From positions 1 to 64,000 of the forward strand of contig JABRWF010000006.1 of assembly GCA_018343915.1 (NCBI GenBank): 64,000 nucleotides of DNA, written 5' to 3'. Source of the DNA: Agroathelia rolfsii (taxonomy: Eukaryota; Basidiomycota; Agaricomycetes; Amylocorticiales; Amylocorticiaceae). The position numbers were made by a program, and so were the translations under genes. The first letter of the stretch is position 1. Each line of letters opens with the position of its first letter. The notes beneath the pieces were generated by a model. That model saw nothing but the letters and a program-made list of their open reading frames with translations. It did no database searches and was not told where the DNA came from. This document shows, in pieces, positions 1-64,000 of this stretch.

Positions 1-50
1 AACCCCCTACCCCCCCCCCCCCCTAACCCCCCCCCTAACTAACCTAACAC
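1..50. repeat. Degenerate telomere-like C-rich tract at the chromosome end
   Basis: The first 50 bases are a run of C tracts broken by CTAA (variants of CCCTAA, the complement of TTAGGG), ending in CTAACTAACCTAACAC. The C-rich strand reads inward, as expected for the left end of a chromosome. The very long C runs may be partly sequencing error. Similar short tracts recur at about 474-502, 925-940, 1129-1151, 1565-1575 and 1975-1990, always between subtelomeric modules, so they mark places where telomere was once terminal. Confidence 0.8.
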
Positions 51-56
51 ATAGGT

Positions 57-146
57 CACGTGATCAGTAGGGGTTAGGTCACGTGGATTAGTCACGTGCC
101 TGTGAAGCACGTGACTCTGTCACGTGGTCTGGTTATAGATCACGTG
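57..146. promoter_or_regulatory. Cluster of six CACGTG (E-box) palindromes in module A
   Basis: CACGTG occurs at 57-62, 80-85, 93-98, 108-113, 121-126 and 141-146: six perfect palindromes in 90 bases. The cluster is retained in copies 2 and 3, though copy 3 lacks the first site through truncation. CACGTG is the classical site of bHLH proteins such as Cbf1, Pho4 and USF. Whether a protein binds here is inference; the array could be a promoter for the repeat RNA or a subtelomeric binding platform. Confidence 0.6.
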
Positions 147-351
147 TTTTTCATGTGACCTTGCTGTAAGGTTAGTAAGCACGTACTGCTTATTACTAAT
201 TATTAGCGATTTTTTAGTCATTCCGATGCGGATTTGATCTTATCGATCGGCGTTGGTAAGCGTCCCGCTCATGGATTACCAATCGCCTTCGGCGATTGGG
301 CTAGGTAAGCAAGATAACATTAGTCACCCTTAGGCTGATTACGTGTGTAGA

Positions 352-436
352 CTCGACTAAGCAGGTCCTGATGAGCCCTTTAAAGGGCGAAACGGGTATG
401 CTGTGGACTAACCATCCACCCGTTGACCCAGTCGAG
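352..436 (+). ncRNA. Hammerhead ribozyme candidate A1 (type I, intact core)
   Basis: Core CTGATGA lies at 368-374. Stem II is GCCC/GGGC with loop TTTAAA, and GAAA is at 389-392. Stem III is CGGGT (393-397) with ACCCG (418-422). The cleavage triplet is GTT (422-424), with predicted cut between 424 and 425. Stem I pairs GGTC with GACC next to the core and CTCGACT (352-358) with AGTCGAG (430-436), with an internal loop between them like those used for loop-loop contacts. All invariant core nucleotides are present, including the A15.1-U16.1 pair. GTT is a permitted but not optimal triplet. Known context: hammerheads of this class occur in Penelope-like retroelements and retrozymes. Confidence 0.75.
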
Positions 437-502
437 CCCCCCCTGCTCCTCTCACGAGTTTTATTTGCCATCCTCCCCCTAACCCCTAACTAACCTAACA
501 CG

Positions 503-924
503 TAGGTCACGTGATCAGTAGGGGTTAGGTCACGTGGATTAGTCACGTGCCTGTGAAGCACGTGACTTCGTCACGTGGTCTGGTTATAGATCACGTGTTT
601 TTCACGTGACCTTGCTGTAAGGTTAGTAAGCACGTACTGCTTATTACTAATTGTTAGCAATTTTTAGTCACTCCGATGCGGATCTGATCTTATCGATTGG
701 CGTTGGTAAGCGTCCCGTTCACGGATTACCGATCGCCTTCGGCGATCGGGCTAGGTAAGCAAGATAACATTAGTCACCCTTAGGCTGATTATGTGTGTAG
801 ACTCGACTAAGCAGGTCCTGATGAGCCCTTTAAAGGGCAAAACGGGTATGCTGTGGACTAACCATCCACCCGTTGACCCAGTCGAGCCCCCCCTGCTCCT
901 CTCACGAGTTTTATTTGCCATCCA
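503..924 (+). repeat. Subtelomeric module A, copy 2
   Basis: Near-identical to copy 1 over its full length. Differences include a paired change in the hairpin at 729-749 and a change of the catalytic G12 position of the hammerhead core to A (position 839). It is flanked by telomere-like tracts on both sides. Confidence 0.75.
802..886 (+). ncRNA. Hammerhead ribozyme candidate A2 (G12 mutated)
   Basis: Same architecture as A1: CTGATGA at 818-824, stems I-III preserved. Position 839, which should be the catalytic G12 of the GAAA element, is A, so the core reads AAAA. From known hammerhead biochemistry, loss of G12 strongly impairs cleavage, so this copy is probably inactive. Confidence 0.6.
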
Positions 925-940
925 CCCCCCTAACCCCCTA

Positions 941-1130
941 TACAAGATTACTCATCCCTTAAATTAGATCGGACACGCATCACGGACCCGATCGGGATGA
1001 CAAAAGCCTCCCTACGTAATACAAGACTGGTCCTGATGAGCATATAAGCGAAATGGGTTGGGTGGGCTGACAACTCACCCCCATTGACCCGTCTGCCCCG
1101 CTCGCCTTCGGCTCGCGATTTATTCAACCA
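941..1130 (+). repeat. Subtelomeric module B, copy 1 (5'-truncated)
   Basis: Matches the last 190 bases of the longer module B copy at 1576-1977 and starts abruptly at TACAAGATTACTC right after a telomere-like tract. It keeps the hammerhead-like motif (1024-1094) and the common 3' end (GCGATTTATTCAACC). A shared 3' end with a variable 5' end is the signature of reverse transcription primed at the element's 3' end. Confidence 0.75.
1024..1094 (+). ncRNA. Hammerhead ribozyme candidate B1 (intact core, short stem II)
   Basis: CTGATGA is at 1033-1039 and GAAA at 1050-1053. Stem II is short (GC...GC). Stem III pairs TGGG (1054-1057) with CCCA (1080-1083), extended by an inner GGGTGGG/CTCACCC helix. 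The cleavage triplet is ATT with predicted cut after 1085. Stem I pairs AGAC-x-GGTC with GACC-x-GTCT. Its sequence outside the core differs strongly from family A while the fold is kept, which argues against chance. Confidence 0.7.
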
Positions 1131-1151
1131 CCCCCTAACCCCCTAACCCTA

Positions 1152-1564
1152 GATCAGTAGGGGTTAGGTCACGTGGATTAGTCACGTGCCTGTGAAGCAC
1201 GTGACTCTGTCACGTGGTCTGGTTATAGATCACGTGTTTTTCATGTGACCTTGCTGTAAGGTTAGTAAGCACGTACTGCTTATTACTAATTGTTAGCGAT
1301 TTTTAGTCATTCCAATGCGGACTTGATCTTATCGATTGGCGTTGGTAAGCGTCCCGCTTATGGATTACCGATCGCCTTTGGCGATCGGGCTAGGTAAGCA
1401 AGATAACATTAGTCACCCTTAGGCTGATTATGTGTGTAGACTCGACTAAGCAGGTCCTGATGAGCCCTTTAAAGGGCAAAACGGGTATGCTGTGGACTAA
1501 CCATCCACCCGTTGACCCAGTCGAGCCCCCCCTGCTCCTCTCTACGAGTTTTATTTGCCATCCT
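1152..1564 (+). repeat. Subtelomeric module A, copy 3 (slightly 5'-truncated)
   Basis: Third A copy. It begins at GATCAGTAGGGG, about 12 bases into copies 1 and 2, directly after CCCTAACCCTA. It shares the G12-to-A change of copy 2 (position 1478). Its 3' end abuts ACCCCTAACCG. Confidence 0.75.
1441..1525 (+). ncRNA. Hammerhead ribozyme candidate A3 (G12 mutated)
   Basis: Third family A copy: CTGATGA at 1457-1463, stems intact, but G12 is A at 1478, as in A2. It is probably inactive and shares ancestry with A2. Confidence 0.6.
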
Positions 1565-1575
1565 ACCCCTAACCG

Positions 1576-1977
1576 GGTCCCGGCTATCAAGGTAACCGGC
1601 AAGTATCACGTGACTAACCTCACGTGACTTATAGGTCTAGGCCCATGGAGCTAGTCACATGCCCAGTCACGTGTTCAAGGTCTAGAACATCCGATTGGCC
1701 GCCGGCCCCACGTAACGTCGGACTAGTCACCCCGACATCGGCCTCCAATCGGCCTCCTTTACTCATCATAAAGGTGCGCTTCTCTATACAAGATTACTCA
1801 TCCCTTAAATTAGATCGGACACGCATCACGGACCCGATCGGGATGACAAAAGCCTCCCTACGTAATACAAGACTGGTCCTGATGAGTATATAAGCGAAAT
1901 GGGTTGGGTGGGCTGACAACTCACCCCCATTGACCCGTCTGCCCCGCTTGCCTTCGGCTCGCGATTTATTCAACCAC
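1576..1977 (+). repeat. Subtelomeric module B, copy 2 (longer copy)
   Basis: The last 190 bases match module B copy 1; about 210 further bases lie upstream. The upstream part has CACGTG sites near 1610-1630 and 1665, and an inverted repeat in which CCGATTGG (about 1690) can pair with CCAATCGG (about 1745), giving a long stem-loop. A hammerhead-like motif is at 1870-1940, and the 3' end abuts CCCCCTAACCCC. Confidence 0.7.
1870..1940 (+). ncRNA. Hammerhead ribozyme candidate B2 (intact core)
   Basis: CTGATGA is at 1879-1885, followed by GTATATAAGC as stem-loop II, then GAAAT, the long stem III, the triplet ATT, and stem I GACC/GGTC with AGAC/GTCT. Stem II starts G-T instead of G-C compared with B1, giving a G-T wobble in the second pair. 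The invariant core is intact. Confidence 0.65.
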
Positions 1978-1992
1978 CCCCCTAACCCCAAA

Positions 1993-2110
1993 ACTGGTCT
2001 CCAAGCTCTTAGGCACATTGGACAGGGACCAGCCCTTTTACTATACCCAATACTGGGAAGAAACTGAGGCCGAGGAGGAGCCCCCCCCCCCGGTCATTCG
2101 CAAAGTAAGT
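1993..2110 (+). pseudogene. Short coding-like remnant of unknown origin
   Basis: From about 1996 to 2105 the plus strand has an open, acidic and proline-rich reading (QYWEETEAEEEPPPPVIRK) ending exactly at a consensus splice donor (AAA followed by GTAAGT at 2106). It resembles the last part of an exon. It starts immediately inside the last telomere-like tract, so any upstream part is lost. I do not recognise the family. No continuation exon is apparent in 2110-2400. Confidence 0.35.
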
Positions 2111-2399
2111 TTTCTTTCTTTCTTCCATGAAATCCGCACTTATATTTGTGATAGGGCTCCATAGAGTCCTCCATGATTATTTTGGTCTATGTGCACCATT
2201 AAGCATGGCTGGAGGCAGTCCCTCAGAGGCACAGGACCACCAGTCTGCTAGTTGGTGCATTGGTTCTAACATTGCAAGCTGTATGTTATTACTATCCCCC
2301 ATCAATAGGATTTTTACACTAATTTTTGACTTAGCTTCTTTGTGCTTTTGGGCTATACTCAACTAGGGAATATGTCCTTTCTGAGGGAGCAGCTGGTAT

Positions 2400-2673
2400 G
2401 TTCTCTTACAATAAGTAGGACAATTGCTATGGCATCGATGACTCTGGGTCTCTATATATTATCAAGCGGGCGTCTAACTTCAGGCGCTCTTCACATCGCT
2501 ATGGTATTTGACCTGGATGGAAGGCTTCCTGTTCTTCTCGATAACCTTAAAGGGCCAGTGCTTGATATCATGCTTGATGTTAGGGTCATCCATCTTGTAA
2601 CTCATGAGACATTTAGCGTCAAAGACCGTATTCTGTGTATTTGTGTGGAATGTGTTCTTGGTATAGTCACTAA
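2400..2673 (-). pseudogene. Hsp70 nucleotide-binding-domain fragment
   Basis: On the minus strand the reading KNTFHTNTQNTVFDAK, then MDDPNIKHDIKHWPFKVI, aligns with the Hsp70 segment KNQ-AMNP-NTVFDAKRLIG...DP-VQ-DMKHWPFKV. It continues, after degenerate residues, to a PESSMP stretch that matches the conserved PEEISSMVL. In-frame stops and substitutions show decay. The fragment is cut at 2669-2673 by the target duplication of the first LTR. The orientation is opposite to the Hsp70 fragments further right, so the locus is also rearranged. Confidence 0.7.
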
Positions 2674-3680
2674 TGTTAAAAGGGTTATGATATAGAATGT
2701 AATGCACGTGTGCACTACTGTAAACCTTGTTTAAACCAAATACTTACTTGTGGTAGAAAAGTGCAGGGTTAGTTATCTTGGTAGATAGGCTTGGATCTAC
2801 AAGAAATTGGAAGCGATTAGTTTACTTCTATATCTTTAATATAAGACTTAGCCGGTGTCCCTTTGAGACTACCTACTTATTTTCCCTTTAGGAAAGGCTT
2901 GTTGTCTTATGGTAGACTTAGTAAGTCTATTAGTGAAGTTAGTACTCTAGGAGCTAGTCTTGTAGACTATTTAACTCACTATTTTTGAGTGAAATAACTT
3001 GTCATTTCCAGCCAAATTTGCTGGTGCTTATATAATACAAAATATTCTAATTTCTACAAGATTAGTAAGCCAATCCTGTGCTTATCTAATCCACTTAGTA
3101 AGAAGGATTGCTTACAAATCAGCTTATAAATCAGCTTAGTAATATTCCTATTTGCTGAATAATATGCTTGGTAAGCAATCTGTGTGCTTAGTAAGTAATT
3201 TGTATAGTATTAGTAAGTAAAATGTCTATTGATCTCAATATCCTATTATTAGATCTGTATTAGTAATATTTTATAAATATTACTAATATTATGAATTTGC
3301 TTAGTAAATATTTTGGTAATTTATAAGCAAGGATCTAGGGTGTGAAAAATCAATTAGTAATATTCACAATGATTATTGAGAAATGAATATTTAAATGGAA
3401 TTGTTTAATATTTATGAAAAGATATTCATAAATGATAAAGTCAAGTGACCTCAGATATGATAATCTTATCTCTGATAAGATTAGATATAATGAAATATTG
3501 AAAATATTAAATAAAAGAATATATGCATGTAAAGAATTGTTAATATCTCAACAATGAATGGTTGTAAAATCATGAAATAAATAATCATGTATGACATGAT
3601 GTTAGATGATTATTTGAAGTATTCATTGGAATTATTGGAAAGATATGAAGCTTGTAAATATTCAATCTTTCAACAACTAA
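2669..3680 (+). mobile_element. Solo LTR 1 with 5-bp target duplication ACTAA
   Basis: The element runs 2674-3675 (1002 bp), starts TGTTAAA and ends TTTCAACA. It is flanked by perfect direct repeats ACTAA (2669-2673 and 3676-3680). TG...CA ends, short inverted termini and a 5-bp duplication define an LTR-retrotransposon long terminal repeat. No internal coding region is present, so it is a solo LTR left by recombination. It is AT-rich. Strand assignment is by alignment with LTR 2 only. Confidence 0.85.
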
Positions 3681-3969
3681 TACTAGTTACAAATTTTCAT
3701 TTTCTCTACCATGGCCAACAGCTAGGGCGTCATGTTCATCCAAGTCTTTAAGGGTAGGCCTTTCCCACAAAGACGTCACAAATCTTCATTTTCTCTACCG
3801 CATCGGACAGCTGGGCCGCCGTCTTCATCCACATCTTTAATGGTGAGCATTCCTGACAAAAAATCACAGATCTTTGTTTTATCCACCACGTCCAATAGCT
3901 GGGCCGCCATCTTTATCCATATCTTCAACAGTGGGCATTCCCAAGAAAAAAATCACAGATCTTCATTTT
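3681..3969 (+). repeat. Tandem 88-bp repeat derived from an Hsp70 exon
   Basis: Three complete and one interrupted copies of an approximately 88-bp unit. The best preserved copy reads PDKKSQIF...NSWAAIFIHIFNSGHS, which aligns with the Hsp70 substrate-binding-domain segment P-KKSQIFST--DNQPGVLIQVFEGE. The fourth copy is split by LTR 2 and continues at 5008. The unit length is not a multiple of three and copies carry frameshifts, so this is a decayed internal tandem duplication within an Hsp70 pseudogene. Confidence 0.7.
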
Positions 3970-5007
3970 TGTTAAACTATTGTAGTTCTTGGGTTGTATA
4001 GTGTGGCTATATGCTAGCTCACAAGTTACCTGTTGTGAAGCAAACACTTACTTGTAGAGAAAAGTGCAGGCTTGGGTGGTTTCCTAAGAATAGGCAAAGT
4101 TTCCTAGGTAGGAAGCGGTTAGTAACTATGCTATACTTAAGATAAGACTGTAGCCGGTGTCCCTTTGAGACTACCTACTTGTTTCCCTTTAGGAAAGGCT
4201 TGTTGTCTTGTCTTGTAGACTTTGTAAGTCTAGGGTGAAGTTAGTACTCTAGGAGCTAGTCTTGTAGACTATTTAACTCACTATTTTCGAGTGAAAATAA
4301 CTTGTTATTTCCAGCCGAATTTGCTGGTGCTTATATAATACAAAATATTCTAATTTCTACAAGATTAGTAAGCCAATCCTGTGCTTATCTAATCCGCTTA
4401 GTAAGAAGGGTTGCTTACAAATCAGCTTATAAATCAGCTTAGTAATATTCCTATTTGCTGAATAATATGCTTGGTAAGCAATCTGTGTGCTTAGTAAGTA
4501 ATTTGTATAGTATTAGTAAGTAAAATGTCTATCGATCTCAATATCCTATTATTAGATCTGTATTAGTAATATTTTATAAATATTACTAATATTATGAACT
4601 TGCTTAGTAAATATTTTGGTGATTTATAAGCAAGGATCTAGGGCGTGAAAAATCAATTAGTAATATTCACAATGATTATTAAGAAATGAATATTTAAATG
4701 GAATTGTTTAATATTTATGAAAAAGATATTCATAAATGATAAAGTCAAGTGACTTTAGATATGATAATCTTATCTCTGATAAGATTAGATATAATGAAAT
4801 ATTGAAAATATTAAATAAAAGAATATATGCATATTATTTCAATGAATATATGCATGTAAAGAATTGTTAATATCTCAACAATGAACGGTTGTAAAATCAT
4901 GAAATAAATAATCATGTATGACATGATATTAGATGATTATTTGAAGTATTCATTGGAATTTTTGGAAAGATATGAAGCTTGTAAATATTCAATCTTTCAA
5001 CAATTTT
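3965..5007 (+). mobile_element. Solo LTR 2 with 5-bp target duplication ATTTT
   Basis: The element runs 3970-5002 (1033 bp), same family as LTR 1: TGTTAAAC...TTTCAACA, flanked by perfect ATTTT repeats (3965-3969, 5003-5007). It differs from LTR 1 mainly by a diverged first 60 bases and by a short duplication of the GAATATATGCAT stretch near 4820-4850. Because each copy has its own target duplication, the two are independent insertions and not the ends of one element. It inserted into the fourth copy of the Hsp70-derived repeat. Confidence 0.85.
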
Positions 5008-5400
5008 CTCTGCCATGGCCGACAGCTAGGCCGCCGTCTTCATTCAGGTTTTTAAGGGTGAGTATTTGCTAACCAAGGACAACAACCTGCTTGGCAAGTT
5101 TGAGCTCAATGGTATTCCTCCCACTCCTTGTGGTGTTCCTCAGATTGAGGTCACCTTCAAGATTGACGCTAACAGTATTATGAAGGTCTCCACTGCCAAT
5201 AAAGGCACTGGCAAATCTGAGCAGATCACAATCTCAAACAAGAAGGGCCATCTGTCTCGGGAGGATATGGACTGCATGGTTGCTCAGGCCCGAGCTTTGT
5301 CAATAGATGAGCATATATTCAATGAAAGTCTCTTGCTCTTTGAGAATGAGATTGTAACTAAAGCAAGTGCCTATATAGATATCAACCACAGATTGCTGTG
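5008..5400 (+). pseudogene. Hsp70 substrate-binding-domain fragment
   Basis: The reading from 5066 ([19 protein letters not shown], then [20 protein letters not shown] and [17 protein letters not shown]) is unmistakably the beta-sandwich and start of the lid of a cytosolic or ER Hsp70. It lacks the nucleotide-binding domain in cis, and the lid beyond about 5340 degenerates into unrelated sequence. It continues, across LTR 2, the tandem repeat at 3681-3969. It is a retained fragment, not a working gene. Confidence 0.8.
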
Positions 5401-5760
5401 CCCCCTTGAGCAACTGTGTCCCCTCACGCTAGTCTCCCCCTATGCTACACTTTCCCTTGAGCCACTGTCCCTGCGTGAGTGAGTTTGGCCCCTTGAGTGA
5501 GTATGTCCCCCTAAGTAAGTATGTCTCCCTGAGTGAGTATGTCCCCCTGGGCCAGTCTCTTCCCGCGTTGCGCTTTCCCTGGAGCCACCGTGCCTGCGTA
5601 AGCAACCATGCCCTCTTGAGTGACCGTGTCCCCCCGCGCCACTCTCCCTATGCCGCACTTTCCCTTGAGTGATCATGCCCCTTTGCACCACAGTCCTCTC
5701 CCTGTTGGGGTCCTCCCTTGAGCAACTGTATCCTGCCGCATCACATTCTTGAGTGTGAGC
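5395..5760. repeat. Minisatellite of CCCCTTGAGTGAGTATGT type units
   Basis: Imperfect tandem units of about 20 bp (consensus near GAGTGAGTATGTCCCCCT) fill 5470-5560, and more diverged relatives (CTTGAGTGACCGTGTCCCC and similar) extend both sides. On the minus strand this gives an artificial His/Gly/Arg/Ser-rich open reading frame. I see no sign that it is translated. Confidence 0.55.
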
Positions 5761-6967
5761 ATTTGCATAAGGCTCAGAGCCATTGTAGGACATGTTCAGG
5801 GGCATTGAGGACAATGTTTGCATTGAGAGGCGTACATTGCAACTAGAGGGAGTGCTTGTATAGATAGCAACTATAGATTGCCGTTTTGGCTCAAGCTGCC
5901 ATCTATTTCTCAGCTGCCATCTATTTTTAAGCCCTTGTCTATTATTAAGCCGCTCTGTTATTAAGTCATCATTTTTTGTTTGTTGCAATGGGTTTACTTC
6001 AAAAAGCTTAATAAAGTCGTAAAAAGGATTAAAAACTATATATGTAGAGTTGCTTAAAAAAACAAAAAATCTAAGTTCATTTTTGACAAGGAGATTCCAG
6101 GAGTCTACCCCTAGAAATGACCTAAAAGTTGCAAAAATGTATAAAAAGTATAAAAAGTTGAAAGTTAAAAGTCGAAAAGTGCCATGTAATTTTGCTGATG
6201 TAAAACAGCCATTACAGGCTACCTTGCACCTTAGAGAGGTTTTTGTAGGCTCTGGTTGAGTTTTAGTGACAAGAGATAGGTGTGCTCTTAACACAGGGCC
6301 TAATTGAAAGCCAATATGCTATTCTATATGCTAGAATAAACTTAGAATATTATGTATTTTACTCCCTGAGTTATAAAGCTAGACATCCAAAATAGCAAAA
6401 TATAGAATATGTTTTGTGGGTCACTGTATATATATAAAGCAAGTAATGTACTTTAATGATAATGGTTTTTATACCTGAACCACCACCACCACCACCTTGC
6501 ACCTACACATTCACCCTAAGCCTTACTGCTTACCACCTTACCCAATGTAAGTCTAATATATAAATATATTAGTAGTGGTAGTAGAGTGTAGTATATAAAT
6601 ACAGTAGTGGTAGTACACACATGTATAGTAGTGTACAGTGCAGTGGCGGCCAGATGCACATGCTGCCGGTCTTAGGACTGGCGCCGTTCATCACGCCGGC
6701 CTTATATCAATCAAGCAGTATTTCGTTTATCTTTCTTTTGCGTTTGTCGGGGCTCTGAGCAGCCCCTGGTGGAATCAGTTGGAAGGGAATGGAATTGTTC
6801 AGAAAACATATAAAACAGTCGATATGTGTATGTACTGCAGCTGAACTAATCAGCGATCGTAAATATATGGCGAACCTAAATGAGGATAAAGATAATTAAT
6901 ACTATGATTCCGTGATTCCATTTCTGCACATGTTATCTTACCAGAGGATGAAACCAACCTGACCATG
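5761..6967. other. Region without recognisable genes
   Basis: AT-rich stretch between the subtelomeric repeats and the first arm gene. It contains a short CAC(n) run at 6480-6496 and imperfect AT repeats near 6550-6620. The few open frames show no family resemblance. Confidence 0.5.
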
Positions 6968-8206
6968 CTAATATCTAGAATTAAGGCTTCCTGTCCTCTT
7001 CAATGAAGTCTTCCTCATGAGATCCTTACTGACGCTGGTGTCTTGGATGGCCAAACATTCAGCAGGGATCATACCTTGCGAGTTAGAATTGATTTTGCTA
7101 CAATACACCCAACCATCATCGTATATTGCAAGAACGCGAACTGTTTCTCCAATCTGAATTGGCAGTTCATCGGGAAGCGACGGAATGAATTCCGCCACAA
7201 TGGAAGCTACTGTTCCTTCAGGTACACGAACCGGCGGGGTTGGATTAGGTATGGCAGGAAGGACAGATTGTTCGAAACGTGCAGGATTACCGCCAGGAGT
7301 TAGAGATACTGGTGTGCTCGTATGTTGGACAGGCGTAGATGCCCCTATTCTGATCATCGCAGGATGGTCATATGGGCTGGTGACGGACGGTGGAAGATCA
7401 AAATCACCTCCAAAATTGTTTATCGGTACTGGCGGCATAACAGGAGGTACTATCATCTCCAAAGAATGATTATAAATCCGAGACATCCGCGCAGACGAAG
7501 AACATGGCCTCTGGTGTGTGGATGCGCCTTGTAAATAGGGTGTATCAAAGTTTCGCTGGGTTCCCTCTAATGCCTTCTCCAAGTCACGGTCGTTTGAGAG
7601 GGTGTCGGGGCCGGACGGCCATGTTACGGTATTTCTGCGGCCCTGTCTCTTCTGTCTCGCACGGCGACGATATATTGTCAGCCCAAGTGCCCAAAGGAAT
7701 AGCAACGCTACAGGCGCGGTAATTCCAGCGATGAGAGCAACATGAGATTTGCTCAAGAGTTGATGATTCCCGGAGCTACTAGCATCACTCAGGACTGAAG
7801 GAGACGATAGAGCTGCGGTCGAACTGGTGATAACGGGTGTCTGTGTAGAGCCAATAGGGCTTGTATCCAAGCTAGTCGTAGTCGTCACGGGTATGGAACT
7901 GGAACTCGGGACGGCAGTCGTGCTAAAGCTCGATTTGATCGTATTCGATGACGTGGCCGATGTTGACAATCTAGCCGTCGAAGATGGAATTGACCTGGAG
8001 TCAGACGCGCTTGGGCGAGTAGTGGCATCCGTAGGAACCAATCCCGTCTGGGTGATCTGTGTACTTCTCTCTGATGACTGCGTAGGAGTTGCATCATTTA
8101 GTGTCGTAGTAATCGTGGTTCCGGCGGCTGGATTTTCGATTACAATGACCTCTCTGCGGGACGCATTATCCAAGGAAGTGCGGTTCTGTTGTATGAGTAG
8201 AAACAT
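6968..8206 (-). CDS. Single-pass membrane protein with C-terminal SH3 domain (Fus1-like layout)
   Basis: Open frame of 412 residues. Order: Ser/Thr-rich extracellular region (about 1-150) with many TTSS-type runs suited to O-glycosylation; a hydrophobic span near residues 155-178 (VALIAGITAPVALLFLW...) followed by a basic stop-transfer (RRRARQKRQGRR); a disordered cytosolic region; an SH3 domain at about 330-390 with ALYDY-like AEFIPSLPDEL, GDGWV-equivalent YDDGWVY and GMIPAECL (GxxPxxYV position). Upstream (8210-8390) is a CT-rich promoter-like stretch. No signal peptide is seen, so a further 5' exon is possible; alternatively the span is a signal anchor. Likely a cell-surface scaffold; exact role unknown. 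A second protein of the same layout is at 52618-53738. Confidence 0.75.
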   Translation of the reverse strand: MFLLIQQNRTSLDNASRREVIVIENPAAGTTITTTLNDATPTQSSERSTQITQTGLVPTDATTRPSASDSRSIPSSTARLSTSATSSNTIKSSFSTTAVPSSSSIPVTTTTSLDTSPIGSTQTPVITSSTAALSSPSVLSDASSSGNHQLLSKSHVALIAGITAPVALLFLWALGLTIYRRRARQKRQGRRNTVTWPSGPDTLSNDRDLEKALEGTQRNFDTPYLQGASTHQRPCSSSARMSRIYNHSLEMIVPPVMPPVPINNFGGDFDLPPSVTSPYDHPAMIRIGASTPVQHTSTPVSLTPGGNPARFEQSVLPAIPNPTPPVRVPEGTVASIVAEFIPSLPDELPIQIGETVRVLAIYDDGWVYCSKINSNSQGMIPAECLAIQDTSVSKDLMRKTSLKRTGSLNSRY

Positions 8207-9171
8207 AATGTAAAGGGCGTAAAATTACAAGTCACAGATAAGTGAAAAAACTAAAATCAAATAACAAAAGAGGCCTGCTCTTGAGAGGACCCAAAGAAGA
8301 AATGAAAGATAAAAAGATAAAAAGAAAGACCAAAGCCCAGGGGTCAACTGGGAGAGACGGGCGAAGAGAGACGAAAGAAAGTTGGGGCCAGGAGGGCATT
8401 ATAGTATCTGTCGCCTAGAGGTACATCCGAGTCCATGGATAGACCAAGTGATCTGATAGGTTTGATCGTTGTCATCATCAGATGGTGGGTACCAAGCGTT
8501 GCACACTTTCGGCTGCCATTGGCTCACAACGGTTGTTATTACAGGCCAGGGGATTGGAAGAACGGAATTGAACATTCGAAAAGCTGTTGTTCTTTTGCGT
8601 GAAGAAGATAGTATTAAGGAGACAAGCCCGGTAGAAATATTGCCAGATGGCAATGTGAGTTTTGAAAAGTCTTGTAGGTATCCATCAGAAGCCTTGAAGC
8701 TGTGCTGCCAGTGGCCGACTCGAACTCGGCCTGTAACCACTAGCAGCGCCCTACGGCCCGATACGACAACCATGCGGTATACACCTCAGCCTAATAATAC
8801 CTAATACCAATCGATGTGGTCCGTATTATACGTCACTGGTGGTCTTATACCAGTATGTATGGTCTATTGCAACAGTAAAGGAAACGTCAACAAATTTAAT
8901 AATAAAGAGCGTATAGGACAAACAAAATAAATTCAGCACAAGATACGAATATGAAAAAAGGGGTCAAGTATTGTAGACGAGCCAAGGCAGTGTAACTCGC
9001 ATGTGTTCAGAAGATAAGCGTATAATCAAATTCCACGAAAATGTATTAATATCATATATGGATCAAAGTAGCCAGTTGCAACTATTCGACTCCAGCGCAC
9101 ACCGTGATCACGGAACCAGACTTGCTGAAGGAACAAGCGTACCAATAACATAGGGACTATAGGATAATACT
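8207..9171. other. Intergenic region with one long hairpin
   Basis: Contains the CT-rich upstream region of the SH3 gene (to about 8390) and an unassigned open frame on the minus strand (8399-8773, 124 codons) without recognisable domains. A hairpin lies at 8704-8747, in which GCTGCCAGTGG pairs with CCACTAGCAGC with one mismatch. The rest (8800-9171) is AT-rich with nothing recognised. Confidence 0.45.
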
Positions 9172-11954
9172 TCAAGTTCTCGACACGCCGTAGGAAATGG
9201 TATGTGGGCGACCGTTCGTTTGACTCAAGCTAAGTTCAGATATGGCGGGTAAATCCTGGGGAACGGAGGGAAAGGCATCAAAGATGCTTTCATCAAATAT
9301 CCCGGTTGAGTTAGGGCTTGGAAGGAAGGTAGAAGAGGAATCCTGTGACAACCACGAGCTGGGGCGGTGGAAACCATCCGCAGGATTGCCTGTGGTAGGG
9401 TGCGAAGGTGATGGGATAAGAGAATTTTGGGTTTGAGTCGATGAGTAAGGGTCCAGTGATGGCCCTCGAGAGGGCATGGAAGGAACGTCGGAAGTAATAG
9501 ATGCATTATCTAGTCGGTCGATACTTCAGATAAAATCTCGAACCAAATACAAAAGAACATACCAGAGGTACTAGCACCAGACTTGGTCCTCTTCCTTTGT
9601 AATAATTTGCCAGCGAAGCTAGCTGCACGCCCAATCCCTATACCACTTTTCTTTCTTGCTAAAGACCAGGCGCGTCCACTCTTGACAGACATCGCATCTG
9701 TAGGGTGTAAAGATGATTCATAGGAATCATCACCTGGCGTTACCAGACAGTCGTCATAGGATGTTTCGGATGTGGTTGATATACTTTGTCTGTGATGGGC
9801 GGAAGCTTCGTATGCCGAGACTGGACGACCGGTAGTCTTCTTGCGGAAGGTCGAGAAATACCGCGGCACAGAAGGTTTGGAAGGGATGTTAGGCACGGTT
9901 TCACCTTGGGAAGTTGCTTGGATTTCGGAAGAAGGCTCAAGATAGCTCAACTGCTCGGGAGTTACGATGGTGGGTACACCCGTGGGTGTGACCGTCGAAG
10001 TATTCAACTGAATTCGCACATCTGAAGTAGATGTCAAGAGACTGTCACTCTGCAACAGACTGGTTGAACGAGGTCCTGGGGTGATAATCTTGTGTTCTGT
10101 GGTCGAAGGAGCTACATCGACAGAAATTTCTTTGTCGGAAGCCTCTGGGGCATCCAAACTTGGTGATGGTGATCGTGCAGAAGGAATAGGGTCAACAGAT
10201 GGTTCCGCTGGGGCTATTTCGGTGAAGTCGCCGCCTTCCTGTAGATGTAGTTCTAGTAGTGCGGCATTCTCCAGGAGCATTTCCAGATCACCGTAGCCAG
10301 GTGTCGACGGAGCCTGCAAGCTTCTGACAGCGGTCCGTTCAATTCCAGATGACTGAGACGTCTCGGACAAGGAGGGTATAGCAGACCCCGTCTTGATTTG
10401 GGACAACATGATAGGCTGAGGCTCGGAGACTTTGCGATGAACTACGGCTTTGAAGGATGATTTGGTTTCCCGTGCTTTGCTGCTAGCGGCGCTGCTGTTG
10501 GATTCAACACCGCTGGACTCGATGTCACTATGCCGCGTTGTAGATAAAGATGCGGAAGATGGTTGGTATTCCTGGGAGGTCGCAATTTTCAATGCCTTAC
10601 CACTGGAGGCAGAACCTTCGATATCGTAAGGTGAGATTCTATGTGGCGGGTGAGATTCTGATTTAATTGTAGACGTCATAGCAGCTGAGTCAGCATGGTC
10701 ATCCAACTTGGGGGAGACAACAACAGTAGTTGCGCGACTAGTCGGCTGAATAACGCGTGATGCGACACGAACATCAACCGGTTTGAAATGGATATTGATA
10801 CTTGAACTTGTCAGATCTAAATCACCCACACTAGTCTCGGCTTCCAATTCAGAGAAGGAAGTCTCGTCGACGACTTGGGGTTTGGTTAAAGACGAAGGCA
10901 CTTCACGATTTGATATGTCCAATTGAGACGTTATAGGTGCTGGAGCCATTGCCAAAGCGTCGGCACCCTCAGATGGAGAGGTACTTGGATATCAAGCGTT
11001 AAAACGCCAGAATGGAAGATTGAAATTACCCACTCACATTGATTCTTGCTTTGGACTAACTTTCAGGTTGAACGTAGAGGTAGTAGGGGTTTTTTCCGAC
11101 TCGAGAATCGGATGATCGGGAGATGAGACCGTTGAAACAGAAAAATCAGAGATTCCCTTTGCATTCGACAGGCTTACATCCTTGATGGACGACTCGAAAG
11201 ATGCCGATCTATCAATAGGTGCTATGGCAAGCCAATGCAAGTGGCCTCAGATATCATAGGACCCGTAAAACCCAAAAGTATTATCTAACCTTTGTTCAAC
11301 AGAGAAGCGGCCATGTCCGGGGATATCTTGTCAGTGATCGTGTCTTGATGAAATGTATGTCCAATGGTTTCATTGGGAACAGATGCAGGTAACATTGTTA
11401 CATCAGAAGAGAGCTGAGGAGACTGTGGAAGAGAAAGGGTGTTGGAAACGGGTGAGACCAAGGGCGTGGTGGGAGTATCGTGCTTGGTGGAAGCGAGGAC
11501 CCGTGATGCACTATCTGGTGACGGGGACGCGACACGGGACTCGTCCGGTAGCATGGGTGAGGATGAGCGACTGCTTGTTTGACTGAGTGCAGAAGTGCCG
11601 CTGGCGCTCCTAGCATATCCCGGTATACGATTGCCATACAGCTCTTTACTTTTATTCCCTTCAGGCTGGGTAGGTGGTGCGCCCATACCAAAACTTCCAC
11701 GTGGAACAGGAACGCCGCCTTTTTTTTCAAACCTGGCAATCTTGTCTCTCAGTGCATTAGCATTTCCAGCACCAGCACTCGCTGGTGGGGCGGTTGGTGG
11801 TGAACCAGTTGGCTTGTGCGTGGGCGGTGTGACATTGCGCTGCTGCAGTGCTGCTATCCTCTCTTTGAGATTAACGGGTGGGGGTGGACCTCCTGACCTG
11901 ATATAAAATACCTTAGACCAGGAAACGCATGGCTCGAGAACCGTTTACTTACAT
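9172..11954 (-). CDS. Aim21-like, largely disordered protein (start codon split by an intron)
   Basis: Exons, minus strand: 11954-11953, 11897-11290, 11221-11038, 10983-9563, 9509-9172; introns of 55, 68, 54 and 53 nt; total 2553 nt, 850 residues. The ATG is split: AT ends exon 1 before GTAAGT and G opens exon 2, giving MSGGPPPPVNLKERIAALQQ. Early residues carry two short basic helices (LKERIAALQQR and ALRDKIARFEKKGG) and PVPRGSFGMGAPP. The remainder is Ser/Thr/Pro-rich and disordered, with a basic patch (SFAGKLLQRKRTKSG) near the C-terminus. Basidiomycete proteins of this layout are annotated as altered inheritance of mitochondria 21, an actin-patch regulator in yeast; I hold that assignment loosely. 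The gene model itself is well supported by frame closure at every junction. Confidence 0.75.
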
Positions 11955-12395
11955 AGTTTAAGAAGCGAGGAATGGGATGAGAAATGGTAGTGCTGTTAGA
12001 AGACGAACAACAGAGCGGCCAGCGACTGCATCAAAAGGATTGGTTGGGGCACTAAGGAAGTAAGGAAAGTTGCTGGCCCTGATCTCAACTGCGATATTCA
12101 GGGCACAATGATGGAAGAATAGATGGTATCGGTGGTTTAGCCAGCCAAGGCAAGCAATGACCCAAATGTTTTGGGAGTTAGACCACGGTGTAAGAACGAG
12201 TGAGGATTTGTATAGGTAAACGCCGAGAACTATAGTCCTTTTTATTATGAACCCGTTACGCAATACACATTCTTCTGCCGCCGCCATGCCGTGAAGTCTT
12301 GTGTATGGCCCTCTTGTAACTACATTCAACTAGGAGGTAAATAAAGTAAGGTGTGTACATTTCTCTACGAGTTTATTTGCTCCATACTGTACACG
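11955..12395. other. Intergenic region between two minus-strand genes
   Basis: Holds the 5' leader and promoter of the Aim21-like gene (upstream of 11954) and the 3' end of the TRF4 transcription unit. The overlapping minus-strand open frame at 11958-12329 has no family features. Confidence 0.5.
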
Positions 12396-14518
12396 CTATA
12401 AGTTGTCATCGTTGTTTCCTGCTGGTCCCTTTGACAGCCAGTAATCCCATCGCGCTACTACTATCTCAGGGGCTCCATTACCGCGAACACGTCCTCTCAA
12501 GCTTGTCTCTAGCAGACGCTCGGAAGTTTCGACGGAAGCTGTGGTGCCCTCCTTCTCTGACTCATCGTCATCAGTCGTGTAGACAGGAAGCACTTCGAGT
12601 GGAAAATCAATTCTGCGTCGTTTAGAGGGCAGTCCCTGTGTCCGGCCAATGTCATATCGTCCTTCTTCTTCGCCTTCAGAACGATGCCTGGTGCCCCCTT
12701 CGTCCGAGCTAATATCCATATTTGCCTCCTCATGAAATAACACCTCGGAGCTATGAACATTTTGCTCTTGTGAGGTGGGATCATCACGTTTAGAAGGACT
12801 ACGTCGGATACGTGAGGCCTGTGAGGACCGTCTTGCTGTCATCGTCATATCTGGTATAGGATGCGGCTTTTCAAGGCCGAGTCGCGCATGCAAAGTGCCA
12901 TTTGCATATACTTGTGACACTAGTCGACGGTGATTGACAATCTAAACAATATGAGAAGAAACAATCATATCTTGAATTGAGATCTTTTTACATACCTCTT
13001 GGGGAACTCGAAGAATCGATTTTAACATGCTAAAGTCCTCTGGTGATTGTTCTTGTGGTGACCGCAAACTAACGTAGCGACCTTCCTTCATAGCAGACAA
13101 AGTCCCAGCAAGATTGAATGCGGAGGACGTAAGGATATCATGCGCACCAGCAAAGGTCGCACGAACCTTGGGCATATTGAAGGAATTCCTGGGTATATCG
13201 TTTGCTGTGAATAAATGTTGTTATAATCGGAAATATTTGAGTAGACCTCAGAGGAAAAGCGCACATTCATCAATAGGATCTTCTATAGACAGAAGATAAT
13301 CGCGTTTGAAATCAAAGAACCCTCGCTCTTTCTTGTTGTAATATGTTCCGCCTCCTACAAGCGAAATACCAGTTTCTCGATAATTAAAATAGCGACCATA
13401 GAATTCAAAGAATTCTATTATGAGAACGCCCAGGTTCTGATCTGCATCGACCTCCCCACTCCTGATCTTCGGGTGCATTTGCAGAAAGCTGATAGCTAAG
13501 CATACGATGCTGTAGCTACCTAAGCCGCCACTATAGACTTCGTTCAGGGAGCGTTGACTAAGGAACATTTTGATGATAAGGACGAGGGCTTTTATAGCTT
13601 TTTCATGGCGCATTGAACGCAAGAATCCTGTAACCACCTTGCCAGCAGTTACGCCATTTCCTTGGTTCACACTGATATCAACGCTAAATCCGCCAAGCCG
13701 ATGCAGCGTGACAAATTTGACGATAGGAACCTTGGCCTTCGCGATGACAGTAACATTACTAGTAAGGCCGGCGCGTCGGATAACGTTTGCCAATGAGCGA
13801 AGGACAGTGTTTTTTTCTGTATGCGCCATAACATCCGAATTAACGACAAGGTCGATATCGCTGTTGAATTTTGTAGTCGTGAAGAGAATCATCAACAAAG
13901 TGAACTCACCCAAGTGGAAGGTAGAGCTTTGTTTCAAAGCTACCAAAAGGATACACACTAGCGTCGGGAAAGGCAGCAACAATCGCTTGTTCAATGAGCT
14001 TTACTGTCAAATGGCGGAGTTTGTCCTCGGTTGAGGAAGGGGAAATGTATGTCACGAATGCATCGACCTCTCGATGTAGCCTTGATCACGGTCATTAATT
14101 GTTTGAGTTGCAACATGATATCGAGCTCACATTTCGGCCACGTTGCGACAAGCCAGAAAATCAACGCCGTGGATCCATGGAGCCTGTGGGCAGAAATGGC
14201 TTTTCCTCGACTGGATCACTTCATTATCATCGAAGACCAAGTCATATTTGCGTTTGCTACCAGTCGTTGTCTCTGTTTCTTTTCGTTTGTGTACTTCTCT
14301 AGGTGCGTCTTGCTTGTTTGTAATCTTTTCTTCTACTTCCTGCCTTTTTTCCTCGGGCGGTGAATATTGCAAAGACTCAGACAGAGGATCAGACTCCGGA
14401 GCGAAAGGAATATAGTCATCCCCAAGATCTGCGGAGTGGGTGCTACGTGCCAGGTCATTTTTCTGTAACCTACTCAATTAGGGGATATTAGTATGTCGGT
14501 AAGGCAAATATGAGACAT
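12396..14518 (-). CDS. TRF4: Trf4/Cid14-type non-canonical poly(A) polymerase
   Basis: Catalytic subunit of a TRAMP-type complex that oligoadenylates aberrant nuclear RNAs for exosome decay. Supported exons, minus strand: 14469-14131, 14080-13910, 13860-13265, 13204-12996, 12941-12396. The nucleotidyltransferase core shows FGSFETKLYLPLGDIDLVV (GS motif plus two of the catalytic Asp) and FSVDISVN (third Asp). The helical part reads NQGNGV...LSQRSLNEVYSGGLGSYS. The PAP-associated segment is NLGVLIIEFFEFYGRYFNY. The C-terminal tail is acidic and low in complexity. The 5' end is uncertain. An AT at 14518-14517 joined to G14469 would make a start codon split by a 47-nt intron with a perfect TACTAAT branch site but weak GTCTCA donor. 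Alternatively exon 1 lies in the open frame at 14578-14805. Divergent from TDP1. Confidence 0.88.
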
Positions 14519-14577
14519 AAGATATAGAGCTGACGTTTCTGTATGAATAGAAAGTATTTCGGATCCTTTATTAGGGT

Positions 14578-14805
14578 TTATAAATTACTTCTGCCATTCG
14601 AGAAACACTGTGTACCTCGATTCCCTTGATTGCGGAGGCGGCTATCTAAGCCTCTTGACGAACCGTTGCTTTCTGAAACATTAGATGATGCCCCAGCACG
14701 GCTGGATGTCTGTTGCTGTCCATACTTGTCGCGAAACTTCTTTATGTCTGATTCAACAACATAGTCCTTGACTGCATGGTGCATGGCACTACGGAAGATT
14801 GACAT
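14578..14805 (-). CDS. Short open frame, possibly the first exon of TRF4 or a separate small gene
   Basis: Starts with ATG at 14805 (MSIFRSAMHHAVKDYV) and encodes a charged helix (DIKKFRDKYG), then a Ser/Asn/Gly-rich stretch. The codon pattern looks coding, but no domain is recognised. It lies between the TRF4 body and the TDP1 promoter. A donor at about 14614 (CA before GTGTTT) would join in frame to the TRF4 exon beginning at 14469, but the donor is atypical. Confidence 0.4.
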   Translation of the reverse strand: MSIFRSAMHHAVKDYVVESDIKKFRDKYGQQQTSSRAGASSNVSESNGSSRGLDSRLRNQGNRGTQCFSNGRSNL

Positions 14806-15001
14806 GGAATTGTACCACTGCTAGAGATATGATTGTAGCTGCGAGTGGCTGCTAGTCACTAGTAGTGCCAGTGAGCGGTGATCCGGTATGGCTAGTCACG
14901 TGCTCTGAGGTGAAGCTGTGAACGTGCTAGACTATCGAAATTGCCCCGCCGTCACCGCTGTTTATATCATACCGCCATACCACTACATACCTGTCCCAGA
15001 A

Positions 15002-17871
15002 ATGAACGATGAAATTGAAGATGAGCAGCTCAGAAAAGCAATCGAACTCAGTCTACAGGAGCATCAACACCCATTAATTTCATCTTCTCAAAACAATGAC
15101 GAACTCGTATTTCAAAGACAAATCGAACAAGCGATACGAGAATCCCGCAAGGCTTCGGACGCTGTAGATGCCCATAATGAACATCAGACATTCACGGCGC
15201 AGCACAGGGGTGAACAGTTGCAGATTGTTTCCACTCTTGCCACAAATGCGATGTCCAGTGTGATGGACGCATCTGGATCACTACAACCTCGACTATCCCA
15301 ACCTTCGTCTTTTCTGTCTGAGCGCGCCAAGCTGGAGCAGGAAAGACTTACGAGGCAGAAACGACTCAGACCCGATATCATTCAAGATAGTGCTCTCGAA
15401 GACGACATAGATTGCCCAGCTAAGAGGCAACGTGCCTCCTCACTCTGTCCAGACGGCGGTGCTGACTTGCGCTTACGCAGTCCTGTCGAGGAAACTACCG
15501 AGTCATCGTCAAAAGAATTGCCAAATGACATCACTAAAGTCTCGAACGATCATCAGAATGCAATCTATTGGGACGGGGAAATAAGGCAAACAGCATGCGT
15601 AATGAGCAAACTCAGGAAGGATAGAGGGCAGACTTTCAAATTAAGTGAAATCATTGGAAATGTAAGTATGAAATATGTTTGCTAAGCCCATGACACTACC
15701 TCCTGATTATATTTCTGCAATATTTATACTTTTTCTTAACATATGATACAATCCGGCGGATGGTGCACAGAAATCGGACATTTCTCATGCTATATTATGC
15801 TCATATTCTCTTGATCTTTCATGGATATATGATTTTTTTCTGCCATCAACACCTGTAGTCATTGTTACTCAGCCTGGTCCCACTGGGGCCAGTATGAGAT
15901 ACGCATTTCCGAATTGGGTCCTGACAACACCCGGCTTAGGACCAAGTGGCAGAGGATGTATGCATATTAAGGTCGGCCGAATCAGTGTGCGCTTTGTAGG
16001 AGAGTGTTTTTATCTGACATCTAACCTTCTAGTTAATCATGGTCAGTTGGTTTTGATACTTCAGAACTGATGGATAAATATCATTCTCAATACTAAAGTT
16101 GACACGCTATTTGTTGTCCTCCATGCACTCGTTATTCCGATGATTTGGTGATGTTTTCATCACCAGTTGTTCTACAAATCAGGCCGCCTTCGCATTGCCA
16201 TTCCCACGGCAAATCTTGTGGTCGCAGACTGGAAATATATTGAAAATGTACGAGCAGCTTGAAATTTATTCTCTTGACTGGTATTGGATATGCCTAATGC
16301 TATGCTTTCAATGGCTCACCATCTGAGTTATACATAATTCATGTTGATGAAGATAGAGCATTCTTTCCCCCTCCTTGTCGATTATAATTGGCCACTGATG
16401 TAGCATTTCAACAGACTGTATGGCTTCAAGACCTTCCCTGCTGTTCATCTTCAAACCCAAAGCTGCTACTACAGCGAAATACCAAGAAAGATGAAAACTC
16501 CGAAGATTTTGAAACGATGGTTCGGGAGGCTTTAACGGCCTTGAACTTACCAAACGCATGGGAAGTTCTCAGAATGGATGTTGGTTCTCTATATTCTCAT
16601 ACACCCATAGAAAAACTCACCCTTCTCAAAAGCATCCCGAACTTCCCATATTTGCGGATCTCTTCTCTTCATATGATTTTTCTCGAGTTAAAGTTGCACT
16701 AGTGGCAAGTTTAGTCGGGAGACGCGAGGGCTGGCCCAGCGTGATTCGAACGGGTCATACCAGGCTGATGAAAGCATTAATAACGATGAATTTAAGTCGT
16801 GGTGATGTAAAATTGGAATGTCAGGTCAGTTTCTTTTATCTTTATCGCAACTCGGTATATAAATCTCTCTTTGATTCGGACTGGTGATACTATGCAAAGG
16901 GGTCGTCCATCGGTCAATATTCTACGCAATGGCTCCACGAATTCTTACATTCTGCGAAAGGGCTTTCTGCCCAAACATGGTATGTCGAGAACAGAGAGTT
17001 CAGTGTATCCAGTCCTCAATCTTCCTTTCTGAACGGAAACTCCCGGAAATCCAGGCTTGATACCCCCAAAACTAGACGAGCTAAGCTTCCGATTCCCATC
17101 GATATCAAAGTTATTTTTCCTAGTAGGAAAGCTGTTGAAGAGAGTACACTGGGAGTTCAGGCAAGTCAGGTTTCCCAAAATCTTCGTTCATATGCTTGTT
17201 CCTAAAACTAAAGTGATTTAGGGAGGTGGCACTATCTTCTGCTCACGTCGCCAGTGGTATGCCGCGAATTTCCCAAGGGAATTATTTCATGATTCGAAAA
17301 GTAAAGGAGGGCTGGCTTTAATGCATTCAAAGGCGCGCTACAAGAAAGTATAGTTTCACAAGCAAAGCTGATGGTGTTAAGTAGATGATTATCGCTACAT
17401 TCAAAGATAAAGAACAGGAACCTATAGAAGTTCCCGAGGATGACGATTCAGATATCGAGATTGTTGAAGGCAAATTTTTCTTTCATATGTTTTCTGCTTT
17501 ACTAATTTCGTGTTTTTGAGTGTAGACAACTTGCCTATTGGTTGGGTTTATATCGGGTCTCATAATTTCACACCTGCGGCATGGGGTAATTTGAGTGGAT
17601 CAGCTTTCAACCCCGTCATGAATGTAAGTCTTTGGCTTTCACTTTCGGAAGATGCCATTGGATATTGACCTCTCCAGAACATCAACTTTGAAATGGGAGT
17701 TGTGTTCCCTTTAAAGGACAAGGATAGCCTTGAACGGATTGCATGCTTTGAGAGGCCCCCAAGGAAATACAGTCACAATGATAAGCCATGGGTATAAAAC
17801 TTTCATTTTGATTGATGTGGTATATGCTCATTTTTCCATGTTTCCAGATGCAAGAAGAAATCGACTGCTAA
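15002..17871 (+). CDS. TDP1: Tyrosyl-DNA phosphodiesterase 1 with N-terminal ubiquitin-interacting motifs
   Basis: Removes stalled topoisomerase I peptides and other 3' adducts from DNA. Twelve exons: 15002-15661, 15771-15971, 16033-16041, 16167-16247, 16415-16579, 16633-16824, 16900-17160, 17222-17332, 17385-17469, 17526-17623, 17678-17791, 17848-17871; about 666 residues. N-terminus: two UIM-like helices (EQLRKAIELSLQEH and FQRQIEQAIRESRK). First HKN motif: GCMHIK joined through a 9-nt exon (LIM) to LFYKSGRLRIAIPTANLV. Second: GLALMHSK...WVYIGSHNFTPAAWG. The protein ends in PWMQEEIDC. Introns at 17161, 17470 and probably 17333 start with GC. The phase at 17332 is the weakest junction. An in-frame ATG at 14918 would add 28 residues; 15002 is preferred because it starts just before the first UIM. 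Confidence 0.9.
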
Positions 17872-18024
17872 CAGTCCAAACCCAACTTCAAGATAGCTCA
17901 ACGCTTTTAGAATTTTCTCGTCCAGATTGACGCATTAAATTACGTAACGGATAATATTGTCATGATAAACTTCATCATTGCCATCATTATTTCTTTAAAG
18001 TGATGAGATAAGCTAGCATGCTAG
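17872..18024. other. TDP1 3' flank
   Basis: Short AT-rich sequence between the TDP1 stop and the inverted-repeat element; nothing else is seen. Confidence 0.4.
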
Positions 18025-18307
18025 TAAGGTAGCTCTCATGCAAAACCTGCGACCCCCAAAGCGGACATTCATGTCACACTTGCACTTTTGGCGGGGATTT
18101 GGCAGGTAAAACACCTTCCAACTGCATCTCCTCCTTCAAATGAAGCTTTTTTCAAAAACTAAAACCACAAACTTTTAGATAATGAGTGAAGCTGTACATG
18201 TAGACCATCATGATTGCGGCATTGAAGATAGTCAGTGATCCGATAGGCTGTAGTCACACTTGTCACAGTGTCACGAGGGTCGCAGGTTTTGCATGAGAGC
18301 TACCTTA
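18025..18307. mobile_element. MITE with perfect 29-bp terminal inverted repeats and TA target duplication
   Basis: 18027-18055 is the exact reverse complement of 18277-18305, beginning AGGTAGCTCTCATGC. Each side is flanked by TA (18025-18026, 18306-18307). The element is about 279 bp, non-coding, with no open frame. Size, perfect termini and TA duplication fit a non-autonomous Tc1/mariner-like MITE. Perfect termini suggest recent insertion. Confidence 0.85.
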
Positions 18308-18437
18308 GTTGATAACGCTTTGTTTAAACTTCCTAGTGTGCGCTCCGAATCATGCCTACTGTTCTTCCATGACTTATCAGTCACCATTTACCAAACAGGC
18401 ACCTAGGATATACATTCTGAGACCCAGAAACTAGATA

Positions 18438-18947
18438 TTGATGACATCTTCAAATCATCTATCTAAGTCAGGGAACCTCCATTATGTCAGGGCATCAGAC
18501 TCCGATTTTGAGAAACAACAAATAGTCCCAGTGTTGGCAGCGTTGTCTGCACAAATCTTCGACACCGTACCAGATGATCCTCATTCATCTCCGGAGGAAT
18601 GGCTCCGGCGCCTACATTTGCATTCACAAGCCATGATAATCTATGTACTTGATAAAGCTCCTTGCCCGGTCCCGGTCGCATTACTTTTCGCGTTTCCTAG
18701 TGGAGAAAGAATGCACGTATGGATTGCCGGTGTCCGCGAAGACTACAGAAAGGAAGGCTTATTGGGTCAAATGATGGGTTCGCTTGAAGAGCAATGCAAG
18801 GACGCCCTGGGTTTCATTCTGCTTAGTATCTGCACTTATCCGGATAAATTTACCGACATGTGGAATTGGCTAAGGAAGCGAGGATGGCTGGTTGAAAGAG
18901 ACGAAGGACAAGGGAAGTTTAGGCTTATTAAGCCCTTGGTACGGTGA
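18438..18947 (+). CDS. GNAT-family N-acetyltransferase
   Basis: Intronless frame of 169 residues. Predicted acyl-CoA-dependent N-acetyltransferase; substrate unknown. Motif A is visible as VWIAGVREDYRKEGLLGQMM (about residues 93-112), with the pantetheine-binding Rx(2)GxGx(G/A) pattern in the weak form RKEGLLG. It is preceded by beta-strand residues (VALLFAF) and followed by a helix and the strand FILLSICTYP. Length is normal for single-domain GNAT proteins. It lies directly downstream of the MITE, whose insertion is within its promoter region. The start could also be the second codon pair, with little effect. Confidence 0.8.
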   Translation: MMTSSNHLSKSGNLHYVRASDSDFEKQQIVPVLAALSAQIFDTVPDDPHSSPEEWLRRLHLHSQAMIIYVLDKAPCPVPVALLFAFPSGERMHVWIAGVREDYRKEGLLGQMMGSLEEQCKDALGFILLSICTYPDKFTDMWNWLRKRGWLVERDEGQGKFRLIKPLVR

Positions 18948-20866
18948 GGCCTAGTACTACATTGGTCACACTGCCAATATCAGTACGTACATGTACACAC
19001 ATGTGATGTCGAATATAGATATTTGAAACATATTCTAAGTCCAGGCTTGGATTGGTGAACATCAGTACTAGTTTTATAAAACTTGGTACTTGGTATACTT
19101 GGTGGTTAGGATCACTGCCCAGACCTCATAGTATAGACAAGCTGGCTGCTTCCATTTGTCATAGTAGCACTAATACCATCAACACTGACACCAATCTCAA
19201 CTTCAGTTGAACGCTTACAAAACGCACGAATGTTTCATACAAATTAGTTTTCTTTATCCCTACGCTATCAACCCTAAAGGTGCTGGACCACTTATTCGCA
19301 ACCTTTCCGGATATTATGGGGGTCGTGGGGCAATATGAACCAGTCGCATTTCTTACTAGAGGACAAGGTGACTTAAGATAATTGACCAAATCTGCCCAAT
19401 CACCTTGAATTTAGTGTTATCAGGCCAATTTGAACCATTAGCAACTGCCAAACCCGTGATAGGGACAGCAGGACAGCTGGAACACGTTGAAGAAGATAAG
19501 GTCGAGATTCCCGTTCATAACGTAGGATCGGCCGATCAATTGAAAGCTATGATTGACGAAGTGAAAAATGTATCAAAAAATCCACTGTGCTGTTCGGCTT
19601 CTAATTAACTAGCATTACTCGTGCTCCGCACGCAGTAAAAAATAAAAACCAAATTCTATCGGGTCAAATTACCTTGAATCCAAATCACTGTGTTAAAATT
19701 CCATATAGCACTGGCAAACAGCCTAACATGATTAAAACGCTTGATTGACTGTGTGTGAGGGTAAAGAAATACCTAGCATACATCAGGTAAAATCTACCTC
19801 TATACACACCAAATAAATAACAAAATTCAAGTTTTCACAATGAGAAAAGGAAACGGAGTTTGGTCCCAAGATACAGATTGAACAACAACGATTGCAAAGT
19901 GTAACGGATCAAGACCCTTCGGATTGAGGCTAACCAGTTTGGTGATATAACGCCTGTTACGTTGTTTTCAAAATTTCTTATTTCTTCAATTTCTTGGTAT
20001 TAGCTTACAATAGGTTTCCATTTCGCAAGGAATACGTTTACATTCATCAGTTGGTTTTCTTACATTTGTATACTCGTGATTTTTATCTTAGAATAGGTAT
20101 AAATATGGATTATGTATGTAGTCGAGTAGGACAGGTAATCGACACTATACCAGCTCCAAGTCTCTCTCTCTTTTGTGATTCGTCTCTCGTGACGTCCCTG
20201 GTTGGATGCTACATAAAAGCGGCTTAGACACTCATATTCAAATATTGACAAATTTTTGACGACTGATTTTTTATGACTAAAAGAATACAGGAATAAAACG
20301 AAATGAGGATAGACAAAATAGGGCATGTGAAAATTTATATTACGGGATCTAATTTTTCAACAACTAATATTTTGAATGACTAACCAAACAGGAGAAGTGA
20401 AAAATTAGATTACGGGATCTAAACTTATGACGTTTGTGTGTACAGCGGTAGCTAAATGAGGATACTACAAATATGGCAAGTAAAATTTTATATTACGGGA
20501 TCTAATTTTTTGAGGTTTGTGTGTAGGATATTATTGATGTTCCGATAGGTCCACCCGTACGAAGAAGCTGTTGTCGAACTATACCGGATGGAGACGATTT
20601 GATGAATATTTTTAGTGTTTATTTCTGCATAGTCAGTGACCGATGTTTTCTTAGCAGCAAGAAAGAGATATCTTGATGCTCATTACGCCGGAGGTTATTG
20701 CTGTCAAAACAAAAATCACCACCATGACGGCACGAAGGTAACATTGCGATTGCAAATACATAAATTGATATCAATGTTTAACTCGCAACAAAAGCAAAAA
20801 GCTGCATGCCATGCATCCCATTACAGATCCAAGATAATATAATCGTTCTGATGGATATGTCAAAAC
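18948..20866. other. AT-rich intergenic region with a short direct repeat series
   Basis: An open frame at 19405-19608 (67 codons) and a plus-strand stretch before it (YPYAINPKGAGPLIRNLSGYY, broken by stops) may be remnants of a gene; I do not recognise it. ATTACGGGATCTAA occurs three times, at 20339-20352, 20410-20423 and 20492-20505, each preceded by an A/T-rich GTGAAAA or GTAAAA stretch. No other gene is seen. Confidence 0.5.
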
Positions 20867-23450
20867 CTAAAAAAAGTCCGATCCAGGGAAAAGTTGTTCT
20901 TCCTCCTGGTCTTCAATATCGCTATCATCCAGTGAATCCTCTCTTCCAACACCATAAGACCTTTGTAACTCTTGGGAATGTACTGGATTGCATTCGGAAT
21001 CATTTGATGGGTCCTGCTCATGATAGAAAGGATCAATATCCTCATCAGCCCCAGCATTTGAGATGGGCTGGTGTGATGGAGGGGAGGGAGATAGTTCCGA
21101 GTCTTCTCCGGGTTGAAAATGAAGTCCAGTAGGATTGTTTGCAGATGGTGAGGTAAGGGGCATCCGTGGAGATGTAGAGGTTGGGACTAGGAACCCTGGC
21201 TGTGACGGATGTGCTAATGGCTGCGTAGGCCTCAAAGGATCACTGCGGTGCGCAGAATCTTGGGATAAAGGTGCCTCTCGTGACATTGTAGATGCATAAG
21301 ATGGACGAGAAGACCTAGTTTGTTCACTAGGTTCTGATGCTTGGGGACGAATTTCATATTCAAACTGGAGGGATGACGAATTAGCTAGTGTCCCATGATG
21401 ACTGCCGAAGTTATACACGCACAACATTGAAGACCTCGGGCCGTCTTTTCTCCCCTATGTCCTTGTCGATGCAATAACATACATAGAGTGTATCTGCTCT
21501 GAGTGCAAGTTCAGGTACGGACATCCCTTTTGAAAAAACGTTTAGAACAACTTACGTATCGCGAACAACACCAATGCAAAATTTCCCCACAAGGCTGGTC
21601 ACGCCACCAGCCAGTAATGCAGCGCCCAATGCTGAATCAGGCGCTCCTAGTGTATGCGCCACAAAGATATATGTTATCAAAGCGAAAGGAAAGGCCAATG
21701 TGAGGGGCGCAATTGTTAACAACGTCAAGGGAGCTGGGGGAGTAAAATCGTTAGGATATTTGAGAATTCAATAGAGCTCCGAAGCCATAACGTACGCTCA
21801 GTCTTGAATCGCCTCTTACTTCCCGAGCTAGCCGCTGACACTGCAACAAGTGTTCGCGCTCTTCTAGCGCTAGGAAGAAAAGGATCACCAGTGAGTCCAA
21901 CATAGACAAGTGCGTATGCACTGAGTGTACTCGTAATGTTCTCAACATATCCCACGATTATTGCAACAGCACCAGTGACAACTGGGATGTAGTAAGGGAG
22001 CATTCGCAAAAGCGTTATGAAAGCGGTGAGCATGCGGATGAGCGTAAGGAGCAAAGAGGCGAATATCACAGTCCCTAAAGACGGCTGTGTAGCGCGAAAA
22101 AGTGCTGCATGCGTTGTGTGAGTCGAAAAAGGCGGGGGTGGTGGGAGATTCGGGCTAATAAAATAAAAGTCAGATAAATATACTATAAAAAAACTTAAGT
22201 TAGACTTGCTCTGCAAAGTACCAGGCGCCAATTACACCTGCTGTTGATACACGCAAAATGCCACGAGCAATTCCCCATGTCCATAACCATACACAGACTG
22301 CGCCTGCGATCGCCCAGTCAGCCCATGCCTTTATGTGCCATTCCCACGTGCCGCCGGGAGGTTTACTGGGATAACCGATGAGAAGTAGTCGGAAGATGAG
22401 TGTGATAAAAGGAATAGAGATCAAAAGTGTTGCGAGTAATAATACAGGAGAAAGAGCAAGGATAAAGGGATGAGAAATAAGAAGATTGGTAGAGAGAGAT
22501 AGCAAAGAGGAAGCGCTATGAAGTTGTCTTGGAAAGTTTGCCAGCCGTCGCGCGGTGAGCAGCGAAAGGCCCAGCGGGATGAGAGAAAATAGCCGGAGAC
22601 TTGATATTCGTTAGATCGATGGTGAATAGATATAGAATTGAGATGCGTACCCAACGGTCTCGCCCCAGGTTGGCTCTTTATCACCATCCCACATGAAGCT
22701 ACCAATGAATGCCCAGAGGGCCGATAAAAATAACGTAGAGGGGATAAATATTGAAGTCCCGATCATGACAGGTTTGACAAATACACGCAATAACCAGACA
22801 TGTATATAAGCCACAGCAGCACTCGTAAATGTGAGAATGATAAGCAATGGAACTGTATGTAGCAAGTTCATATACGGTATGGCTGCACTTGGTATTCCTG
22901 GCTTGGGTCTGCGTGCCAAAATGAGTAGAAGCAAAGAGCCCAAAAGACACAGTGAGAACAGTGTCAGATAGACTGTTGTCCAGACAGAGTCGTGATATCG
23001 CCGACGACTTCGAGAAACATGACGGGGATCTGGCAAGGAAAATACATCTGTGCCGTCATGAGGAAGTAAAGACTCTGTTAAGGACAGAGACGTAAGTGGC
23101 GGAGGCGCTACCGATCGCAAAGCTGGCCGGTATAAGGGGGGATCAGATAAGTTGTCAGTGCTGTGGTCTGAAGGGGGTGGAGATGGAGAGCGCAACGGGG
23201 TTGCTTGGTGTGCTAACCAACCGGCAGGCTCATCATCATCGGAGTCTTGATGAGCCTCAAGGTCGCGGTCGTCGTCGAGGGCTCGTAAATGTGGGTCATC
23301 GCCATCGTCGATGTTGGACCTAGCCAGAGCACGCGATCCGTCGTCGGTAAATGAGAAGAACAATGGCTGCGAGGAGGTAAGAGAGGAGCTGCCATGGGCT
23401 TGGTTCTTGTTCAGATATTGGGAGGCAAAAGCAGCGAAGGAGGTCGCCAT
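20867..23450 (-). CDS. PNS1: Choline-transporter-like membrane protein (CTL/SLC44, Pns1 family)
   Basis: Six exons, minus strand: 23450-22651, 22599-22210, 22154-21796, 21733-21556, 21498-21426, 21364-20867; 765 residues, frame closing throughout. N-terminal 170 residues are disordered and acidic. About ten membrane spans follow, beginning VWTTVYLTLFSLCLLGS. Family hallmarks: WYFADPNLPPPPP, ENITSTLSAYALVYVGLTGD, and DTLYVCYCIDKDIGEKRR near the C-terminal end. The tail is cytosolic, Ser/Pro-rich and acidic. Intron 2 (22155-22209) begins with GCAAGT; only this GC donor gives the conserved WYFADP junction. Proteins of this family transport choline or lipid-like substrates in other organisms; the fungal substrate is unsettled. 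Divergent from DAD3 over about 420 bp. Confidence 0.88.
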
Positions 23451-23869
23451 TGTCGAGAGTGACGGAAACCTGCAGACGGTAACACACAAGTATTTGGATG
23501 GTGAGTGGTGTCGGCCGTCTGAAGTGCGCTCAGCTAGAAGGAGAAGCTGAGCTCGGTCACAGTGAGCGGACGAGAGCAGGAGCAACTGATTAGCTAAGCA
23601 CACTCCTCTCCTGCTGCAGCGGCCAGCTTCGTCTTCTGCACTCGCCTGGCTTGGGCTTGACCGCTGCCCATGGGCGGCAGATAAGACTTACGCTCATCGT
23701 CGATTTCATGGTTATCTCTTGTACTTGGTGGCTTGCACAACTGGCAAGGCGAAATTTCAGCTAAGATCAAGGCAGCGTCGGTTATGTAAGACTCTTCGGA
23801 TATGACGTAATCCAATTGCAGTTGCTTTGCAACTTCCATTTCAGTAACACTTCAGTTCCAACTGCCACT

Positions 23870-24303
23870 ATGGCGTCTTCGTCTGTCGACATATTTGCTA
23901 CCAATCCCTATGAATCACATCCTAGCCTCTCGCAGAATGAAGCCGATGTCCTTTGGGAGTATGCCAAACTAGCAAAGAATGTCCAGATAGTTAGTTTGTT
24001 ATGATAGCACCAGCGAGATCAGCATTCAGAATCGATGTTGATGATCCCTTTGCATAAAAAAGGCCACTACAGAGTTTCGACGTGTAGGGCAGGTGCCTGA
24101 CGAAAAATTGCTAAACAGACTGAGACTTCTAGAACGCAAAATGGGACTCGTATTGACACTAGTACGCCTTGCGTTTGTGATTTCATGCTCATTATCATCT
24201 TAAACCTACTTTATAGTTCAAAGCGTCCGTTTGGGGTGTAATAAATGAGCAACCAGTCTTAGACACACAGGAACCATTTAATGATACAACCATGATGAGA
24301 TAG
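23870..24303 (+). CDS. DAD3: DASH/DAM1 complex subunit Dad3
   Basis: Three exons: 23870-23989, 24063-24161, 24217-24303; 101 residues. Conserved reading: FATNPYESHPSLSQNEADVL, then WEYAKLAKNVQ, LLNRLRLLERKMGLVLTLFK and ASVWGVINEQ. Dad3 is part of the ring that couples kinetochores to microtubule ends. Length agrees with other fungal Dad3 proteins. The ORF alone would end at 24004, so the protein is only seen after splicing. The intron 1 donor is GTTAGT. Confidence 0.93.
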
Positions 24304-24358
24304 TTCTTTTGGGCCTACATAGATATACTACCTCGTTATTCTTTATCTTTCGTTCCAT

Positions 24359-25818
24359 CTACCGAATACTTGTAGCACCCAACTTGCCTGTCAACGCCGT
24401 CACGCTATCTAAGTTCCATACAACTAACTTTCCATCGACACCCGATGTGCTGACTCGCGTAATGCCCCCTGGGCCACCTTCATAAGGACGAACATTCGTG
24501 ATCGTGTTTTGATGAATGGTTCCAAGTTCGGTCTCTCCTGTGCCCGTGGGCGCGTTGACAACGCCGCGCGAATCGGCATTACGGAATGTATTAAAAGCGG
24601 CACTATTGAGCCTGCCCACAACAGCAGCCTTGTTGCTGCTGGCAGACTTTCCTGCCTTGGCCTCATCTAGTGTACCGGTCACCGACCACTGTGCGGTTTC
24701 GCTGCCGGAGATGACGACAGGTTGACAATCATGACCAGCCGCTACAAATGATTGTTCCGACGTCCAAGCTAGAGTCGTGAACGGGAGAGATGTAGTCCGA
24801 ATAGTGTATATCTGACCGGAGGATGGATAGACGATGGAAATAGAACTATCGTGGCCTGCAGATATTGATGATTAATTAACCATCGAACAAAGAGAAGTGT
24901 GTACGCAGTACGTACTGACGAAAGCAAGAGCATCTCCCGAGGGGGAGAATCCAACAGAGTGAACCCATCCACCAGCTGGGCTAGCATACTCACCACAGAC
25001 GGTGTTGAATGGAAGCTTCTCGCCCCAAACCGAAGGCGGAGGTCTACGGATCTGATCAGGACCTTGAAAGAGGGACAACAACAGCTCAGACTTACCGCTT
25101 ATCGATATCCTTTACATATGCTGAGAAGACTCGTGCTTTGGCATCGGCACTTCCCGAGGCGAGTAACACATTATTAGGGTGCCAATCAATAGAGAGTACG
25201 GTTGATCGCAGCGGCTTTTTGAGCAGTTTGCTCACCCACCAGTCGTTTTCTGGATCGAAAGAACATATGGCGATCGCTCTGTAATAACTATTAGCTCTTT
25301 ATATCGAAAACTCCGCGTAAGTCGCTAACCTGGCACCACTTGCCACAGCAAACTTGTCTTCATTGGGGCTCCAACGCACGTAAGTTGCTGCACGATTGAT
25401 GCGCAACAGCACCAATGTCGGCTTCCATTTGCCTTCTGATGTAAGTGACCAAACGTAGGCATTCCTATCTTGGGATGCTGTTACGATTCGGTTTGTGTTT
25501 GGGGCCCAGTCAATAGATGTGATCAGTTTGTCATGCTATGGAAGATTGAGGATGATTAAAGAGAGATAGGATGGATAGTGTAAGTATGATTATGTACCTC
25601 GGATAAAATGTCACTCTCTTTCCATTCGGACCCTTGGCGAGTAAAGATGGTTGCTTCATGGCTGTTGAGACTGACAGCGAGTTCTAAGGACGATGCGATT
25701 TAGTTATCAAATCATAAATGGAAGGCTATGAGACATGATACACACGACTACGGTCGGCATTGAATGCATGTGAAGTAATAGGCACTTGAGCCAAAGGGAA
25801 GACCTCGGGTTCAGACAT
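24359..25818 (-). CDS. ARC40: Arp2/3 complex subunit 1 (WD40 protein ARPC1/Arc40)
   Basis: Six exons, minus strand: 25818-25746, 25683-25598, 25535-25330, 25278-25096, 25043-24916, 24855-24359; 390 residues, divisible frame. WD40 propeller repeats include [57 protein letters not shown] and [32 protein letters not shown] is a family signature. The protein organises the actin-nucleating Arp2/3 complex. A low-complexity insert (Ala/Ser/Gly-rich, about residues 290-330) precedes the last blades, where the family has its extended arginine-poor loop. Convergent with DAD3, 55 bp apart. Confidence 0.93.
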
Positions 25819-26392
25819 GATTTATGTGTTTTTGGAAATCGAGCGCAGAGGACGAGCAGTCAACTACTGTGCGACGATGAAGGTTTATGGATTACTGGTC
25901 GTGGTAGCTCTGTGAAATTGTGACCCTGCCAGTGCCATTTCCGAAAAGAGAAGTGTGCCGAGGACTGACGCCACCTGGCCATGTACTACATGATGACACC
26001 CACGGATGAGGCCCACTTTGAACATAGTAGATTAGTAAACCATTACATGTGATATTTTCTCTGATTCTAAATCAATACTCCTACGCGTTGGCACCGCACC
26101 GGCAGACAAAAACCTCAAACTGAATATTACCGTGTCATTCATTCAAGTTGTTGTCATCCCCGGTCGACGGGATTCCTTTCTTATTCTTATGAATATCAGA
26201 ATTATGTGTTGTCGCAGTCCACGTCATTTACTCTCCAGCGTGTGATCATGATGGAAGCAATTATCTTTGCATATAAAGGCTGCAGGTATGCCAGTACCCA
26301 CTCATCATTACCAGTAGCATACCTCTGAGCTCCACTCGCAATCTATTTAGCCCTTCACGTTTCTCAATTCGTAGCTTCTCAGGCTCTTAATT
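25819..26392. promoter_or_regulatory. Divergent promoter region of ARPC1 and the aldo/keto reductase
   Basis: 574 bp between two start codons on opposite strands. A TATA-like ATATAAAG is at about 26271-26278, some 115 bp before the reductase ATG. No other element is recognised. Confidence 0.5.
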
Positions 26393-27971
26393 ATGACTTC
26401 CCGTATCAAGCTAATTCTTGTGAGCCTCTTTGGGAGCAGGCCGCATGGCAGTTGACTTCTTGAACTAAAGACGATTGCCCTGATTGCCCATGCACGTCTA
26501 TGACCGATCTCACAGGGCGCTGGAGGTTTTGGTGTGCCGAGCGACAAACCTGGGCGTAATCTCGACAAAGTCACTGGATGTCAAGAGCTGGTAGATCTCT
26601 TCCTTAGCAAAGGGCATCTTGAAATTGATACGGCCAGAGTATACGGGAATGGAAAATCAGAGGAGGCAAGCTAATATATTTTCGTTGTATCGTTCTAACG
26701 AATACTAACACTCAATAGACTATATCGCAACTGGAGACTCAAGGAGCACTGGTTGATACAAAGTACGTAGGTTCAAATCACTTCCACTGTCATGTTTGGC
26801 TGACAATAGTTAAAATAAATTGTCAGAATATTCCCTCTTGGCTCTCAAGACAATTATTCGGAACGCTTTCGCTCTGTCTTCCACCAGAGTCTAAAAGCTT
26901 TAGGTAACAAGAAGATCAACATATTTTATCTTCATGCGCCAGATCATAGTGTGCCCTATATCGACACATTGCGCGAAGTTGATTACCTACACAAGCAGGG
27001 TCATTTGTTCGTTTCTTCCACTTCTTTGCCTATATCTGCGGGACTTGACACAAATTTATGATTTAGCAAAGAATTCGGGTTGAGCAACTTCATGTCGTGG
27101 GAAGTAAGACATTTATGTATTCTCCAACGCCCTACTCGCTAATTACGCTACAGGTAGCCGAAATCGTTCTCACTGCTCGTGCAAACGGATGGGTTGAGCC
27201 AACTGTATACCAAGGAGTGTATAATGCTGTGGAGCGCACTGTAGAACCGGAGTAAGCAAATTAGAGTCTATTCCAGTGTACTTATATTCTAATTGTGGAG
27301 CTACCAGGTTGTTCCCTTGCCTTCGCAAGTTTGGTATTCGCTTCTATGCATATAGCCCTCTGGCGTGAGCCCATCTTGCCTGTCCCTCTTAGCTTCTCTC
27401 TAATCTCGAGAAAAATAGCGGGTCTATTTTCACTATTGACGCTGCCAACACCGTTGAAGACCTACAGAAATATGGAGGACGGTTTAATAGCGACGGTCCC
27501 TTTTCTCCATTTTTAAGGTGGAGATATAAGCCATTGCTCCCTGTAATTTCTCAACTCAAAGAGACTCTTGTAAGAGGACAACACATTCCTTGCCCTCATA
27601 TCACGTAATTAATTTTTATTGCCTTTCAGAAAAAGCATGATATTGCCCTGCCAGCCGCAGCGTATCGATGGCTACAGCATCACAGTTCTCTTTCTCCGGA
27701 GCAAGATGATGCTATCATTGTAGGTGCAAGTAGCATTCAACAATTAAAAAGCAATCTTGAATATAGGCAGGTCGAGTTTCTTCGCGTCTCCCCCCCCCCT
27801 TTCCCAACAAAAAGAAAGGAAGAAATACATATTCTGACCATAATGGTTTTTCTTTATAGCGAGGGCGGCCCACTTCCTGAGGATATTGTGTTGATCCTTG
27901 AAGAAGCCTGGGCCCAGGCCAAAAGTCGGGCCCACCACTATGCAAATCTGGATCTTAATGCCGCCAAATAG
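26393..27971 (+). CDS. Aldo/keto reductase (AKR7, aflatoxin-aldehyde-reductase-like)
   Basis: NADPH-dependent reduction of aldehydes; natural substrate unknown. Ten exons: 26393-26419, 26516-26665, 26719-26762, 26827-27006, 27067-27103, 27154-27251, 27308-27364, 27419-27569, 27630-27766, 27860-27971; 330 residues. The catalytic tetrad is visible: Asp and Tyr in LEIDTARVYGNGKSEE, Lys in LVDTKIFPLG, His in INIFYLHAPD. Further conserved: KEFGLSNFMSWEV, QGVYNAVERTVE, FYAYSPLAG, GRFNSDGPF (a family 7 feature) and IIVGASSIQQL (cofactor loop). Introns at 26666 and 27767 start with GC; GT alternatives either lose conserved residues or break the frame. A C(10) tract lies in the last intron. Confidence 0.9.
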
Positions 27972-28151
27972 TATCATGATACCTAAGAGAGTATTCGAGG
28001 TGCACACAAGTGCACATGTTGTTGTTAGTCATGCGTGGGGGGAAAATATTATCAATAGGACCCTATCCATTTATTATCGAGTTTGAGCTATGGGCTGAAG
28101 ACGCTACAACCTACGTGAACGAGTCTTGTTACCCGACAATACTAAGGATAT

Positions 28152-29420
28152 TTACCGTCTAGATTTCCTCTTCATTTGTCTCTTCAGAGCATTAGCATCA
28201 CGATCTAGCCTCGTCTTCTTCCTCTTAGACCCTTCATTCAAAGCTAATGCGTCCCAGTCATGACCACCGACTCTCGCCCGTTCTAGTACAGCCCTCTTCT
28301 TTCCCCTTTGTCTAAGTTGTTCATATCCATCATCGACGTCTGTGATTGCCCTAATTTTTCCTTCCCCACCTCTAAGCACATCCCTAAACTCTTCTGCCAG
28401 TCCATCCCCTCTTCTCCTGCCGCCAGTAAGACCGACTCCGCCAAGTGCAATGTCGGCTTCATCCCTCGCCCGCCGTTTCGCTTCCTTCTTGTTCATTATC
28501 AGACGGGTGAAGTTTTCCTCTTCAAATTCTGTCATGCGAGCAATTTCGCGTGCACGATGGGAACCATTGATGCCCGAGGCATTCCCACCGAGACCAGATG
28601 CTGACTCTGCGTAAGGTTTCGACGCATCAGTGTAAGCCAGTGATGCCAGTGCATTAGGGGCTGGACCGGAGTTCCCGGTCTTTTTTGTAGAAGCGGTAGG
28701 GTATGGTGCTGGTGCCAATTTTGGAGCTCGATAGATGCCATCGCCACGGTCCCGAGGATCGAAATCCAATGCTTCGTTATCTTCACCCATATTTTCAGCG
28801 CTGGGGCCGTCAAGGATTGATGTACCCATGAGGCTTTCTGGGTTGGGTCGGAAGGCCAGGGGATCTATGGGAAGAAGATGTGGATAGTGAGCATTCAGGG
28901 AAACTAGAAAGAAAGAAGGCGGTGAAAGTGCACCGTTTAGAACATTGGAAGATGTGCCATCATCCTCAGAAGCAAGCTTAACGAGCTTCTCGATTTGATA
29001 TCGCATGCGGGCCTCTAATGCACGAACTTTTTCTAGTACGATACGATTTTCGATGAGGGAATCTATTAAGGCACCAGGATTGGTTCCACGGGAGGATCTG
29101 TTTGCATCACTGAATGTAAGGGTTTTCACGGGCGGGAGGGCTGCAATCGAGCGACCCAGAGTCTTGTTTGCACATAGTAGCGCAAGAGACCGCAAATAGG
29201 ACATAATGAGATGTTGCTTGATCGTTAGCAGGGAGATACCCGCCGACATATCCAAATCTCTAGTGGTTGTCAGTTGAGTTGGAAATAATGATTATAAAAA
29301 TATCTACTCGCTCACGCACTTTGAGCGAAGTGTTCGCAAAGATTCTCGAGCAGACGATAAACTAGCCGTCATTTGCTGAACGACATCTACAAACGCCTTG
29401 CCTTCCAGTTCGGCTTCCAT
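28152..29420 (-). CDS. LCP5: Lcp5/neuroguidin-type ribosome biogenesis protein (Sas10/C1D family)
   Basis: Exons, minus strand: 29420-29320, 29259-28934, 28864-28152; 379 residues. Residues 30-90 read KDLDMSAGISLLTIKQHLIM and a helix-rich C1D/Sas10 region (ALEARMRYQIEKLVKLA). The motif DPLAFRPNPESLM marks the family. The C-terminal half is charged with a basic tail ending LKRQMKRKSRR, typical of nucleolar U3-associated proteins needed for 18S rRNA processing. The 69-nt intron at 28865-28933 keeps the frame open and is easily missed; removing it joins NVLN directly to DPLAFRPNP. The start at 29420 is the ATG of MEAELEGKAF. Confidence 0.88.
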
Positions 29421-31114
29421 CCTGATCATAAAAAATAGCATTAGTTGAACCGTCTCCCTTATAAACGCTGACAAAGAGGAAATGATGCAGGCCAAAGGAC
29501 AAAAAGGAATAGCAATTAGATAGGATCGGTCCGAACCTTGTGTATTCAAAGATCAGGATACGGATTGAGATATCTGGGCGGCGAGAAGTCGGTGTGGTGC
29601 GATACTAGTAACTTTGGCAGAAATTTCAGACCCGGACTAGGAGGAGTAATCAACCCGGAAGCAAGTACAAGCTGATGATGCATGTGGTCTTGTGACTTGG
29701 CCAAATAGATGCAAACAATTGTGAGTTTCGTCGGTTCAACAGGTTATCAATGGCTGCCATGCCCTCTCGACGGGCTCGCATACCTAAGGCTTCTCTGCAG
29801 TATTTGCCAATGTATCTATACCTTCCTTAGCTATAGATTATTAAAGCTTTGGATAAAGTCGCACACTCACTCGAAATATTGAGAAGGTCAAGTTCATGAT
29901 GACATGAATCACGCGTGCGACTCCGAGTCAGACGAAAGGAGACTTCGTGTTTATATACTAGTTCATTCATCTCTAATCCTTGTAGTAAACATAAAATAAT
30001 CATTAATACTACATTGCCTGTCAATATTATGAACAAACATTAAGTCATCGGTAAAGAGTATGTGTGAGACAGGAGCTTAAGTGCCCCCCCAAGGCCCTTC
30101 GACAACTAAGTATTAGATATTGTGGAATTGGTGCGTATAAAAACCAGGATGCTTAATCATTTTTAGCCCAAATCGTGATGAGAATTCACAGAATTAAGAA
30201 AGCGTGCTCTGTACCAATGTTAAACAAATAGAAAACTAAGTAGGAGGGGAACTTGAGAAGCTTAAGCTCCAGGCAATGCGTAATACATGCGCGGAGGCGA
30301 CAGAAAGCGATCTAACAGGCAATTGTTAGCTTCGTGTTCCTTCCGTGAGACTCGCTTTGATGGTTACAGCGGTATCACAGAACAATTAATTTACTGGAGC
30401 TTGGTAGATGCCATAACTTCAGTTCGAATTAGTACTCTCTACCTCTCCCCCTTTGAGCGCCTGTAAAGTGCAATCTATCCCGTCTTGGCGCTGGTCAGTA
30501 AGTGGGGAAGAAAGCAATCAGTACATTATTGAGCGAGTGACTGCAACAAGTTCCCTATGATCACACATGTTACGTAAAAGAAGCGCTGATATATACTGAT
30601 GGACCTGCTTCTATGCTGATTCTGATGCCAGCTTACCCAATACGGATATAAAAATAAAAAGAACTACATATGGTAAGCAAAAAAAAAACGAAATGGCGTG
30701 TCGAAGCGGCAATTAACAGAATCAGCGATAACTCGTACCGTTGCCATGTGGAGATAAGAACTTTTGAGCCTTTCGTCTTTCCATCCCATATTCTTAGAAT
30801 TAGCAAAACGTGATTCACGGCACGGTGAGTGTTACTTACTACATAGTAGAAGGGTACAATATTTTCAATGAAGTCCGAGTCATATAGGCATAGACAAGGT
30901 GAATTTCTTATACCTCCCAGGAACAACGCGCCACCATATCAGAAGACTTCAAAAAATACAATTCCAAGTGACATTGCTTCAAAATGTAAGAAATGGTACC
31001 ACTCGGTTTTCCTAATCTAGCAGTCTATATTTGCAAGTGTTGTGGCCAATCCTCCTTGTTTTACGGAGATATGACGTATTATTTTAACAAACGCTCGGAA
31101 CTAATAATGTAAGA
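29421..31114. other. 1.7-kb region with no recognised gene
   Basis: The left part is the LCP5 promoter. The remainder is AT-rich, with scattered short open frames lacking homology features. I see no tRNA or rRNA. It could hold non-coding transcripts. Confidence 0.45.
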
Positions 31115-31178
31115 TCACAAACTAAGAATCAAAATGGAAACGGAGATGAAACTGAAGACCGCTGAGATGCAGCGGCGG

Positions 31179-31690
31179 CTACATCTTCTTGAGCTTGAAG
31201 AAGGTAATGAATATGTTAGACAAAGATGCAAGCAATACAACCAAGCGACCAAAAGCACAAGTAGTTTGTTTTGAAAAGAGGAGGTGAAACAAACAGCGAG
31301 TGACAGAATAAAAGTCCGGATGAAAAACACCGTAAATAATGGGTGAAAGTAAAAAAAAAAACCAATAAAGATAACGAGCGTGAGTATGTATGACATACAT
31401 GTACCAGAGGAACTCAACAAGGCTGCGATGATACCAGACAAGGAGAAACATCGTAGCTGCTACGCAGAACAGGAGGAGCAAGAAGGGATCGCCTCCAAGA
31501 GGCGGATTGTTGCGCGAATCGTCAGCATCGCCGATCAGGGAAACTGGAGAAATGAGTTTAAGTGAGTAAGTTTGAAATTTTTTTAATACAATAACTGATA
31601 GCGACACAAGTGTAGGTATATTGAACAAGGAGAGGATGCCCAGTGAGGTGGCAAGACCAGAAGAGTCAATTGACCAGGGTAGGGCAATAT
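31179..31690 (-). CDS. Possible small two-span membrane protein, unrecognised
   Basis: The minus-strand reading from about 31690 gives SIDSSGLATSLGILSLFNIP, then SLIGDADDSRNNPPLGGDPF and a hydrophobic helix LLLLFCVAATMFLLV followed by WYHRSLVEFLWYM, where a GTATGT donor occurs. A possible last exon would end LKKM. No ATG-started model could be closed and it overlaps the region just after the bHLH gene, so it may be part of that gene's 3' untranslated region. Confidence 0.3.
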
Positions 31691-31902
31691 GGCAAGACTG
31701 GAGAGGGGGGGGGGTATATCAGAGGCACGAAGATGATAATAAGTAGATGGATGCCGGTGGAAGACAGATGAGGAAGAGATTATAGGATGTTCGGGAAAGC
31801 AACCAGTGCCCGGGTTCGTCAAAAATGTGATGGTGCGAAGGAAAATGGGCTTGCACGGGAAGGTGAATGGATAATCTCTTTTATCTTTGCTTCCTTGGTC
31901 TC

Positions 31903-33404
31903 TCACATCATCATCATGTAGCCGTGTGCGTTACCACCTCCGCCGCCGCCAACACGACCGGTTGCTGTCGGACTAGCGAGTCCTTGCTTCATCATACCCA
32001 TAGTGAGGGGATCAAAGTTCGTGCCAACGTGCAAACCACGACGGCCAGTGGCATAATCACTGATAGCACTGGGCACCTCGTAACTACTGGCTTCGCTAGG
32101 TGAGCCGTAGCCACTACCACTGCCGCGACGCTCGCGGCCAATGTGCGCACGGTGCTCGCGCACAGCTACGGCGGCGGCGGCAGCAGCAGCAGCATCCTCC
32201 ATATCGGCATATGCACCAGCCATCTGAGCGTGGTGACGCTGGAAGTTGGCGAAGAAGGCCTGGCTTGCGTCGGGGAAAGCACCAGCAGCAGCAGCATTAG
32301 GCATACCATGCGAAGAGCCTGGAGGCGTAAGCAAGGAGCGCTGAGCAGCCAACTGAGCCTGCTGAGCGGAGAACATATGGGCATTCCAGGCGGCGACTTT
32401 GTCGACATCAGGCATGGCCTGTGCTTGCGAAATGAAGGGTGCGAACGGACCTGTAGCATGCGATGGCTCGTACAAGGCGGGCATGACAGGATTCTCAAAA
32501 TTGATCGCAGTTGGACTAGATGCGATCATGGGGCCAGGGCCTGCGTGCGACACAGGCCTGGAACCCATACTAGTGCCGGCGGCCATGTTCAGAGGCGGTA
32601 AGGAGGCCGAGCTGGGGCCATTGGAGGCAAATGGGTGCACCGCAGCAGCGGCGGCGGCGGCCTTGGCGGCAGCCAAAGCAGGGAAGTGAGACTGCTGCTC
32701 TTGGGCTGGCGGCGGTGCCAGCGAAGAAGAGGGAAAGTCGTCATCAGCGTAATCATCGTTATCTTCGTCTTCCTCTTGGACAGCAGTGATAACCTCAAGT
32801 TCACCAGCGAGAACCATGGCAAAACCCTCACCACGGATCGGCTCCTCTACGCGGGGGAGAGCAGCACGATCACGCCATTCGTTGAGCTCGCGCCTGAGAG
32901 CATCCGCCTCCATCTTGACGAGGCGAAGCTCGCGGGAGGCCAGGAGACGGTGGCGACGTGAGGCATGAATATGGGCAATGGACGAGTTGACAATAGAGCT
33001 CTTGGATGGACGGCGAATCTGGCTCAGGTTGGGGAGCAGGGCAGCCAGGTCCTACAAAATAATATATCATTAGAAATAACAAAAAACCGACTGTACAAAA
33101 GATGGTGTATGATGTTTACCAGGAAACGACCGTTGAGTGTCTCGCGACGTGCACGTTCGACTGCATTGTGAGTCGCACGGCGTTCGGCCGTGTTGGCACG
33201 ACGGCTGGGCTTGCGCTTAACCTGGGCAGCACCGGCACCAGCGGTAGTAGCCGGAGCGGAGACGGCAGAAGAGGACTCGGGAGATGCGGCCATGGGCAAG
33301 GCCTGCATCGAAGGCGAGGTAGGTGTACGAGGTGGGAGGGAGCTGTCATCAGACATGGGGGAATTGCCAGCAGAGGAGGTGGGGATGTCAATTGGGAGCG
33401 TCAT
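31903..33404 (-). CDS. bHLH transcription factor
   Basis: Two exons, minus strand: 33404-33120 and 33051-31903 (68-nt intron inside the HLH); 477 residues. The basic region is RRATHNAVERARRETLNGRF, with the His/Glu/Arg pattern that contacts CANNTG sites. Helix 2 is in RRPSKSSIVNSSIAHIH, with the Lys-Ser-Ile-Val core. The N-terminus is Ser/Pro/Thr-rich; the region after the bHLH has a short Leu-rich helix, then acidic, polyalanine (two runs) and Gln-rich stretches, ending in Gly and Met runs. H-E-R spacing favours CACGTG-type targets. It is preceded by the longest gene-free stretch in the window, as often seen for developmental regulators. Confidence 0.88.
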
Positions 33405-36400
33405 GTTAGTGGAAGAAGAGGGGGGTTGATGATAATGATGATACAGAGAAATGTTTAGAATCTAATACAACGGCTTGTGGACGGGCCAGACCAATAATCA
33501 CGAGAACAAAAGAAGGAAATGGAAGCGAGAGAGAAGTGAGAGTCGACGAGTGTGTTAGAAGATGGGGTTTGTGGTATTGGCAAGAGCGGGAGCGGGATAC
33601 AGACAAGGTTCGCGATTACTCAAGCGGGCGCCTTGTGTGTGCGGGGTGAAGGCTATGGGATGACGATGATGATAGACGGGGGCGGGAGAGCAACGTTTAT
33701 GTTTCAAAAGTCGCGAGCGGAGCTCAAGCGTACTTCTGGGTCCTTTGTGAGTATGAAAGAGAGAGAATGGGCGGCAAGAGGTAGATAGCTGGGGGGTTAG
33801 GCGGGAGAGTAGAGGCCTCCAAGGGTCGCGAGATCTGGTATGAAGGGGTAAGCAAAAGACTGCGAGATGGATCTGTGGGTTGCTGGGCTTACACAGGCGG
33901 TATCCTTGGGTCGGCAGGGGGGTTGTACGGAGGGGGAGGGGAGGGGGAGAGGGAGGAGGATGGGCCTCAACAAAGGACCATAAACGGGAGCAGCGGGCGC
34001 AGTGGTCGAGGGAGGGACAGACGAGAGAGCGAATCATTCCGCCTGCCATTATATCCCGCCCCAATCTCCCCTTTTCGTCCTTTTTGTCCGTTTTGCCCTT
34101 CCGTCCCACCCATCCCTTATATGGAAGCTCTATCTTATTTGGAAACCTCTACACCCGCTCTACTCACGACTCACGATCACGATCTCCCTCTGATCCGGCC
34201 CGGCTCGTCTTTCCCCGGTTGCACCGGTTCGTCTCCACACTGCCAGCCAGTGCCTAGGGTGGTTATTTACTGTGCATTATTATGTATAGCAACCTCGGGC
34301 TATAAGCAAGTATTGTAGTAAGTAACTGCCTCTAGCTACCCGACTAGCCCAACGGCATTCATCCGGGACTCGTGTCTCCGTTGCAATATATCCTCTTTCT
34401 CAACCCAGCTACTTCATCAGACGACGCCATCATCCCCCAACGGTCGGTCCCGTGTGTACAGATCCCTGTTTGTTCGATACGCGGCTAAGCCCCCTCTCTG
34501 GGTCCAATTTCTTCCCCCTCTCCCCCTCCTTCAATCCTTTTTCCACCGGTAATATTACTAAAATAATAATTTGAGAACTCATTCTTGGATTTTCAGATTC
34601 TATCCGTAAATACTCCGCCCGGCTTCAGGCATTTTATCCCTTCCGCTTCTCCCCCCCCCTTTTCGCCCCCAGTTCCCTTTTGCCTCTGGCTCATTCACTG
34701 GTTCATGGGCCTGTCCGCTCCGAGCTAATCATCATCAATCACATCACCGTCCTAAGTAGCCTCCCTCCCTCTGCCCTCTAATCTTGGGCACCGCTTCTAG
34801 GGCCAGACTGCCGCCCTTCTCCAACTCAAATCACCTTCCATATGCCGCTGCCTTGCATCGTACTCACCAAGCTGTCGTGTACTCGTTTCAACTATTATGG
34901 TGGATGCTACATCCCGACTTTTCTACTTCTTCACTTTCTCTCCCCCCCCCCCCCCCCGATCACCCGCTCAAATCACCATGCTTCCAGTAGCACATGGACC
35001 CCTGCTGCACTTGCATGTCATGTTTTACGTCTTGTCTAATGCACCCCCGGCCCCCTCTTAATTTATCACCTCTTATTCTATCTTGACCTACCGCCGATAA
35101 CTATCATTACTACTATGGATGACGTAGGAGCAGGGCTATCCTACTTCTATTGTTGCTATCAAATCTGAGCCAGCGAGATTAGCGGCACAGCTTACATGTT
35201 GCAAGGGGAGGTGATGTGATGTAGCTAGCTAACATACGTTATTACACAACACAACAGTCTAAGAGCAACTGTTTCGAGACAGTATCGCTCCTCGTTGCCG
35301 CCATTCTGATCATCTCCTAGTCCAATTATACAACTCATATTTCCCATTTATTCCATACATAATACGCCATTTATGTAGATAGGCATGATATTGATGATGA
35401 TGACGAAGATGATAATGATTCTATCTATACTATGCTCTTCGTTAGCTTATCTTTGTGTTTCAAGCACCAAGTCTCCTACCCCACCTTCATATCGAATCCC
35501 GCTAGCCGCTTCCCGCTATGTCGTAGACTACCGCCACACATAGAAACTGACGGATCAGCGTCTAGTGAGAGACGATGTCGCGAAAAATAAACAAATAAAT
35601 ACATATCCTACGTACATGCATTTTCAGCTGATTTCCAACAGAATGTTTGCATCGTTTTTGGGCACCGTTCAATCTCCTATCGACATTCGTCATCCAGTCG
35701 CCAAAACGAGTGCTCTGATCATTTCCAACAGCTTCTCTTCTTCGCGTGCACGGCGACCGGAACAGGCAATCAAACACTCTGCCCCTTGCCAGCTGTATTA
35801 TTCGAGCTGCCGGGCGCCTGCCGAACAGTAAGCATTCCCGGGCTCGCGACAGACCTTACTGTCTACCAACAGATGCTCGCCCTAGTCGATTGTAGCAAGC
35901 CAGCTCTCATGCCTTCGTGATCTGGACTGAAATATCTTGCCGTGGTGCTCTCCTTGCTGGCTCTCATGTCCCCAGGCCCGTGGTAAAGAACAGGGGCGTT
36001 GTGCGCTTAAATGATAGGCACTTCCGGGAGTTTTATCTCTGTTTTCCAAAAAGGCGCGAGAGGCTAGAGCCCTCTGGCAGAGGATCATTGCACCGCCGTG
36101 CCAGTGTTGTCATTCAAAAATAGCCTGCGGATATGAATGACCTCGTAAACGTCTTGACGAAGATAACATGTCTATGTCGCCATTTTGGTCCATACTCGAT
36201 CAAGCATTGCCATCTATACCATGTCCCCAAACGTTCCTTTTCAAAGTCAAGTCTTTCCAACAGGTTCATAAGCCCAGTGGGAAGGGCGGCCCGAGAGCCC
36301 CCGAGTCCGAGTTAAATCGATACAGGAGATGCGAAGTCAACAGGGATAAAAATATTTAAATTCCACGTATGTTGACTGGAAGATCATGGTTACGCAAGCT

Positions 36401-39400
36401 TGCTGTATTTATCTAGCCAGGCAGTGCAATGCTCCATCACCACCCGCGACCAACACAAGATTTCGAGTCCTCATTCGTTACATACTAAAACAGAAACAAT
36501 ATACACTTGAAATAACAATCCAACTGGCCTCGTTGAAATCGGATTATGGATGAAATGGCTGCTTTGAATCAAGCCGCAAGTAGATCATTGGTAACCCGAT
36601 TCTTCAAGCTGACGCCCCTTCCAGAGATATCTATGGCCATCCTACATTCGTTCTCCTCCATTCTCATTCGACTTGCCATGTAAAGTTTTTTTTCTATCAC
36701 GAGCTTCAAATACGGGCCCGTTAAAGCCAGACTGTGTTTCATGATGTTCTAAAAATGATCGCTCTGTCGTTGACGTCCTGTTCCTTTCCCTTGTTACAAT
36801 AAGCTACGCGGCGCAGTGTACTGGCTAATTCCCAACTCCCACGATAGCGATAACATTCGGGTTCATGCAAAAAATATGGACCAAAATTACGGCCGTCCCA
36901 CCGTGTTTTCTCGTTTTCCACTGGCAAATACATCTGTGAGTATGATTGCTCACACATCCCTGATTAATTGATATGTTATTATTCCTGCCTTTCATGTCGT
37001 CACGGATACAAGATTACGTGAAATCCTTGTACATTTTGGCGCATTCCGAGGGCATCTCCGCCAGATAATGCGAACTAGAAACCCTATACATGTTACATTT
37101 CCAAGGTTACTGCCATCACAGACCGGCGGGCATGCCTCCGATTTCTTTCAACTAATTTCTAAGCAATGGTTCCAAATACATTTCTGCTATTCAAGTTTTC
37201 CACATATATGCCTTGTTATGTCTCTGCCCTCAACCATGCATTTCTTATCACTAATCACACGTGTGTTTAAGTTATGATGCGTCCTGGTCCACTGATTATT
37301 GAAAGTAACCACCGCGGCATCAGTCCACTCCACTCATTCCCTGATAAGCACAATAATCTAATATTGGCTCTGACATGTTAGTATGATAGCCAATTGATGA
37401 TGAGTACTCGATAAGTTTCGGCTCCATTCTGCCGGGAGAGGATGATATGAATCAGGTTGGAGCGGCAAAAGTCACCATATATCTTGGCCATGAATTCGTT
37501 CCAACGGCTTGTGTATCAACCGAGCGTCAGGTGTCAGCACGCTCTTTGGTTAGGCTGCTACGACTATTCCTTCACAAGAATCTTACGGCAGAAGGAAAAC
37601 ATGCATGATGTCGTTATCCTCTGCATTGGGAAAAGCCGATCATTGATTAGGCGACTCCTACCGGACAAGCGATATTTAGCGAGACAACAACCGTGGCTGC
37701 TCGGACTCGGAATAATTTGATGATGGTATTCATGAGTACGGTGCTCTATCCGAGTCACCTTCAGCCGCCGGCGAGTCCCTGCCGAATTCGTTATCCTCAC
37801 TTTTACTTTTATGCCATCCAAATGCAATAATTTATGCAGTTCTTCTGCTATATACTCCACTATTGCATGGCCTGGTACTCTTTTCATTCTGGTCGTATCT
37901 ATTAGCACTGTGTGATCAAGACCAGTGAATTGTTTTTGCTTTTAGTTAAATTGCCTCTTTTAAGCATCAAATACTTCGGGATCCGCATAACACATCTACT
38001 AGCACAAACTAGGAATCACGAAAGTATCCGAGTCGAGGGCTTTTTCCCTTGATCATGTTTTTTTTTGTCTTCGAGTCTCCCCAACAGATATGGGACCATC
38101 TCAGACTCCGACTCCGCGGTCATGGCGTTCCTCGCTGCATTTGCTGCCAGTGGACAAGGCCATCTAATGTCGGACTCAGTTTAAGTCACTGACAGCACTT
38201 TTATTGCGGGCATGCCAATACCAGTGAAATATATTGGACTTTGTGAATCGTCACCCAATGCCAGCACATCTGAGCTTCCCAGTCGCTTGTTGGAGGTTAG
38301 TGGACTCGGACCGGGTTCTGACTACATAAAACGTATGTAATCACTGTGCGGCTGGCGCCGTCACGCGCCTCGTCGACTGACGCTTATTCTCACTACATGG
38401 GATGATGGCAACGTCTGAGAGAGAAGCAGATATCTGGTTGGGGAACAGGTTGGAAGATCCGCTGAAGCTGCAGGCGACCCTTCGGTTGCCGGTCCAATAT
38501 CTGCGTGTCTCGTGCAGTTCTGTGGTCAATATCTCGACACATGAGACCGGTTTTATTATTTCCGGTAATCAACCGTGTTGCTTTTCGCACGGCTTTGGCA
38601 GTGGCTAGCGAAGTTGCTCTCATCCATGATTGCGACCAAAGAGGCACTCTCGGAACACTGACTGCTATAGTAGCGCCGCCCTTTGAGCGGTCAATCGACC
38701 AGGTTGGCTGCTTCACATCAAATGCTAGCATTGATCTCGATAAGTCATCCAAATGTCTTCCTCACCCTCGCTAATGGCTGCGATTCCCTTCCTGATCTTG
38801 ATGATATTTGGTCTTTTTTGTCTTTCCTTTGATTAGATGGATGATCACGCTGATTCTATATGTCGTTGCTGCCAACACAGTAAACGTTGTCCGTAGCAAG
38901 CTTTGCCAGTAGGCTGTGCCCCAGTCAACCGTTCCTGCTGTGCTCTAATCAATAGCAACATCGTTGATACGTACATCTAATGACGACTCATCACCACTTC
39001 TAGGGAGCCCGCTCAGTCCCAGCTTGATTATTCCTTGCAAATCCCCATAGTTTCATTGATGGTACATCCCATCCCTATAGGCAACACTCCATCACTATCG
39101 TACCTTTAGATAGGACGTGAAGGCTGCTGTGTTCGCACAGAGATAGCTACTTCTCTTTCATTTATTCCTCATTAATCTAGTCTAATAGAACAATATCACA
39201 GAAACACGAACATAAATAGAGTCTGAGATGTCCTTATTAATTGATGTCGTTAACCTCTTCCTCATTCGAGCTTTCCCTACTTTCGACCTTAGCATTGAGT
39301 GCTTAGCAGTTAGGATTTGATCTGGCTCGGCGCCCGGTACAGAAGAGCCAGTTATCTCACTCCCGTCTACGCCTAAAAAAAGATGCAAAGATACCGCTCA

Positions 39401-40298
39401 AAGAGAATGCACGAAGAAGACTTGATGGGCGCACCAAATATGCCCATCTGTCAATGCAACACATTGCTTACATTGGTGAGTGATAATCAATCCACGCTGT
39501 GGTCAAGCCAGTTCTTTCTTCATATTTTCACTCGTAATCGACGGCTTTTATCCCTGTCCTTTGCTGATAGTGCCCCATCATTTTCTTGTCGCAACGTCAC
39601 TTGGAATAGTTACATCAGACCAAAATCACATGGACGAGTTCGACCCGCTCCCTCGTCGGTTAGCCTCGACGGGCCTGCTATTGGTTTCTATCAGAGCGAG
39701 TACGGACGATGATTCCACTTGTGTTCTCCATTTGGACGCCATCCGCACTTCAGCCTTAGATGTCCATCATGCCTCTTGTTTCTTTCCATAGTTTGAATGA
39801 AATAAATTGTTGTCTTTATCACACCGTTCCTTTGGGCCGAGTTATTCTATACACGAGAAGGATGGTCCACATGATCCACACTAGAAAAGAAGCTCGAAAC
39901 TGGCATGGTCGCCTTGAACCTCCTTGATGTCCACTGATTGCTGTCAAATGTTGCACATGTGGAGATAAGGACAAGCCTTCAGGATCGTTTGTATAGTTAA
40001 TCGAAGGTGTGCTCAAGGGCGATAAAATGAATTATACGACATAATATAAGGACAAATAGACTGTATCTTTGCGTTGATATATCCAAGTTTGCGTATATTA
40101 TAATTGATCCTCACGACATCCCACCCGCGTGCATCGTATCCACTATCGTCCACATGTTGTTCGTAGATAAACAACGGCGTCATCATCTTCATCATCTTCA
40201 TCATCACTTCCACTGGACTTTTTGCCTATTCCCAAGCTCCATTGCAAGCTGACTTGAGAAGCGAGTGCATCCAATATAGCATCGCCCTCTTACTCCAT
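33405..40298. other. 6.9-kb stretch without recognisable protein genes
   Basis: 33405-34800 is CT-rich on the plus strand (AG-rich in the sense of the bHLH gene), with a C(17) tract near 34941, and is probably the leader and promoter of the bHLH gene. 34800-40298 has many open frames of 60-150 codons on both strands (for instance 38393-38752 minus and 39383-39712 plus), but none shows domain motifs, codon bias or splice continuity. GAGTCCGAGTC-like motifs recur (36301, 38104). Non-coding transcripts or fast-evolving genes cannot be excluded. Confidence 0.5.
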
Positions 40299-43200
40299 TT
40301 ATGTCGATGGTAGCCCGAGCTCGGACATGAAATTGAACCAGACGTCGTCTGTTGGTCCACGAGGAGACCTTTCTGCAGCCGGATAGGAGGAGCCCATCGG
40401 CGCCGGTGCCGTCTGACTTTGGAGTGTAGGCATACCGACATTGAAATTTAGATTGAGGTCTCCCTGACTCTCGGTTTGTGGTATTAATCCGAATCCATGC
40501 AAGGCTGCATCTGAAGTAGATGGGAAGATGGGTGCTGCGGAATGCCAGCTGAGGATATCAATGTTTGCCGGTAAAGTCGAGTCAAAGAGATGATCCACAC
40601 TGGGATCCCAAGCGTGCACGCCATCGAACGCGCGCATATCCTCGATAATGGTGGGATGTAGGTTGCTCTGAGGCATGGTGTCTAGAGAAGTCGTCATCGC
40701 AGCGCATTCGTCGGATAATCCTTTATGATTAATTGTAGAGGGAGCGTCCTCTGGAGCGTTTTTCATGCTGTGAATCAAGTGTGTCTTGCCGCTCCAACGC
40801 TCAATCTCGGTATCACTTATAGCGCTGTATTCTCCATCCATGTAGTGGTATTGTGGATGATTACAGGCTGGTTGCTTCATGATGTCTTCTGCTCTTCGCT
40901 TCAGCCGCTGTATTGTGTCCTAAAAGCAGCAATGCAATCATTTTCAATTCGCATTCCCGGTGGAAAGAATTCAAGGAGAAAAATAGTTACAAGATGGTAA
41001 GCTGCCACTGGCACACTTGGTGCCGTCTTCTCAAACATCTCGGTTAACTTCTTCAATTGTTCAAATGCAGACGGCGCCATGTTGGAGTACGGAGCGCATG
41101 TTACAAGAAGACACATTACAATCTAGGGTGAAAGGAAGGATTAAGTCAGCCTCCTCATGTTTGGAGTAATAATATGATAAGAAAATGCGACTGACCGCAC
41201 CGGACACAGCTTGCGACCAAGCAAAGTACATATGTCGCAGCATATGCAATGTGTGCATTATTGGATACTGGAAGCATTCAATAAGGCGCCACGCTGATCG
41301 ATAGGAAGCCTTTATGAAGAATTCGATTAATAATATAGCATGTGGAACAGTAAAACCAATAAGAAAGGCAATAGGCTCACGATGACGCTCGGTCCGAATT
41401 TATGATGAAAGATATCTTGACCAGTACTTCTGCAATCCTGCAGTGCCTGGGCGAAATAACATCTATGAATAGCCAGAAGCACTGTTGTGGATCAGTAAGA
41501 GTGTGCGATGTGCACGGCGCATAAAATCTTTTTACCAGTTTCCTTGCAGGATAGTACATTCCACATCTGTATGATAACATCCAAATCTTTTGGGGTCTTG
41601 ACTTCGTTGAGAGGGCAGTTCTTGCCCATGGGCCGGAGGTGCTCTGGGACAGGAAATTTTCGTATCTCCATATCCGATGCTAGGATTTTAGAATACTTTG
41701 GGACTTTTGCCGAGAAAACAGATGTGATAATATCGTGTAAAGCTATGGTATAGCGCAACAACCAAGCGTTGTCTGGATTGCTCTCAGATTAATTCCGTAG
41801 GGAGGACTTAACCGAGTGGCAAAGTGGCACATACAGCTCATCTCAAGGATTCCTTCTGTATTCATCATCGGATCAATGTCCGGTGGGAGCGCGCAATCAA
41901 TAAATGCTGGTGATACTGTCGGTGGACGACCCAGAGTGAAGTTCTATTCATGTTTTGCCTAAGTCCTATTTTTTTAACGCTTTGAACTTGATGATTGAGC
42001 TTACCAGCCAAGTATCTAAGAGAAATGCAGACCAGAACGTATTGGATCTTCTAATATCGTAATCGGAGCAAAGACTCCATCTCGAGCCGTTGAGATCTGT
42101 CATCGCAACCAAATATCAGTTCATTGAGAAAAAGATACGGATCGGAAGAAGCATACGTAAACCAATCTGAAAACAACAGTGACTTCATGAGAACGCCTAT
42201 TTCTCTGATAACAGAAGACAAACCGTGTGTCCCAGCTTCAGAGCGATCGTAGCTTTCAAGGTTGCTCTGCTTGGACCCTGGATACCTGGGCTTATGATGT
42301 TTTCGAACCATGCGAGATGAATAAATGTTTGTACCATCTCCAGCGTGACTTTATGCGTAGCAAGCGGAGAAATCGTCAAAGATATACAAGCAAGAAGATA
42401 AAGTTCTTGTGCTTCAACTAGGCTCCCCTCTCTAGTAAAGTCCCCGAGCATTCCGAGAGCAAGGCAGCTCAACAAACCCGAAAGAACATAGGGGTTAGGA
42501 AGACTGGAGTATGATCTGCGAAGAAAATCAGGGGAAAGAGGAAGTTTATAGTGGGTAAATCCATACCCTGCTTCATATAAAGGATTAACATAATAAGTCA
42601 TCAGTTCCTCCCTCGTAATGGGATGCCACCTTCGCCGGTTCAGCTTCCCAATTTCAAGGTACAAATATAAACAGCTTACAGATATTTTCCAGCATCTATG
42701 TAAAAATCGCACAACATAATGGCAACTTCTTTAGAGGGAAGAGCACCAAATATTTCATCAGCTAGCTCGTGGTCGACAAAGTCAACATGAAACTCTCGTC
42801 GGGCGGCAGTCCGAAGACGTTCGCTAAAGTGCGGGAAATCGAATGGCTTGCAGCGGAGATAGTTTTTCTGGGGAAGTAATATGTCAAGCGTTGGATTACA
42901 ATCCTTGGTCGCACTAACGTACCTCCACGAGGTACTGATGAAGCCATTTCAGTTACAAGCAAAAAAAAAAAGGTGACATTTGCGAACCTCAGACATAGCG
43001 TTTCGACCAAGAAAAACAGCCTCTCCAACAGGACCGATGTTCAAAGTGCCTGGGATTACCTTAGCAACGTATAGCGTCTTGTCGTCGGATAGGAAATACC
43101 AAATGCCTCGATTAGACTATCTTCTTCATAAGCATCGTTACTACTTGCAAGCATTGAGCGATCTGAGTCGGTCGACAATGGAGAGTCTGCCGCTGGACCA

Positions 43201-43812
43201 GGAACAGTAGCATCAACCAAATGATGGTTCACAACATTCGGAGGTGGTGGGCCGGAACTGTGCTCTTGCCGGGCGGCATGTAAAGAAGCCTCAAGCTCCC
43301 GAATTCGGGCTTCGAGACGCTGATTCTTTAGCTGCAACGCCTCTGCCTCCCTATTGCTGTATGCAGTCTCAGCTCACCACAGCACAATATCACTAATGAG
43401 AACAATATGGTATACTAACCGTTTAGCCTTGGTACCTAGCTAAATGTTTCAGTATCTCCGTTTACCAAACAGGGTGGAAATGACCATCCGCACCATCTGG
43501 GCATATTTCTGGACATCCTATGGATGACTGCCTATTAGCAAAGAGGCTCGAGATAATGTTGAGATTGGATCAATCACCCTTCTTTAGACAGGTACTACAA
43601 GGCACCTTTGAATGACATCAAATCAGCTTCATTCAGCACTTGATAGTTCTTATTCTCACTAAGCCATCACACCGAGACTTGAGACGTCTACACTCCTTGC
43701 ATGCGGTGGCCAACCGACCACCTTTTCTCTTGGCGGGGGTGTCTTGGGGTGCAGTAGCACTGGCAGGACTGCTGCCATCATGGCAAGGATTACCTGGTTC
43801 AGCTGAATCCAT
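40299..43812 (-). CDS. Zn(II)2Cys6 transcription factor with fungal-specific middle homology region
   Basis: The start is the ATG at 43812 (MDSAEPGNPCHDGSS). First exons, minus strand: 43812-43660, 43605-43578, 43517-43494, 43435-43420, 43350-43100, 43049-42987, 42934-42923, 42867-42680, 42629 onward. The binuclear cluster is ACKECRRLKSRCDG, then PCSTCLKKGCPEIC, assembled over three exons. A coiled-coil dimerisation segment follows (ALQLKNQRLEARIRELEASL). The middle homology region shows HPITREELMTYYVNPLYEAG, NGSRWSLCSDYDIRRSN, FWSAFLLDTWL and NFTLGRPPTVSPAFIDCALP. The C-terminal exon (40880-40299) is acidic and Met/Pro-rich, probably the activation region. The gene has 12 or more introns, including 12- and 16-nt exons. 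Targets unknown. Confidence 0.88.
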
Positions 43813-44685
43813 GAATGAGGGTGCCTAACGATCTGGAAGAAGATGGTCAGAGAGATAGTTGCGAGTGTGCTTCGGCAGACTGTCTGGGATGCAGCACATA
43901 ACCCTTGGTTTATAAGCAACTTTAGGTCTGTGATGCCAATTCCCCTCCGGAAGTAAACCGAGCCGATGGTTTCGGAAACACTATAGACAATCCGATCATC
44001 ATTGATTAATCCAATGGATTAAATCATCCTTGTACTCAGCACTCCGGGTCCATAGCATGCACTTGCGAATGAAACAAGTCTGTAATAGTAATACTACTTT
44101 TAATAGCTAGTACATCAGCCCAAAAGATCGCAGATGACCAGATAGACTCAGACTACTGCCAACAACAGGGCCGCTTACTAGCTCTGTCGGTCCAACATTG
44201 TTCCTAACTTTTACGACATTTGGTCAAAAATCCAGAGGTGATAGTATTCAATACAACATCTACTCTGCACATCAAGGTCTTTCTCATTAGATTCAGCTCG
44301 CACCAACTAATTCATTGCACATGATGAAAGGGGAGGGGGGATATCACACATAGCTGAGTCCGAGTCTTGGGCCGTGGTGACGTCGCCCGGACCAGCGTAT
44401 GGAGTTGCAACAAGCAATTTCTACACCTGCATGTCAAAAAATCACGTTTCTATGACACATAATTATCATCATAGAACCAAGACCAGTTATCGCCAAGACT
44501 AATTTGCGATGTCAACTGCCGAATTATAACACGGGATGTGTAGAATACAGAAATGTTCCGAGTCCGAGTCCAAACACTAGCAGCACCGATGGTTTCCCCA
44601 CAGGCGGATGTGCTGTGGCGGTGGCTGAGCTTACGCTCCTCCTTGCCCCCTCTCAGACTCAGACTCCTGCTCATTCAGATTGACA
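43813..44685. promoter_or_regulatory. Divergent promoter region of the Zn2Cys6 factor and BET1
   Basis: 873 bp between opposite start codons. The motif CCGAGTCCGAGTC occurs near 44355 and 44558. TGACGTCG (a CRE/ATF-like site) lies near 44380. No open frame here looks coding. Confidence 0.45.
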
Positions 44686-45162
44686 ATGTCGTCCAGTCGT
44701 CGCACAGAAGATATCTATGAATCACAAAACGATCAAAGACTAGATGAATTGCACGCCAAAATAAGAACTCTACGAGGAGTAAATCCGCCCCCCTGCCCCT
44801 TTCCCTAGCTGCAAAATGTCTCACGAGAAGCACTATTGCCCAGGTGACGACTGACATTCACGACGACGTCGAGCGCCAGAACTTGACATTGGATGAGACA
44901 GTGAGATCTTCTCTCATATCCAATTATATTCATGGTCCAGTGAATTCAACAAGTATACTTGAATTAGGGAGACACATTTTCCTCGTTTTCTGCGTCCTTA
45001 TCCCAAACTTCCCACAGGGCTAGACAGGCGTTCGGGCTCACTGGCTCTGGCGGTATTCGACAAATGCGAGTGATTGCATATATTGTGTGCGCTATCATCG
45101 GGTTTTGGTTTGCGTACAAAGTAATAGGATGGTTCTGGCAGCCTGCTGGAACGCAGCCATAA
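44686..45162 (+). CDS. BET1: Bet1/Sft1-type Qc-SNARE
   Basis: Three exons: 44686-44778, 44844-44900, 44968-45162; 114 residues. The SNARE helix reads RTEDIYESQNDQRLDELHAK, IRTLRGVTTDIHDDVERQN and LTLDETGDTFSSF, with the central Gln in the zero layer (ERQN). The C-terminal anchor is MRVIAYIVCAIIGFWFAYKV with a short lumenal tail. Acts in ER-Golgi or intra-Golgi vesicle fusion. Bet1 and Sft1 are close paralogues; the sequence alone does not tell me which. Confidence 0.88.
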
Positions 45163-45728
45163 CTCTCGTGTTTTCAGTTGACCTACATGTCTATCCCTTC
45201 TTTCACGGACGATACCCTAATCTAGCCCTTGTCCTATCTCACTCACCTAAAACACAGAATAGCAATTATCATAATGCAAATCACAATCGGTTAATTCCAT
45301 CCCTGAATCGCCATGCCACCCACATTCATATTCCAGAATACTTGGCCCCTGTTTCTTTTCTGAGTCTTGGCCTGTCCTGAATTTGATTACCCTCAACATC
45401 TGAGACGAATTTTCTTTGAAGGTGGATTTATTGAGACTGAATGATACATCTTCCGCCATGAAGTATAACAGACTGCAACTATATCGATAAACTATACTGT
45501 AATAATGGGGTATTGTGCTTTATATCTCAGTGCTTCAAGGCAAACAACAAATACAAAAAAGCCCTTTAATATCGTCGGTTGTGATAAGCAATGGTCTTGT
45601 CAGGGTCAGACTAGCCAAATAGCAGCATGTGATTTATACAATTTAGATCATCGTAGCTTGAAATGCACGCCACGCCACGCCACGACAGGGGCAAAGATTG
45701 AAAACTAGTACATATGACGTAGGAGATT
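45163..45728. other. Convergent intergenic region
   Basis: Holds the 3' ends of BET1 and RPN6. No gene is seen. Confidence 0.4.
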
Positions 45729-47541
45729 TCATGCGATCTTGACCGTCTATATTGTTGAAAGTGATAAATCTTGCTATTCAAGAGAAACGTGCTATGGCAA
45801 CACATACCTTGGCGTATAATGAATCGACAACTTTACTGATCTGTTCCAGGGTTTCGATCGCCGCGCCGTACGTCGTCTATTTGCAAGCGGGGATCAGAAT
45901 TGAATTTAGTAAGATACCAACAGCTTAACATACGTCGACCTCGGGTTCATCGAAGACCAGTAAGCAGCCCCGGCCTTGGTCCAGGACGCCATGAAAAACT
46001 TTGTCAAGGATCATCTGTGAAAGTCTAAAAGGCATGTTCTTAATTAGGCTGGTTAGTAGTCACGAAATTCGAATGAACTTACTTTGCTTCAACGGCTTGT
46101 CGATGTTGACCAACAGTCTTGGCGACATATTCAATTTCTACAACAGAATACGGCTCCACAATACGCAACAAATTTTGTTCCAGTAGAGTGTCGTACAGAG
46201 CAGCGAGATGTGAGCGAATTGTTGGATCGGAAGAGAGCTCTGTTAGATATTGAGTTATCTTATCCAAACATCGAGACCTTTCGAAATTACCTTTGTGATA
46301 GTCTCTTCTGGCCTTCTCAAAATCAGCCAGATCACGAGATTGATGGGCTTTGGCAATAGCTCGCATACTTTCGACTTCACGTAATTGAGCGTACTTAGCC
46401 GCTAGTTTTATCGACAGCAATGAGGTTACATCTTCTGGCTAGAAGGATTGTTACACTTGTTATGGCCTGTTGACTTTCATAAATACTTACAAGATTCAAC
46501 ATGATCTTGCAAAGAAGCATGTACTTGAGGGCGTCAAGCGCGCCAGGATCATCTTGGGAGCTGAGGTTTTCAAAAGTTTCGAAGAAGTAGGAGTATGCTG
46601 TGACGTAATCTTTGTCTTCCGCGTGAAGAATGCCTGATTGGAGGTCGAGCTGGGCTTGGAGGTGGGGCGGGCAGTAGATCGAATTTGCAGCAGTGCGAGA
46701 GGACGTCAAGGCGGCCTACCAGGATGTGGCCACCTAAGATACATGCCTGAGTGTAGGAAGATGAATGAAACAACGTACCCTTGCTTTTGCGAGATTACCG
46801 ATACCGCGGTATACACGGCTTTCCAGCAAATGCACCTCCGTGAGTATCATCTTGTCATCAAGTCTTCGCAATTCTGTCAGAAGCGCATCAATCAGCGCGA
46901 GTGCTGATTTATATTGCTGTGTCTCTAATTGGCTACCTCAGAATCAATGAGTGGATGGCGAAAAAGAGATAACAAATAACTTACAGGGCAGCAAGCCGAG
47001 TTTCCAAGCTATGCTTTAGGAATATACGCTTTTCCCGCTTTGCCCATGCGATGTTGTCATTCAGGACCTGGATCTGGATTTGTTGGCTGTTGGGGATGGG
47101 TGTGAAGAAGTCGAGCAATGTTCGTACTTTCACCACGGTCAGCAGCTGCACCGTAGGATAAGGGACTGTGAAATCATACTCAGTTTTGCTGTCTTGGCCT
47201 TAGCCGTTGATGACATGAATGATCGAGAAAGTGTGATGACTTCAGCGACACCGTTTGCATTCCTGTATTAAGCGTTTAGACAAGATCAACTCCTTTGAAG
47301 GGGCCTCTGGCGTACTTCTGGTCCCTGTAGAGTTCGCCAAGCTTGACTAGAGCAACTTCTTGGTCTGCTGTAGACTGTTCTTTTGCAGCTGGACAATGAT
47401 CGCAGGAGTTAGCCTGGTAATTGATGGCGAGGACTGAAAGCGCATACAGCCCAAAACCTGCTTGTAGAGTTTTTCAGCTCCATTAGGATCTGAAGCAGAT
47501 AAAGTTTCCGCCTGCTTCAGGAGCTTTGCGTTAGTTGACAT
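45729..47541 (-). CDS. RPN6: 26S proteasome lid subunit Rpn6 (PSMD11)
   Basis: PCI-domain protein that clamps the proteasome lid to the core particle. The first exon, 47541-47448 ([19 protein letters not shown]), joins 47388 onward ([20 protein letters not shown]). Further conserved parts: [60 protein letters not shown], and the PCI winged helix [20 protein letters not shown] with [15 protein letters not shown]. The last exon (45746-45729) encodes only TVKIA and the stop. Several short introns. Shares a 206-bp promoter region with RPN7. Confidence 0.93.
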
Positions 47542-47747
47542 TGTTGATTGTCTTGCACAACAAGCTGGAGGATAGAGTCGACAAGTATAGTAGATGGAGT
47601 GTTGTAGACAAGTCTAAGCACCAAGGCGGCGACGCGACGCGTCATTGTCTGTTCTCTATATTGCTGCTACTCTTGTTCTTCATCTTCTCCTTGCCTCTAC
47701 ATTCCCTGCTCTCTGTTGTGTCTGCATCTGATATATCTAGCATTAAT
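47542..47747. promoter_or_regulatory. Bidirectional promoter between RPN6 and RPN7
   Basis: The 206 bp between the two ATGs holds both 5' leaders and the shared promoter. It contains a GC-rich core GGCGGCGACGCGACGCGTC around 47622-47641 and a pyrimidine-rich tract on the RPN7 side. The budding-yeast proteasome element GGTGGCAAA is not present on either strand. Confidence 0.7.
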
Positions 47748-49370
47748 ATGGCCGACGAAGTCGTTCTTCCTATCCCAAACTTGAATCTTCCCCAACAATA
47801 CTTCATCCTCTCCACGCCATCTCTCTCACACTTGCATGATAATGCTCGCAAAGAGCTCATTCAAGGCATCAAAGCTGACTGTACGCGTCTCTCTCTTTCT
47901 ATGTGGATCTATTGGGCAAAGAGGCTGTGTCAGGACCTAAGGCTTGCTGTAGCCTTGTCTTGATATTATAGACCGAGAATAGTGATCTCGATAATAACCT
48001 TTACACGTCCTGGCACAGTTCAAGACCATCCTGAATCCCAGTTTGTCTTTACTTATTTACTTGGATTGACAGCTATGTCCCCTTTCTATCGCGCCGTAAC
48101 GAGTGGAGGCGTTCTCGAGCTAGATCAATCGTTGCTCAAGTCGATGGAGGCGGAAAATGAGGCAGAGCTAAAGAGATTGGATGAACGTCTAAAGGAAGCA
48201 GAGGAGACAGAAGGAGAATCTGAGATATCCGACATACTTAAAGCTCGGGCTAACTATCTGACAAGAATAGGTGACAAGGTACGACACAGCAGGCAGTACC
48301 TACTTGTGATCCTGATTCATCTTTGCTCCAGGAGGCCGCTATAGCGGCTCAGAAACTCGCATTGGAGAAGACGCCAGGACTTGGATCTCGTATCGACATT
48401 TCTCTTACACTAGTCCGTATCGGGTTCTTCTTTGGCGACAATGATTTATTGACGAGTTATTTGGAAAAAGCTAACGAGTAAGAATAGTCCCTGATTCACT
48501 TTTTCAGGACTTCTGATTTACATTTTTTAGGCTGATAGAGGAAGGCGGTGACTGGGACCGCAGGAATCGACTCAAGGTTTACCGTGGTCTCCATTTAATA
48601 TCTATCCGGCAATTCAAGCGTGGCGGCGAGCTGTTCATTGACGCTTTATCGACTTTTACGGCTACCGAGCTTCTCTCCTTCAATGATTTCGTCACATTCA
48701 CGGTCATTGCCAATACTCTCACTCTCAAGCGGGTGGATCTCAAGAAAAAGGTCTTGACGCACCATCATTTTGTATGCTGAAGCTCCTCCTGATTTTTCCA
48801 CTTCCTTCAGGTGATTGCCGCTCCAGAAGTAAATCAAGTTCTGCCTGAATTACCCATCTTGGGCGACTTGATTAAAAATCTCTACGATTGTTTCTATGAC
48901 AAATTTTTTGTTGCTCTCGGTTAGTAGATTATTATCTGATAAAGTATATTCTCTTCTGATTTTAATGTAGCGACTCTGGAACAAACTCATCTGCTCCCAT
49001 CTCGACTACTTTCGCCACATGCACGATACTATGTGCGCGAGATGCGCATCTTGGCTTATAGCCAGCTTCTTGAATCATACCGCAGTCTCACTATTGAAAG
49101 CCTGAGCAACGCATTTGGCGTGACACAGGAATTTGTGGATAGGTAACTTTTCACTCCATTTACACTAATAAAGAGTATGTATTAATCTTGCACAACAGTG
49201 AGCTATCACGCTTCATTGCGAACGGGAGATTACATTGCACAATTGACAAGGTCAATGGGGTTGTTGAGACAACACGACCATCTTTGAAGAACGCGCAATA
49301 CGAGACCGTTGTACGACAAGGGGATATATTATTGAACTCAGTACAAAGGCTGAGCAAAGTATTATACTAA
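47748..49370 (+). CDS. RPN7: 26S proteasome lid subunit Rpn7 (PSMD6)
   Basis: Seven exons: 47748-47880, 48073-48278, 48332-48477, 48531-48750, 48811-48919, 48971-49142, 49199-49370; 385 residues, normal for Rpn7. N-terminus: [21 protein letters not shown]-like helices include [20 protein letters not shown] and [19 protein letters not shown]. The PCI domain includes YREMR-region [58 protein letters not shown] and [13 protein letters not shown]. The 192-nt first intron is longer than the rest. An essential lid component, expected to be coexpressed with Rpn6. Confidence 0.94.
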
Positions 49371-49803
49371 GTTTATAGGCATGGTCTAGGCTGTAGTATT
49401 GAATGCACGTCTATAGGATTCTATTGCATTGGTAACTGTGTACGATCAACAGAGCTGTCTGCATAATATGATTTATCCGGCTAGAATATTTCGTGTTTGG
49501 ATCAATGAGTCATGTTGCCTCGGAGTAATTGAAGTTATACTTGCCCTAAGTGTTTGCTGTTTACCTTCAAACATAAACCTGGTCTTTCATAATATTCTGT
49601 CAAACCCGAACAGCCCGGTGTTAACCAGATATCCATCACTGCATTATACAATTGGTAGAGTACGAGAAATATTTCTAAAGTATGTTATGCAAACTGAGAG
49701 GATATTAGTCAAGTCATACAAGAAATTTGACGCGGGCTAAGAAGAATGTGCGATATGAAGAATTGCTTCGCGTTCATAAAAAAGAGTGTACACCTGGCGT
49801 TTA
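49371..49803. other. Convergent intergenic region
   Basis: 3' flanks of RPN7 and the thiouridylase gene. An open frame at 49429-49740 has no features. Confidence 0.4.
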
Positions 49804-51828
49804 TTACTGGGACTCAGTTTTAGTAATTAATCCACATCCCAAACACCAATCTTCAAGATACAGTGTCGCCACTTGTCCAACAGTGACCGCCTTTTGAGGC
49901 GTGTCGAACATTAGTTGTATGCCGCTTTCGGTACCAGGAATGCTTGTTACAAGATACTCGGTCAGCGAAAATCTATATTGACTAGGAAAAAAGGTGTTTT
50001 ACCTGTTCACTGTGCATGGCACACTTTCCATTCTATATCTATGCTTCACGTGTGCTCGAAAAGAGGGCAAAAGAGCTGGATGGTTTTCTGACGGTTCTTG
50101 AGTCGTTAGATGGGAGTAGGACCATCCCGTTCTGAGACCTGGAGTATCATTTTTTGGGAGATTATGATGCGGCTCATTTGCCCATATCCATTGCCAGTTT
50201 TTTACAGTCAGGGCCAGAGAATATAGCGCTGGATTACCACTACATTCGGTCAGCCCCACACATAAATGTATGTAAAGAATATAACCACTCACTCTTCTGC
50301 GACAAGGATTTCATTCGTAGCTTCATTCTTCGACACCACGAAGTATTTTTGTTTCTGGCCGCTAATTCGTGCGTTTTGCCCAACCGTGGCGGTCCATAAT
50401 CCGTTATGCTGACCAATAACTTTACGATTATTAGGCTCCGATATATCCACGAAATTACCAGGCGATGGTGGAAGATATTGTCCTGTACTCAAGGTCAAGG
50501 AAAGAAATGAACGTTATAACAAACCGTGTACCTATGAATGTATGAAACCTTCGCCTCTCCCCCACGAAACAGAGTCCCATACTCTCGGGTTCGTATGCTG
50601 TAGGCAAATCCCATTCTCTGGCCAGTGTTCGCACCTTGAAAACTGTTAAACTCTTACTTCACGAAATCATAGTGTTTAGTAGTTAACATACTTCCGATTT
50701 TCTCAGTTCACCCAAGGGAAAGAGTGCCCGGCTGAGTGATAGTTCAGGAATTGAGGATAGATAATATGACTGATCTTTGGTATCATCCACTGCACGAAGT
50801 AACTGTGGTCGGGGCGACACGGTGCCATTCGACAATGCCCAGCCCTTCCGCGCATAGTGACCTATACAATATTAGAAAGTTGCTGAATCAAGCATAAAAC
50901 GCGTTTTACCTGTTGCTAGCCATGGTTTGATCTCTGAATATGATCAGCTTGGCGTGTTTAAACTTGAAATAGCAACAAAACTGCCATTAACTTACCAGAA
51001 GAAGAATATAGTGCATCCACTCGGTTCAGTAGGGCGCCAAACTTCACTTCTCTACATGATGCTTCTCAGAGAGATGATTGAGCGTAGCAAATCCTACTCA
51101 CTTATTACACCAAATGTCAGGATTGGGCGTGTGTCCTATTTCCCAGAGATCAAGAGCAGGCTGAAAGACGCGTGTCCAATATTCCCTGGACAAATCAATC
51201 TGAGAATTGTTGAGGATACACGTTGAACGAGCCTGACACTGAAACAATATATATACCATCTGACAAGGGATATCTAGCATTCTACAGACGCTTTGGACTT
51301 TCTCCCAAGATTTTTCCCAAGTGCAGCCTGAGTCAGATGCAGACTCGTCTCGCTCATCCCAATTGCGCATAAACACAGCACGAAGATCATAGTCCTGGAA
51401 CCAGATAAGGGTGTGGTAATATGACATAGCAGTACGGTGAAACACACTTTCATAGCAAGAATTTTAGCGGCTACGGAGGAATCAACGCCTCCGGACATGG
51501 CTATGACGACTGCCAGGAGATAGGTTTCATGAATTGCGAGATGCTTCATAACACAAGGGCATGCCTTACCAGGATCTCCTTTGCGAGGTTCAATGCGCGG
51601 CAGGTGTAATGAATCACTATAGTGCCTTGAAATGGGCTTGGAGTCAAAAAGAGTGGACCTAAGGGTGTTGGCAGTACGCATTCTCGGAGCATTTGGCGCA
51701 TGTATAGATAATCCTCGACGACAACATGATGTAATGTTCATTACCATGTTTCGAGTGACGAAAGTTGGCCGTTTCGAGAGTCCGTGAAGTGAGTTTATGC
51801 GAAGTTGTATACAACTCTTTAGGAGCAT
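49804..51828 (-). CDS. SLM3: Mitochondrial tRNA-specific 2-thiouridylase (MnmA/Slm3/MTU1)
   Basis: Adds sulfur to the wobble uridine of mitochondrial tRNAs for Lys, Glu and Gln. The start at 51828 (MLLKSCIQLRINSLHGLSKR) gives a basic, Asp/Glu-poor presequence. The PP-loop is VVIAMSGGVDSSVAAKILA. Catalytic cysteines are in NPDIWCNKEVKFG and ESMGLCFVGERR. Also seen: LRAVFMRNWDERDE, FATGHYARKG-type region, DDTKDQSYYLSSIPELSLSR, and the C-terminal beta barrel ending FDTPQKAVTVGQVATLYLED with WCLGCGLI. Multiple short introns; the first coding junction joins RIEPRKGDPG to VVIAMSGG. The stop is at 49804-49806. Length is typical. Confidence 0.92.
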
Positions 51829-52617
51829 GATATTGTAGGTATAGATCACCGGCAGCACCAAGGAACGTAGTTCTTTTTTTGAAAGCAGAGAGGGTGATAT
51901 AAGCACCGTCCAGAAGGTCTTGGGTGAAGCTGAAACAGAAAGTTTGAAGCAGACGGTCTAAATGGGAAAGTGCTAGTGGAATACTGGTATAACAAAACGG
52001 CTTTGAAACAAGTCTACACTTTCCCCCTGGCAACTCACTCTTCTACCACAACCAGCATGCGTTTACTCATAGAAAATACTCCATCCAAATTCACAATTAT
52101 GATGCCGTAGACACAGCCCAGCCTTTTTCTTGATGGTGGTGCCGATGGGATCTCAGTTGTTCGTTTGACGAACACGGATCTACTGCTGTCCTGACGAGCT
52201 CGACGTCCTACTGTAATAGCACATGAAGATTTTGAATAGGTTCTCCTCAAGTCCAGTAACACCTTAAACAGCCACAGTCGCACCTTTAATTCTACATGCT
52301 CATGATAAACCAGAACTACCCCTATAAATGCTTATAATGGTCCTGGAATCTTCGGACGTCATGCATGCGAAGCGCCATCATTTGTGGTCAACTCGATCAT
52401 GATATTGATTGTGGATGCTGGATGCTGGCATCAACAACCCCGTGAACCTTCCGAAAGACCAGAGCCGTTGCTGAATATCAAGGCTTAGAAACGCCAGCCA
52501 TTCCTCCTCTCAACTTCTTTCTCTCTTTCCCTCACTCCCCCCCCCCCAGCGATCTCCTTAACCAGAGATCTTCCTTTCTTTTTGATCAAATCCACCCGAT
52601 AGCTGCTGCTAACGAGA
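51829..52617. promoter_or_regulatory. Divergent promoter region (thiouridylase and SH3 protein)
   Basis: 790 bp between opposite starts. The right part (52500-52617) is strongly CT-rich, with a C run at about 52539, as is common just upstream of fungal start codons. No gene is recognised. Confidence 0.45.
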
Positions 52618-53738
52618 ATGGTTGCTGTTACATTGCACCCCTGGGCACTTGATCGCGGGCTCGCTCATGTGCTGGAGCGCCGCTCGCCTCAGCAAGCTGT
52701 AGGCGCTTCTTCGCCCTCATCTTCGTCTGGAACGTCTTCTGCCTTGCCCGCCACTACTAGTGCTGCCATTTCCAGTGCGGTGAGATCTCTTCCGGCTCTT
52801 GATAGCGCTACGGTTCGCGCGTTGGTTGTTATTGTCACTGTCCTTGCCATTCTCATCCTAGGTCGGTCTTTTCCTCAATTTTACTCTACGTAGCAAAGCT
52901 CTCATCGATGTAAAATAGGTTTCGTGGGGTGGAGGCTTCGTACGAGGATAAGACGCCGAGCCGCTGTGGTCGCAATATCTTCGTCCTCATATGTGAGCGA
53001 GAAAGCGATCAGCTTGGGGCCGTCTCATCTAGATATCGAGAAACCCCAAGAGGCCGTACTTGTGCCCCCTAAAGCTGCACCGGGCACAGCATGGGTGCCT
53101 CAAATAAGATCGGTCCACAGTGTTCCCATTAGCATCGCACCCCTCGAGCCTGTCGAAAAGAAATCATCCCGATGGTCCAAGAATCAATGGGCCAAATCTG
53201 GGGGTGTACATATCACCATCCCAGGGTACTCTCCACCACCAAACTACCAGGATGGAAAGGTTCCCGTCATTCCACTCCCACCTATGCCTTCGGAGGAGGA
53301 TGAGAAAAAATCCCTTACTCGTGTGCCAACTCCTCCTACGCCTCCCGTCTCGCTCAAAGTGAAGCCCAGCTCTGTTGACGGGAAGGCGGGTTCGATTATC
53401 CCGAGAAGCCCTTTGCGCACTTCATCTTTCCCCGTGAACCCCGCTGTTGCGCTATCCAAGGGGTCAAAGCGCTTCCCTCGACTGATGACCGTGGCGCAAA
53501 CCTTCGAACCCAACCTTGAGGACGAGCTGCATGTAAGACTTGGAGAGACCCTTAGGCTCATTGAGGTAAACCATTACTCATTAATTTCGTACGCCCTTCT
53601 GACTTGGTGTACATTCCATAGGAGTATGAAGACGAGTGGTGTCTTGTCCAACGCATAGGCAAGGTCGACGCCCCTAAAGGTGTCATCCCCCGTTTCTGTC
53701 TCGGCGAACGACAGGAAATAGTCCCTCGTCAAAGATAA
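52618..53738 (+). CDS. Second membrane-anchored SH3-domain protein (Fus1-like layout)
   Basis: Three exons: 52618-52861, 52919-53565, 53622-53738; 335 residues. The short Ser-rich N-terminus is followed by a membrane span (VRALVVIVTVLAILILGFV, about residues 65-83), then RLRTRIRRRAAV as stop-transfer. The middle is Pro/Ser-rich with several PxxP stretches (VPTPPTPPVS, VPVIPLPPMPSEED). The SH3 domain at about 265-330 contains TVAQTFEPNLEDELHVRLGE, EYEDEWCLVQRIG and GVIPRFCLGE. It probably acts as a surface or cell-fusion scaffold that binds Pro-rich partners, possibly itself. Paralogue-like to the gene at 6968-8206, though sequence similarity is limited to the layout and SH3 domain. Confidence 0.85.
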
Positions 53739-54253
53739 CTTATCACAGACCGTGTGAAATCAAAGGCCTACTATTCTACACCAATTTAGCCGGCTTGTAA
53801 GCCGCCCTACGCTCTTTTGTTTACAGGTACACTCCTGGACGATTCACCCCCTCTATTTAACCCCTTCCTCTTTCGTAACATATACTAGCCCTTCACCTTT
53901 ACCCAACCTTGGCCTATTTATTTGGCCGTGGCACAGCTACGGCAGCTCTCTCTTTGCGTATTCACCATTACCATTCAACGCATTTATGATTATTTTATGA
54001 CGCTGGCGCGCTCACAAACCTTACTGCTAGCCAGAACCTACTAACATTTGTCTTCGCCGTTCTTACACTTGTGCTTGTTACTACGGACTTGGTAGTTTGT
54101 TGCGTACCTCATACCATCGAGCTGAAATGTCAATATACCATATTAGGTTACTTCATAGATTTTTCAGAATTCTCTTGGAATAGGAGATGTTGAAAGTTTA
54201 GATTCAGATATATTATATGAATTAGGACGGTTGTATAAAACAATTCAAGTCGT
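53739..54253. other. Convergent intergenic region
   Basis: 3' flanks of the SH3 gene and PAM17. No gene is seen. Confidence 0.4.
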
Positions 54254-55147
54254 CTATTCTTCTGGTAGTAGAGCCTTTTTCTTGAATTTACTTTGATCTC
54301 TTAGCCACTATAAATATAAATGAGTGCGCCATGCCGTAACAATCTTATATTCAGCTTACTTGTCTGTATTGACTCAAGTTGCCAATTTTTTCACCTAGAT
54401 TGAGAATATGATAAATTAGCGTAAGGAAAATAAAACAAACACAGCATAATACCATAGTAGTCTGGTACTAGGTTGCGAGCGCTCTGCTGACTAGGATCGA
54501 CACGGTTCCGTACAATATGTTGATGGAACAGCCGATCCTTGACCTCAATTAGGTTCATTGTCCTGCGGTGCGTCATACGCCAGAATGCAGCACCAATTGA
54601 GGGACCCATGAGATAGCCGACACCTGCATACAATGGACAGGAAAATATGAGCAAAAGCTATCTAAATGAACAAACGAGAGTGGAGGGACATACCAGCACA
54701 GCTAATTGAGCAAAAACCGTAGAACATGAATGGGTCGATACCCTATGCAATTTTCATGGGTATAGCCTATTAGCAGAAATAGGAGTATTTACCATAATAG
54801 GCTGGGATGGGTCAGCCTCTATAGAGGCAAAGTACGATAGGCCGGCAAAGAAAGTGCCAATAGTGCACGGGATGGTGACAGCCTACAATCAAACCAAAGG
54901 GTCAGCTATTATTGTATTTGCCATCAAAGCAAAGAGGACGAACAGTTTCCCATTTGCGTTTCTGGCTGCGAATTTTCAGATATTCGGGCCATGTAAGCTT
55001 CTCTTTAGCCGACTGGGAGACTGTGGAATTCAAGCGTGCGAGTCGAGAGAGGGATGAGGGATGTGGGACGAGTGTCCTAGTGGGTGGTGCTGCAAGGCGT
55101 ACTGCAGGCCTCATTATAAGACCGCTGAGCTGTCTTGGAGCAGACAT
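54254..55147 (-). CDS. PAM17: Presequence translocase motor subunit Pam17
   Basis: Mitochondrial inner-membrane protein of the TIM23 import motor. Six exons, minus strand: 55147-54944, 54882-54793, 54742-54694, 54623-54453, 54394-54360, 54307-54254; 200 residues. The N-terminus is a basic presequence (MRPAVRLAAPPTRTLVP). Family core: LTWPEYLKIRSQKRKWET; first span AVTIPCTIGTFFAGLSYFA; IMGIDPFMFYGFCSISCAG; second span [69 protein letters not shown]. Length and order agree fully with fungal Pam17. Confidence 0.94.
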
Positions 55148-55418
55148 GTCGAATATGTCTGTTGGTTTGCTACAAGTATTTGACTAGCAAATGAATTTCA
55201 AGTAGAGTGAATCGTATGAACACCGCCGTGACGGTCCAGTAAATGGCGAGAGTTGTGGTAAAGTGACGGAAGCAAAATCACGATTTGCTTCCGGTGGATG
55301 CTTCCGATTCGAACCTGCAATGCAAATTCACTAGCATCATACCGTGACTCTGAGTCGACTCAAGTCGTCAACTAAAGTTGTTCAAGTTCTACTACAGTCC
55401 TCTATCTACTCTTGTCTC
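55148..55418. promoter_or_regulatory. Divergent promoter region of PAM17 and the SNF2 helicase
   Basis: Short region between opposite starts. Direct and inverted copies of TTGCTTCCG/GGAAGC occur at 55265-55310. Nothing else is assigned. Confidence 0.4.
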
Positions 55419-58400
55419 ATGACCCGAGTATGCGTGAATGATGCGAGAGAGATGCAGATGCTGTCCCCACCGCAAAACGTCCTGGCGATTCCATCTCCAC
55501 ACTCGAGCGGCTTCCAAGCTGCCTTCGAGTTGTTCCCAACGCCAACGAAGCCCTGGGAAAAGATTCAAGACTTTCTACCTACGGGGACCATTCATTTTAC
55601 CTTGAAGGAGAAATATGATGTACACTCCAATCATTTCCATGCGTCGGATGGTTGCCATGTTTTCCAGGGACAAATCTTACTTCCTCTTGTCTTGACTGCA
55701 CTCGAACAGCAGCTACTAGAGGCTCTTGATTTCTTGCATTTGCACCACTATATCCATGTAACAACTGCTCAATATTTTGATAGAGACTCCTTTACTGCTC
55801 GGGTGTATCTCATACCTCAAGACCTCCCTAATGCAGGTCATCTCTTCCGTCAACGACCGACGAATGTGGTGACGAGAGCAAGATTGTACTTGCAAGCTGT
55901 TCTGTCACATATTAATCGGGATATCGTCGCCTGGTATGGCAAAGATGATGGGTACCTGACTGGCTCCCCGCCTCATCCCTTGCTCTTAGAGGATGAAAAC
56001 GTCAGAATACTTATTTTTCCCGTGTGCTAGTAGTTGAAATGCGAGCCCCTCTCTAGATCCAGTCCATGTCAGAGGTGTACGGTAAAATTGCTTCCCCAAA
56101 TCCTGAGCCCCGGTTTTTGGAAGCTATCGATTCTCTCAGTGGCCTTCGTAGTGAGCTTTACACGTATCAGCGCCGCTCGGTCGCCAAAATGTTGGAAATG
56201 GAGTCTCTTCCCCAACCATGCCTCAATCCACTATACGTTTCTTTAGTCGGGCTGCCTCTTAATGAAGCAGCATCTCATAAAACATTTTATCTTCAGCCAT
56301 CCACCATGATCGTTCTCAGCGACCCTCCACATACGTCTCGAATTCAAGGGGGTTTGCTTTGTGAAGAATTAGGCAAGCATGTTGCCTTTCAAGTTTCATG
56401 TGCCTTTTCTGATTAACATCATTAGGAACTGGGAAGACCGTCATGATCCTTGCGTTGATCTTGGCAACTCGTAGTATTTTACCTCGGCCAGAAGAATCGC
56501 CTTTAGATTCTCGCCCTGTTACTTCACGCTTGCTCAGTCCTCGTCATCTGGCTCGAGAAAAGGTGTTAGTGCCCTCGTTCGTCGACCTGATTACACATCG
56601 CCTTGCTTCCTGTGGACATATACGACCGGAAATACAGGAACAACTTCCACCACACCTTTGGAATCGTCTTCAAATCACGACGCCTTTTTACAGCCATCAT
56701 GAACTCCCAGAAACAGGCGCTATGAGGTCTGGGCGAAAGAGAAAGCAAAGATCCGACAGAACAATGTACCTGACAACTGCCACTTTGATCGTAGTCCCAG
56801 ATAATCTGGTTGATCAATGGGATCGCGAGATTAGTAAACATGTATCTTATCCATTGCAAAAGTTGGTATTGGAGCGCAAGGCGAAGGACCTGCCTCCGGC
56901 TCAAGAGCTCACTTCACTATATGATGTTGGTATTCTTTATGGTTGTTATTGCCTCGATGAAAAGGTGCTAAAATAGTTACAACTCCTAGATTGTTCTACT
57001 TCCGCATTCACGTTAGTAGTCTCATTCGTCTCATCATAATATAACTGATCACCGACCCAATGCAGGCCTCTCTCAGGAAGCCTCGAGGGGCTTGGATCTC
57101 GAACTACTGTATAAATTACGCCCCTGTATTTGTTCTCGTTACCAGCCTTGCACCTGTCCAGGCCATCCAAAGGTCTCGCCTCTATTGCAAATTCGATGGA
57201 AACGGCTCGTGATGGATGAAGGTCATGTGTCTGGAGCCCCAGACACGCAACTGGTGCACATATGCGCCAAGCTGAGCGCGGAACGGCGATGGATCGTTAC
57301 TGGTACACCAACAACTAACCTCCTTGGACTCAGCCTTGGTAATGATGAAGTGGATATTAGCATCGGCGATGGTGATGATATGGATGAGGAACTTGACACG
57401 CAAGGTCTTGGTGACATGATTGCTGATAGTTCAATACTGGTGGACTTACGTCCTACCGATGGAGCAGTGAAACCCAATCCACGTATAAATCAGATATGGC
57501 GGTATTACTATGGAGACCTAAGACGTCTCACAAACATGCTGCGCGAGTTCCTCCAGGCGCCTTTATTTTCGGAAGGCCGTGACTCGCTTAACAAGCAGAT
57601 GATCAAGGGCCTCACTAATACCCGTGGTCCTCATATAGGCGCGGTTCGTGTGCTGAAGCAGGTGATGGAGATGTTTATGGTGCGACATCGGTGAGCACAG
57701 CCAATCGGATAGTACTGACTTATGCTGATACATCGTATGGTCAGAGCGGAAGATATTCGACAAGACATTGTGTTACCTCCCAAGAAGGAAGAAATCGTTT
57801 ATCTTGACTTACATCCCTATGCGGTCAAAAGCTACAACGCTCTCCAGGCCATTATAGCTCTCAATGCCGTCACATCTCAACGAACTGGGACGGACTATAT
57901 GTTCCATCCGGATGTATGCACTGGATTTATAATCCTAATGAATGGCCTTCCTCATACATGTTATTTAGAACATAGCAGCCATGAAGGAAACCACGCTCAA
58001 TATGTCACAGTAAGCTTTCGTGTCGAGCAAGTTCATGATGAAAATGATCATAACACTGTGATAGGTTCCTGTTCTATGGCATTTCTGACGATGTGTTTGA
58101 CGTTTCTGGAGCGCTCAAGAGATCTGCAGAGTACTTGTCCAAGGCTAAAGATAAAGGCACGACTGAAGAAGATATCAAACTCCTGCAGAATACCTATGAT
58201 TACATGTGAGTCCTTGGATCATGCCTTCTTTGAATCTCATTGACACGAAGAGCGTAACAGGCTTACTCTGGACGGGGATCATATCTGGAAAGGGATGCAC
58301 GAACAGCTCGATGTACCTTTCAGTATCCAAGGGCTCTCACCGCCCATTTTCAGGGCCTGGTCACGGATGGAGCCTCCACCGGAAATACGCGATGATGACA

Positions 58401-60123
58401 GAACGGACCTGTGGATGCCAGGAGAGGCGTTTATACAGCAAGACCGACTTATCAGTATGCGTAAGGCGGTGCATATGAAACCACTCATCAGCGAGGATAC
58501 GCTTACCGAGTACGGTCAAAGACATGCGCATATTCAGATGCTGACACACACCATCACCGCCTTGGATGAGTCAAAGAAAGTGAGGGGAAAGGGGCAGCGG
58601 TCCCATGACCACAAGAAGAACCCGAAGCAGAGTCACGATCATCTAGACGCGATTGAAGAAGGGTTGCGACAGTCACGGGAGGAGAGGGGCTCTGAGGACA
58701 CCAGGAGCCGCGACGAAGAAATTACCGCAGGTGGCCCCCCTAACGAGGAATGTGGGCGGGGGGCTCACCCTCGCATAAGACGCCAGGAGAAAAGGAACCG
58801 TCTCGTTCAGATGAAAGATGATGCGATGGCAAGGGCACAAGATGCGGGGTATAACTTCCAGGATGAAGAAGGCAAAGCTAGAGGGTTTGGCCTAGAGCCA
58901 GCGGCGACTATCCCCGAAGGCCTTTGGAATCAATGTGTGCTGAAGGACGTCCGCATCGGGAATTCTGTCTCCACCAAGCTCAATTACATTCTGAACGAGG
59001 TTTTCTAAATGCAGTCTTCTTTTCGAGGCATCTTCCTGATTCTTGTTGGTGTGTAGGTGTTGACTTTTGGATCTAAGCAGAAATTTTTGGTTTTCTCGGA
59101 CTCTGTCCTGTCACTCGCCCACGTTGCCCTTAGCCTGAAGCTGATCGGCGTTCCCTATCTCCAATTCACGACTGAAGTTGATTTACGAGCACGGGCACAG
59201 CAGGTCATGACATTTGAAACTTCTGACTCAGTCCGCGTCTTTCTAATGGAGCTTCGGCATGCGGCGCGAGGATTGTAAGGCTTTTATTCGGTATACATCA
59301 CCCGTCGTGACCTCATGATACATCCCCTTCTACAGGAATCTAATTTCGGCATCACGAATCATATTCTGCGAGCCAGTTTGGAAAGCCGACGTTGAGTTGC
59401 AGGCAATCATGGTAAGCGTATACTACTACAATCTGACGATAATAGGCAATCAGCTCAAAGTCAACTGATTGATGGTATCATCAGCGTGCTTATCGTATCG
59501 GCCAGACACGACCGTTAGTAGGTAAGAATGAACTCGTACGACGTCGTCGATGAATGGCGGCGCCCGGTACGTCCGACTGCTATCTGATACTAATTTGGTT
59601 TGTCTGTCTTTTTTTTTTTACTCTATAGTAAAGACTCTGGCCATCCGCGACACGGCAGAAGAAGCCATGGTGCAGAGGCGCCAAGCACTCAAGGGGCAGG
59701 GCGAGATTGAGTGGACGGCGAAAGACATGATCAACGAGGCGGGCATGCGTGAGTTTATCGCCGTAAGTTGCAGATACATGAAAGCAGCATGACAATGAAT
59801 GCTAATTATGGCTTTATTTGCAGAACCCACGCTTTCTTCCGGAGGAGCGAGCTGAGGCTGCGCCAGGTGTGCCCAGTGTGTATCTGGACATTCCCTTGCT
59901 CCGTCCTCGGTTCTTGGATGATGCGGAGCAAATGCAGCCTGAGTCTAAGAGGCAAGGCCCGATTCCGGAGGCAATCCGCGCAGTGGCCACTGAGAACGAA
60001 AACGGCACGCCCGATCGGTGCGGGGCAGTGCTGGCGGCGACGTCATCAATAACGTCTATGGGCGCCAGCCATATGAAGACGCCGCCATCGAAAAAAAGGA
60101 GAAAGGCAGTTGGGTTTGCCTGA
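55419..60123 (+). CDS. SNF2-family DNA-dependent ATPase/helicase (Rad5/SHPRH-like group)
   Basis: Large multi-exon gene. The first exon runs to 56000 (start 55419, or in-frame ATG 55344), then 56063-56372, 56426-56929, 56977 onward; the stop is at 60121. SNF2 motifs: [20 protein letters not shown] (the P-loop is completed across a GC-AG intron at 56373-56425); Ia, [30 protein letters not shown] (DEGH in place of DEAH); [18 protein letters not shown]-terminal lobe, [31 protein letters not shown] and [11 protein letters not shown] (motif VI). No RING finger is seen between the lobes; the insert there is long and charged (58560-58800). The C-terminal tail is basic. Role: chromatin or repair translocase by family only. 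Its 3' portion has a decayed duplicate at 62255-62530. Confidence 0.85.
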
Positions 60124-60539
60124 GGGCGACATGAAATATTCTTAATATGTTAGATTAATATTATATTATCATCGTGACCTGTAGCATGATTGGTGAATGC
60201 GATGAGGATTCAGGGATGAGATATAAGTGGTAGCACGTGACTATTGATAGCGTAATAATCCGAGCGCAAGGTGATCCAAGACCGATCCGATGATGGACGA
60301 AGAAATGGTCCTTAGCGCCGTATGCCAGCGCCCGTGATGATGCTCGTGGCCTCTCCTGACCGTGGCTCCCTATGCCAGTGCCTATATAAGCCAGCCCATC
60401 TGCTGCTACTCTCACTTCTCATCGAGGATTTACTTCGAACTTGCTCCTTTCGTCCTTTTCCCATCGATAAACGACCTCTAACGATTCTTTTCGCCGCTCC
60501 TGACGAACAACTTACGCTCTTAGTTATCTCATCATGATC
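60124..60539. promoter_or_regulatory. Promoter of the Kre9-like gene (TATA box at 60383-60389)
   Basis: TATATAA at 60383-60389 lies about 150 bp before the ATG and is followed by a CT-rich leader. From about 60248 the sequence aligns with the region upstream of the paralogue (63368 onward), including TATATAA at 63505-63511 and the GACAAACGACCTCT or GATAAACGACCTCT leader. Confidence 0.65.
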
Positions 60540-61107
60540 ATGAACGTCGCCCCCAAGTCCTTCCTCCTTGCTCTCTTCGCCCTTGTTGGCTTCTTCTTCT
60601 CTGCTGCTCTCTCTGTCCCCGTCACAGACGTGAAGAGGGATGTTTTTGTGCCCCCCGTGCTCTACCCCCATGCCGGCACCCACTGGTACACCGGCCAGAC
60701 CCACAACGTCACCTGGCAAGTAATTGCCCCAACCACGCATGCATTGAGTATACTAACTATTCGTACAGGGACACCTCCAACCATCCCGTGAACATCACTA
60801 ACAAAGAGGGTCTCATCCTCCTTCGCTATGCTGACCTCACTACTCCTTGTATGTCTTCTCTCGATGACTTGATCGAACACATACTGACGATCATTTCATT
60901 ACCCCGCAGTGATCCTCGCTCAAGGATTCGACATCTTACTCGGACGCATCGAGGTCACTGTCCCCTGGGTCCTTTCTGGTGATCAGTTCCAGGTTGTCTG
61001 TAAGTGCTACAGTTCTTCTCGCGCTCCATCTCCGTTCGCTTACTCACGCATGCGATCTAGTATTTGGTGATTCTGGGAACTTCAGCCCCTACTTCTCCAT
61101 CAACTAA
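60540..61107 (+). CDS. Small secreted protein with Kre9/Knh1-type N-terminal domain
   Basis: Four exons: 60540-60715, 60769-60848, 60910-60999, 61061-61107; 130 residues. The signal peptide is FLLALFALVGFFFSAALSVP (cleavage likely near SVP-VTD). The mature part, PHAGTHWYTGQTHNVTWDTS, then NITNKEGLILLRY and ILLGRIEVTVPWVLSGDQFQ ending FGDSGNFSPYFSIN, is the Ig-like fold of fungal Kre9/Knh1-like surface proteins, here without the usual Ser/Thr-rich GPI tail. The ATG at 60540 is preferred over 60534 because the paralogue conserves it. Intron 1 (60716-60768) starts GCAAGT and has a TACTAAC branch site. A wall-associated or extracellular role is inferred. Confidence 0.85.
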
Positions 61108-62254
61108 ATGTCCTTCCTTGGCGCGGGAAATGGAGAAGAATGCCATAACAGCATCATTATTTTCACGATTTTCTGATGCACAAACGGACTAGTTTTATAT
61201 GTACCCTATCCAAGTGAATTCGGCGTGGGATTCTTTCTTGAATCTTGCTCCGATGTCCCTTGCTGTTCTCTTTTTTGTTTTGCCTTTTTTGCTGTGGACA
61301 TTTTCTCGGACACTTGCTTTGGATTTTCAACCATTACTATGGACATTTTGGTGGAAAATTAGTCAGGAAAACACCAAAAAAAAGTCTTGTAACATTTGAT
61401 GTACACATAATTTTGCTACTCTTGTACTCATTCTTGAGTCATAAAATCCAATTATGATTACATTTTGTCTGCGCGTGTCTGCAACGGGGCCTTGATATAG
61501 GATGTTGCCAGTCTATCCTCACTATGGGATAGGCTGTGGTATGATGAAGGTGAGAGGACGAGTAATGAGATGAAATGACCTCTTTGTGCGGAACTCAATA
61601 ATCCACTAGCATCGAATCCAAGAAGTGAATAACATCTCTTGATCTATCATCCCCACCCACCATCCCCACTCTCTTATGTGTCAGCACAGCAAGAGCAATA
61701 CATACATAGTACTGCTTTATCTCATTTCTAGCAAATCATATACACTAGTTGTCATGATCACTTCGTCATTATGCCGCGATGACTACTTCCTACTCTTACG
61801 AATCTCGATAGCCCCTTGTCCCTTTCTAGAACGGCTTAATATACATGCGCCCAATTCAATTATCCCACTCATCACTGAATGGCTCGTAGACTCAGGACTA
61901 GCACTTGTGAGTCAGTTGTGACTCATGTTTCCTTCAAATCACCTGTGCATTATTGGCTTATGTTCCCTAACCAATCTCCCACTGGACCTCCATATTTTTC
62001 TCGCCAAAGCTTTTTAAACCTGTCACTATTGGTGGCTGCTAAGTGAGCGCATGCATAGTACATGGGTAATGATGCGCTGGCGCGCTTACGACAGCCAAAC
62101 AGCAGTCGACCTCATCATCAATTACTAGTACTACAAACCGCTAACTACCCCAGTACACCCATTACCTCGGCCAGCTGGCGGCTCCAACAACCGTCCCTGA
62201 ATCTATACCGATCTCTAAATTGCGTCATGAATTCCCCCGATTCTGGCTGGCGCT
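61108..62254. other. AT-rich region without recognised genes
   Basis: Short open frames only (for example 61676-61921); no domain or splice evidence. The left end is the 3' flank of the Kre9-like gene. Confidence 0.45.
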
Positions 62255-62530
62255 TAGGTGGCGGCATTTGGACTCAAGGAGAAGTTCCTGGCCATTTCCG
62301 ATTCTGTTCTGTCACTTGCTCATGCCGCTCTTGGCCTTACGCTGATCGGCGTCCGTTATCATTCACAATCAAAGTTGATCTGTATCTGTAAGCACGGGCA
62401 CATGAAGCCATAGCATTCAAACCCTCCGATAAATCGCGTCTTTCTAATGGAGCTTCGACACGCCGCATGAAGACTCGGGCTATAAGAATATAATCCGGTC
62501 TACACTGCCCGCCATGATCTACATCTCCTC
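62255..62530 (+). pseudogene. Decayed duplicate of the SNF2 helicase C-terminal exon
   Basis: Aligns with 59070-59335 of the helicase gene: shared stretches include TCTGTCACTTGCTCATGCCG against TCCTGTCACTCGCCCACGTT, CTGATCGGCGT, GCACGGGCACA and CGTCTTTCTAATGGAGCTTC. Frameshifts and stops break the reading (the phase of the [11 protein letters not shown] segment is lost). No ATPase lobe accompanies it. It lies before a second Kre9-like gene, mirroring the order of the parent pair. Confidence 0.85.
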
Positions 62531-62649
62531 TCCAGAGGCCGCTCAGGAGTTTTTTGTTTTCAATTTTTCGGGTTAGCCGGAGTTATTTATCCCCCAAGAG
62601 TGAGCGCTACGTGTAAGTGGGCCGCGCCGGTACGAATCGATGTTACATG

Positions 62650-63359
62650 TATTGCCGTTTTTGAAATAGATGGCGCGACGTGTCAACGAAAAAAAAATGG
62701 CAACCTAGCCCCCGTTACACCTTGAGTCCTGCGCGATGCACAACTCACTCGATACTGGGTATATCTTCAAAAAAATTATACGCGTTTCTTTTTATTTGAA
62801 GGGGCTGGTGCCCCATGTAATTTTTGTCCGGTAATTCGAAGTTTGAGGCCTCAGTCTTTATTAGGGAATTGACTTGAAGTTACCAACCCCCCCCCATCTG
62901 TGCACGAGCCCTTGCTTGCTCATTTCTGAGGATAATTACGTGAAACTAAGTAGAACTCTTTAACGACCTAATAGCTAGAGCTCCATACAACTTTTCATAT
63001 AAATGCATGGTGGAGAATACTGTTTGTTTGGTTAAATTCTAGCCAAGTATATAGCAATGGTTACACATAAGAAGACATATATCACTCTGGGGTTTCAAAA
63101 GAAAAGGGTGGTTTTTACCAATCTTCTGACACACTTGAATCCCTCTACTTTGGATAAAGGATTTAGTAAAAAGTTCTGGTCATGTGACCTGCTTCCACAG
63201 GATAAAAATTTTATTGGGGCAACTAGCCCCTTCAAATTCAAAGAAACAATTTTTTTTTTTGAAGATACACCCAGCATCGAGTGAGTTATGCATCGCTCAC
63301 GATGGGGATTATGTTGCCAAGTTTTCTTCCGCGCGTCATCTATTTCGGAAACGGCAATA
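62650..63359. mobile_element. 706-bp foldback-type element with long terminal inverted repeats and TA duplication
   Basis: Outer ends TTGCCG (62652) and CGGCAA (ending 63357) sit between TA dinucleotides (62650-62651, 63358-63359). The imperfect inverted repeats reach roughly 200 bp inward: CTCACTCGATACTGGGTAT (about 62747) matches in reverse ATACCCAG/ACACCCAGCATCGAGTGAG (about 63265), and GAAGGGGCTGGTGCCCCA matches TGGGGCAACTAGCCCCTTC. No transposase is encoded; the open frame at 63057-63284 is mostly inverted-repeat sequence. A non-autonomous element, probably Tc1/mariner-related from the TA duplication. Confidence 0.8.
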
Positions 63360-63640
63360 ACCAGCACAATGATCAATGATCCGAGCCCAAGGCGATCCAA
63401 GGGTCTAAGGAACTTGAATATGCTCGATTACCTTGGCGCGGTATGCCAGCACCCGTGAGGTCTCTCCTGGCCGTGGCTCCTATGCCAATGCTTATGCTGG
63501 TCTCTATATAAGCCATCTAGCCTACTGTGGCTGCTGCTCTCCATCGAGGACTTGGTTTCTCTCTTCGATTTCTATTCATTCCTTTTTCATTGACAAACGA
63601 CCTCTGACGAGCTCACGCCACTAGCTATCTTATCATAATC
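63360..63640. promoter_or_regulatory. Promoter of the second Kre9-like gene (TATA box at 63505-63511)
   Basis: Duplicate of the 60248-60539 promoter, with CCGTGGCTCC, TATATAAGCCA and the pyrimidine-rich leader conserved. Confidence 0.6.
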
Positions 63641-64000
63641 ATGAACACCGTCTCTAAATCATGCCTCCTCACCCTCTTCGCTCTTGTTGGCCTCTTCTTC
63701 TCGACTGTTCTCTCTGCCCCCGTTACAGGCTTGAAGAGAGATATATTCACGCCGCCTGTGCTTTACCCCCATGCCGGCACCCATTGGTACACCGGTCAGA
63801 CCCACAACGTCACCTGGCAAGTATCTACCCCAAATTTCCAACGGGTATGTACTTTTTGGTCTAAGTATCATCACAGGGACACCTCAAACCATCCTGCGAA
63901 AATCACCGACAGATACGGGGGTCTCATAACCCTCCGCTACGACAACTTCAGTACTCCTTGTATGTCCTCCCTCTTGATGGTCACTGGCATATGATTTGAT
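63641..64000 (+). CDS. Second Kre9-like small secreted protein (runs off the window)
   Basis: Paralogue of the gene at 60540. Exon 1 is 63641-63816, exon 2 is 63877-63959; the rest lies beyond the window. Reads SCLLTLFALVGLFFSTVLSA as signal peptide, then PHAGTHWYTGQTHNVTWDTS and KITDRYGGLITLRYDNFSTP. It keeps the GC donor of intron 1 (GCAAGTATC at 63817), the same intron phases and the same promoter, so it appears intact as far as visible. Confidence 0.85.

Follow-up and report, generated by a model that had tools for sequence, protein, structure and literature searches.

Short hammerhead-bearing modules at chromosome ends of Agroathelia rolfsii are probable non-autonomous, telomere-attached retroelements

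Several chromosome ends of the basidiomycete Agroathelia rolfsii carry short non-coding modules of two families, A and B, which bear a hammerhead fold and are bordered by telomere repeats. Judged from their sequence and placement, these modules are probably non-autonomous, telomere-attached retroelements whose C-rich 3' end would be copied in trans onto the G-rich overhang. That they are added by reverse transcription at chromosome ends seems very likely. A Penelope-type reverse transcriptase (RT), rather than another enzyme, is reasonably likely to be responsible, as suggested by a matching RT frame located beside the modules at two chromosome tips.

Modules A and B at chromosome ends

The stretch analysed here, called the window, comprises positions 1 to 64,000 (forward strand) of contig JABRWF010000006.1 in assembly GCA_018343915.1. 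It is the first 64 kb, at the left end (C6L), of contig C6 in a genome of 8 contigs and 37.67 Mb. The telomere repeat in this genome is TTAGGGGG, as given for Agaricus bisporus (PMC10100673). A CCCCCTAA-type tract opens 13 of the 16 contig ends; C3R and C8L start without it, and C5L opens with N. The window also encodes a conserved protein of the Sas10/Utp3 type; the named homologues among 120 listed of its 303 matches are from agaricomycetes, none of them close. The features of its first 2 kb are listed in Table 1.

Table 1. Telomeric tract, modules and hammerhead folds at the left end of the window
Feature	Positions	Strand	Remarks
Terminal telomere-like tract, C-rich strand	1..41	+	impure here; clean CCCCCTAA repeats at other ends
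Module A, copy A1, full-length	32..479	+	448-bp reference; start in telomeric register
Six CACGTG palindromes, 5' third of A1	57..146	.	three in B2
Hammerhead A1, type I	352..436	+	core GAAA at 368; G12 intact; predicted cut after 424; stem I CTCGACT(aagca)GGTC/GACC(c)AGTCGAG, stem II GCCCU/AGGGC, stem III ACGGGU/ACCCGU
A1 3' tail and short telomere tract up to A2	437..484	+	GCCATCC ending at 473
Module A, copy A2, full-length	483..929	+	
Hammerhead A2	802..886	+	core AAAA at 818 (G12 to A); predicted site after 874; probably inactive
Module B, copy B1, 5'-truncated at B position 211	938..1142	+	3 nt (CTA) at the junction common to telomere repeat
Hammerhead B1	1024..1094	+	core GAAA at 1033; predicted cut after 1085; stem I AGAC(t)GGTC/GACC(c)GTCT, stem II GC/GC, stem III AUGG/CCAU plus GGGUG/CACCC
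Module A, copy A3, 5'-truncated at A position 31	1152..1569	+	
Hammerhead A3	1441..1525	+	core AAAA at 1457; predicted site after 1513; probably inactive
Module B, copy B2, full-length, innermost	1574..1992	+	tail and CCCCCCTAACCCC meet non-telomeric DNA at about 1990
Hammerhead B2	1870..1940	+	core GAAA at 1879; U-G wobble in stem II; predicted cut after 1931

Modules are about 448 bp (A) and 415 bp (B) long, and their longest stop-to-stop frames have 58 and 91 codons, respectively. Read from the telomere side, they consist of a start in telomere phase, an array of CACGTG palindromes, a body, the hammerhead, a tail of about 35 nt and CCCCCTAACCCC. An earlier reading of the window, made from its sequence only, had described two unrelated families that keep the same fold and had placed a hammerhead just before each module 3' end. 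The placement holds for the modules, and the bodies of A and B are indeed unrelated. The fold, however, belongs to one ribozyme-tail cassette that is homologous in the two families, since they have in common GACT...GGTCCTGATGAG...GCGAAA...TTGACCC(A)GTC and a similar tail end. On the alignment of this cassette we rejected the possibility that the fold arose separately in the two families. We also rejected the idea that the arrays are a single rolling-circle product, as neighbouring copies differ by 2.5-4.6% and some copies on different chromosomes by only 1.3%.

Genome-wide, at least 14 A and at least 9 B pieces were found, 23 in sum and lower bounds throughout. None is farther than 4.7 kb from a contig end, all have their 3' side inward, and they occupy 8 of the 16 ends (C1R, C2L, C2R, C3L, C4L, C5R, C6L and C6R). 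The exception, seen by BLAST on the ends, is a 39-nt piece of the B tail that is inverted and situated at a distance of 8.7 kb from the C6R end. Together with the absence of long frames, this distribution agrees with the sequence-only reading of short, non-coding, telomere-attached modules and contradicts a placement mainly away from the ends.

Truncated 5' ends and telomere junctions

The 5' ends of the modules are either full-length or cut, at A31, A153, A233, B211 or B305. A sixth cut copy, at positions 28-45 of C3L, keeps just 17-18 nt of the A tail. Each cut 5' end has telomere repeats on its outward side. The 3' ends are intact beside telomere repeats, with one to three repeats between modules. 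By inspection, and given here as raw counts, 2-3 nt are common to the module and the telomere repeat at four of the first five cut ends and none at the other, and 1 nt is common at the sixth. Truncation alone cannot separate erosion from incomplete copying, because loss of the end followed by healing truncates in the same direction. On either account, a new unit has to be attached to the end through its 3' side, as happens when reverse transcription starts from the overhang.

A different view takes the modules for subtelomeric repeats of the usual kind, which recombination or break-induced replication between telomere tracts has spread, and the hammerhead for the fossil of a dead Penelope-like element that seeded them. 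Recombination between ends does contribute to the spread of modules, as the C2L and C6R tips are collinear over 4.17 kb at 98.3% identity. In line with it, the A1 and A3 copies of C2L differ by 0.4%, and A2 between them by 2.5-2.9%. The order of the arrays differs, however, and the six truncation points are all different, with telomere repeats outward of each. Exchange within telomere tracts moves whole blocks and would not by itself yield units that are intact at 3' and truncated at 5', although end loss with healing could. We therefore consider recombination of dead repeats an unlikely full account of the modules, and return to it below where the cores and the RT copies bear on it.

The hammerhead fold

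The folds have the hallmarks of type I hammerheads, i.e. CUGAUGA and GAAA cores, three helices, an open stem I and an NUH triplet at the cleavage site. All five folds of the window were found where the sequence-only reading had them, on one strand, three with intact cores and two with AAAA, and its cut sites (424, 1085 and 1931) agree with those predicted here for the same copies. The predicted cleavage triplets are GUU and AUU. Both are permitted by the NUH rule, the preferred triplet being GUC. Among the 20 complete copies, 17 keep G12 and three have A12 (AAAA); the core boxes are complete in all eight complete B copies and in nine of 12 A copies, and two C2R copies have weakened stems. G12 has been described as the general base of the hammerhead (PMC6155905). 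The A12 copies are for this reason probably inactive, and those at 818 and 1457 probably dead. At least some of the G12 copies probably cleave. The loss of G12 in three of 20 complete cores and the two poor C2R folds are points for the fossil explanation, whereas the retention of G12 in the 17 others argues against it.

Could the folds be look-alikes, produced by chance or driven by palindromes, and not ribozymes? The region is rich in the palindrome CACGTG, and Rfam misses the folds at curated scores. We used a descriptor that requires CTGATGA, a stem II of at least 2 bp, GAAA, a stem III of at least 5 bp and a stem I of at least 4 bp. It matches the window three times, at the GAAA copies, all in modules. 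Sixty dinucleotide shuffles of the whole window gave no site and 3000 shuffles of the first 2 kb a single one; other real DNA taken from the window and chromosome ends, 391,172 strand-bases in all, had none. The two core boxes by themselves are less telling than the full descriptor: CTGATGA-N4-30-GAAA has six matches, at five places, for 1.86 expected, and six are reached by 1 of 100 shuffles. In the whole genome, CTGATGAG-N4-24-GCGAAA has 28 matches, 18 of them in modules and 10 elsewhere, compared with six for a reversed-pattern control. Four matches to the core pattern were listed from IMG/VR, and were taken as chance. The earlier statement that chance does not explain the folds stands up to the descriptor comparison with shuffles and other real DNA. 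With the core boxes conserved as given above and the pairing described below, a look-alike origin is extremely improbable, and the hammerhead fold is almost certainly real.

Covariance models gave a divided answer. At gathering thresholds, Rfam has no match over the window. A relaxed scan of positions 1-2100 returned just the three A copies, with RF00008 at 21.0-22.8 bits (E 0.085-0.27; gathering score 48.5), and listed no B copy. Over the whole genome RF00163 gave nothing significant and one sub-threshold match, located away from the modules. Recognition by Rfam, proposed as a check in the initial reading, is thus not significant. Taken literally, this is one of the outcomes that the initial reading had named as refuting it, though a model made from the modules separates the copies well. 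This model was built from eight A and B core sequences, which match by construction, and was run on the 16 chromosome ends (the window plus 15 ends of 10 kb). It recovered 21 strong copies, namely 12 A and 9 B, one B being truncated inside the fold, and a single further match with an E-value of 0.31.

Four copies of the window were folded. For A at 1457 and B at 1033 the best fold is the three-way junction with one extra closing pair; for B at 1879 it is the three-way junction without stem II, and for A at 368 a different fold. Compared with shuffles, two A copies have folding z-scores of -3.05 and -3.44 and three B copies of -1.62, -1.22 and -1.51. Constrained folding covered five of the six distinct A sequences and the four distinct B sequences. 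The constrained hammerhead lies 1.3-1.6 kcal/mol above the best fold, except for two C2R A copies (5.0 and 7.1). For B and the A12 copy, most of this difference comes from the extra closing pair or, at 1879, from stem II; for the remaining A copies it is due to a rival fold, a point in favour of a look-alike: the best fold is not a hammerhead in four of the five A sequences folded, with a gap of 1.6 kcal/mol in the two ordinary types.

Pairing reaches 93% of the helix cells, a value that none of 500 shuffles attains, and falls to 28.7-45.0% when the alignment is slid. As for pairs in which both sides differ, 418 of 500 shuffles have at least as many; stem III contributes one compensatory difference between the families, C-G in A versus U-A in B. 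In the consensus fold of the whole B module the hammerhead appears unprompted, with three compensatory pairs elsewhere; that of A has two compensatory pairs and shows a rival of the hammerhead core in place of the core. Overall, the covariation terms tell against these consensus folds (+4.14 and +3.03). Taken by itself, the hairpin of family A is no better than its control (112-120 of 500). Variability in the hammerhead versus the body is 1.9% versus 3.7% in A and 5.1% versus 4.4% in B. The hammerhead is hence not clearly better conserved than the body, and its lack of excess conservation in B would suit a fossil. Covariation support is thin. Since neither covariation nor conservation is strong, the case rests on the core, the helices and the repeated placement at the 3' side.

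A Penelope-type reverse transcriptase beside the modules

A 3.2-kb element is located directly inside the telomere at C6R and C2L, in the same orientation as the modules. Inward from the telomere, both tips have the RT element first, then telomere repeats and, after these, two or three A modules. The C6R copy has a stop-to-stop frame of 919 codons, and the C2L copy contains one TAG. No further copy of the RT frame was found in the genome. The relatives listed, 120 of 298, are 41-57% identical to it. Of 25 sequences scanned, nine contain RVT_1 and none GIY-YIG, and the catalytic aspartates D469, D574 and D575 are invariant in 25 sequences. Pfam gave no match with the C6R frame itself, PDB sequence searches with the frame and its alignment no RT match, and patterns derived from the frame match nothing in IMG/VR. 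The predicted structure has a mean pLDDT of 63, with residues 421-630 mostly above 80. Its best 13 Foldseek matches are telomerase catalytic subunits, with E-values from 2e-8 to 7e-7 and low TM-scores (0.23-0.40), followed by group II intron, LINE-1 and viral polymerases. Catalytic aspartates, likeness to telomerase and absence of GIY-YIG are the marks of an endonuclease-lacking Penelope-like RT, which may be of the Coprina type known from basidiomycetes. The sequence-only reading had named a Penelope-like RT as one possible enzyme; such a frame is present in this genome and lies directly beside the modules at two tips.

Both RT copies lack the N-terminal part found in most aligned relatives, so that no full-length autonomous copy was found in the assembly, where three ends show no telomere tract. 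No hammerhead was detected in the RT elements, including their 3' region, with the relaxed Rfam scan and our own covariance model. As the copies are truncated, one with a stop, and are without a hammerhead, the sequence gives no sign of the RT recognising the modules. Truncation of both copies, with a stop in one, is again a point for the explanation by recombination of dead elements.

Another candidate for the enzyme is telomerase itself, which may add modules by occasionally taking a module RNA as template, or the modules may be a host back-up for telomeres; the Penelope-type RT would then be a mere neighbour. A telomerase RNA-binding domain is encoded on contig C8, and the junctions show telomerase-type repeats and short overlaps. 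The 3' layout of the modules is, however, that of Penelope-type telomere elements, and the matching RT frame is found at two of the module-bearing tips. No case in which telomerase copied a foreign template as large as a module is known to us. Addition by telomerase is accordingly judged very unlikely.

Relation to known elements

The closest parallel is found in Terminons, the telomeric Penelope-like elements of bdelloid rotifers. According to PMC6431247, Terminons encode an endonuclease-lacking RT, carry at their 3' end a hammerhead and then telomere repeats in reverse complement, which may base-pair with the G-rich overhang, are truncated at 5' by short telomere stretches and form head-to-tail arrays. 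The modules share this 3' layout, with C-strand telomere repeats after the hammerhead and the 5' end toward the telomere, as well as the 5' truncation and the arrays. They differ in having a well-formed helix III and a tail of about 35 nt between hammerhead and repeats, in their length of about 0.45 kb and lack of ORFs compared with ORF-bearing Terminons of up to 40 kb, and in their fungal host. A Terminon encodes a Penelope-type RT. Because the module encodes none, it is not itself a Terminon, and on sequence grounds the modules would be at most non-autonomous relatives of Terminons. PMC7229834 and PMC7761336 call the hammerheads of Penelope-like elements and Terminons minimal forms.

In fungi, Penelope-like elements have been linked with telomeres in Agaricus bisporus (PMC7473861). 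The RT frame at C6R and C2L resembles Coprina in its relatives, lack of GIY-YIG, telomerase-like fold and telomeric place. The modules differ from Coprina, having no ORF and a hammerhead, and the two RT copies show no hammerhead. Another basidiomycete, Pleurotus ostreatus, is reported to have hammerheads at sites other than telomeres (PMC5040776). Searches of open-licence literature gave no description of short fungal telomeric hammerhead elements. The Terminon-type 3' layout is already known; what seems new is its occurrence in short fungal units that have no ORF and a full helix III.

Non-LTR retrozymes are presented in PMC7229834 as short tandem repeats of animal genomes with a type I hammerhead and no ORF. 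The modules are similar to them in size, hammerhead type, lack of ORFs and tandem arrangement. The retrozymes described there are of animal genomes and give circular RNAs, whereas the modules were found only at chromosome ends with telomere repeats between them. Penelope-like elements and Terminons were named as likely mobilisers of non-LTR retrozymes (PMC7761336). If our reading is correct, the modules would lend support to this proposal that Penelope or Terminon RTs mobilise small hammerhead repeats. They would constitute, in a fungus, a minimal ORF-less partner for telomeric Penelope elements, a relation like that of SINEs to LINEs.

HeT-A-type telomeric retrotransposons of Drosophila stack on chromosome ends by repeated reverse transcription, with attachment by poly(A). 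The modules would stack in a similar way; the class of RT and the poly(A) attachment differ, and telomerase-type repeats coexist with the modules.

Proposed mechanism of module addition

A transcript read from the tip inward would comprise the body, the hammerhead, the tail and CCCCUAACCCC. Its C-rich repeats could pair with an exposed TTAGGGGG overhang, which an RT supplied in trans would extend, copying the module from its 3' end and often incompletely. Telomerase would then re-cap the new end, and repetition of this cycle may build head-to-tail chains. The hammerhead would cleave 45-50 nt ahead of the tail's end and either divide tandem transcripts into units or separate the tail from the body. 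The likeliest role of the hammerhead may be the processing of templates. This processing is probably gated, by the competing fold or by binding of the RT, because full-length copies need an uncut template. According to PMC11167929, the hammerhead of an endonuclease-bearing Penelope element cleaves only with protein, public data give no RNA ends at the cut site, and hammerhead mutants leave insertion in vitro unchanged. These results would fit gated cleavage, and also warn that cleavage may be dispensable. The role of Penelope hammerheads would become testable in this fungus, since natural G12 and A12 copies sit side by side.

More speculatively, the modules could be telomere-specific retrozymes acting as extenders of chromosome ends: a non-coding ribozyme RNA, mobilised in trans by a relative of telomerase, would be repeatedly copied onto worn ends as a second lengthening route beside telomerase, derived from an RNA parasite, with cleavage setting which RNA end meets the overhang. 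We regard this extended proposal as doubtful. If the main reading holds, the modules would also bear on the sharing of chromosome ends between telomerase and Penelope RTs. Finally, the CACGTG palindromes, six in A and three in B, are concentrated in the modules, which hold 21 of the 28 in the window; this array is a possible promoter or protein-binding array.

Subtelomeric modules and their insertions

The two ORF-less subtelomeric module families, A and B, have unrelated bodies except for an array of CACGTG palindromes, which is common to both and densely occupies the 5' third of the modules. Modules hold 21 of the 28 CACGTG copies in the window. These clusters may be a bHLH-type promoter or end-binding array. 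The modules lie with their 3' side inward, and the sole exception to this rule is a short B tail with telomere-type repeat at the right end of contig C6. At the right end of C5, a 2.2-kb repeat separates an old A remnant, on its inner side, from younger A modules.

Two modules are split by insertions. The B module at the right end of C1 is interrupted by about 1 kb, flanked on each side by a copy of the same 5 bp of B, and the inserted DNA, perhaps a solo LTR, is found again at the ends C4L, C7R and C8L (L, left; R, right). At C2R, an A module is divided, with 7 bp repeated.

Coordinates of features in the window and in contig-end sequences
Feature	Sequence	Coordinates	Details
CACGTG clusters	window	57-146, 508-608, 1170-1236, 1607-1673	
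Direct repeat	window	2734-3755, 4038-5059	~1 kb, 88.7%
Tandem repeat	window	3689-3969	degenerate; unit 89 bp, 3.2 copies, 75% matches
A 3' remnant	C5R (L035)	3017-3090	84%
B tail	C6R (L036)	8748-8786	39 nt, opposite orientation
Insertion in B	C1R (L031)	572-1578	
Insertion in A	C2R	291-1069	
Basic frame	C6R (L036)	~9560-9890	minus strand, by eye

Chromosome ends and other repeats

Both tips that bear the Penelope-like RT element, C2 left (L025) and C6 right, share a collinear stretch of 4.17 kb (98.3%), the result of exchanging or duplicating an entire chromosome end. Inspection by eye suggests that a short basic frame ending CGCAAGTAATAA lies close to the RT element's 5' end, in a register different from that of the RT frame and preceded by an intron-like GTAAG...TTTAG stretch; it is possibly part of an upstream ORF. 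Relatives of the window direct repeat are also present at C3L, C4L and C5R, close to coding pieces labelled Copia-like by eye.
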